From Rhodospirillaceae bacterium (GTDB lineage Bacteria > Pseudomonadota > Alphaproteobacteria > GCA-2731375), in NCBI GenBank assembly GCA_018660265.1, contig JABJKS010000053.1, forward strand, positions 1-35,437: 35,437 nt of DNA. Reading direction: 5' to 3'. Positions 1-35,437 of this stretch are shown in pieces. A program made the translations under genes and the position numbers. The number at the start of each line of letters is the position of its first letter. Within the stretch, counting starts at the first letter, position 1. The notes below the pieces were generated by a model. It worked only from the letters and a program-made list of their open reading frames with translations. It searched no databases and was not told the DNA's origin.

Positions 1-2
1 AA

Positions 3-2717
3 ATTCTCGCCCTGGCCCTTGCGACAGGTCGGTGTTATTGGTCGGATCATCGCATCAACACGGCACCGCTGACCCCGGGGCCCTGGGCGCAAGCAAGCGA
101 ACGCTGGCAGATGGACGGCATGGGTGCCCAGAATTTTGAACTTGGTGTCTCCGAATTTTGTGAGGCGATTATCCTGCCGCTGGTACCCCCGTGGTATTAT
201 GACCCGCTAACTAGCCAGTGCGGACCGCTAAAAACAGACACCGCACCAACCCTGTGCGCCACGTTGCTGACGGCACCATCCATCAGCGCAGGGGATGCGG
301 GCGCGTTTCGCCGTGCTTTGCAGGATCGCCTGAAAGACAGCGACATTCTCCTGCCCTCAGCGCCAACCAGAACGATCCGTCACGAGATCAAACCCAGACC
401 CCACCTGACACTGAAGCACGTCACTTTCCAGCCTGATCCGTGGAACAGGCGCAATCCTCACGAACCGCCGGAAGAGTTTGCCTTTGCCGCCCTTGATTTT
501 TCTTATGATGGGCTAAAGGTTTTGCCACAAGACAGCCGTCAGGAGCTTGAAGTCCTGAAAGCCGATACACTTGCCATCGCACCTCGCAACTGGAACGCTG
601 AAGACGAAGCGATGGAGGTTTTGGACCGTATGGGGCTGGCCCCCTTGTACGATGTCGTTTCCTTCAGGACGTCTGACGAAATTGACCAGTCTTGTTATGC
701 GTTTGAAGATTACACTGCAGGCATGAACTGGCTTCGTTTCATACATGGTGACGTGCCGGATCTGGTGCGCATGGGCTGGAAAGTGGAAATCAGTGATGAC
801 TTTCCGTACATCATGGCGGGGGCGGCTGAAGACTGGTCCCTGACCTTTGAAAGCCGTGATATCGACTGGTTCAGCCTGTCGCTTGGTGTGGAAGTCGACG
901 GCCAGATCATTAATTTGATTCCGGTTCTGGTGGATGTGTTTCGCCAAATGCCCGACGATGTGGACGAGGAAGCATTCGACTACATGATGTTTGGCTTGGA
1001 TGAAACCGCCTTCCTGCCGGTGGGCGAAAGACGATTCATCACCTTTCCCGCAGAACGTCTGCGCCCGGTTCTCAAAACCCTGTTCGAGCTGTTTTCCGAC
1101 AAGGACACCAACCCGGAGAAAATCAGCCGTCTACGTCTGGGTGAAATTTCCGCCCTTGAGGAAGCTGCCATCCAGTCCGGCGCGATTATTGAGGGCTGCA
1201 ACACTCTGCGCGCCCTTGCTAACAATCTTGCCGACGGGGCAAGGGTTAGCAAAACACCCATTCCTGCCGGATTTCATGCCACCTTGCGCCCCTATCAGGC
1301 TGACGGTCTTGACTGGTTACAGTTTCTGGCGCGATCCGGTCTTGGCGGGATCCTGGCCGATGACATGGGACTGGGGAAAACCGTGCAAACCCTCGCCCAT
1401 ATCCTGGCGGAAAAGGGGAGCGGCCGCCTCGACAGACCATGTCTGCTGGTCATGCCCACCAGCCTGATCCCCAACTGGCGGATCGAGGCTGAACGCTTTG
1501 CTCCATCGTTGAAACTGCTGACCCTTCATGGCCCGGACCGCAAGCAATACTTTGAAGACATCGTGAACGCCGACGTGGTTTTGACCACCTATCCCCTGGT
1601 CCACCGGGATCGGGAAGCCCTGCTGAAACAGGATTACCACCTTGCCATTTTCGACGAAGCTCAGGCGATCAAAAACCCGACAGCCAATGCGGCCAAATTT
1701 GCCTGTGAAGTTAGTGCGTGGCAAAAGATATGCCTGAGCGGCACTCCGGTTGAAAACCACCTCGGCGAACTGTGGTCGTTATTCCATTGCGTGGTTCCTG
1801 GATTGCTGGGCGAAAGCAAGGCCTTCGGGAAGAGCTTCCGCAATCCGATTGAAAAGCATGGAAACGCGGAGAAGCAAACGATCCTCAATCGCCGGGTGAA
1901 CCCGTTTCTACTGCGACGAACCAAGGAGGCAGTTGCAACCGAACTGCCACCTAAAACAGAAACAATTGAGCATGTGGCGCTGGACGGCAAGCAACGGGAT
2001 TTGTACGAAACCGTGCGCCTGGCGATGGATAAGAAAGTTCGAGCCGAAATCGCCACCAAAGGGATGGCGCGCAGCCACATCACCGTGCTGGATGCGTTGT
2101 TGAAGCTGCGCCAGACCTGTTGTGACCCGCGCCTGGTCAAGCTGAAAAGTGCGCGCAAGGTCAGCGCTTCCGCGAAACTGGAACGTCTGTGCGAAATGCT
2201 TCCCGAACTGATTGAGGACGGACGACGGATCCTTTTGTTTTCACAGTTCACAGCTATGTTGGCCCTGATCGAGGACGAGCTTGGCAAACTAGAAATTCCC
2301 TTTGTCAAACTGACCGGCCAGACAAAGGACCGCGAAACCCCGGTGCGCCAGTTCCAGGCGGGTGAAGTCCCGCTCTTTCTAATCAGCCTCAAGGCTGGAG
2401 GTACGGGCCTGAACCTGACAGCGGCGGATACGGTGATCCACTATGATCCATGGTGGAACCCAGCGGTGGAAAACCAGGCCACGGACCGCGCTCACCGCAT
2501 CGGCCAGGACAAGCCGGTCTTTGTCTATAAACTAGCAGCCCGGGGCACCGTCGAAGAACGCATGATCGAAATGCAGGCCCGGAAATCAGCCCTCGCTGAG
2601 GCCCTGTACGATGACAAAGCAGACCCGGGCAAACACCTGAGCGAAGATGACATATCTTGGCTGCTAGCTCCTCTGGAACAGGGCAGCGTCGCGTCGAATT
2701 TTGAAGTCGGCCCGTGA
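3..2717 (+). CDS. SNF2-family DEAD/DEAH-box helicase, 5'-truncated by window edge
   Basis: This is an ATP-dependent SNF2/Swi2-type DNA translocase. The frame is open from base 3 with no stop, and the residues before the first Met at 111 (TGRCYWSD, PLTPGP) look like the N-terminal part of bacterial SNF2 helicases, so the true start lies outside the window. The N-terminal third is the variable region of these proteins. The helicase core has motif I (DDMGLGKT, about 1359-1382), a DEAQ box rather than DEAH (about 1653-1664), motif III (SGTPVENHLGELWS), and in the second RecA lobe LFSQF, the GGTGLNL motif and motif VI (DRAHRIGQ, about 2483-2506). All core motifs are intact up to the TGA at 2715-2717. 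Such proteins act in DNA repair, RNA polymerase recycling or defence islands; the role here is not determined. It lies on the inferred island side of the att site at 4756-4800. Confidence 0.93.
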   Translation: MLALALATGRCYWSDHRINTAPLTPGPWAQASERWQMDGMGAQNFELGVSEFCEAIILPLVPPWYYDPLTSQCGPLKTDTAPTLCATLLTAPSISAGDAGAFRRALQDRLKDSDILLPSAPTRTIRHEIKPRPHLTLKHVTFQPDPWNRRNPHEPPEEFAFAALDFSYDGLKVLPQDSRQELEVLKADTLAIAPRNWNAEDEAMEVLDRMGLAPLYDVVSFRTSDEIDQSCYAFEDYTAGMNWLRFIHGDVPDLVRMGWKVEISDDFPYIMAGAAEDWSLTFESRDIDWFSLSLGVEVDGQIINLIPVLVDVFRQMPDDVDEEAFDYMMFGLDETAFLPVGERRFITFPAERLRPVLKTLFELFSDKDTNPEKISRLRLGEISALEEAAIQSGAIIEGCNTLRALANNLADGARVSKTPIPAGFHATLRPYQADGLDWLQFLARSGLGGILADDMGLGKTVQTLAHILAEKGSGRLDRPCLLVMPTSLIPNWRIEAERFAPSLKLLTLHGPDRKQYFEDIVNADVVLTTYPLVHRDREALLKQDYHLAIFDEAQAIKNPTANAAKFACEVSAWQKICLSGTPVENHLGELWSLFHCVVPGLLGESKAFGKSFRNPIEKHGNAEKQTILNRRVNPFLLRRTKEAVATELPPKTETIEHVALDGKQRDLYETVRLAMDKKVRAEIATKGMARSHITVLDALLKLRQTCCDPRLVKLKSARKVSASAKLERLCEMLPELIEDGRRILLFSQFTAMLALIEDELGKLEIPFVKLTGQTKDRETPVRQFQAGEVPLFLISLKAGGTGLNLTAADTVIHYDPWWNPAVENQATDRAHRIGQDKPVFVYKLAARGTVEERMIEMQARKSALAEALYDDKADPGKHLSEDDISWLLAPLEQGSVASNFEVGP

Positions 2718-2806
2718 TCTCAGGTGCCCAAATTTGCCGAAACCTGCTTCCGCGCTGGTCCGCTCGTCTAAGTTCAGGGCCGATCTATGCGGCGGTGACA
2801 AAGTAG

Positions 2807-3295
2807 ACCACGGGAGCGGCGGCTAAGCACACCCGTCGCTGGGCAAAACAGGGTAGCCGGCCCACGGCACCAAAGGGCCAACGCACTAAATCAGCCTATA
2901 TCTTCGGCGCTATCTGTCCCGCTCGTGGGGTTGGTGCCGGCCTGGTCTTGCCACGATGCAACACCCAGTCCATGCAATGGCATTTCGAGGAGATCTCATC
3001 ACAAGTCAGCCCGGGCGCCCATGGCATGCTGAATGTTGATCCCGCCGGATGTCATACTACCGGTAAGCTGGATATTCCTACCAACATCACACTGCTGCCA
3101 TTGCCACCAAGATCGCCCGAATTGAACCCGGTTGAGAATATCTTGCAGTTCATGCGCGACAGCTGGCTATTCAACAGGATCTTCAAATCTTTCGATGAGA
3201 TCGTCGCAATATGCTACGAGGCTTGGAATAGGCCGATCGATCAGCCGTGGAAGATCATGTCCATCGGTCTGCGCAAATGGGCCCATGGGTACTGA
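2807..3295 (+). pseudogene. IS630-family transposase, C-terminal remnant
   Basis: The open frame after the TAG at 2804-2806 reads RRWAKQGSRP, then TKSAYIFGAICP, LVLPRCNT and near the end LPPRSPELNPVENI. These are the order and wording of the C-terminal half of IS630-type DDE transposases, where the last motif carries the catalytic Glu (LNPVENI). The N-terminal helix-turn-helix half and the first catalytic Asp are absent, and no start codon with a ribosome binding site is seen. A TTG at 2948 would give only 115 residues. A functional transposase is about 330-350 residues, so this is a dead fragment. No clear terminal inverted repeats were found around it. Confidence 0.85.
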
Positions 3296-3355
3296 TTAAT
3301 GCCCTCTGGTATTAGCCCCCCGCGTGATGCCGACAACCTGTCGTCGTTGGCGCTA

Positions 3356-4597
3356 CTAAACAGTGCCTATCGTCGATCCAAGCCAGTTGGCCCAGGTTTC
3401 CATTGCTTGGCGTTTCTCAGGTAAATATCCCCATCGATCATAATGCACGCTGCCCACGTCCGTCATAGCGTGTCCTTGAAGCCGGTTACGGAGTTCGAGG
3501 TCAATGCCTATGGACCCGGCTAGCGTTTTGAAGGTGCGCCGACAGTCCCGTGGTGCGAATGATACGATATCGTTGTTGCAGCAGAACCGGTGAACCGCTT
3601 GATACAGGGCATCTGCTTTGCGAGGCTGAATGAGGTCTTTGTGTGGGTATAGCCATTCGGCATGCTCGGTCGCTGTTCGTACTTGGTTGAGGAGGTCCAG
3701 ATGGAAATCTGTCAGCGGCACTAAGTGTGGTTCCGTCGCATCGTGGCGGTTCTTTCGTCGTTCTGCCGGGATCGTCCACAACCCTTCGGCCAAATCAAAC
3801 TCACGCCAATTGGCTTGGAGAACTTCTTCGACCCGCTGGCCGGTAGCGATCAATAATTTTACAGCCAGATGAGAGGGCAGGGAGATGCTGGTCCCGTGCC
3901 AGACTAAAGCAACTTCTTCAGCGGACAATGACCGCTGGCCGACGGGTTTCCTGCGCACAGCCTTCTTGGTATTGGCAACCGGATTATGTGACAGACAAAA
4001 ATCCGGAACGCGGCCCCGCCACCTGGTCATTGTCCTGGCATGAAGCCCAAATTCAAAGGCCGCACGCAAATACGCCCGGACGTTATCGGCGTGGACCAGG
4101 GCGCCACGCTGAACGATCGGGGTCAGGACATCAAGGATGTCGTCCGTGGTAATGTCGGCGGCGACAGTCCCCCCGATAAACTCATCAATATGCTTGTTGA
4201 AGATGCGTCGGACTTCGGGCGCGGACCGTTTTCTGTCCATTTCAAGGTCGGCAATATAGGCGTCGAACAAGGCGCGCACGTTGGGCCGGGCCGCCAATTC
4301 AACATCGGTTTTGCGGGCCTTCTTGATGGTCTCCTTGGGGTCGACGCCAATTGCCAGTTCATCTCGAAAAGCCTGGGCCTTGCCCCGGGCATCTTTCAGG
4401 CTGGTAGCCGGATAGCGGCCTAGATTGACCTGCGTTCGCTTGCCAGTGGTTGGCGAAGTATAGCCAAGGAAAAAGGTCTTGCTGCCAGCCGGAGCCACCG
4501 CCAGGCCGAAGCCCTTGGCCAGCGAATTGCCGTCGCGCAGGCGATAGACGGACTTGCGCGGTTTGGCGTTCCTTAGGGTGCGATCGGTCAGGGTCAT
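3356..4597 (-). CDS. P4-type tyrosine integrase
   Basis: This is a site-specific tyrosine recombinase of 413 residues, full length for the family. The N-terminal DUF4102-type arm-binding domain (about 1-90: NAKPR, RDGNSLAKGFGL, LGRYPATSLKDAR) is followed by a core-binding domain (about 105-205) and the catalytic domain (about 220-400). Candidate active-site residues are R255 (ATGQRVEE), H291, R353 in PRDCRRTFKT, H376 (LQGHAMTD) and nucleophile Y386 (HYDRWGY). In box II the usual His is replaced by Arg (R350), a variant that I recall from some P4-type integrases. The gene starts 158 bp from a 45-nt copy of the tRNA-fMet 3' end, as expected for tRNA-targeting integrases of genomic islands. It looks intact, so the island could still be excisable if the other attachment site exists. 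Confidence 0.95.
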   Translation of the reverse strand: MTLTDRTLRNAKPRKSVYRLRDGNSLAKGFGLAVAPAGSKTFFLGYTSPTTGKRTQVNLGRYPATSLKDARGKAQAFRDELAIGVDPKETIKKARKTDVELAARPNVRALFDAYIADLEMDRKRSAPEVRRIFNKHIDEFIGGTVAADITTDDILDVLTPIVQRGALVHADNVRAYLRAAFEFGLHARTMTRWRGRVPDFCLSHNPVANTKKAVRRKPVGQRSLSAEEVALVWHGTSISLPSHLAVKLLIATGQRVEEVLQANWREFDLAEGLWTIPAERRKNRHDATEPHLVPLTDFHLDLLNQVRTATEHAEWLYPHKDLIQPRKADALYQAVHRFCCNNDIVSFAPRDCRRTFKTLAGSIGIDLELRNRLQGHAMTDVGSVHYDRWGYLPEKRQAMETWANWLGSTIGTV

Positions 4598-4755
4598 AAA
4601 AATTGCCGCGTAATTGCTACGTTAGGGTCTGTAATTCGGTGTTATCACGTGTTGTTCCATGTTACACCTATCAGCGCCAAATGCCAGAGAAACTCTATAT
4701 TTATCAACGAGAAAACGGCTGTTATGTTGGAGTTTTGAGAGCCGGGCTATGCTCA

Positions 4756-4800
4756 CTCATAACCTGAAGGTCGTAGGTTCAAATCCTACCCCCGCAACCA
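4756..4800 (+). other. tRNA-fMet 3'-end copy, probable att site
   Basis: These 45 nt match the 3' part of an alphaproteobacterial initiator tRNA: anticodon loop CTCATAACC, the CTGAAGG stretch, a perfect T arm (GTAGG, TTCAAAT, CCTAC) and the encoded end CCCCGCAACCA. The upstream bases cannot form a proper anticodon stem partner for CCTGA, nor the 5' acceptor strand, so a functional tRNA is not encoded. Faint resemblance to the D-arm region (4730-4755) leaves open that it is a decayed full tRNA copy. Position and orientation fit the attR-type scar of an island integrated in tRNA-fMet. A + strand 3' fragment puts the element on its left and old chromosome on its right. An intact tRNA-fMet would then be expected left of the window. 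Confidence 0.8.
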
Positions 4801-4830
4801 AATCGAAAAAAACAACGCTATTACAGTCGC

Positions 4831-4910
4831 TTGCAGGGTATAAATCTGTGGCGAAACCTGTAACGCGCAAAATCAACAGCTTAGGTCAGCAGGTTCAAAT
4901 CACCCTGCAA
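4831..4910 (+). repeat. Degenerate tRNA-like inverted repeat
   Basis: TTGCAGGGT at 4831-4839 is perfectly complementary to ACCCTGCAA at 4902-4910, giving an 80-nt unit bounded by a 9-bp stem, the size of a tRNA with its acceptor stem. Just inside the right arm lies AGGTTCAAATC, identical to the T-arm core of the att copy 100 bp to the left. A regular T stem of its own cannot be drawn, because CCTGC would have to serve both stems, and the end is TCA instead of CCA. It may be a decayed second attachment-site or tRNA fragment, or a chance hairpin. Confidence 0.35.
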
Positions 4911-5165
4911 TCAACATACGGCACGGCGCCCGCGTCAATAGGGTTATGTCCGTGTAGCTTTCGTGGGCAAGCCACGCTCGGCACCATGTTCCTTTAAGTG
5001 CGGATGATATCTTCGATCCCAACTCGACGAGCCATTGGGGCGACCAGGGGCCTCCCGGTAGAATGATGTGGTGATATTTGCCTTGGCGTTGATGGATGCG
5101 CCAGGCAAGCCAGTGGCGGCGAACGTGAATTGACAATCAGTGTCGGCTTGCTATCGTGAAACCCA
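4911..5165. other. Intergenic stretch without a recognisable gene
   Basis: Between the tRNA-like repeat and the hairpin repeats nothing can be assigned with confidence. On the minus strand a 78-codon frame (4900-5136) reads HWLAWRIHQRQGKYHHI and PGGPWSP, which looks more protein-like than random. However, it has no clear ribosome binding site, overlaps the inverted repeat and matches no family I can name. It could be a fragment of a decayed gene beside the old insertion site. Confidence 0.4.
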
Positions 5166-5190
5166 GAGCATTTCCGATCAGGAAATGCTC
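5166..5190. repeat. Perfect 10-bp hairpin repeat
   Basis: GAGCATTTCC and GGAAATGCTC form a perfect 10-bp stem around the loop GATCA. Hairpins of the form GAGCATTTCC..GGAAATGCTC are a common dispersed palindromic type in alphaproteobacterial intergenic regions. No T-run follows, so it is not a classical terminator. It sits 15 bp before a second, longer palindromic element. Confidence 0.7.
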
Positions 5191-5205
5191 AGACTCTTAA
5201 GAACA

Positions 5206-5274
5206 GAGCAATTTTTCCAATCAATTAGAATCGCCCCAGTACTTAGGGCGATTCACGTTGGATCGGAATTGCTC
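5206..5274. repeat. Long imperfect palindromic element (REP/MITE-like)
   Basis: The outer arms GAGCAATT (5206-5213) and AATTGCTC (5267-5274) and the inner arms GAATCGCCC and GGGCGATTC pair across a 9-nt centre, forming a roughly 69-nt imperfect hairpin. It ends 31 bp upstream of the DUF169 start and may influence its expression. A diverged relative appears at 21603-21738, which argues for a dispersed repeat family rather than a local operator. Confidence 0.6.
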
Positions 5275-5305
5275 TAGAATAACGGGCGGTATGGAGAGAA
5301 CGATT

Positions 5306-6100
5306 ATGACCACGACAAATTGTTTCAATGATGAAAAAGAGTATGACTTTGCTGCCATTGTGGACGGATTGAACCGTTATCTTCGCCTAAAGGCAACGCC
5401 GATCGGCATGAAGCGGTTCAAATCGGTGGCGGAGATGGAGGCGGTTCCAAAAATCCGGCGACCGGACCCGAATGAGAAACTGGCGATGGATCAGGTCGTC
5501 GGCCAAAGCCGCTGGATCGGCTATACCCTTGGCATCACCATGGACAATTTGATGGGTGCGCAATGCGGTGCCGTCGTCGGTCTGCACGCGCGCACTGAGG
5601 AATGGTTATCGGGTGATCGGATGAATGGCGTCTGGTACGGCACCTCGGAAGACAGCGCGGCGCATCAGTCAGCCATGACCTGCGCCCCCCACGGTGACTA
5701 TGAAGCCATCGCGACCTCGCCGCTGATCTCGGGCCGATTAGACAACCCCGATATCTGCCTGCTTTATATGACACCGGGGCAGATGATTACGTTCATCAAC
5801 GGCCTGCAGTTCCTGAACTACAAAAAATATGAATTCACCTGCGTGGGAGAGAGCGCCTGCGCCGATTCCTGGGGCAAGGCGCTCAGCACGGGCGAGCCGT
5901 CGGTCTCTATCCCCTGCTATGCGGAGCGCAAGTTCGGCGGTGTCCAGGATGACGAAATGCTGGTGGCGTTGCCGCCGAGCTATTTGCCGAGCGTGGTTGA
6001 AGGGCTGGAGCAATTAAGTCGAAATGGCCTGCGTTATCCAATTCCAAACCATGGCATTCAAAAATCGCCGCTGGACAGCATATCGAAAAGCTACGGCTAG
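5306..6100 (+). CDS. DUF169-domain protein
   Basis: The protein has 264 residues if started at ATG 5306, which has GGAGAG seven bases upstream. An in-frame TTG at 5258 lies inside the palindromic repeat and is not a credible start. The sequence fits the DUF169 (COG2043) family: a start with LNRYLRLKATPIGMK, a central AQCGAVVGL segment with a Cys, the stretch DICLLYMTPGQM, and GESACADSWGKAL and SIPCYAERKFGG with further Cys residues. Members are soluble proteins of unknown biochemical function, and the conserved cysteines suggest metal or cofactor binding. It appears monocistronic: repeats lie upstream and a flavoprotein gene remnant lies downstream on the other strand. Confidence 0.88.
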   Translation: MTTTNCFNDEKEYDFAAIVDGLNRYLRLKATPIGMKRFKSVAEMEAVPKIRRPDPNEKLAMDQVVGQSRWIGYTLGITMDNLMGAQCGAVVGLHARTEEWLSGDRMNGVWYGTSEDSAAHQSAMTCAPHGDYEAIATSPLISGRLDNPDICLLYMTPGQMITFINGLQFLNYKKYEFTCVGESACADSWGKALSTGEPSVSIPCYAERKFGGVQDDEMLVALPPSYLPSVVEGLEQLSRNGLRYPIPNHGIQKSPLDSISKSYG

Positions 6101-6118
6101 CCGCGCGAGGCAGCGGCT
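6099..6118 (+). terminator. Short stem-loop at the end of the DUF169 gene
   Basis: AGCCGC and GCGGCT form a 6-bp GC-rich stem with an 8-nt loop that begins inside the stop codon region. No U-tract follows directly, so it is at best a weak transcription terminator. Confidence 0.3.
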
Positions 6119-6271
6119 CAGAAGGTCGAGTTGCAATAATTTATTTAGATTAAGGCTGCCATTATGGAGGATCTCCTAACCGGCAAAATTCCTGTGAATT
6201 TGCTCCCGAACGCTGTGCTGGATGGTCTTGATGCCGTCTTCTCCACACCACGCCCAATCGTCCCAATCCGC

Positions 6272-6364
6272 CCCCAGCAGGTCGCCTGCGGCGAAGAGGC
6301 CGGGGATGGATTTGTCTTTTCGGGAGAACAGCACCGGGACCGCGTTGTTATCGTCAAATTGCAA
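6272..6364 (-). pseudogene. Flavoprotein dehydrogenase C-terminal remnant
   Basis: The minus-strand frame here reads FDDNNAV, then SIPGLFAAGDLLG, the conserved FAD-binding end of fumarate-reductase/TcuA-type flavoproteins (compare IDDNNAV and SIPGLFAAGELVGG in the gene at 15161-16666). The catalytic and N-terminal domains are absent, and past the Gly-rich segment the frame loses all similarity (WDDWAWCGEDGI). At the DNA level, 6283-6317 and 15292-15326 are identical at 33 of 35 positions. It is therefore a fragment of a related gene or a partial duplication, not a functional unit. Confidence 0.75.
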
Positions 6365-6513
6365 CGGTTCAACTGAACTGCTTTCCTGCAAGGTCCCCGA
6401 CTTTAAGATAGGGTTCGTTCACCGGTTTGAGGTCGTGGAGAACTGACGGGGTAGCGTGGCGTTCGCTATGCCATTAGCATGGAACTTGTGATTTGTTTGA
6501 TGGGGGTATGACG

Positions 6514-7470
6514 ATGAAGTTTGGCGTGCATTTTGGGTCCCGTGGGGTCGCGGGCGATCCCGATACACTTAAGGCCATTGCCCAGAAGGCCGAAGAACTG
6601 GGTTATGATCATTTCGGTATGAGCGATCACGTCGTCGTCGCCACGGACGTCGAAAGCGCTTATCCGTATTCGGAAAGCGGAAAATTCTTTGCCCAGGACA
6701 CCGGCGTCTCGTTGGAACAGGTGACGGCACTTGGTTTCGTGGCGGCCGCGACCGATCGTATTCAACTTTTGACCTCGGTTCTGGTCTTGCCCCATCGTCA
6801 TCCCGTCCTGGCCGCCAAGATGCTTTCGACCGTCGATGTGCTCTCCAAGGGGCGGCTTATCGCGGGCGTTGGCGTCGGCTGGATGGCGGAGGAGATTGCC
6901 CTGCTTGGTGGGCCGCCGTTTGCCGATCGGGCCAAGGCATCTGATGAATACATCGAAGCCTTTCGCGAATTATGGACAGCAGAGGCCCCGGCACGGCACG
7001 GCGCGCATGTTTCGTTCGATAACCTGTTGTTTGCCCCGAAATCCGGGCAAAGCCCGCACGCACCGATCTGGGTGGGTGGCGAAGCAAAGGGTGCGCTGCG
7101 GCGCGCGGGGCGGCTCGGCGATGGCTGGTATCCCGTTGCCGCCAATCCACGATTGCCATTGGACACACCGGATCTGTACGGCCAGGCGCTGGCCGATGTG
7201 CGCGGCCATGCAGAACAAGCGGGGCGAAACCCGGAAGCCATTGCCGGCGCATTACTGGCAATCTACAGCCGTATTGGGTCTGAACTGGACGGGCGCGATG
7301 GCGGTCGTCTGGCATTCACGGGTAACGCGCAGGCCATCGTCGACGACATTAGTCAATTCCAGGAACGCGGTCTGCAACATTTCCTGATCGGCGGTGATGG
7401 CGACGATTACCAGGGCACAGCCGATCGGTTGGAGCTTTTTGCGACCGAAGTAATGGCAAAATTCCGATAG
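6514..7470 (+). CDS. LLM-class F420/FMN-dependent oxidoreductase
   Basis: This is a luciferase-like TIM-barrel oxidoreductase of about 318 residues. It opens with MKFGVHFGS and has the family signatures AEELGYDHFGMSDHV, LTSVLVLPHRHPVLAAKMLSTVDVLSKGR, GVGVGWMAEE, PIWVGGEAKGALRRAGRLGDGW and a closing HFLIGGDG. This pattern matches the Rv2161c-like subgroup annotated as F420-dependent; use of FMN cannot be excluded. I placed the start at ATG 6514, with GGGGGT about seven bases before it; ATG 6508 is the alternative, and the TTG at 6493 is unlikely. The substrate is unknown. It converges with the molybdenum hydroxylase gene, leaving 34 bp between the stops. Confidence 0.9.
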   Translation: MKFGVHFGSRGVAGDPDTLKAIAQKAEELGYDHFGMSDHVVVATDVESAYPYSESGKFFAQDTGVSLEQVTALGFVAAATDRIQLLTSVLVLPHRHPVLAAKMLSTVDVLSKGRLIAGVGVGWMAEEIALLGGPPFADRAKASDEYIEAFRELWTAEAPARHGAHVSFDNLLFAPKSGQSPHAPIWVGGEAKGALRRAGRLGDGWYPVAANPRLPLDTPDLYGQALADVRGHAEQAGRNPEAIAGALLAIYSRIGSELDGRDGGRLAFTGNAQAIVDDISQFQERGLQHFLIGGDGDDYQGTADRLELFATEVMAKFR

Positions 7471-7504
7471 GTCGGCGTCCGTAAAAAGCCAGGTTAGTTG
7501 ATGC

Positions 7505-9826
7505 CTATAGGCCGTTGATGGCGCGCCAAACTTTTTCCGGTGTTGCGGGCATATCAAGTTCACGGATGCCCAACGGGGCCAGGGCATCTAGCACGGCGCT
7601 GGTCAGGCAGGCGACGGCACCAACCGTCCCGGCTTCGCCCGCACCCTTTATGCCGAGGGGGTTCCTTGGGCTCGGCACCGGGTTTGTCTCGATCTCAAAA
7701 AATGGCACGCTGTCCGCGCGGGGCATGAAGTAATCCATGAATGAGCCGCTGAGAACCTGCCCGGTATCATCCCAGCGAACCTGTTCGCCGAGTATCTGGC
7801 CCGCGCCCTGGACGATGCCGCCATGTAATTGTCCTTTCAACAACATGGGGTTCATCACAGTGCCGACATCATCGACCGCGACATAACGCAGGATTTGGAT
7901 GACCCCCGTTTCAGGGTCAATTTCAATTTCGGCGACATGACAGGCGTTTGGGAATGTCGGCGCCGGACCCTTGAAAGTCGCAAAACCTTGCAGGCCGCTG
8001 TCCATACCCTGGGGCAGTTGTGTCGGATCGAAGGCGATGGCGGCGACATCGGTCAGGCTCAATGATCGATCAGTTCCGACAATTGTGAAGCGGCCGTCAG
8101 CGAATTCGATATCGACTTCGGGCACCTCCAGGCTGTGGGCGGCAATTTGCTGTCCTTTTTGGATAATTTTCTCAGCCGCGCCAAGCAGCGCGCCACTGCC
8201 AAGGCCCGAAACGCGCGAGCCACCTGTGCCATGACCGTAGCCGACCAAGTCCGTATCACCCTGAACGTAGCGCATGGCCTCAAATTCCAGACCAAGTTTT
8301 TCCGACAGCAATTGCCTAAAGACGGTCTCGTGGCCTTGACCATGGGAATGGGTGCCCATGTAGATGGTGGCATGACCCTGTTGGTCGAAACGGATCTCGC
8401 CACCTTCGTCCGACATGCCCGCGGCCTGTTCAATCGCATTGGCAAGACCAAGGCCACGCAATCGGCCATTGCTTTTCGCCTGGGCCCGGCGCGCCTCGAA
8501 ACCGGCGGCATTGGCCATTTCCAGGGCCCGGTCCATGTTGCGCTCAAACTCGCCGCAATCGTAATTGTAGGTAAGCCCGGTTTGGAACGGCATCGCCGTC
8601 GGTGGGATAATATTGCGCCGCCGCAATTCAACACGATCAATGCCAAGTTCCCGGGCCGCCAGATCGATCACTTGCTCAATCGCCGAGGTGGCCTCGGGCC
8701 GGCCGGCACCGCGATAGGGCCCGGTCGGGCTGGTGTTGGTAAAAAGTCCCAGAATTTCACCATGGATTGCAGGTGTTTGATAAACGCCCGCCACGCCGCC
8801 AAAGTTACCAAATGCCGGTAGCGGCCCGAAATTAGACAGATAGGCACCCATGTTGGCAAGGCAGCGAACCCGAAGTGCCAGAAAATGGCCGCTGTTATCG
8901 AGCGCCAGTTCCACATCCATCACCATGTCCCGCGCCTGCTCGTCAAGTATGCTATCCGAACGTTCGTTGGTCCATTTGACGGGTCGTTGCAGTTTCTTCG
9001 CGGCCCAGAGCACCAGGGGGAGTTCGGGAAAGATGTTTGCCCGCAGACCGAAGGAGCCACCCATATCCGGGCTGACAACGCGCAGTTGGCTTTCTGAAAC
9101 CCCTAACACCGCCTCTGTGATCCAGCTTCTCATATCGTGGGGAAACTGGTTGCCTGAGTAGAGCGTATAACGATCTTCATAGGGATCGTATGAACCAAGG
9201 GCGGCACGGGGCTCCATGGGATTGATGGCGACACGCGGCATGGGCAGGGAAAGCCGGGTGACATGATCGGCGGCCTCAAACCCGTTCGCCACGGCAGCCT
9301 TGTCGCCAAGTTCCATGCGGAAACAGATATTGTCCGGGCAGTCCGGCCAAACTGCCGGCGCGCCCGCATCAATGGCCGCCGCCGTGTGGACGTTAAGGGG
9401 CAGCGGTTCATAGTCAACTTCGATCAATTCAGCCGCATCGCGGGCCTGGTCCCGACTTTCCGCCACCACGAATGCAACGTAGTCACCCACGAAGGCAACT
9501 TTGTCCTGTACCAGAGCAGGGCGTGAGGGTTGAAACAACGGCGCGCCATTTGGCCTTTTCAGGGGCACCACTTTGGCAGCAAGACACGGCATATCGCCAA
9601 GGCCGTCGGCGGCAACGTCGGCGCCGGTGTAGACAGCGATAACGCCAGGGGCCAAACGGGCCGCCTCGACATCGATCGAACGAATATGGGCATGGGCATG
9701 GGAAGAGCGCAGCATGTGAGAGTATGCCTGGCCAGCCAGGTTAATATCATCGGTGTAGCGGCCCCCACCACTGAGAAGCCGGGGATCCTCCACTCTCGGT
9801 GCGGCTTGTCCAAGACCAAATTTCAC
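7505..9826 (-). CDS. Molybdopterin-binding large subunit, xanthine dehydrogenase/CoxL family
   Basis: The 773 residues are full length for the catalytic subunit of molybdenum hydroxylases. The a/b hammerhead domain is at about 15-125 (GGGRYTDDI, LRSSHAHAHI), followed by the two molybdopterin-binding domains with DMGGSFG, PTGPYRGAGRPEA, GTHSHGQGHET, GTGGSRV and the catalytic Glu in KGAGEAGTVG (about E731). The loop PYRGAGR is of the form II/other-hydroxylase kind and not the AYXCSFR loop of true CO dehydrogenase, so CO oxidation is unlikely and hydroxylation of an organic ring or aldehyde is more plausible. It starts at GTG 9826. No gene for the FAD subunit (CoxM) or the [2Fe-2S] subunit (CoxS) is adjacent on either side, which is odd because these enzymes normally need both. 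Confidence 0.93.
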   Translation of the reverse strand: MKFGLGQAAPRVEDPRLLSGGGRYTDDINLAGQAYSHMLRSSHAHAHIRSIDVEAARLAPGVIAVYTGADVAADGLGDMPCLAAKVVPLKRPNGAPLFQPSRPALVQDKVAFVGDYVAFVVAESRDQARDAAELIEVDYEPLPLNVHTAAAIDAGAPAVWPDCPDNICFRMELGDKAAVANGFEAADHVTRLSLPMPRVAINPMEPRAALGSYDPYEDRYTLYSGNQFPHDMRSWITEAVLGVSESQLRVVSPDMGGSFGLRANIFPELPLVLWAAKKLQRPVKWTNERSDSILDEQARDMVMDVELALDNSGHFLALRVRCLANMGAYLSNFGPLPAFGNFGGVAGVYQTPAIHGEILGLFTNTSPTGPYRGAGRPEATSAIEQVIDLAARELGIDRVELRRRNIIPPTAMPFQTGLTYNYDCGEFERNMDRALEMANAAGFEARRAQAKSNGRLRGLGLANAIEQAAGMSDEGGEIRFDQQGHATIYMGTHSHGQGHETVFRQLLSEKLGLEFEAMRYVQGDTDLVGYGHGTGGSRVSGLGSGALLGAAEKIIQKGQQIAAHSLEVPEVDIEFADGRFTIVGTDRSLSLTDVAAIAFDPTQLPQGMDSGLQGFATFKGPAPTFPNACHVAEIEIDPETGVIQILRYVAVDDVGTVMNPMLLKGQLHGGIVQGAGQILGEQVRWDDTGQVLSGSFMDYFMPRADSVPFFEIETNPVPSPRNPLGIKGAGEAGTVGAVACLTSAVLDALAPLGIRELDMPATPEKVWRAINGL

Positions 9827-9966
9827 TGCCCCATGCCTTTCGTTGAAATATCTATAAAGTTGTAGTTGCTTGCATCATTGCACAATCCAAGCCGCAAAAC
9901 CGGACCAATAATTGATCCTCGCGCCCTTCGCAGCGCATTCTTGGCGCACACGTTTTCAGCAGTCTG

Positions 9967-11109
9967 TCAGGCGCTGATTTCGATATGCTGGCTTAACCAT
10001 GGCGAGGCTGTTACCAAATCGGGTTCCACGCCAAGGCCGGGACGATCCGATAATTGGAAACAGCCATCGATCAATGGCGGGAAAGGGGCCGCCAGCGGTG
10101 CCTGAAGCGGGTTTTCCATTGCGTCATGTTCAAGAATACCGCTACCACCCGCCACTGATAAAAGATGCGCCGAGGCGTGCAATCCAAGCCCTGAATTCAG
10201 CCAGTGCGGACAATAGCGTTGGCCGGCATCAACGGCGCGGCGGGCGACGGCCAAACAGCCCGAAATCCCGCCCCATTTTCCTACATCCGGCTGAATAACG
10301 CCGAGATGCCCCAGATCAACCGCGGCATCAAATTCCGCCTGGCCCAACATATTCTCACCGCCTGCCAACGGCACGGCGGAAAGCCGCGCCAATTCAGCCC
10401 AATGTTCAATCGGCTCATCAACGCATATGGGCTCTTCGATCCAGTCAATTGGCAGTTCGCTGAACGCTTCGACTGCGCCGCGGGCATCGGCAAATTCCCA
10501 ACCTTGATTGGCATCCAGCATAAGGCACTCGCCGTCCTTTAAATCGTCCGCGATTGTCCGGATATTCTTAAGGTCGCTGGCCAAATCGAAGGCGACCTTG
10601 ACCTTGAAGGCGCGATAGCCACGTTCCCGACAGCGGGCGATCATTTCGGGCGTCCCCTTCGGGTTTAGATTGGACGCATAGGCCGGTAAGGGCGTGGGCG
10701 AACTATCCCGTCCCAAGGCGCGCCACAGCGGCACATCGGCTTTGCGCGCCGCAAGATCCCAAAGCGCCATGTCGATGCCCGCCAGGCAAGATGCAAAAGG
10801 GCCCGGCTCGGCACTTTGCAAAGCATGGCGTCGCATCAATCGGGTCAGGTCGTGCCAAGCCGCGACAGGGTTTTCATAGCTGCGACCCAGGGCGGCAGGC
10901 AACACGATACTCTGTAACAGGCGGACTTTGTTCTCGGCCCCACAGGGCGGAAACGAAGCCCAAATCTCGCCCCAGCCATAGGCACCATCCTGATCTTCTA
11001 TGCGCAGCAGGACGTTATTACGCGCTGTTATGGCACCGAACGAGGTCACGATCGGCTCCTCAATCGGTGCGCTGAAGTGGTAGATATCAACGCGGGCAAT
11101 TTCAATCAT
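9967..11109 (-). CDS. Mandelate racemase/muconate lactonizing enzyme family protein
   Basis: This enolase-superfamily enzyme has 380 residues, the usual length. The N-terminal capping domain is at about 1-125 (SFGAITARNNVLLRI, GWGEIW, DMALWDLAARKADVPLWRALG). The barrel carries the KxK pair K169/K171 (FKVKV), the three Mg ligands D199 (MLDANQGW), E225 (WIEEP) and E252 (GGEN), and candidate general-base residues D275 and H302 on the far side (QPDVGKWGG, CPHWLNSG). With bases on both faces it could be an acid-sugar dehydratase or racemase; the substrate is not predictable. AAGGA lies ten bases before the ATG. The next gene downstream on this strand is the hydroxylase, 140 bp away, so co-transcription is possible but not tight. 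Confidence 0.92.
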   Translation of the reverse strand: MIEIARVDIYHFSAPIEEPIVTSFGAITARNNVLLRIEDQDGAYGWGEIWASFPPCGAENKVRLLQSIVLPAALGRSYENPVAAWHDLTRLMRRHALQSAEPGPFASCLAGIDMALWDLAARKADVPLWRALGRDSSPTPLPAYASNLNPKGTPEMIARCRERGYRAFKVKVAFDLASDLKNIRTIADDLKDGECLMLDANQGWEFADARGAVEAFSELPIDWIEEPICVDEPIEHWAELARLSAVPLAGGENMLGQAEFDAAVDLGHLGVIQPDVGKWGGISGCLAVARRAVDAGQRYCPHWLNSGLGLHASAHLLSVAGGSGILEHDAMENPLQAPLAAPFPPLIDGCFQLSDRPGLGVEPDLVTASPWLSQHIEISA

Positions 11110-11127
11110 GGTAACGTCTATCCTTGT

Positions 11128-11289
11128 TCAGGCGGTTGGCGGCTCGTCCAGTCGCACAACGATACCATCTAAATCGGATGACGGTGGCCGATACTGCCGC
11201 AGGACATCCGGGTCATGTCCCGGCACAAATTGATCTGCAGTTGCGACAAGCTTGCGCAGACGGTGGAAACCTTCAAACAAACTTGACTG
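11128..11289 (-). pseudogene. Metallo-beta-lactamase-fold hydrolase C-terminal remnant
   Basis: The frame reads SLFEGFHRLRKLV, then VPGHDPDVLRQY and LDGIVVRLDEPP before the stop. This is the C-terminal end of AHL-lactonase-like metallo-hydrolases, where VPGHDP carries the last zinc-binding His. The metal-binding HxHxDH part is missing, and upstream the frame runs into the start of the DUF4286-like gene on the other strand. It looks like the stump of a gene deleted from its 5' side. It lies 18 bp upstream of the enolase-superfamily gene, on the same strand. Confidence 0.7.
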
Positions 11290-11359
11290 GGCAGGTTTTG
11301 ATATCCGCCATTGCGGTGCTAGCCTGTTTTGAAAGAGCAACAATCCAGGCAATTTTAAA

Positions 11360-12046
11360 ATGAGTGATGGGATATTGGCGGTTTGGTCGGATATCGATCC
11401 CGGCGCGAAGGCAGATTACACCGCCTGGTACGAGCGGGAACATATGTTCGAACGGTTGGAGGTCACGGGCTTCAATCGCGCACGGCATTATCAGACGGTC
11501 AGCGGCGCGCCTGAATATTTTACCTACTACGAACTTGCTAGCCCCGCCGTAGTTACAAGCCCGGCCTATTTGGCACAAAGCAATCGCTCCTCGCCCTGGA
11601 CACAACGGGTGCTGCCACATTTTCGCAATATGAACCGGACCGCTGCGCGGGTGGTACGTCGCGTCGGCAGGGGCTTTGGTGCCGCCGCGTTAACTGTCCG
11701 GCTCTCTATTCAGGATGGCCAGGAAGCCGCCCTGGTTGCCACAATCGGGAACGAACTGCTATCCGCGTTTGTGGAGCGATCCGGCGTTGTCGCCGGACAG
11801 CTGTGGCGCGCCGACATGGCGGCGACACTACAGCCGGGCCAAGACCGTGACCTACGCCCCGGCGACGACGCGGTATCTGATTTAATCATGTTTATTGAAG
11901 GCGTTGGCACCTCTCCGCTTCAGACACTGGTTCAGGAAACATCCGGCTTTGCAAATTTTGTGGCAGCGGGTGCGGCGGAGGCCCCGGATGTCGCGACCCA
12001 TCTTTTGCTCAATGGTGCCGAGGGTGATGAAGCGCCTTCAATCTGA
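11360..12046 (+). CDS. DUF4286-like dimeric alpha/beta-barrel protein
   Basis: The 228-residue soluble protein opens with GILAVWSDIDPG, followed by YTAWYEREHMFERL and GFNRARHYQTV. This is the pattern of DUF4286-type ferredoxin-like (dimeric alpha-beta barrel) proteins, whose His-containing YxxWYxxEHxxER stretch is conserved. The C-terminal half (about 105-225) may be a second, diverged barrel repeat (ALTVRLSI, DLIMFIEGVG). No catalytic function is established for the family. The ribosome binding site is weak (AGG nine bases before the ATG). The gene is followed after 29 bp by an acyl-CoA dehydrogenase on the same strand, so the two are probably one operon, suggesting a role in handling a CoA-linked substrate. 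Confidence 0.78.
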   Translation: MSDGILAVWSDIDPGAKADYTAWYEREHMFERLEVTGFNRARHYQTVSGAPEYFTYYELASPAVVTSPAYLAQSNRSSPWTQRVLPHFRNMNRTAARVVRRVGRGFGAAALTVRLSIQDGQEAALVATIGNELLSAFVERSGVVAGQLWRADMAATLQPGQDRDLRPGDDAVSDLIMFIEGVGTSPLQTLVQETSGFANFVAAGAAEAPDVATHLLLNGAEGDEAPSI

Positions 12047-12075
12047 AACTCTCAAACCGGCCAGGAAGTATTTCG

Positions 12076-13221
12076 ATGCCCTACAGCACGTTTGATTTTA
12101 CTGAAGAGCAGGTTCTGATGCGTGACAACGTGCTGGGCCTGATGGCACGTATACTGCCGCCGGAAAAAATCGCCGAGCTGGACCGCCTTCAGCAATTTCC
12201 GCGCGAGGCTTATCAGGCACTGGCGGACAATGGCTGGTTGACCCTGCCTTACGATAAGGCCCATGGCGGCATGGATGCCAGTCATAAGGATCTGGCCGTC
12301 TTTATCGAGGCCCTGGGATATCACCACCCAGGCATCCGGGTATCGTTTATGTCCACAGCTGTTTATGGCGGGCTGTATCTGCAAAATCTTGGCCATGATA
12401 CCTTGAAGACAGCGTTGCTGCCGGGCATGCAGGACGGCTCGATCCGAACCGCCATCGCATTCTCTGAACCAGACAGTGGCTCGGACGCTGCCGGTATTCG
12501 AACCCGGGCGGTGCGCGATGGTGATGACTGGATTATCTCCGGACAGAAAGTCTATGTAACCAATGCGCACGAGGCCGATTATCTGATCGTTTCCACCAAA
12601 ACGGATCCCGATGCAGGTAGCCGCGGACTTAGCCTGTTTTTTGTCGATACTGCCCAACCCGGCTTTGAGACACGGCCCATGGACCCCCTGGGCAGCCGGT
12701 CTACATTGTTGAACGAAGTCTTTTTCGATGATGTGCGCATCCCGGCTAACCGTTTGCTGGGCGAGGTTAATGGCGGCTGGCACGGTTTGATGCATGGCCT
12801 TAATTTGGAACGAATTTTGATTGCCGCAGCGGCAGCAGGGGGCTGTATCAAGATTATAGAGGTGGCACAGAACTTCGTGCAGAACCGCCGGGCTTTCGGC
12901 AAAAATATCGGCGAATTTCAAGCGGTGTCCCACAAATTCGCCGACATGCGCATGTTGATGGAGATCGCGCGTCTGGTCACCTACCACACCGCGCATATGC
13001 TGGATGCCGGTGCGGATGCGGTAACGGAAACCGCGATTGCCAAGGTGACGGCGACGGAAAACAACTTCAAGGTTGCCGATCTGGGTATGCAGGTAATGGG
13101 TGCAGCCGGGTATGTGCAAGGCGATATGCAGCGCCTGTTCCGAGAGGCCCGCATGGGTATGATCGGCGGTGGCACCAGCGAAATTCTGCGCAACGTCATT
13201 GCCAAACGCATGGGCATCTGA
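12076..13221 (+). CDS. Acyl-CoA dehydrogenase
   Basis: The 381 residues match the FAD-dependent acyl-CoA dehydrogenase family: an N-terminal helical domain (FTEEQVLMRDNV), a middle beta domain with AFSEPDSGSDAAG and GQKVYVTNA, and a C-terminal helical domain with NRRAFGK, QVMGAAGYVQG and GGGTSEILRN. The usual catalytic Glu just before GTSE is replaced by Gly. A Glu is found instead in LNLER (E245), the place used by isovaleryl-CoA dehydrogenase. A branched or otherwise bulky acyl-CoA is therefore a reasonable guess for the substrate. GGAAG precedes the ATG by seven bases. It is probably co-transcribed with the DUF4286-like gene, and a strong stem-loop follows the stop. Confidence 0.94.
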   Translation: MPYSTFDFTEEQVLMRDNVLGLMARILPPEKIAELDRLQQFPREAYQALADNGWLTLPYDKAHGGMDASHKDLAVFIEALGYHHPGIRVSFMSTAVYGGLYLQNLGHDTLKTALLPGMQDGSIRTAIAFSEPDSGSDAAGIRTRAVRDGDDWIISGQKVYVTNAHEADYLIVSTKTDPDAGSRGLSLFFVDTAQPGFETRPMDPLGSRSTLLNEVFFDDVRIPANRLLGEVNGGWHGLMHGLNLERILIAAAAAGGCIKIIEVAQNFVQNRRAFGKNIGEFQAVSHKFADMRMLMEIARLVTYHTAHMLDAGADAVTETAIAKVTATENNFKVADLGMQVMGAAGYVQGDMQRLFREARMGMIGGGTSEILRNVIAKRMGI

Positions 13222-13225
13222 ACAA

Positions 13226-13250
13226 TGTTGACCAGAATGCCTGGTCAACA
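13226..13250 (+). terminator. Perfect 10-bp stem-loop after the acyl-CoA dehydrogenase gene
   Basis: TGTTGACCAG and CTGGTCAACA form a perfect 10-bp stem with loop AATGC, beginning five bases after the stop codon. There is no U-run, so it may act as an mRNA 3'-end stabiliser or a factor-assisted terminator rather than a classical intrinsic terminator. Confidence 0.5.
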
Positions 13251-13563
13251 CGGGACGTCAAAATATCGACATGCGGCAAAAGCCCGCGCGCGCCGAAACA
13301 AAACCGCTTTCGGCCTGCCCGTGATATCGACGTGAGCCTACAGCCTGCCGTGTGGCTCACTCGCAAAGAACCGCTGTCCCAGAGAATCTGTTTATCTCTA
13401 CGCTTTTATTGAACAGGCGGGCGTTATTAGATAATTTCAGCTGCACAGTAGTGCATCGGAAGAGCATTTGCGCCGTTATGGCCAGATTTGAGCGTAACTA
13501 ATTCATTGCTTCGATAGGCAGGCCACCGGCACTGAAAGCTTGCCAAAATGAAAGGGCCAGCCC
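13251..13563. other. Intergenic stretch, no gene seen
   Basis: No frame longer than a few dozen codons with a start signal and no recognisable RNA motif. It presumably holds the promoter of the LysE-type gene; no convincing -35/-10 pair could be picked by eye. Confidence 0.5.
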
Positions 13564-14166
13564 GTGATATTCGAGCATCTCTTAGCCTTTAACATCGCGC
13601 TTATAGCGACAATCGCGAGCCCTGGCCCGGCATTTTTGATTGCGGTTCGGACAACCCTGAGCGCGGGGCGTTCTGCCGGGATTGCAATGGGGTTTGGGCT
13701 GGGATGCATGGCGGCAATATGGACGTTGATGGCCTTGCTCGGCCTGGAAGCCGTGTTTCGTCTGTTTCCCTGGGCCTATGTCTTGGCCAAATCTATTGGA
13801 GCCGTCTATCTACTGTACATCGCCTACGGCATTTGGCGAGGCGCCCGCGATGGTATAGAGGTTCACGTCCAGCCTGCGAAACGCGCCTTCCGCCAAGGCT
13901 TTCTCATCAACCTTCTGAATCCAAAATCCGTGCTGTTTTCTGCGGCCGTGCTAATCGTGATATTTCCAGCTCACATGAGCGCGGCAGAGAATGCCGTGGT
14001 GGTTCTAAACCATCTCGTAGTTGAACTGCTTTTCTATACGGCATTAGCGATTGGAATGAGCACACAGATCGTCAGCCGGCGCTATCTTAGGGCGAAGGTC
14101 TACATTGATCGCGCCGCGTCTGGGGTCCTCGGCGCATTGGGGCTGCGACTATTGCTCGACCGTTAA
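13564..14166 (+). CDS. LysE/RhtB-family amino acid exporter
   Basis: The 200-residue inner-membrane protein has about six hydrophobic segments, typical of LysE/RhtB translocators. Family marks are IASPGPAFLIAVRTTLSAGRSAGIA near the N-terminus (SPGP motif), AKSIGAVYLLYIAYGIWRG, and FRQGFLINLLNPKSVLF in the middle. These exporters move amino acids or derivatives outward by proton exchange. Translation starts at GTG 13564 with AAAGGG about eight bases upstream. It stands alone between non-coding stretches, with no linked regulator gene, so the substrate is not indicated. Confidence 0.93.
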   Translation: MIFEHLLAFNIALIATIASPGPAFLIAVRTTLSAGRSAGIAMGFGLGCMAAIWTLMALLGLEAVFRLFPWAYVLAKSIGAVYLLYIAYGIWRGARDGIEVHVQPAKRAFRQGFLINLLNPKSVLFSAAVLIVIFPAHMSAAENAVVVLNHLVVELLFYTALAIGMSTQIVSRRYLRAKVYIDRAASGVLGALGLRLLLDR

Positions 14167-14512
14167 TACGCAGACACCTTTAGAGGCAATGTGATCCGCG
14201 TCAGGTTCGCAGGCCATAAGTCTCCAAATAGGTTGAAATGCCCGTTGCCCGAAGGCCGTGCGCCGTGCGAAATATTCGATGCACCCGAAGACGACCAATT
14301 CATGTCCATCACCGACTCCCCGAACGAGAATTTGTCCGTCGGTGACGACCTCGCACAATTTGCTTAAGGCGACGATGTGGGCCGCGATAAGGTCGAATTA
14401 ATACACAGACAACCAATTTTTAACGCTAATGGTTCATCGTTTCTCAAGCCCTAAGAGATAAGTTCTAGGTGAACTATCCTCCCAGTTCATATGAAAATAA
14501 GCATAATCCAAA
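14167..14512. other. Intergenic stretch, possible decayed gene
   Basis: A minus-strand 69-codon frame (14149-14358) starts at ATG and shows a fairly protein-like composition, but it overlaps the end of the LysE gene and matches no family that I recognise. The remaining AT-richer part (14390-14512) probably carries the promoter for the PAS_5 gene. Nothing else is seen. Confidence 0.4.
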
Positions 14513-15124
14513 ATGGATATAACTTCAGAGCGATCCGCAGACCTCAGCCTCGTGCCAGCAAATATCGATGGGGCCCTAGTTGCGAAATGCGCTGCCATGT
14601 TGGCTGCAGATGATGTATTGGCGGTGACCGGTTGCTTTGACGAGATGCAATTTTTATCTCTGAGCATGCAATGGTCTCCGACACTGTCGGATATCGATGA
14701 TGACCTTCTGAATACATTGTTGACGTACTGGAGCGACCTGCCACGTGGCCCGCGATTGCCGTGTTCCAGTGACGTGGATCCTGTGAATTTCAAAAGTGCC
14801 CTTGGTCACGTCCTGCTTTTGGATGTCGAAGAAGGCGGTTGGGACTACCGCTACAGGGTCTTTGGATCGTCTATTGCCGCACGCGCCGGTTTCGATGCCA
14901 CGGGAAAATTGGTATCAGAACTGCCGGTCCAGCCCATGGCACCGTTTTACCTTGCAGTCTATCGCGCCTGTCTCGAACGTTTCGAGCCCTTATATACGCG
15001 CCATGTGCCGCCCCCGGATATACAGGTTACGAGTTGGGACCGCCTGGCGCTGCCGTTCGAAGATGGCGAAGGGCGTATCAATCGGTTTTTGGTCGGCATG
15101 GTTCCCGGAGATTGGCGTGAGTAA
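14513..15124 (+). CDS. PAS_5-domain protein
   Basis: The 203-residue protein has a PAS_5 (PF07310) type domain over about residues 60-195. It begins with LLTYWSDLPRGPRLPCSSDVDPVNFKSAL and continues with LLDVEEGGWDYRYRVFGSSIAARAGFDATGK and YTRHVPPPD. PAS_5 proteins are common in Rhodospirillales and relatives, usually as single-domain proteins without a kinase output, and their ligand is unknown. The first 55 residues are not conserved. No output domain is present. It converges on the TcuA-like gene (36 bp between the stops). ATG 14513 lacks a good ribosome binding site, so the start is uncertain. Confidence 0.85.
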   Translation: MDITSERSADLSLVPANIDGALVAKCAAMLAADDVLAVTGCFDEMQFLSLSMQWSPTLSDIDDDLLNTLLTYWSDLPRGPRLPCSSDVDPVNFKSALGHVLLLDVEEGGWDYRYRVFGSSIAARAGFDATGKLVSELPVQPMAPFYLAVYRACLERFEPLYTRHVPPPDIQVTSWDRLALPFEDGEGRINRFLVGMVPGDWRE

Positions 15125-15160
15125 TCCGGATAGAGACGTAATATAGCGAAGTCAATTAAT

Positions 15161-16666
15161 CTAATCCGACGCTCGGCTGTTGCTTTGGCTATACCGGGCG
15201 GCAGCTTCGCCGGCGCGTTTGCCGAAGACAGCGCCGGACATGAGGCCGGTGCCGCCGGGATAGTTTTCATAGAATAGTCCACCCACCAGTTCGCCTGCAG
15301 CGAAGAGGCCGGGGATGGATCTGTCTCTTAGGTCCTGGACCGCATTGTTATCGTCGATCTTCAGGCCGCCAAAGGTGAAGGTAACGCCGGTTGTGGTGAC
15401 GAAGGCAGCGTAGGGCGGCTTGTCGATGGGCAGGGCCCAATTGCTTTTAGCGGGATGAATGCCCTTGGTCCCAACACCATCCAGGATCGCCGGATTGTAT
15501 TCGCCGGGCTGGCAGGCTTGGTTATATTGATCGATTGTCTGGCGCAGTTTTGTCGCGTCAATCTCCAGTTCTTCTGCCAGGCCTTCGATGCTATCAGCCT
15601 CCACCTTGGTGACTTCGCGGATGCGGTATTCATCGCGCAGCATGGAAACCGTCTTCTGATCGAAAATCTGCACCGCCGTCCGGTGAGGCTGGGCCATGAT
15701 GGCCTTGCCAAAGCGGACGTAGGTTAGATTGCGGTAGTCCTCCCCCTCGTCCACGAAGCGATCACCGTCCAGGTTGACCATGATGCCCAGGGGATAGGAA
15801 TGTTTCTGGAAATTATCCAACACCCAGCGGTCGCCAAATGGCGGGGCGGAGATATCCCAACCTACCGAATGACAGCCCGACCAGTTGCCGTGAGGCACGG
15901 CACCGATATCGAGCGCCATCTGGATGCCCTCGCCCGTGTTGTGCCGGGTACCGCGAACCCGTGCCAGATCCCAGCCCGGGCCCAGATAACGCACCCGCAT
16001 TTCCGGATTGGATTCAAATCCGCCACAGGCCAGGACAACGGCGCGGCAGGCAATGTCCTGGTAACCATCGGGGCCGCGCACGGTCAGGCCTTTGATGGTG
16101 TAATCCTGGTCCTGGAGGAGTTTGGTGGCACCGGTGCCATAACGGACTTCGACGCCCAGTTTTTTACAGCGCGCTAGCAGGAATTCCACCAAACCAGCAC
16201 CACCGCCCACGGCCTCAATATTCACCCCACCATAGAAATGCTGTTTGCCATCCACTTCGTAGGATTGGCGACCGTACATGGGAATAAAGCGTACGCCATT
16301 TTCCACCATCCAGGCCATTGTGGGGCGGGAGCCGTCGATCAGGGTCCAGGCCAGGGTTTCATCCGCCTGGCCATGGGTCACCTTCATCAGGGTCTCGTAG
16401 AAGAATTGCCGGTTATGAGTGGGCAGGACCATGTTGTCGGCTTCATCATCTGAGAGGTCCACCAGGATATCTGTGCAGACATCCTCCAGGCCGTCGTGGG
16501 CAAAGCGAAAGCCGCCGGCGGTGAAATAGGAATTGCCGCCCTTTTCATCCTCCGGTGCTTTTTCCAGGACCAAGACCTTGGCACCATTTTGATGCGCGGA
16601 AATGGCCGCGCAAAGGGCGGCGTTGCCGGCGCCGACAACGACCACATCAAATTCAACAGCCTGCAT
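15161..16666 (-). CDS. TcuA-like FAD-dependent dehydrogenase
   Basis: This flavoprotein of about 501 residues belongs to the fumarate-reductase/tricarballylate-dehydrogenase family. The N-terminal FAD-binding motif is VVVVGAGNAALCAA with the adenosine-binding acid in VLVLEKAPE. The middle has GGNSYFTAGGFRFA and the substrate domain NLDGDRFVDEGEDY, and the C-terminal FAD part is SIPGLFAAGELVGGLFYENYPGGTGLMSG. TcuA oxidises tricarballylate to cis-aconitate in Salmonella; the TcuB electron-transfer partner is absent here. GGAG six bases before ATG 16666 favours that start over ATG 16681. It lies 34 bp after the TRAP large subunit on the same strand, so import and oxidation of a carboxylate are probably co-expressed. 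The exact substrate is an inference. Confidence 0.9.
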   Translation of the reverse strand: MQAVEFDVVVVGAGNAALCAAISAHQNGAKVLVLEKAPEDEKGGNSYFTAGGFRFAHDGLEDVCTDILVDLSDDEADNMVLPTHNRQFFYETLMKVTHGQADETLAWTLIDGSRPTMAWMVENGVRFIPMYGRQSYEVDGKQHFYGGVNIEAVGGGAGLVEFLLARCKKLGVEVRYGTGATKLLQDQDYTIKGLTVRGPDGYQDIACRAVVLACGGFESNPEMRVRYLGPGWDLARVRGTRHNTGEGIQMALDIGAVPHGNWSGCHSVGWDISAPPFGDRWVLDNFQKHSYPLGIMVNLDGDRFVDEGEDYRNLTYVRFGKAIMAQPHRTAVQIFDQKTVSMLRDEYRIREVTKVEADSIEGLAEELEIDATKLRQTIDQYNQACQPGEYNPAILDGVGTKGIHPAKSNWALPIDKPPYAAFVTTTGVTFTFGGLKIDDNNAVQDLRDRSIPGLFAAGELVGGLFYENYPGGTGLMSGAVFGKRAGEAAARYSQSNSRASD

Positions 16667-16700
16667 TTTACGCTCCGTCATCGTTCATCGTGAAATTGGA

Positions 16701-18008
16701 TTAGCCTTTAAAAGTAATCGTGTTCGGCAGGAAGGTTACAATGTCCGGGAAGACCGCAATGAGTAGCGCCATGGCGCACATGATCAGGAAAAAGGGAATG
16801 GTCGCCTTGGCGATCCGCCCGATACTCTCCCCCGTGAGGCCCTGAATAACAAACAGGTTAAAGCCGACAGGCGGGGTGATTTGCGCCATCTCCACCACGA
16901 TAACGACGAAGATGCCGAACCAGATCTTGTCGAACCCGGCGGCCACGACCAAAGGCAGGGTGATGGGCAGGGTCATGACAATGCTGGATAGGCCATCCAG
17001 AACGCAGCCCAGGACCGCATAAAACGCCAACAACAGCAGGATTAATGCCATGGGGGAAAGTTGCATGGCGGCGATTTCACCGGCGATGGTCCGTGGTACG
17101 CCAAGGAAACCCATGGATACGGACAGGAAGACGGCGCCGGCAACAATCAGGGCGATCATCGACGTGGTCCGTACAGCGCCCAGGCACGATTTGCGAATGG
17201 TCTGCCAATTCAGGGTCCTTTGCCCGGCGGCAACGAGGATGGCACCCAGCACGCCGACGGCTGCCGCTTCGGACGGGCTGGCGAAGCCGCCGTACATGGA
17301 GCCCATGACCAATAAAATCAAAAACACCACAGGACCCAGATCAACCAGACCGACCATACGGTCGCGCCAGGTCGGCTTGCTGTCGTCTTGCGGCACCATG
17401 GAGGGCGTGATCGTGGCGCGAAGGCCCAAATAACCCATATAGCAAAGTGCCAACAGCAGGCCTGGAATAATGCCGGCGATGAAGAGTTTCAGGATCGAAG
17501 TCTCGGACAACACACCGTAGATGATCAGAATGAGAGAGGGCGGGATAAGGAAGCCCAAAGTGCCGGCCCCGGCCAATGATCCCATCACCAGATCTTTGTT
17601 ATAGCCCCGTTGGAACAGTTCCGAGAGGGTAATCCGCCCCACAGTCGCCGCCGTCGCGGCGGAGGAGCCGGAAATTGCCGCGAACAGGGTGCAGGCCAGG
17701 ACGTTGACGTGCAGCATGCGGCCCGGCAGACGGGTGGTCCAGGGCGACAGGCCGTTGAATAACGACGTCGACAGCTTGGTATGGAACAAAATCTCCGCCA
17801 TCAAAATAAACATCGGCAGGGCGACAAGTTCCGGTGTCGTCACCGTATTAAAGGTCAACTGCGCCAGCAATTTGTCCACCGGCATGCTGCGGAACAGGGC
17901 GAGCGAGATAATCGCGACGGAATAAAGTGCCATGCCGACCCAAACGCCGGCACCCAAGGTCAGGACCAAAACTCCCAGTACAGTAATCAAAATGAAGCTT
18001 GCGTCCAT
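16701..18008 (-). CDS. dctM: TRAP transporter large permease subunit DctM
   Basis: The 435-residue integral membrane protein has 11 or more hydrophobic segments and DctM-type signatures: FAAISGSSAATAATVGRITLSE, GTLGFLIPPSLILIIYGVLSETSI, GGFASPSEAAAVG and EMAQITPPVGFNLFVIQG. It is the ion-coupled translocation subunit of a tripartite (TRAP) carboxylate uptake system. The frame is open for a further 160 codons upstream, but the correct start is ATG 18006-18008, whose A is shared with the TAA stop of dctQ (TAATG), giving translational coupling. It is encoded with the TcuA-like flavoprotein just downstream. Confidence 0.96.
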   Translation of the reverse strand: MDASFILITVLGVLVLTLGAGVWVGMALYSVAIISLALFRSMPVDKLLAQLTFNTVTTPELVALPMFILMAEILFHTKLSTSLFNGLSPWTTRLPGRMLHVNVLACTLFAAISGSSAATAATVGRITLSELFQRGYNKDLVMGSLAGAGTLGFLIPPSLILIIYGVLSETSILKLFIAGIIPGLLLALCYMGYLGLRATITPSMVPQDDSKPTWRDRMVGLVDLGPVVFLILLVMGSMYGGFASPSEAAAVGVLGAILVAAGQRTLNWQTIRKSCLGAVRTTSMIALIVAGAVFLSVSMGFLGVPRTIAGEIAAMQLSPMALILLLLAFYAVLGCVLDGLSSIVMTLPITLPLVVAAGFDKIWFGIFVVIVVEMAQITPPVGFNLFVIQGLTGESIGRIAKATIPFFLIMCAMALLIAVFPDIVTFLPNTITFKG

Positions 18009-18526
18009 TATTCGACCTGAAACCCTTCGGACGTATCTTCGGTGGGGGCACCGGTAAAGAGGCGGATCAACCGCGCCAGCAATTGCAGGGCCAAAAGTAG
18101 AGCGCCAAATGAAATGGCCGCCTGCGGGATAGACAAAGGCGTTTCCGAGATTGTCGACGAGACACTGCCCGCGAGGTAGGAGCGCCAGGCCAACTGCCCG
18201 ATGGCAACGGTGATAAAGACGATGATCCCAAGGCCAAACAGGGTACACACCACATCGACCCAATAAGCTGCCCGGGGCGGAATACTCGCCGCCAGAAGGG
18301 AAACCCGAATGTGGCCGCCCGTACGTAGGGTGTATGCCAAGCCGAAAAACATCGAGGTCCCCATGGCATAAGCACTGTATTCCCAGGCGAAACTGAGGCT
18401 GTAATTGAACAGCGACCGGGCGGTGATTTCGCTCAAAATCATCACCGCAATGGATACCATCAACACGGCAGCCACTGCGGCAAACCATTTCGATATGGCA
18501 TCAACAAAGTCGAGAATTTTGGTCAT
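18008..18526 (-). CDS. dctQ: TRAP transporter small permease subunit DctQ
   Basis: The 172-residue membrane protein has four hydrophobic segments, at about residues 13-35, 48-67, 85-112 and 131-155. The family pattern is clear: ITARSLFNYSLSFAWEYSAYAMG followed by LRTGGHIRVSLL. It pairs with DctM in the membrane. Its stop overlaps the dctM start by one base. It is separated from the binding-protein gene by 86 bp that contain a strong hairpin, so it is probably made at lower level than DctP. The ribosome binding site is weak. Confidence 0.95.
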   Translation of the reverse strand: MTKILDFVDAISKWFAAVAAVLMVSIAVMILSEITARSLFNYSLSFAWEYSAYAMGTSMFFGLAYTLRTGGHIRVSLLAASIPPRAAYWVDVVCTLFGLGIIVFITVAIGQLAWRSYLAGSVSSTISETPLSIPQAAISFGALLLALQLLARLIRLFTGAPTEDTSEGFQVE

Positions 18527-18554
18527 GTCCGCCAGAACTACTCAAAACAGACCG

Positions 18555-18585
18555 CCCTCTCCCAACCGATTTGGCCGGGAGAGGG
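18555..18585 (-). terminator. Intercistronic hairpin between dctP and dctQ
   Basis: CCCTCTCCC (18555-18563) and GGGAGAGGG (18577-18585) form a perfect 9-bp GC-rich stem with a 13-nt loop, 28 bp after the dctP stop in the direction of transcription. Without a U-run it is more likely a partial terminator or 3'-end protector, giving more binding protein than permease, as is common in solute-binding-protein operons. Confidence 0.55.
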
Positions 18586-18612
18586 GATGGTCAACGTGTG
18601 ACAAGGTCGTGT

Positions 18613-19641
18613 CTAACCGCCCGATGCCCTGAAGGCTTTGAGGACGTTGGAGGCCGATGCGCCGGTGCTTTTGACATAGTCATCGACAATAGACTTTGTC
18701 CGCATCCGCATATCGTCCATCATCGCATCCGATACCATGCCCATGGCAACGCCATTGTCATTCAAGGTTTTCGACTTGATGTCATCTTCCTCGCTGCTGA
18801 CGGCCCAGAAAACAGGCTCCAACCGTTTGGCCGTGGCCTCAATTGCGGTCCGCTGCGATGCCGTCAAGCCGTTCCAGGCATCAAGATTGACGGCAACGAT
18901 GTTGGAACCCCATACATGGCTGGTCGGGTACATATATTTCAGGAATTCCCAAAACTTTCCGTCCACGCCGGAGCTTGATGACGTGGTCACCGCATCAATG
19001 GTGCCGGCGGCCAAGGAAGGGACAACTTCACCCCAGGGCATCTGCACGGAGGTCATGCCGATCTTATTAAACAGGGCAGTCGTGGATTTACTATAGGTGC
19101 GGATCTTGATGCCCTTAAGGTCGTCGACCTTTGAAATCGGCACCTTCGTGTAAACGTACTGCCGGGGCCATGGCACGTGATAGAGGATTTTAATGTTGTA
19201 TTTCTTGGCCGCTTTGGCCAATTCGGGATCCCATGATTTGTAAAGCTTCTTCAGGCCTTCAAATCCGTTGACCAGATAAGGTTGACCTTCCAGGCCCATG
19301 ATCGGCACTTCACCAACCTGCTGACCCAAATAGAAATCACCGATCGGCACCAGACCGTCGCGCAAAACGGTCATCATCTCTGGGCCCTTAAAGCCGAGGG
19401 AGCCGCCGGGATGAATATTGATATTGATCTCGCCGTTGGTGGCCTTCTTCACTTCAGCGGCGAAGGTTTTGGCGTTTTTCACATGGAAATTTCCATCCGG
19501 CCAGGCCAGGGGCAGATCCCAATCCTTCGCGGACGCTGATGTCGCGCCCATCACGCCGACAGCCCCGATGGCAAAAGCTGTCACGGCTGTCACTGCGGCA
19601 AGGCCCGTCGCCTTAAACCATTTACTCCGTTGGATTGTCAT
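18613..19641 (-). CDS. dctP: TRAP transporter substrate-binding protein DctP
   Basis: The 342-residue periplasmic binding protein begins with a signal peptide: basic WFKATGL, a long Ala/Val-rich core, and probable cleavage after ATSASA at about residue 38. The mature part has the DctP fold marks: HVKNAKTFAAEVKKATNGEININIHPGG, LKGIKIRTYSKSTTALFNKIG with the conserved Arg that holds the substrate carboxylate, MPWGEVVPSLAAGTIDAVTTS, and YMYPTSHVWGSNIVAVN. A strong GGGAGGAAG precedes ATG 19641. It is the first gene of the dctP-dctQ-dctM-tcuA-like unit, divergent from the DUF6282 gene. The substrate is a carboxylate, not identified further. Confidence 0.96.
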   Translation of the reverse strand: MTIQRSKWFKATGLAAVTAVTAFAIGAVGVMGATSASAKDWDLPLAWPDGNFHVKNAKTFAAEVKKATNGEININIHPGGSLGFKGPEMMTVLRDGLVPIGDFYLGQQVGEVPIMGLEGQPYLVNGFEGLKKLYKSWDPELAKAAKKYNIKILYHVPWPRQYVYTKVPISKVDDLKGIKIRTYSKSTTALFNKIGMTSVQMPWGEVVPSLAAGTIDAVTTSSSSGVDGKFWEFLKYMYPTSHVWGSNIVAVNLDAWNGLTASQRTAIEATAKRLEPVFWAVSSEEDDIKSKTLNDNGVAMGMVSDAMMDDMRMRTKSIVDDYVKSTGASASNVLKAFRASGG

Positions 19642-19676
19642 TGCGTCTTCCTCCCAAAATTGTGCCGGACATCGCG

Positions 19677-19770
19677 TTATCCAACAAGCCCGATCTGATT
19701 TGACGTTTTCTTATCCATAATGCTATCCAACTTATGCGCCTTGGGCAATTTACAAATTTTTCGTGGATAA
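19677..19770. promoter_or_regulatory. Divergent promoter region with repeated TATCCA motifs
   Basis: In the 167-bp space between dctP and the DUF6282 gene the motif recurs as TTATCCAAC (19677-19685), TTATCCATA (19711-19719) and CTATCCAAC (19723-19731), and inverted as TGGATAA (19764-19770). TTATCCA and TGGATAA form an inverted pair. These could be half-sites of a regulator acting on both genes; no regulator gene is adjacent. On the minus strand TTGTTG and CACAAT with a 17-bp spacer are a possible dctP promoter overlapping the first copy. Confidence 0.4.
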
Positions 19771-19808
19771 TTTTTGCCGAGCGGGATGCCGATCTGGAGG
19801 ATCTGAAA

Positions 19809-20762
19809 TTGACCAATCACAAACCGCTTCCCCGAGTTGACGATCAAGGCGTGATCGACATGCATGTCCATGTGGGGCCGGAGTTTATCCGCCGCCGATA
19901 CGATCCTTTTACTTTGGCGGAGGAAGCGCGCCGGGAAGGTTTTGGCGTGGTCATGAAGAACCATTTTCAGCCGACCACGGCGTGGGCTTCCCTGGCAACT
20001 GAGGAAGACGATACCGTGCCCCTGGTTGGTTCCATCGCGCTTAACCTTGGCTGTGGTGGCATCGACAGCCATGGCATCCGCTCAGCACTATCGGGTTGGA
20101 AAACAGACACCACGGCATCCGAACCCAGATCGGACCGCTTTGTGGTTTGGATGCCCACGGTATGTGCGGAATCCCATCTCAATCAGTTCGGACGCAGAGA
20201 CATGGATTTAAACTGGGGCGTTGATGAGAAATACACAACCTTTATCGACAAGGGCGAAGGCCTGCAGCTGCGCGACCATTCGGGTGAGATCATTGAAGGG
20301 TTGGGGCGGGCGCTGGACACAATTGCCGAGCACGATTTGGTTCTGGCCAGCGGGCATCTCGCCGGCCCCGACACGCAACTGTTGGTAAAGAACGCACACG
20401 AAGCGGGCGTTCGGCGGATGATCCTGACCCACCCCCTGTGGCATGCGATTGAGCTGTCGCCCGATCAGGTGCGTGATCTTTACAAGGAATATGGGGTCTA
20501 TTCAGAGCTGTGTTATTCGAACCTTGAAATGCATGGTATCGACGACCTGACCATCAACGACTACCTAGAAGTGATCCATGCCGTGGGACCCGAAGGCGTC
20601 ATTCTGTCTTCCGATTGCGGCCAGACGTTTACGCCGACCATCGGGGATTCACTGCGCGAATTTTTTACCCTGTTGCGCCAGGCCGGCATCAGCGACGATG
20701 ACATCACGCAGATGTCGGTCATCAACCCGAACAAACTGCTATTTGGTTCGTTTGGGGATTAG
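19809..20762 (+). CDS. DUF6282 amidohydrolase-like protein
   Basis: The protein has 317 residues when started at TTG 19809, which has a strong GGAGG eight bases upstream. The frame is open back to ATG 19734, but that start lacks a ribosome binding site and the added residues look non-coding. The sequence shows a metal-hydrolase pattern: DMHVHVGPE (HxH) at the N-terminus, then VVMKNHFQP, LASGHLAGP, MILTHPLWH and ILSSDCGQ, which supply the His, His and Asp ligands of the amidohydrolase superfamily. This fits DUF6282, a family without assigned reaction. The gene is divergent from the TRAP operon and converges (12 bp between the stops) with an HpcH/HpaI aldolase, so a role in the same pathway is likely, for instance hydrolysis of a lactone or amide intermediate. 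Confidence 0.85.
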   Translation: MTNHKPLPRVDDQGVIDMHVHVGPEFIRRRYDPFTLAEEARREGFGVVMKNHFQPTTAWASLATEEDDTVPLVGSIALNLGCGGIDSHGIRSALSGWKTDTTASEPRSDRFVVWMPTVCAESHLNQFGRRDMDLNWGVDEKYTTFIDKGEGLQLRDHSGEIIEGLGRALDTIAEHDLVLASGHLAGPDTQLLVKNAHEAGVRRMILTHPLWHAIELSPDQVRDLYKEYGVYSELCYSNLEMHGIDDLTINDYLEVIHAVGPEGVILSSDCGQTFTPTIGDSLREFFTLLRQAGISDDDITQMSVINPNKLLFGSFGD

Positions 20763-20774
20763 TGCGCTAGCGCG

Positions 20775-21554
20775 CTAACCCCCCTCTGCACACGCCACGG
20801 CGCTTTTCCAGGCGGCGCTGACGGCACCTAGATCACTGCCTAGTTCCAGCATGTCGATGCCCAGATCGGCGTATTTCTTGATACTGTCCGGGTCCATGCC
20901 GACCCCCAACGAGATATGTTTGCCGGCCTTGTGGGCCGCTGCTATGGTTTGCCTTATTGCGCTCTGGACCCGTTCGTCATTGGTCTTGGGTTCGCCAAGG
21001 CCAAGGGACATCGAAAAATCGGCCGGTCCAAAAAGGGCGAAATCGATACCATCGACGGCCATGATCTCTTCAATATGATCCATCGCCACGATGTTTTCGA
21101 TCATGATGCCGATCATGGGTTCGCTATCGCTCCACGCCACCCATTCAGGCCCCGCCTTGGCACCCCAACCGGCGGAGAGGCACATGCCGCTGTAACCCCT
21201 GGAACCACGGGGCGCGAATTTGGCGGCGCTGACCACGGCCTCCGCCTCCTCAACGGTACAGATGTCAGGGACAATGATGCCGCCGGCACCGATCTCCAGC
21301 GCCTTGCGGACCAGGTAAGGATCGTCACGATCAATCCGAACAATGGGCACAACGCCCCCTAAAAGCGCTGCGCGGACAAGATGCTCCAGGGCGTCATCCC
21401 GACGCCAGGAATGTTCCGTATCGATACGTATGAAATCCAACCCAGCCTGCCCGGCAACGTCGACCACATATGGGCTCCACGAAAACGCGACTGATCCGGT
21501 TACGCATTGACCGTTGGCCAGTTTGGCACGCAGCTTGTTTGGTGTTAGTTGCAT
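20775..21554 (-). CDS. HpcH/HpaI-family aldolase
   Basis: This class II (metal-dependent) aldolase/citrate-lyase family protein has 259 residues. Conserved residues visible are the catalytic H48 in RIDTEHSW, R73 in PIVRID for binding of the pyruvate carboxylate, the metal ligands E153 (MIENIVAMDHIEEI) and D179 (FGPADFSMSLG), and the GAGGIIVPDI segment. These enzymes cleave 4-hydroxy-2-oxoacids into pyruvate and an aldehyde, typically as the last step of acid or aromatic catabolism. AAGGAGAT precedes ATG 21554. It sits next to the DUF6282 hydrolase and the TRAP/TcuA-like unit, so it may supply the cleavage step of that pathway. An FNR-type box lies 85 bp upstream. Confidence 0.94.
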   Translation of the reverse strand: MQLTPNKLRAKLANGQCVTGSVAFSWSPYVVDVAGQAGLDFIRIDTEHSWRRDDALEHLVRAALLGGVVPIVRIDRDDPYLVRKALEIGAGGIIVPDICTVEEAEAVVSAAKFAPRGSRGYSGMCLSAGWGAKAGPEWVAWSDSEPMIGIMIENIVAMDHIEEIMAVDGIDFALFGPADFSMSLGLGEPKTNDERVQSAIRQTIAAAHKAGKHISLGVGMDPDSIKKYADLGIDMLELGSDLGAVSAAWKSAVACAEGG

Positions 21555-21602
21555 GATGATCTCCTTGAGAAACTTCCGTTAAAGCATGCCCTAACTTTTA
21601 AG

Positions 21603-21738
21603 AGTTGAGCAATTGAACCAATGACTTAATCGTAACTATTGACATAGATCAAATCAGTTTTGGTCATAAGGATGTAGGTTCATCCAATTATTCTAATTAT
21701 TCTAGAGTATTTGGGGCGATCTTAAGCCGCTCTAATTC
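21603..21738. repeat. Diverged copy of the palindromic repeat of 5206-5274
   Basis: The left part (21603-21632: GAGCAATT, CCAAT, AATCG in that order) and the right part (21714-21738: GGGCGAT, then GCTCTAATT) parallel the two arms of the element at 5206-5274, with about 80 bp between them instead of 9. TCTAGAGT near 21701 also parallels CTCTAGAAT at 5271 in inverted orientation. The alignment was done by eye and is approximate. Confidence 0.4.
21639..21652. promoter_or_regulatory. FNR/Anr/FixK-type box
   Basis: TTGACATAGATCAA differs at one position from the FNR/FixK consensus TTGAT-N4-ATCAA. It lies 85 bp upstream of the aldolase start (minus strand) and 292 bp upstream of the hemerythrin start (plus strand). 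For the plus strand, TAGGTT at 21675-21680 is at the right distance for a -10 element of a class II promoter, giving a long leader. It suggests oxygen-dependent control of one or both genes. Confidence 0.55.
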
Positions 21739-21944
21739 ATAGGGAACCGGGCTTGTTTCATGAAAACATGCCCCAGTTGTCTGGTCACGCGTTTGAGTTG
21801 ATTTTTCGTCGCTCCGCCTAGTCCAGATTTGGAGTGATCGAACCTAAGCCATTGGGGAGTGGGTTTGCGCGGTTCCCTCCAGGCCCTCCTGGCCCACTCC
21901 TCCTTTTCTTATGACCTCTAAAACGGGGTTCGGAGGAATTCAAA

Positions 21945-22364
21945 ATGACATTGATGGCCCTGATAAATTGGCACACGGGTTTTGAAACCGGAATCCTGTC
22001 GGTGGATGTTGAGCATCGGGAGATGTTGAAGCTGTTGAACGACCTTCACAACGAACTGTGTCGTGATCCAAAAAGCAATGGCGTGATTTTTTTCCTGGGC
22101 GAAGTCTATGCCAATATCGTTGCCCATTTCGCGCTTGAAGAAAAGATCATGCGTGAAATCGCCTATGATGATTATCGAACGCATAAGGATCAACATGAAC
22201 GCTTGTTGGGCGATATTCGAAAGATCATTGACGATCATCGTGGGCGTGGATACGGCGGCGCGCCGCATTTGTTGGCCGACCTGTTAAAAGATTGGTTCGA
22301 GGAACATTTCCACGTTTACGATGCCCGATTGGCCCTGGTATCCGAAGGTAGGCCTATTTCATAA
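21945..22364 (+). CDS. Bacteriohemerythrin
   Basis: The 139-residue single-domain protein has all seven di-iron ligands of the hemerythrin fold: H24 (VDVEHREM), H61 and E65 (HFALEEKIM), H80 and H84 (HKDQHERL), and H121 and D126 (HFHVYDAR). It is a four-helix bundle that binds O2 reversibly and would act in the cytoplasm as an oxygen store, scavenger or sensor. The ribosome binding site GGAGG lies seven bases before the ATG. It is a single gene with a long upstream region containing an FNR/FixK-type box, which fits induction at low oxygen. It converges with the GMC operon (36 bp between the stops). Confidence 0.96.
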   Translation: MTLMALINWHTGFETGILSVDVEHREMLKLLNDLHNELCRDPKSNGVIFFLGEVYANIVAHFALEEKIMREIAYDDYRTHKDQHERLLGDIRKIIDDHRGRGYGGAPHLLADLLKDWFEEHFHVYDARLALVSEGRPIS

Positions 22365-22400
22365 CGTACACCGGTTCTAAAAATGGCCCTAAAAATGGTC

Positions 22401-22871
22401 CTATTCTGTTTTGCGATAAAGTTCCGGGCGATTGCGGACAGGATCCAGCAATGTCCAATCGCCCTGGTCCACGGTGAAGCCATCGGGAAAGGGCGGGCGA
22501 ACCTCCATGTTCAGTGCCCGCATGACACGGTCATCGCGGTAATAGCACTGTACGGTGATGGTCGCCAAAAGCTCAGCCGCCTTCGGGTGCTGATCGCGGA
22601 AGGACGCTGCAATATTTTCTCCATCCCCTCCCGCCGCCGAGATCGTGGCAAAGTTTTGTCCGCCTGTTGCCTCAGCCACCGCGTTGAGAGCCGATAGGGC
22701 TGCGGCCACGGCCTCATGCTGGGGGGCGGTCGTGCTAAGAATATCGGCGAAGATAATGCCGTCGCCGGCACCAGGTACGCCATAGTCTTCGCTGGCCGGA
22801 ATGATCATTTCGACCAGGGCCGCCAGGCATTGCACCTGGGCATCCGTGAAGTTGGTCTCTGTTGTGTTCAT
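22401..22871 (-). CDS. Gluconate 2-dehydrogenase subunit 3-like protein
   Basis: The 156-residue small partner of GMC-type dehydrogenases carries the family pattern LAALVEMIIPASEDYGVPGAGDG near the N-terminus and later YYRDDRVMRAL and PPFPDGF. In characterised gluconate or fructose dehydrogenases this subunit carries a Tat signal and helps export the flavoprotein; here the N-terminus (MNTTETNFTDAQVQ) has no twin-Arg signal. I chose ATG 22871, with AGGG five bases upstream; ATG 22874 is also possible, and TTG 22883 is not needed. The gene begins nine bases after the stop of the GMC gene, so the two are one operon. No cytochrome c subunit follows. Confidence 0.9.
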   Translation of the reverse strand: MNTTETNFTDAQVQCLAALVEMIIPASEDYGVPGAGDGIIFADILSTTAPQHEAVAAALSALNAVAEATGGQNFATISAAGGDGENIAASFRDQHPKAAELLATITVQCYYRDDRVMRALNMEVRPPFPDGFTVDQGDWTLLDPVRNRPELYRKTE

Positions 22872-22879
22872 CATGGCCC

Positions 22880-24484
22880 TCAATCGAACAGGTTGGCGAG
22901 GCGTTGTTTCATTTGCTCTGCCACGTAAAGCGCGAGCGCCTGAATTGTGCGGGTGGGATTGACCCCGGCGGAGGTGACAAAGACACTGCCGTCGACCACG
23001 AACAGGTTCTTCACATCATGGCTGCGGCCCCATTCATTGACGACCGAGCGGGCCGGGTCCGTCCCCATACGCGCCGTGCCCATTAAATGCCAACCACCAT
23101 AGCTGATGGGGGCCTGGGTCAGAATATCCACGGCACCTGCCGCACGCAGAACTTCCGACGCTTTCACAATGGCATGATCCATCATTTTGCGGCTGTTCTC
23201 ACTCAAGGTATAGCTGATCTTTGGTGCCGGAATACCGTCACTGTCTTTAAGCACAGGGTCCAGGGTGACCCGGTTGTGTTCCTCTGGCAGATCCTCACAA
23301 ACAGCCACCATCCCGGCGATACGATTGAACAGCTTGCGATAGGCGGCGTGATGGCCCGCCCCCCATGGGATTTTGTCTCGTTGCAACCCCGTCAACGCCG
23401 TTTGCACCGGGCCCTGGCCCCGTTGAATTTCAAAGGTGTAGCCGCGGACGAAATCCCTGTCCGGGTCGGTCTCGTAGAATTCCTGACTACGAAATATTTT
23501 ATGCGGGCCTTTATAGCCGTCTAACTCCTCCTCAAAGATCCCCTGGATGGAGGCGTAGGGGTGGAACATCAGGTTTTTGCCCACCAGGCCGCTGCTGTTC
23601 GCCAGGCCGTCGGGAAAAGCGTCAGATTTCGAATTGAGCAATATGCGCGGCGTGCCGACACCGTTGCAGGCCATCACCACCACATGCGCCGCCTGGAATT
23701 GTTCAACGCCGTCGGGATCAACATAGGCAGCGCCCGTGGCCATGCCCGCATCATCCACGGTAATTTCCCGCACCCGGCACTGGGTGCGCAGCTCCACACC
23801 GGCCCGCAAGGCATGGGGCCAATAGGTTATATCCGTGCTGGCCTTGGCGCCCTGGGCACAGCCGGTGATACAGGCGCCAAGATTAATACATTTATCCCGG
23901 CCGTCATAAGGTTGCGTGGCGATGGCAGTGTCCGAGGGCCACCAATGCCAGCCCAGTTTGTTGAAGCCTTTGGCCAGTGCCTCCCCCGATTTGCCCAGGG
24001 GAAGGGGGGGCATACGCTCTGCATTGTCGCTGGGATAGGCAGGATCACCGTTCAGGCCGGCGACCCCCATCATACGGTCGTTCTCGGCGTAGTGGGTTGC
24101 GAGATCGCTATAATCGATGGGCCAGTCATCGGCTACGCCGTCGAGGCTTTTGACCTTGAAGTCAGAGGGGTGGAAGCGCGGGAAATGCCCCGCATAAAGC
24201 ACCGTGCCGCCGCCAACACCGTTGAAGTTCGCCACCTTGATAGGCGAGTCATCCTCTGCGATGGGATAGTCGGCAGCGGATTTTCGCTGGTTCGGGCTGA
24301 TGGAAAAGTCATTCTGATTGCGCGCTTCCCCATCCCGCCTGGTAGAGGGGTAATTCAGAGGGTTCATCACCTCCCCCTGTTCCAGGCAGACAATGCGCAT
24401 GCGGGTATCCGCCAAACTCCAGGCAATTGCCGCACCGGATGCGCCGGCACCGATAATCAGGACATCAACAGGTTCGTCGTTCAT
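22880..24484 (-). CDS. GMC-family dehydrogenase with Cys cluster
   Basis: This FAD-dependent alcohol/sugar oxidoreductase has 534 residues. It has the N-terminal dinucleotide-binding motif IIGAGASGAAIAWSL, the GMC signature FNGVGGGTVLYAGH, and the C-terminal WHLMGTARMG (active-site His) and GVNPTRTIQALAL. The segment C199-x5-C205-x3-C209 (CINLGACITGC) has the same spacing as the [3Fe-4S] ligands of FAD glucose dehydrogenase, so electrons probably leave via an iron-sulfur cluster. The start is ATG 24484 with GGAG five bases upstream; TTG 24499 is discarded. No signal peptide is seen. It is encoded with the subunit-3-like protein; the acceptor is unknown. Confidence 0.94.
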   Translation of the reverse strand: MNDEPVDVLIIGAGASGAAIAWSLADTRMRIVCLEQGEVMNPLNYPSTRRDGEARNQNDFSISPNQRKSAADYPIAEDDSPIKVANFNGVGGGTVLYAGHFPRFHPSDFKVKSLDGVADDWPIDYSDLATHYAENDRMMGVAGLNGDPAYPSDNAERMPPLPLGKSGEALAKGFNKLGWHWWPSDTAIATQPYDGRDKCINLGACITGCAQGAKASTDITYWPHALRAGVELRTQCRVREITVDDAGMATGAAYVDPDGVEQFQAAHVVVMACNGVGTPRILLNSKSDAFPDGLANSSGLVGKNLMFHPYASIQGIFEEELDGYKGPHKIFRSQEFYETDPDRDFVRGYTFEIQRGQGPVQTALTGLQRDKIPWGAGHHAAYRKLFNRIAGMVAVCEDLPEEHNRVTLDPVLKDSDGIPAPKISYTLSENSRKMMDHAIVKASEVLRAAGAVDILTQAPISYGGWHLMGTARMGTDPARSVVNEWGRSHDVKNLFVVDGSVFVTSAGVNPTRTIQALALYVAEQMKQRLANLFD

Positions 24485-24866
24485 GTGCACTCCGCTCAAC
24501 AGGCCTTGTCTGATGCACGATTATTCATCAGTCGTTGCAGGCAATCAAACTGGAAATACTGTTCCCGAAGTGTAAGCATCCGCGAATTGGGAAAAAGGAC
24601 TGAGCCATTCCTATTTATTTTGCCCAAATTTTGTGAACCGTCACCGCACCACCGCCAAAATGCTGCATAGCCGCTATTGCTGCTGTGGGAGGGTTCCACC
24701 CTCTGGCATTAAGGCGCTATGCATTAGAGTTTCCTAACAGGCTGCTTGTGGCACTTTTCGAGCATCAGGCGGATTCAGGCTGAGGTCCGTCACGATCTTG
24801 TCTCGACGGGAGCGCCGCAAACTGTTTCAATACTAGAAAACCACCCTGAGAATAGGAACCGCCCTG
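24485..24866. other. Divergent intergenic region, no gene seen
   Basis: The region lies between the GMC operon (minus) and the amidohydrolase gene (plus) and must carry both promoters. A small hairpin, GAGGGT-TCC-ACCCTC, is at 24689-24703. No coding frame with a start signal and no known RNA motif was found. Confidence 0.5.
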
Positions 24867-25709
24867 ATGTCGATCATTGATTCCCAGGTCCACGCCTATG
24901 CGGCCAACACGCCGGATCGACCCTGGCATGGGGTGCCGAACTGGCCGGATCACGTTACCGGCGACGAGATGGTGGCGGCGATGGATGCGGTCGGCGTCGA
25001 TGGCGCGATCTTCATATCCGCCTTTACCATGTACCAGTACGACGCCTCTTATGCCACAGAGGTGTACAATGCCCATCCTGGCCGTTTTGGCCTCGTCAAG
25101 CCGGTCGACCCGTCGGACCCCGAGGTCGCCGATGTAATTGCCGATTGGAAGACGAGCCCAGGTGCCGTCGGCATTCGCGTCATGCTGACCGGCGAACCGG
25201 GACGCAACCCGGACGCCCCAAGCCTCGATCGGATACTGCGCGAAGCCGTGCGGCACGACTTCCCAGTTAACATGCTCTGCTGGGGCAACTTGGATGCGGG
25301 CATGGCGGTTGTCGACCGGCACCCCGATACCCGGTTCATCATTGACCATCTCGGTATCCGGCAGCCCCGCACGCCGCCGGCCCCGTCGGAGCCTTGGGCC
25401 GACTTGCCCAAGGTGCTCGACCTCGCCAGTCGCCCGAACGCGGTAATCAAGGTCAGTGGGGCCTGCACTCTTTCCCACGCCGCCTACCCCTACGCGGATA
25501 TCTGGGACCCCCTGGCCCGCGTATTCGACGCGTGGGGCCTCGACCGCTGCCTATGGGGCACCGACTGGACTCGCGCGTTCGCAGTCCTGAACTACGAACA
25601 GGCTGTTGAGCCGTTCCGCCTCACTGACCGCCTGACCGAAAGTGAACGCGCAATGTTGATGGGTGGGGCCTGCGCCAAAGCCTATGACTGGGCACCAGAG
25701 AAACACTGA
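24867..25709 (+). CDS. Amidohydrolase-family protein (Amidohydrolase_2)
   Basis: The 280 residues fit the TIM-barrel amidohydrolase_2 group, which includes 2-pyrone-4,6-dicarboxylate-type lactonases and decarboxylases. The first metal motif is D5-S-Q7-V-H9, with Gln in place of the first His of HxH; later come FIIDHLG (H161) and LWGTDWTR (D233). DxQxH is seen in lactonase-like members, which favours a hydrolase of lactones over a decarboxylase. AGGAA lies nine bases before ATG 24867. It is a single gene; the nearest neighbours are the divergent GMC operon and, on the other strand, the membrane CBS-like protein. The substrate is unknown. Confidence 0.9.
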   Translation: MSIIDSQVHAYAANTPDRPWHGVPNWPDHVTGDEMVAAMDAVGVDGAIFISAFTMYQYDASYATEVYNAHPGRFGLVKPVDPSDPEVADVIADWKTSPGAVGIRVMLTGEPGRNPDAPSLDRILREAVRHDFPVNMLCWGNLDAGMAVVDRHPDTRFIIDHLGIRQPRTPPAPSEPWADLPKVLDLASRPNAVIKVSGACTLSHAAYPYADIWDPLARVFDAWGLDRCLWGTDWTRAFAVLNYEQAVEPFRLTDRLTESERAMLMGGACAKAYDWAPEKH

Positions 25710-25898
25710 CTTAGCCAGGTTTTGAGGCAACCCATTCGGCGACCTGGTTGCTAATGCTCGATGCTGAGGATGAAGCGGAAGTCGCCGTTTGCGGCGCTGA
25801 TCCCCGAAGAGTGCCAATAGTGTCCTGTTATCGTGGCCGCCATCAGCCTATCTGGCTCAACGGTTAGCGATCTTCTCCAATGTGACTTCCACGCCGGC

Positions 25899-26675
25899 CT
25901 AGCGGCCCTCGGCAGCGGCAAGCGCACTGACCAAGCGGCCAATCAATTGCGAGCCCTTGGAAACGCCAATGAACCTGCCGTGCTCGTCCACTACCGGGAC
26001 AAAGTCAGCATCGAATTGCAGCATCTTGGCGAGCGCTTCGCGCGTGGTGCTCTTCACATCCACTGGCTCGACGTAACCTGGAAGGCCCTTCAATCTTACA
26101 AGGTCCGGCTTCGTGATCCAGTTCGTCAATGATCGAGGTGTGAGCTTGGTGTCGCGCATCCGGAATTGCGCCGCGATTGCCCGCGCATCGACAAGCGCCT
26201 TCATCTGGCCGCCTGGCTCGTAAAAGACGACGTACTTCAAATAGGGGCCCTCTGTCAGCCGCTCGATATATTGCCGGACAACATCGGATACGTAATAGTT
26301 CTTTTTACCAAGGTCGAAGCTGAGTGCCTCGACGCCGCCTTGTAAATATTCCTCAATAGCGTCGGTGCTTCCTTTCCTCGCCTGTTGGCTGATCGGCTCG
26401 TATTCTAAGGTCGTTGGTTTGTTTGCGATCCGATCGCCGACGGGGATATTGGCTTCCGCCGAAATTTTACGAACCAACCGAAAGTCGCCATAGGCTATTT
26501 CGTCGAATTCGCCGAACAGAAACAGACCGATGCCAACCGCGACAACAGCTGCCGCAATTTCCCGGGTCTCCACCGTTAACTTTCCTTCGGAACGCATCCG
26601 GATGAGCGCGAGCAAGAGGGCGAAGGAAACGAAAGCGCCCACTGACAGTACGGCGGTGGCCCAAGGCGGTAACAT
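25899..26675 (-). CDS. Membrane-anchored protein with a CBS-like C-terminal domain
   Basis: The 258-residue protein starts at ATG 26675, with GAGGAGAG seven bases upstream; the frame is open further upstream but without start signals. Two hydrophobic segments (about 5-27 and 40-56) anchor it. The rest is soluble. The C-terminal part (about 205-255) reads VEPVDVKSTTREALAKML, FVPVVDEHGRFIGVSKGSQLIGRL, the helix-strand pattern of a CBS module, which usually binds adenine nucleotides. The middle part has no family I recognise. A lipase-like hydrolase gene precedes it on the same strand (215 bp apart). The pair could be a sensor and an effector, but this is an inference from order only. Confidence 0.7.
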   Translation of the reverse strand: MLPPWATAVLSVGAFVSFALLLALIRMRSEGKLTVETREIAAAVVAVGIGLFLFGEFDEIAYGDFRLVRKISAEANIPVGDRIANKPTTLEYEPISQQARKGSTDAIEEYLQGGVEALSFDLGKKNYYVSDVVRQYIERLTEGPYLKYVVFYEPGGQMKALVDARAIAAQFRMRDTKLTPRSLTNWITKPDLVRLKGLPGYVEPVDVKSTTREALAKMLQFDADFVPVVDEHGRFIGVSKGSQLIGRLVSALAAAEGR

Positions 26676-26890
26676 CGTATGTCTCTCCTCTGCTGGGTAA
26701 GCATCACAATTCGGGCCTGATCGCGTTGACCAGCCTCTTTGGCGGCACTTGGCCAGCGGTTGAGGCCGGTCGGATCGCTCTTGTTCGCTGACCTTGTGGT
26801 CTTTTCGCAAGCACTGATAACGGCTACGGCTCATGCCGCAGTTAGGACCGGCTTGGCGTTCCTCGGGGCCCCTAATTATGCCAGAGCGCC

Positions 26891-27718
26891 TTATATGAAC
26901 GCAGCCACCAAAGTCGACATCTCGGGACAGCGGAGGTAGCCGTAGGATTTGTGATTGATCCCGCCCCAATCGTTGAAGATCAGATCATCCCGCACTTCAA
27001 CGCCACGCCCATTGGCCTTGTAGTCGCCCCTGAGGTAGACGTCGATTGCCACCGGGTCTCTCTTGTCAGCAAGGTTGTCCCAGCGATCAACGTTGGTAGG
27101 CGTTCTTGCCGTGCGCCATTCTTGGAGGATCTTACGCTTCACATGCGGCATGCCCAACGGTGAGCCAATTGTAATCAGGTGTGCCACGCGGAAATTCGGG
27201 CGCGCTCGTCCAAGCTCACGAAGAACATCGTAAGCAATTATAGTGCCCATGGAGTGGCAGATCAGCATGATTGACTCGCCATCATGATCCAGCAGGGTAT
27301 TTCGAAGGCGTCTGCGAAGCTCATCCCGAATGGCTTCTTCTTCATAGTAACGAGACAAATCGTTCAACTTGGCCTCAAGAACGCCATCCGCCAACGCACC
27401 TAAATTGAAATGCTCTTTCAGCCAATCCAGCCCATTCCCTACAACGTCCCCCACGCCGGCCCTAATGCTATCCAAGGTGCCTGCCTCATAGGTTTTCAGT
27501 GCGCCGGCAGGAGCAGGTCGATATGCGTCATAATTCGTATCCGGCAATGGGTAGAGCACGTTCGCCCAATAAACGGATGTAAATGGGAGCGCATCGATAT
27601 TAATGCCGGAATTTTTCTCCAATCCCTCCTGAAGTGACGAATGCCAAAATTCTGCCAATTCTACTTCTTCAGGTTTATTGGCCAATCCATGAATACCAAT
27701 GATTTGACGTCCAGACAT
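26891..27718 (-). CDS. Lipase-like alpha/beta hydrolase
   Basis: The 275-residue protein starts at MSGRQIIGIHG (ATG 27718, GGAGAGG four bases upstream; a frame extension to 27781 is not supported). The oxyanion HG segment is at residues 10-11 and the nucleophile elbow is CHSMGT (S156). An Asp in DKRDPVAID and a His in INHKSYG near the C-terminus are candidates for the rest of the triad. There is no signal peptide, so it probably acts in the cytoplasm or at the inner face of the membrane. It resembles uncharacterised lipase/PGAP1-like bacterial hydrolases. Insertion of about 60 mostly helical residues (about 85-145) before the elbow is notable. It is the first gene of a possible two-gene unit with the CBS-like membrane protein. 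Confidence 0.8.
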   Translation of the reverse strand: MSGRQIIGIHGLANKPEEVELAEFWHSSLQEGLEKNSGINIDALPFTSVYWANVLYPLPDTNYDAYRPAPAGALKTYEAGTLDSIRAGVGDVVGNGLDWLKEHFNLGALADGVLEAKLNDLSRYYEEEAIRDELRRRLRNTLLDHDGESIMLICHSMGTIIAYDVLRELGRARPNFRVAHLITIGSPLGMPHVKRKILQEWRTARTPTNVDRWDNLADKRDPVAIDVYLRGDYKANGRGVEVRDDLIFNDWGGINHKSYGYLRCPEMSTLVAAFI

Positions 27719-27935
27719 TTGACCTCTCCTATATCGACGTGATTTCAAGAGTTCTACAATTATATAATCTAAACACCTCAAATCTTAAGATGCAATTTTT
27801 TTGTACTTTCATATCTACGTCTTTAACTGGCCACGGCGGGGTCTGCCGCTACTTTGCTGACAACCCGAAGGCCCGTTCGTTTCACGGCGGTACGCGACAA
27901 CCCTGTTCGGCTTAGGCCTGCTTGGCCTGGGCCGG
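27719..27935. other. Intergenic, AT-rich promoter-like stretch
   Basis: The part at 27735-27815 is clearly more AT-rich than the surroundings and probably holds the promoter of the lipase-like gene. The rest (27816-27935) shows nothing recognisable. Confidence 0.4.
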
Positions 27936-28733
27936 TCATGGTTGTCGCCGCAGAAATGCCCGCACCAATTTGTTAAAGCGGTCGGGATGTTCCAGAGACG
28001 AGAGATGGCGCGCGGGCTCCAGCCACGACAGGGTAGCATTGGGGATCAAACGCGCCATCATTTCGGTCACCTCGCGCGGTGCGCCTGGATCATCCGGCGT
28101 ACCGATGATAAGGGTCGGTGCCTTGATCTGCGGCAGGCGTTGGGTGGTATTCAGCTCGCACATGGCGGTGGCCGCGGCGGCGAAACTCCGGGGCGCGAAT
28201 TTGCCGATCGCTTCGTCCATATAAAGGTAACCGGGAAGCTTGCGATCAGCGGCTTCCTGTGTAAACCAACGCGCCATGAGCGGCGCGTGGATTGCCTCGA
28301 TCCCGTCATCCAGGGCCTGCTGGGCCCGTTCCTGCCACATGGCGACCTGATCATCGTCGTATTGGCAGGTGGTATTCACCAGGATCAGCGAGGCCAGACG
28401 TTCGGGATAATTTAACGCAAAGGTCTGCGCGATTTGTCCGCCCAGCGAAACGCCGCAAAAATGCACCCGGTCAATACCCAGCGCATCCTGCAAACCGGCC
28501 GCATCGGCGGCCAGCATCTCCAGCGTATAGGGACCGGGCGGGGCATCACTGCCGCCATGTCCACGGGCATCATGGCGCAGCACGCGCAGGCCCTCGAAGG
28601 CCGGGAGGTGGAGATCCCAATAGCCAAGTCCGGAGGCAAAACAATGGTTCAGACAGACCACCGGCGCATCCCTGGGGCCGGTTAGTTCATAGCGCAACGT
28701 GATATCGCCAATATTTATGTGCTCGATTGTCAT
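27936..28733 (-). CDS. Alpha/beta hydrolase, 3-oxoadipate enol-lactonase-like
   Basis: The 265-residue protein has the PcaD-like layout: an oxyanion region near NHCFAS, LRHDARGHGGSDAPPGPYTLE, the nucleophile in GVSLGG (S96), an acid at D214 or D215 (GTPDDPGAP) and the His in ARHLSSLE (H243). The ARGHGxSDxPxGPY stretch is characteristic of 3-oxoadipate enol-lactonases and relatives. No other beta-ketoadipate gene is nearby, so the true substrate may be another lactone or ester. It is transcribed divergently from the MDR reductase gene with 64 bp between the starts; AAAGG lies eight bases before ATG 28733. It is a paralogue of the hydrolase at 29847-30662. Confidence 0.85.
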   Translation of the reverse strand: MTIEHINIGDITLRYELTGPRDAPVVCLNHCFASGLGYWDLHLPAFEGLRVLRHDARGHGGSDAPPGPYTLEMLAADAAGLQDALGIDRVHFCGVSLGGQIAQTFALNYPERLASLILVNTTCQYDDDQVAMWQERAQQALDDGIEAIHAPLMARWFTQEAADRKLPGYLYMDEAIGKFAPRSFAAAATAMCELNTTQRLPQIKAPTLIIGTPDDPGAPREVTEMMARLIPNATLSWLEPARHLSSLEHPDRFNKLVRAFLRRQP

Positions 28734-28797
28734 CCCGCAACCTTTCCCCTACCATCATGCCGGCCGACCAAATCCCCCGCCGAGGTTGCCGCCGCCA

Positions 28798-29850
28798 ATG
28801 CCCATATTGCCAAAATTGCCAAAATTCAGCCGCCGTTTCGTTTTGCGTTCCCGTCCCGCCGATCTGCCGGACGCCAGCAACTTCGACATCGTGACGGTAC
28901 CACTGTCAGCGCCGTCCGGGGAAGACCTCGTCGTCCGCGTCCTCATCGCCGCTCTCTCGCCGTGGCAGAACCAGAGGCTTAAGGACTTCAAAAACTATAC
29001 CAATCCCTTCCAAATTGGCGAGTTGATTGATTGTGACGTGCTGGGTCAGGTCATTGCGGGCCGGGCGGGTGGTTTCGAACCAGGCGCTCTGGTGACCGGC
29101 CGGCTGGGTTGGCAGGAGCTGGCCATCGCCAGGCCGGAACAATTATCGCCGGTGACGGATGAGTTCGCCGAGGCGACTTGGCTGACGGCATTAAGTTCGC
29201 CCGGCCTCACCGCCTATTGCGCCATGGATTTGTTTGGCCGTCCCATGCCCGGGCGGACTCTTGTGGTCACCTCGGCTGCCGGCGCGGTCGGTGGTTATGC
29301 GGTTCAACTTGGCAAACGGGCCGGCATGCGCGTCGTTGGTATAGCGGGCGGCGAAAGAAAGTGTGCAATGGTCGCGAAGGAACTTGGCGCCGACGCCTGC
29401 CTTGATCATACCGGGCCTGACCTTGGTATGCGCCTTGGCGCGGCATGCCCCGACGGCGTCGATCTGGTCTTCGATACACTGGGCGGACCGGTGGCCGATA
29501 CGGTTTTCGATCATTTGGCCAAATACGCGACGGTCTTGATTGTCGGTCGCACGGTCTCCAACAACAGCGCGCACCCGGATCAGGATCCGGTCAACATGCG
29601 GCAGCTCTGGGCACGTGAGGCCACCATCCAGTGCTTCTCGCGCTATTCATACCCTGAACGTTGGTCGTCGGCGCGCGCGCGAATGATGGAACTTTGTCGC
29701 GCCGGTGAAATCCGCACCAATATTCAGATGGTTGAAGGGTTTGAGCAAACGCCGACTGCGCTTCGTGATATGCTGTTGGGCAAATATACAGGCAAGGTAC
29801 TGGTGCGGTACGCAAATGCCGCGCCATCTATTTCGGGAACCACAGCATGA
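28798..29850 (+). CDS. MDR-family NADPH-dependent reductase
   Basis: The protein has 350 residues from ATG 28798 (GAGG twelve bases upstream; the frame is open to 28699 but would overlap the divergent gene and the added residues look random). It fits the prostaglandin reductase/CurA type of zinc-free medium-chain dehydrogenases: PSGEDLVVRVLIAALSPWQN, the TALSSPGLTAYCAMDLFGRP segment, the nucleotide-binding VTSAAGAVGGYAVQLGKRAG and DLVFDTLGGP. Such enzymes reduce the C=C bond of enones with NADPH. Its stop overlaps the ATG of the next hydrolase (ATGA), so the two are translationally coupled and may act in sequence on an unsaturated ketone and then an ester or lactone. Confidence 0.88.
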   Translation: MPILPKLPKFSRRFVLRSRPADLPDASNFDIVTVPLSAPSGEDLVVRVLIAALSPWQNQRLKDFKNYTNPFQIGELIDCDVLGQVIAGRAGGFEPGALVTGRLGWQELAIARPEQLSPVTDEFAEATWLTALSSPGLTAYCAMDLFGRPMPGRTLVVTSAAGAVGGYAVQLGKRAGMRVVGIAGGERKCAMVAKELGADACLDHTGPDLGMRLGAACPDGVDLVFDTLGGPVADTVFDHLAKYATVLIVGRTVSNNSAHPDQDPVNMRQLWAREATIQCFSRYSYPERWSSARARMMELCRAGEIRTNIQMVEGFEQTPTALRDMLLGKYTGKVLVRYANAAPSISGTTA

Positions 29851-30662
29851 GCATTGAAAAGCTTCGCGTCGGCGACATCGAAATCGCCCATCGTTGGGAT
29901 GGTCCGGCAGACGGGCCCGTGGTGATGATGGCGCATGCCATGGGGACCAGCCACAAAATCTGGGACCGTCAGGTCCCAGCGCTGGTGGACCGCTACCGCC
30001 TGCTTAGGTATGACTGGCGCGGCCACGGCGATACCGATGCGCCGCCGGGACCCTACACGCTTGCACAATTCGTCGCGGATGCGATCGGCACCATGGATGC
30101 CCTGGGATTGGAGAAAGTCCATTGGGTCGGCATCTCCACCGGCGGCATGATTGGCCAAGGCCTGGGCATTCACCACGGCGACAGGTTGGCGTCCCTGACA
30201 TTGTGCAATACCACTTCGATATCCACGCCCTGGTACCGGGATTCGGTTGCCAAGCGGCAGGCGGTAGCGCGGCAAGGCGGCATGGATCCGGCCTGGGAAA
30301 TGACGAAAAGATTGTGGTTCACGGATGCTTATGTCGATGCGGCAGGCCCTGATTTTCACGCCACCCGCGACGTTTACGTGCGCACGCCGGTGGCGGGATA
30401 TCTCGGCGGCACATCGGCGGTGGCGGATCTCGCCTATCGCGATTTATTGCACCGGATAAAGACGCCAACACGGATCATCGCCGCCGGCGCCGACCCGGTA
30501 ACGTCGGTCGAACGCTCCGAAGAGATCCACGAGCGGATAGAAGGCTCGCAGCTCATGGTAATTGCCGGGCAACGCCATTTTTCCAATATCGAAGTCCCGG
30601 AACAATTCAACCCCATCCTGCGCCAAGGCCTCGATGGCTTCTCCGGCGCTGATGCCAGATAA
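29847..30662 (+). CDS. Alpha/beta hydrolase, 3-oxoadipate enol-lactonase-like (second copy)
   Basis: The 271 residues have the PcaD-like pattern LLRYDWRGHGDTDAPPGPYTL, nucleophile S97 in GISTGGMIGQ, a probable acid at D216 (AGADPVTS) and H244 in GQRHFSN. It shares the RGHG..DAPPGPYTL stretch with the hydrolase at 27936-28733, so the two are paralogues on either side of the MDR reductase. Its start overlaps the reductase stop by four bases. It converges with the SnoaL-like gene (13 bp between the stops). The substrate is not known; a lactone or ester product of the reductase step is an inference. Confidence 0.87.
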   Translation: MSIEKLRVGDIEIAHRWDGPADGPVVMMAHAMGTSHKIWDRQVPALVDRYRLLRYDWRGHGDTDAPPGPYTLAQFVADAIGTMDALGLEKVHWVGISTGGMIGQGLGIHHGDRLASLTLCNTTSISTPWYRDSVAKRQAVARQGGMDPAWEMTKRLWFTDAYVDAAGPDFHATRDVYVRTPVAGYLGGTSAVADLAYRDLLHRIKTPTRIIAAGADPVTSVERSEEIHERIEGSQLMVIAGQRHFSNIEVPEQFNPILRQGLDGFSGADAR

Positions 30663-30675
30663 CGACTTTCCGACG

Positions 30676-31242
30676 TCATACCTGGTCCGGCCGATGCCAA
30701 CTGCGGAAATTGGGACCATCATTCGGTCGGCCCGGTTCCAAGAACCATTCGGTATTCGGCGTGTGCCGAATGGGTTTTGCCTGCGGATGGTCAACAGGTA
30801 GGTCTTCCATCCGCTGCCGTGCTAACCGCATGTAGGAGATCAGCCAATTGTCGTTGGTGCGGACATATTCCTCCTCATAGTATCCCCAACCAATCCATCC
30901 ACGATCTATCGGCGACCCCGGTGGCTGCTGGTCGGCTGGAAATTCTACATGATCCATCATAGACCAGATACCGCGCGCCGTTTCGGGGCCGACAAGCGTA
31001 ATTTCGGGGGCCTGCACATGGTGGATCGTCGTCGCCTGACCCAGGCGTTTTGAGACACCATCGACAAAATGGGCAGGGTTGGAGCCGTCGGGCACTGAAC
31101 CAAAGCCTTCGAGACGTGCGTCCGGCGTAAATAATTTTTCCAGCTGCCGCCATTGCTTCGTATCCACAAAGCGACAATAGCGCGCCTTGAGCTGACGGAT
31201 CGCTTCAACGGCCAGTAAATCATCCAGTGTTCGCGGCTCCAT
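30676..31242 (-). CDS. SnoaL/NTF2-like domain protein
   Basis: The 188-residue soluble protein shows the SnoaL_4 type start LLAVEAIRQLKARYCRFVDTKQWRQLEKLFTPDARLEG, followed by THHVQAPEI-type and NWLISYMRLARQRME strands of the NTF2 cone fold. Members are often isomerases, dehydratases or hydroxylase beta subunits in catabolism of cyclic or aromatic compounds, but catalytic residues cannot be assigned here. AAGGAG precedes ATG 31242 by eight bases. It is a single gene between the hydrolase operon and the IlvD-type dehydratase, which is divergent from it. Confidence 0.85.
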   Translation of the reverse strand: MEPRTLDDLLAVEAIRQLKARYCRFVDTKQWRQLEKLFTPDARLEGFGSVPDGSNPAHFVDGVSKRLGQATTIHHVQAPEITLVGPETARGIWSMMDHVEFPADQQPPGSPIDRGWIGWGYYEEEYVRTNDNWLISYMRLARQRMEDLPVDHPQAKPIRHTPNTEWFLEPGRPNDGPNFRSWHRPDQV

Positions 31243-31510
31243 GGCACACTCCTTGTTTCAGCTGTTGGCAAGTTAGCATTCGACGCAATGATGATACGAA
31301 GTCAAAACGCATTTCGGCAACGGATATTCAACGGGAACACGCGGTCGTTTTCTTGAGGGTGCTGGCGACAAAAATTGCCTGGAAAGCCGCCTTCTGTGGC
31401 CGTAAGCTTTGGGCAGACAAGCCAAATGGGAAATGTCGGCTTATGCTAAGCATAGCCGGATTTCGCGCTGCACCCAAAGCGTCCCATGAACAAAGCATCG
31501 GAGAACAGTA

Positions 31511-33241
31511 ATGTCGGATAAATCAGTGAGTTACTGGAGCGATACCAGACAGGGGTTGCGAGCAGTTGAGCTTCGCGCGGCAGGGTTCGAGCCCTCCGAA
31601 GCGGTGAATACCAACGCCGTGGTGACCATAGCCAACGCTTACACCAACGCGCACCGTTGTAACAATCGCGTGCGTCGTATTGCCGATTTGCTGGTTGATG
31701 CGGTGGCGTCAAAGGGGGGCCAGGGCCTGTTGGTCGGCGCGCCGGCGGTCTCCGATGCCCTTACCCAGGGCACCGTGAATGCGGGCTACAGTCTGGCCTC
31801 ACGCGACCTGATGGCCGATTGCATGGAGACGGGCCACTACGCCCATCATGGCAATGGAATGATTGTGGTTTCAGGCTGCGACAAGACCGGTGCCGCCGCG
31901 CTGATGCCTCTTGCGCGCACCAACGCTTTTGGTTTGGTGGTGTATCCGGGAACGAGTTCCCCGGGGCGGGTCGACTTTGAACCGTGGGCCAGCAAGGGCA
32001 ACAATCTGACCATCATGGACTATATGGAAGGTTCCGCTGCCCGGGAAGCCGGCCGCATCTCAGATGATGAACTGACAAGCCTACAGCGCTGCGTCATGCC
32101 GGGTAGTGGTACCTGCGGCGCGATGTTTACGGCAAATACAATGAGCACCATCGCCGAAGCGATCGGCATGATGCTGCCGCGTGGTGCGTCTCACCCGGCT
32201 GACTACGACGCCGGGAGCGATATCCACGACGACGTCAAGAACCAGGCACTCGCCAGCGTCGAAGCGCTTTACCGCCTCATGGAGATGGGCATCCGGCCGC
32301 GCGACATCATGGTGAGAGAAGCCTTCGAAAATGCGGTAACGACCGCTTACGCGATGGGCGGCTCTACTAACTTATATTTACATGTTCTGGCCATCGCCCG
32401 TGAGGCCGATGTGCCCTTTACGATCGAGGACATGCAACGTATCGGTGAGCGGGTGCCGCTTATTGCCAACCTGCAGCCACATGGTGCCTATGCCATGGTC
32501 TCGCTGCATCAGGTAGGCGGCGTCCCCGTGGTGATGAAAGCGCTCCTTGAGGCCGGCCTGCTGTACGGTGATGTCATGACAGTAACGGGCAAGACACTTG
32601 CCGAAAACCTTGCGGAAGTACCATTACCGGAAAACCTGCCTGAACAGGATGTGGTTTTTCCGGTTGCCCGACCGCTGGCGGCCCCTGGTAATCACATCAG
32701 TGTTTTGTCTGGCTCGCTGGCGCCCGAAAGCTGCCTGTTGAAGCTCTCGGGAAAGACGCTCGAGGATGGCGAGTTTCGCGGCAAGGCGAAAGTTTTCGAC
32801 AGCGAACAAGCGGCGATGGCAGCGATACGGGAGGGCGGCGTGATTGCGGGTGATGTGATTGTCGTTCGACACGTGGGCCCCGTCGGCGCGCCGGGAATGC
32901 CCGAGATGGTGCATTTGACCATTCAGCTTCAAGGGCGTGGCTTGGGAAAAGATGTCGCGCTTATCACAGACGGCCGCTTCTCCGGCGTCTCGCACGGCAT
33001 TCTGGTCGGGCATATTTGTCCTGAAGGTGCAAAGGGTGGGCCAATTGGCGCGGTGCGCGATGGCGACACCATTGTTATCAACCCCAAAACCCGCCGGCTT
33101 GATCTCGATATAACGCCGGATGAATTGGCAGCCCGTATGGCGCAGTTGGGTACACCAGTGTTATCCGACGTGGCGAAAGGGTCGGTGCTGGGCAAATATC
33201 GGCGTTTGGTCTCCAGTGCGCACTACGGTTGCGTTTTGTAG
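31511..33241 (+). CDS. IlvD/Edd-family dehydratase
   Basis: The 576-residue enzyme belongs to the dihydroxyacid/sugar-acid dehydratase family. Three Cys at family positions, C50 (NAHRCNN), C123 (SGCDKTGAA) and C202 (GSGTCGAMF), would hold a [2Fe-2S] cluster. The C-terminal part has GRFSGVSHG, whose Ser is the proposed catalytic base in the family, and [16 protein letters not shown]. Biosynthetic IlvD would normally sit with other ilv genes; here it stands beside catabolic genes, and details such as YTNAHRC are closer to the sugar-acid dehydratases. Dehydration of a hydroxy acid or aldonate is therefore likelier. GGAGA lies seven bases before the ATG. Confidence 0.92.
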
Positions 33242-33596
33242 CGAACCTCTGTCCATTGTCTGTGCCCACCACCAGAGCATGTCTACTTTAAGCAGGCTCG
33301 AATTCTTAAGAAAGGAAGGCGCGATTGTCAGGGACTACGACCGCTGCTCTGAGATCGTCGACATCGAAAGAAATTCAGGTGATCGCCCGGATATCGCATA
33401 AATAGAGTTTTTGCGGTGCCGTACCGTTGATCGAGCCCAACGCATCTATGCCGAAATTTCTCATATGCAAGCCTTGTCGCGCCTACTAGAATTATGAAAA
33501 CAAATTGCAATTAGCAACCTCACGCAGGATAAACAGGTCTATTAGCACTCCGTCTCCTGTATGCTTTTCTATCGCCCGTCATCGGAGGATACAAAA
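33242..33596. other. Intergenic stretch, AT-rich, no certain gene
   Basis: A 40-codon frame, 33279-33401, starts at ATG but has no ribosome binding site and no recognisable domain, so I do not call it. The part from 33480 to 33560 is AT-rich and probably holds the promoter of the TauD-type gene. No RNA motif was recognised. Confidence 0.45.
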
Positions 33597-34571
33597 ATGA
33601 AAATCACCCCAGTTGAAAACAAATCGTTCGGCGCCATCGTCACTGGTGCCAACATCGGCGCGTTGCGCGATGCCGACTTTGCGGCCATCGAAGCGGCGTT
33701 GCTGGACCGTGGCTTTTTGGTCTTTTCCGAACTCTTTCCTTCTGACGACGACACCATCGCCTTTGCCAAGAATTTTGGCGAGTTGGAATTCGCCGTCGTG
33801 CCTTTTCTGTCGAACCAGGACGCCAATGCGGATGGCACGCCGGGCGAGGTCTATGACATCGACTCTCAGCGCATGCGGATGATCCTCGGCAATGAAACCT
33901 GGCATACGGACTCGACCTATAAACCCTACAGCAGCAAATGCGCCGTGCTGTCTGCGGTGGTGGTGCCCGAGCACGGCGGCGGCACCGGGCTGGCCGATAT
34001 GCGGGCCGGCTACGCCGCGTTGGATCAGGCGACAAAGGACCGCATCGCCGACCTTGCGGCCTATCATTCGAACCTTTATTCCCAAGCCAACGATCTGGGC
34101 GATTTTCCAGGGGTGCAGGAGGGCACGATCTATCATGGCGAAGCCTATCTGCGACCGTTGGTCAAAGTGCACCCGCAGACCGGGGTCAAGAACCTCTTTA
34201 TCGGACGTCATGCATTTGGCATTCCGGGGTTGTCGCGGCAGGAAAGCCGAACGCTGTTGAAATCACTGTTGGATTTCGTCGTCGCCGATGAGGCGCGGGT
34301 GTACGAACATAATTATCAGCCTGGCGATCTGTTGGTGTGGGATAACCGGGCGTTGCTGCACCGCGCCCTGCCGTACGATTACACGCAGCCGCGGACGGTG
34401 ATCGGTACCCGGGTGGCGGGCGAAGACAGCGAATTCACCTACCACCCCACGGACCCGGAAGCCGCCGCCGGTAGAGAGGCGCTGGCCACGGAGCTTGCGC
34501 TGTTGCGCGGCGAAACCCAGGACCGGAGATATAAGTCGACGAAGGCTCCCAGCAGCAGTGCCGCGTTCTAG
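33597..34571 (+). CDS. TauD/TfdA-family 2-oxoglutarate-dependent dioxygenase
   Basis: The protein has 324 residues from ATG 33597, with GGAGG seven bases upstream; the frame is open to 33561 but without signals. The iron-binding triad is H103-x-D105 (WHTDSTY) and H255 (LLHRAL), and the 2-oxoglutarate-binding Arg is in PRTVIGTRV (R266 or R272). The N-terminal ITPVENKSFGAIVTGANIG is typical of TfdA/TauD members. These enzymes hydroxylate an alkyl side chain next to a sulfonate, ether, amine or carboxylate and so break the bond. The substrate here is unknown. It is followed by two small stem-loops and then transposon debris. Confidence 0.93.
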   Translation: MKITPVENKSFGAIVTGANIGALRDADFAAIEAALLDRGFLVFSELFPSDDDTIAFAKNFGELEFAVVPFLSNQDANADGTPGEVYDIDSQRMRMILGNETWHTDSTYKPYSSKCAVLSAVVVPEHGGGTGLADMRAGYAALDQATKDRIADLAAYHSNLYSQANDLGDFPGVQEGTIYHGEAYLRPLVKVHPQTGVKNLFIGRHAFGIPGLSRQESRTLLKSLLDFVVADEARVYEHNYQPGDLLVWDNRALLHRALPYDYTQPRTVIGTRVAGEDSEFTYHPTDPEAAAGREALATELALLRGETQDRRYKSTKAPSSSAAF

Positions 34572-34573
34572 GC

Positions 34574-34603
34574 GTGAGTTCTCACGAGGTTGTTCATTCA
34601 ACC
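34574..34603 (+). terminator. Two small stem-loops after the dioxygenase gene
   Basis: GTGAG-TT-CTCAC (34574-34585) and GGTTG-TTCATT-CAACC (34588-34603) follow the stop directly. They have 5-bp stems and no T-run after them, so a terminator role is only possible. Confidence 0.3.
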
Positions 34604-34656
34604 CTCTTCTGAAAAGCTGATGCTTACCAAGACGAAGGCTTCAAGGAGAGGACCGA

Positions 34657-34926
34657 ATGAACGTACATAAGAATGCCCGCTTGACGCCGAAAGGCTGAGA
34701 GGTGCTGATCCATCGCCTTGAGCGTGGCGAATACCCCGTGGATATTGCCTGCGCTATGGAGGGATCTGCGTCCGTACGGTCAATACCTGGGGACAGCGCT
34801 ACCGGGAAGAAGGCTTGGCCGGATTACAGGACCGTTCTTCCGGGCCACACACAATCCCGAACAAAACGCCCAACGCGATTGAGGCGGAAGTCATTGCGCT
34901 ACACCGGCAGAGGCGCATCTACCAAT
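34657..34926 (+). pseudogene. IS481-family transposase, N-terminal remnant
   Basis: An AAGGAGAG site precedes ATG 34657, from which the frame reads MNVHKNARLTPKG and then hits TGA at 34696. The same frame goes on with VLIHRLERG, EYPVDIACAMEG, after which a shift at about 34760 is needed to continue with VRTVNTWGQRYREEGLAGLQ, DRSSGPHTIPNKTP and LHRQRRIYQ. This is the helix-turn-helix N-terminal part of IS481-type transposases. The DDE domain is missing. A stop, a frameshift and truncation make it non-functional. Confidence 0.85.
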
Positions 34927-35235
34927 AACAGCTTGGCGTCGGTCGGAAAGGTGATGTTCTTCGGCTGAACGGTGGTGTCCACGGTAACGCGGGCCAGTTC
35001 GCTCTTCTTCGGTGCGCCAGTGGTTCATGCGGGTGCGTTCATGCCGTTGCGTTCATGTCGGTGCGTTCATGGGGCAGATCGTGTTGGAAGAATTCTTCGC
35101 CGGTGAAGTGCTGGAAATAGGAAATCATGCACCCAACGGTACCAAACCTGCTCGTCGGATAGACCATAGGTGCGCTTCAGAATGAACATGCCGAGCATGA
35201 ACCGCACCGGCTTGCCGAGCCGTCCCCATGAACGC
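34927..35235 (-). pseudogene. IS5-family transposase remnant
   Basis: On the minus strand, pieces of an IS5-type transposase appear in changing frames. From right to left: FMLGMFILKRTYGLSDEQVW, then YFQHFTGEEFFQHDLPHER after a shift near 35130, then ELARVTVDTTVQPKN and ITFPTDAKLL, which contains the first catalytic Asp (VDTTVQ). The rest of the DDE domain is absent. The piece abuts the IS481 fragment on the opposite strand, showing nested or successive insertions followed by decay. Confidence 0.8.
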
Positions 35236-35437
35236 CTTTATGCCGGATGCGCCTGTTACAAAAACACCGCACGATCAACGCCTGGCGGCAAGTCCAAACG
35301 ACAAATCCTGCGCAAAGAAGACTCAAACTCTAGCTATCCAGCCCAGTAATACCAAGGTGCGGTAATAGAGACCCATATAGATCGTTTCAGGCGTGCGCCG
35401 GGTAGGAATGGAAGCGCAGGCGGTACTGGTACCTTCA
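35236..35437. other. Window-end stretch, probable further mobile-element debris
   Basis: No intact gene. A short minus-strand frame near the end contains TRRTPETIYMGLYYR, faintly like the SHETIY region of IS30 transposases, but the match is too short to call. Confidence 0.3.

Follow-up and report, generated by a model that had tools for sequence, protein, structure and literature searches.

A TRAP importer of predicted pyroglutamate type lies divergent to a putative DUF6282 metallohydrolase gene in a Rhodospirillaceae bacterium

Pyroglutamate-binding TRAP solute-binding proteins are among the closest described relatives of the locus analysed here. The B. pertussis proteins DctP6 and DctP7 are reported to have been crystallised with 5-oxoproline (pyroglutamate), with a KD of 0.3 uM for DctP7 and a 5-oxoprolinase gene nearby (PMC13274462). 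Tryptophan and tyrosine are described as prominent in the binding site of the two proteins. The usual gene neighbours of this DctP type are the ATP-dependent 5-oxoprolinases/hydantoinases HyuAB and PxpABC. Also comparable are the TcuABC tricarballylate system, and operons in Gemmobacter, Paracoccus, Agrobacterium, Leisingera and on other plasmids that share with the locus the Pfam families DUF6282 and HpcH_HpaI and often a TRAP importer. DUF6282 (PF19799) is listed by Pfam as a family of unknown function; our literature search found no paper naming it, and none joining HpcH, a TRAP transporter and a hydantoinase.

The window, by which we mean the whole stretch of 35,437 nucleotides that was analysed, holds dctP, dctQ, dctM and a tcuA-like gene in that order on the minus strand, a DUF6282 gene divergent to them, and an HpcH/HpaI aldolase gene converging on the latter. 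Open reading frames and Pfam and NCBIfam profiles bear out this order, as given in a preliminary description, and the features are as follows.

15161..16681, minus strand: tcuA-like gene for an FAD dehydrogenase (NF006130, 561.8 bits, cut-off 369)
16701..18011, minus strand: dctM, TRAP large permease (PF06808, 266.6 bits; TIGR00786, 343.2 bits)
18008..18526, minus strand: dctQ, TRAP small permease (PF04290, 83.9 bits)
18555..18585, minus strand: 13-pair stem-loop in the dctP-dctQ interval, from a pattern scan
18613..19641, minus strand: dctP, TRAP solute-binding protein of predicted pyroglutamate type (PF03480, 142.7 bits)
19642..19808, no strand: divergent intergenic region between dctP and the corrected start of the DUF6282 gene
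19809..20762, plus strand: DUF6282 gene from its probable, corrected TTG start; longest ORF from 19734 (PF19799, 160.6 bits, cut-off 26.8)
20754..20783, no strand: hairpin spanning both convergent stop codons (DUF6282, hpcH), from folding against shuffles
20775..21554, minus strand: HpcH/HpaI-family aldolase gene, convergent (PF03328, 89.6 bits, cut-off 25)

With 19 bp separating dctM and tcuA, we infer that tcuA and the TRAP genes probably share a transcript. DUF6282 and hpcH end 12 bp apart (20763-20774), as had been claimed, and this gap is contained in the hairpin (-19.3 kcal/mol, z -1.7, 11 of 200 shuffles equally good), which is possibly a shared terminator of the two genes and gives no evidence of a unit. 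Stem-loop patterns numbered 9 in the region and 8.4 in shuffles, a number that gives no evidence; promoter and terminator patterns across the region were no commoner than in shuffles, and the one promoter-like site of the divergent region (19742-19771, plus strand) was not above chance. This region measures 167 bp with the TTG start at 19809 and 92 bp with the start at 19734. The TTG is probably the true start of DUF6282, giving 317 amino acids: GGAGG lies 8 nt upstream of it, a congener shares the start-site block, there with a GTG start, several orthologues also open there, and in the long ORF the structure model gives residues 1-28 a pLDDT <50.

The preliminary description overlooked the best clue to the substrate, a pyroglutamate-type DctP with HyuAB or PxpABC as usual partners. 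The PDB sequences nearest to the window DctP are 2pfz (8.9e-46), 6wgm (1.5e-44) and 2pfy (2.5e-44), followed by 4p47 (2.3e-26); we take 2pfy and 2pfz to be B. pertussis DctP6 and DctP7, and 6wgm presumably held pyroglutamate. Besides these top matches, the protein shares with the pyroglutamate-binding subfamily an LY..(P/A)WP.Q block, whose residues Y154, P157, W158, P159 and Q161 are common to 22-24 of 24 DctPs, the window's own included, and occur in 0-1 of 9 control DctPs (Y154 in 24/24 and W158 in 22/24, both in 0/9 controls). The block is predicted to line the DctP pocket. Judged by its sequence, the window DctP is a member of the pyroglutamate-binding group, and the importer probably carries pyroglutamate-like ring acids.

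Ring-opening enzymes adjoin DctP in 11 of 16 homologous loci: HyuA in nine, eight of them with HyuB as well (at L104 the contig ends), and PxpABC in two; a Hyu or Pxp gene is absent from the remaining five. Among the matches listed for both families (150 of 307 for DctP and 150 of 242 for HyuA), 5 of 145 control DctPs, five window-type ones having been removed, were near HyuA, and the enrichment of HyuA by window-type DctP has a p of 1e-7, or 1e-5 after scaling for unlisted HyuA. The window differs from these homologues in having no oxoprolinase or hydantoinase gene adjacent and DUF6282 in the divergent slot, the same slot that HyuA occupies in two genomes of the same family (L103 and L104, with DctP at 54% and 73%). 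By analogy, this placing of HyuA hints at the role of DUF6282. DUF6282 itself was found in 0/16 homologous DctP loci and 0/6 plasmid DctP loci (six of ten matches sampled), and HpcH, or TcuA above 25%, in 0/16 of the former; the order-wide matches G387:C4, G392:C118 and G394:C9 and the fragment G392:C40 were left out of the set.

The locus may be read in another way, which we consider possible but on the doubtful side: a plain 5-oxoproline importer, with ring opening left to HyuAB or to a fused 5-oxoprolinase from another part of the genome, acting in trans, and with DUF6282, TcuA and HpcH serving unrelated functions. The lack of DUF6282 at the 16 DctP loci speaks for this account, as does the failure of TcuA and HpcH to be conserved with the TRAP/DUF6282 pair. 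So does the rest of this genome (G000), where a HyuA on contig C13 is 68% identical to the dctP-linked HyuA of L104 and a Hydantoinase_A match on C37, one of 24 in all, lies within an ORF that at 1229 aa equals the fused type in length; four congeners without window-type DctP keep the same HyuA at 66-67%. The idea that this genome has lost HyuAB is weakened by the close HyuA that it still encodes, and because of this gene and the 24 matches DUF6282 need not replace HyuA.

Conservation of the divergent pair argues against a plain importer. The pair recurs in one congener (L010) at 83-94% identity (DctQ 83%, DctM 94%), without TcuA or HpcH, and purifying selection on it is strong in both genomes, whose flanks differ, dN/dS between L010 and the window being 0.041 for DctM, 0.103 for DctQ, 0.050 for DctP and 0.040 for DUF6282. 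Against the pair as a unit, DUF6282 in L010 has a single base inserted after HxH, and the pair was seen in only these two genomes of one genus. In the close DUF6282 group an importer gene (TRAP, Liv-type ABC or MFS) adjoins in 8/8 loci including the window, which again speaks against unrelated genes; the link to window-type TRAP is not general, since the importer differs at other close DUF6282 genes.

The DUF6282 protein matches the profile of its own Pfam family and no other, and against PDB sequences it gave two matches only (E 0.2-0.3). A structure model of moderate confidence (pLDDT 70.9, pTM 0.76) predicts an amidohydrolase-like TIM barrel, with Foldseek E 3e-7 to lactonases, and the best 50 VIA matches are TatD, PTER N-acetyltaurine amidohydrolase, phosphotriesterase/lactonase and similar proteins (Z 17.7-18.7). 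The HxH motif, K75, H77, H208, H233 and D294 are kept in 31-34 of 34 DUF6282 proteins and are present in the window copy; HxH, H208, H233 and D294 presumably have the metal role of their counterparts in the amidohydrolase superfamily, whose TIM-barrel fold and His/Asp set the protein possesses. Family and fold set DUF6282 apart from HyuAB and PxpABC.

We tentatively prefer, while holding it at less than even confidence, the reading that the divergent dctPQM/DUF6282 pair is a functional unit. The TRAP system would import a small cyclic carboxylic acid of the 5-oxoproline or hydantoin type, and DUF6282, as a metal-dependent enzyme of the amidohydrolase superfamily in the slot given to HyuA of the ATP-dependent HyuAB in the two related genomes, would hydrolyse the imported compound, its target being a cyclic amide, imide or ester, or an N-acyl amide. 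In this lineage the TcuA-like gene would have joined the TRAP genes at its place behind dctM, and the HpcH aldolase would be a neighbour. DUF6282 is unlikely to act on 5-oxoproline itself, because hydrolysis of that compound without ATP is uphill, with a Keq of about 0.035 (PMC13274462).

Like TcuA of the tricarballylate system, the window flavoprotein passes NF006130, one TcuA equivalog cut-off; it does not pass TIGR02485 (263.7 bits, cut-off 372.55). TcuB had correctly been called missing: it is absent locally, the genome holds no match at the model cut-off (one weak partial match), and TIGR02484 was above cut-off in 0/7 genomes including this one, which is 97% complete. The adjoining importer is of TRAP type and not TcuC, and no MFS protein was among the ten neighbouring proteins scanned. 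TcuA orthologues at 71-94% lie beside other genes in G390, G393, G394 and G359, without DUF6282, HpcH or window-type DctP, so TcuA was rejected as an obligate part. At one orthologue locus (L084) a HyuA-like gene lies within its 19 kb; at another (L082, 94%) the orthologue follows a DHDPS-family gene (DapA-type, PF00701).

These orthologues elsewhere bear on the pathway first proposed for the locus, in which one acid is taken up, oxidised by the TcuA-like FAD protein, hydrolysed by DUF6282 and cleaved by HpcH with release of pyruvate. A carboxylate importer beside catabolic enzymes stands from that proposal; the view of the genes as one module is not supported, HpcH and TcuA not being kept with the pair, and we judge the four-step route quite improbable. 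The position of tcuA directly behind dctM favours it, as do the DHDPS gene of L082, matched by one with dctP and HyuAB in L112, and a TcuA-like gene divergent to DUF6282 in L023, the one locus of 36 with TcuA beside DUF6282. At family level, HpcH lies within 6 kb in 13/36 DUF6282 loci and a TRAP permease in 12/36, and because of this co-occurrence the preliminary description's own grounds for giving up the pathway, a lack of such association elsewhere, do not apply at that level. All 13 HpcH-linked loci, however, are among the 29 more distant DUF6282 loci, in one tree branch (support 0.948), the window clade is distinct (support 1.000), and its close orthologues have HpcH nearby in 0/7 and TcuA in 0/7 cases; the 16 DctP loci without either gene weigh the same way. 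The 36-locus set leaves out L019 (the L010 site) and L020 (in G067, a weak partial DUF6282 match at 58.8 bits); the DUF6282 tree has 34 rows, without L010, L016 and L024, the plasmid sample comprised 22 of 46 records carrying DUF6282, L013 and L016 are one locus in two Aminobacter species, and L024 and L129 are short contigs.

The window HpcH has the Pfam HpcH_HpaI domain, and its residues H48, R73, E153 and D179, which we take to be catalytic, are invariant in 28/28 aligned proteins. It scored below the cut-offs of all four HpaI/GarL/RhmA equivalog models that it matches (TIGR02311 124.8/368.8, NF007849 117.7/393, TIGR03239 112.6/406.75, NF007521 105.5/441). A first tree grouped it with DUF6282-linked HpcHs (0.988), a grouping lost once five sequences (L129-L133) were added and the control rows L042 and L048, which were antisense ORFs, dropped, and HpcH was rejected as part of a DUF6282 unit; in the final tree it groups with the aldolases of L129, L132 and L133 (UFBoot 95-100), loci at which no DUF6282 was found (L129 being a 6.7-kb contig). 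In the DUF6282-HpcH(-TRAP) operons the two genes are codirectional in 10/13 cases, whereas in the window hpcH is convergent and not cotranscribed. This placement tells against the four-step route, as does the finding that DUF6282 and HpcH of the window belong to other clades, and its DctP to another type, than those of the operons.

Those operons, where they include a dihydroorotate-dehydrogenase-like flavoprotein and a succinate-semialdehyde dehydrogenase, seem to form a genuine catabolic module distinct from the window. They suggest a further explanation, in which DUF6282 is a lactonase or hydratase preparing a 4-hydroxy-2-oxo acid for the aldolase, with HpcH here recruited convergently. Three operons with the succinate-semialdehyde dehydrogenase (L035, L036, L067), a Thermus plasmid with DUF6282, a PIG-L deacetylase and a CHA aldolase in a row, and the lactonases among the nearest folds of DUF6282 are consistent with this, but the distinct window clade, with HpcH at none of its seven other loci, leaves it unlikely here.

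If the pair is a unit, as we prefer, a bolder extension, which we think rather improbable, would have window-clade DUF6282 replace HyuAB as an ATP-independent metallohydrolase, with the TcuA-like protein and HpcH continuing the breakdown to pyruvate; if true, a cyclic acid would here be broken down by a route not recorded before. For the family, DUF6282 is without an assigned reaction, and its pairing with a predicted pyroglutamate-type importer gives a short list of candidate substrates: 5-oxoproline analogues, hydantoins, dihydropyrimidines, cyclic imides and lactones.

ORF calls and Pfam/NCBIfam profiles place the six genes of the cluster at the positions given in the preliminary description, which had also recorded correctly that an HpcH/HpaI aldolase gene converges on the DUF6282 (PF19799) gene, their stop codons being separated by 12 bp. 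The DUF6282 gene is oriented opposite to the importer and flavoprotein genes, which are arranged as follows:

18613-19641, minus strand: dctP, followed on the same strand by dctQ, dctM and, 19 bp beyond dctM, the TcuA-like flavoprotein gene

Judged on sequence, the DUF6282 start codon should be moved to TTG 19809, because GGAGG is found 8 nt upstream, the same upstream block is present in the congener locus L010 (but with a GTG start), and several orthologues start at the matching position. The 12 bp between the DUF6282 and hpcH stops lie within a statistically weak hairpin spanning both stop codons, which would be an ordinary shared terminator. An integrase-like gene lies about 10.5 kb from the cluster (3356-4597; integrase-domain model, score under the cut-off), and no tRNA genes were found in the window.

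The genome (G000; 5.55 Mb, 97% complete) carries one copy of DUF6282, and a match is present in three of 15 genomes of the order: this one, G387 and G067, the match in G067 being weak and partial. G387 is the genome of L010 (same gene positions), where dctPQM and DUF6282 are divergent in an arrangement identical to that of the window (identities: DctM 94%, DctQ 83%, DctP 87%, DUF6282 87%); neither TcuA nor HpcH was found within the 19 kb read there. The dN/dS ratios of the pair genes are low (0.04-0.10) at dS of 0.97-1.73, and therefore both sides of the TRAP/DUF6282 pair have been kept. The congener DUF6282 is split over two frames (L010:8018-9026) by a single extra base immediately behind the HxH motif, and the remainder of the gene has a dN/dS of 0.04; this could be either a sequencing error in a metagenome-assembled genome or a recent break.

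The closest PDB matches of the window DctP are 2pfz, 6wgm and 2pfy, pyroglutamate-bound structures that score far ahead of all others. Passages in PMC13274462 describe B. pertussis DctP6 and DctP7 structures solved with 5-oxoproline, a DctP7 KD of 0.3 uM for this ligand and a 5-oxoprolinase gene nearby; the same ligand is named in parts of PMC5812351 and PMC11574862. A block of residues (Y154, P157, W158, P159, Q161) is common to 22-24 of the 24 proteins compared, which come from the window, L010, 16 loci and 6 plasmids, and occurs in 0-1 of 9 control DctPs. DctPs of the window type were found at E 1e-80 in 16 of 385 drawn genomes of the class, the window's own included, and 16 loci were opened besides the window and L010, with G392, another genome of the same family, added. 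HyuA is present at 9/16 (L103-L106, L108, L109, L112, L113, L116), accompanied by HyuB at eight (the L104 contig stops inside HyuA), and PxpABC at two (L110, L111); none of these ring-opening genes was found at L107, L114, L115, L117 or L118. Among the matches listed in 18 genomes (those of 15 DctP loci plus G000, G387 and G390), HyuA lay within 7 kb of 5/145 other DctPs (Fisher p 1e-7; 1e-5 scaled for unlisted HyuA). Half of the six opened plasmid homologues had pxp or hyu genes and half had none. At L103 and L104, from the window genome's family, HyuA is divergent to dctP, in the slot occupied by DUF6282 in the window. The DctP/DUF6282 pairing is thus a local variant, not general for this DctP type, since neither DUF6282 nor HpcH occurs at any of the 22 homologous DctP loci (16 plus 6 plasmid).

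An importer gene adjoins DUF6282 in the window and at all seven loci of close orthologues (L010-L016; 52-87% identity), and three unrelated importer types are represented:

TRAP: window, L010
Liv-type ABC: L011, L014, L015
MFS: L012, L013, L016

At L015, DUF6282 lies between a RidA-family gene and a Liv-type binding-protein ORF, the latter 0.6 kb away. The ORFs read showed no enzyme gene common to these loci and the window. Structure prediction gives an amidohydrolase-type barrel (pLDDT 70.9, pTM 0.76) nearest to TatD, PTER and phosphotriesterase/lactonases. The protein looks enzymatically competent, because each of HxH, K75, H77, H208, H233 and D294 recurs in 31-34 of the 34 DUF6282 proteins compared. 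In the amidohydrolase superfamily, a lysine and a histidine so well conserved where strand 2 ends are not known to be usual.

The preliminary description had proposed TcuA-like oxidation and HpcH cleavage alongside TRAP uptake and DUF6282 hydrolysis. The 36 DUF6282 loci comprise 7 close ones, 7 from a class search and 22 on plasmids; the numbers with HpcH no more than 6 kb off are 0, 3 and 10, respectively, those with TcuA 0, 1 and 0, and those with a TRAP permease 1, 2 and 9. These families therefore do meet elsewhere, but the window's DUF6282, HpcH and DctP belong to other clades or types. In the DUF6282 tree the window and L011-L015 form a separate clade (support 1.000), and all 13 HpcH-linked members fall in another branch (0.948) alongside L021, L023 and L034. 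The window HpcH pairs with that of L129 (56% identity, UFBoot 100), then with those of L132 and L133 (UFBoot 95), and DUF6282 was not found at these three loci. DctPs of the DUF6282-HpcH modules are without the window's Y154-Q161 residue block. TcuA orthologues (71-94% identity) occur in G390, G393, G394 and G359, genomes without DUF6282 and without a DctP above 30% at E 1e-40; in L082 the orthologue adjoins a DHDPS-family gene, in L083 an MmgE/PrpD gene. For TcuB, no match over the model cut-off was found in G000 or six relatives.

Several neighbouring arrangements were noted in passing. In L082:3-2244 (G390) the DHDPS-family (PF00701) gene precedes a 94% TcuA orthologue; L112 has a DHDPS gene alongside dctP and HyuAB, and in L119 one accompanies dctP and pxp genes. 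A distant DUF6282 is divergent to a TcuA-like gene in L023:9036-11539 (G053; 177 bp between matches), and a HyuB-like gene is found at a distance of 4.5 kb. An HpcH aldolase 38% identical to the window's clusters with HyuA, HyuB, an RraA-family gene and a TRAP importer in L131:4083-12857 (G370), some names there being taken from reading translations. Hydantoinase_A matches number 22-34 per genome in G000, G387, G390, G067 and G289, a large expansion. A plasmid operon recurrent in Agrobacterium, Roseateles and Gemmobacter (L035, L036, L067; two of these loci also carry TRAP genes) joins a dihydroorotate-dehydrogenase-like flavoprotein, DUF6282, HpcH aldolase, cupin and NAD-dependent succinate-semialdehyde dehydrogenase in a coherent module of unassigned substrate. 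On Thermus oshimai plasmid pTHEOS01 (L029:7321-11005), consecutive genes for GntR, DUF6282, a PIG-L deacetylase, 4-carboxy-4-hydroxy-2-oxoadipate aldolase and a dehydrogenase adjoin 4-hydroxybenzoate hydroxylase and ring-cleavage genes, and DUF6282 might there have a role in an aromatic ring-cleavage route; a PIG-L gene likewise adjoins DUF6282 in Alicyclobacillus (L037).

The reading with most support is that the TRAP system would take up a ring acid resembling pyroglutamate or hydantoin and work together with DUF6282 as a putative metal hydrolase. It is limited by two facts: the genome still encodes a HyuA 68% like the dctP-linked HyuA (contig C13) and has a Hydantoinase_A match within a 1229-aa ORF (C37), and 5-oxoproline hydrolysis without ATP is unfavourable according to a passage in PMC13274462 (Keq about 0.035). 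It is therefore more likely that DUF6282 acts on a ring or amide whose opening is downhill, or that the importer serves HyuAB in trans. ATP-free ring opening has a precedent, because such a 5-oxoprolinase is known from Alcaligenes faecalis (sections of PMC13274462 and PMC8453981).

Uptake of 5-oxoproline by a TRAP-type system has already been published (PMC13274462). No paper on DUF6282 by name was found in the literature searched, and its pairing with a TRAP importer of this type appears to be a novel variant. The pairing yields a testable substrate class for this unassigned family, but no demonstrated pathway.
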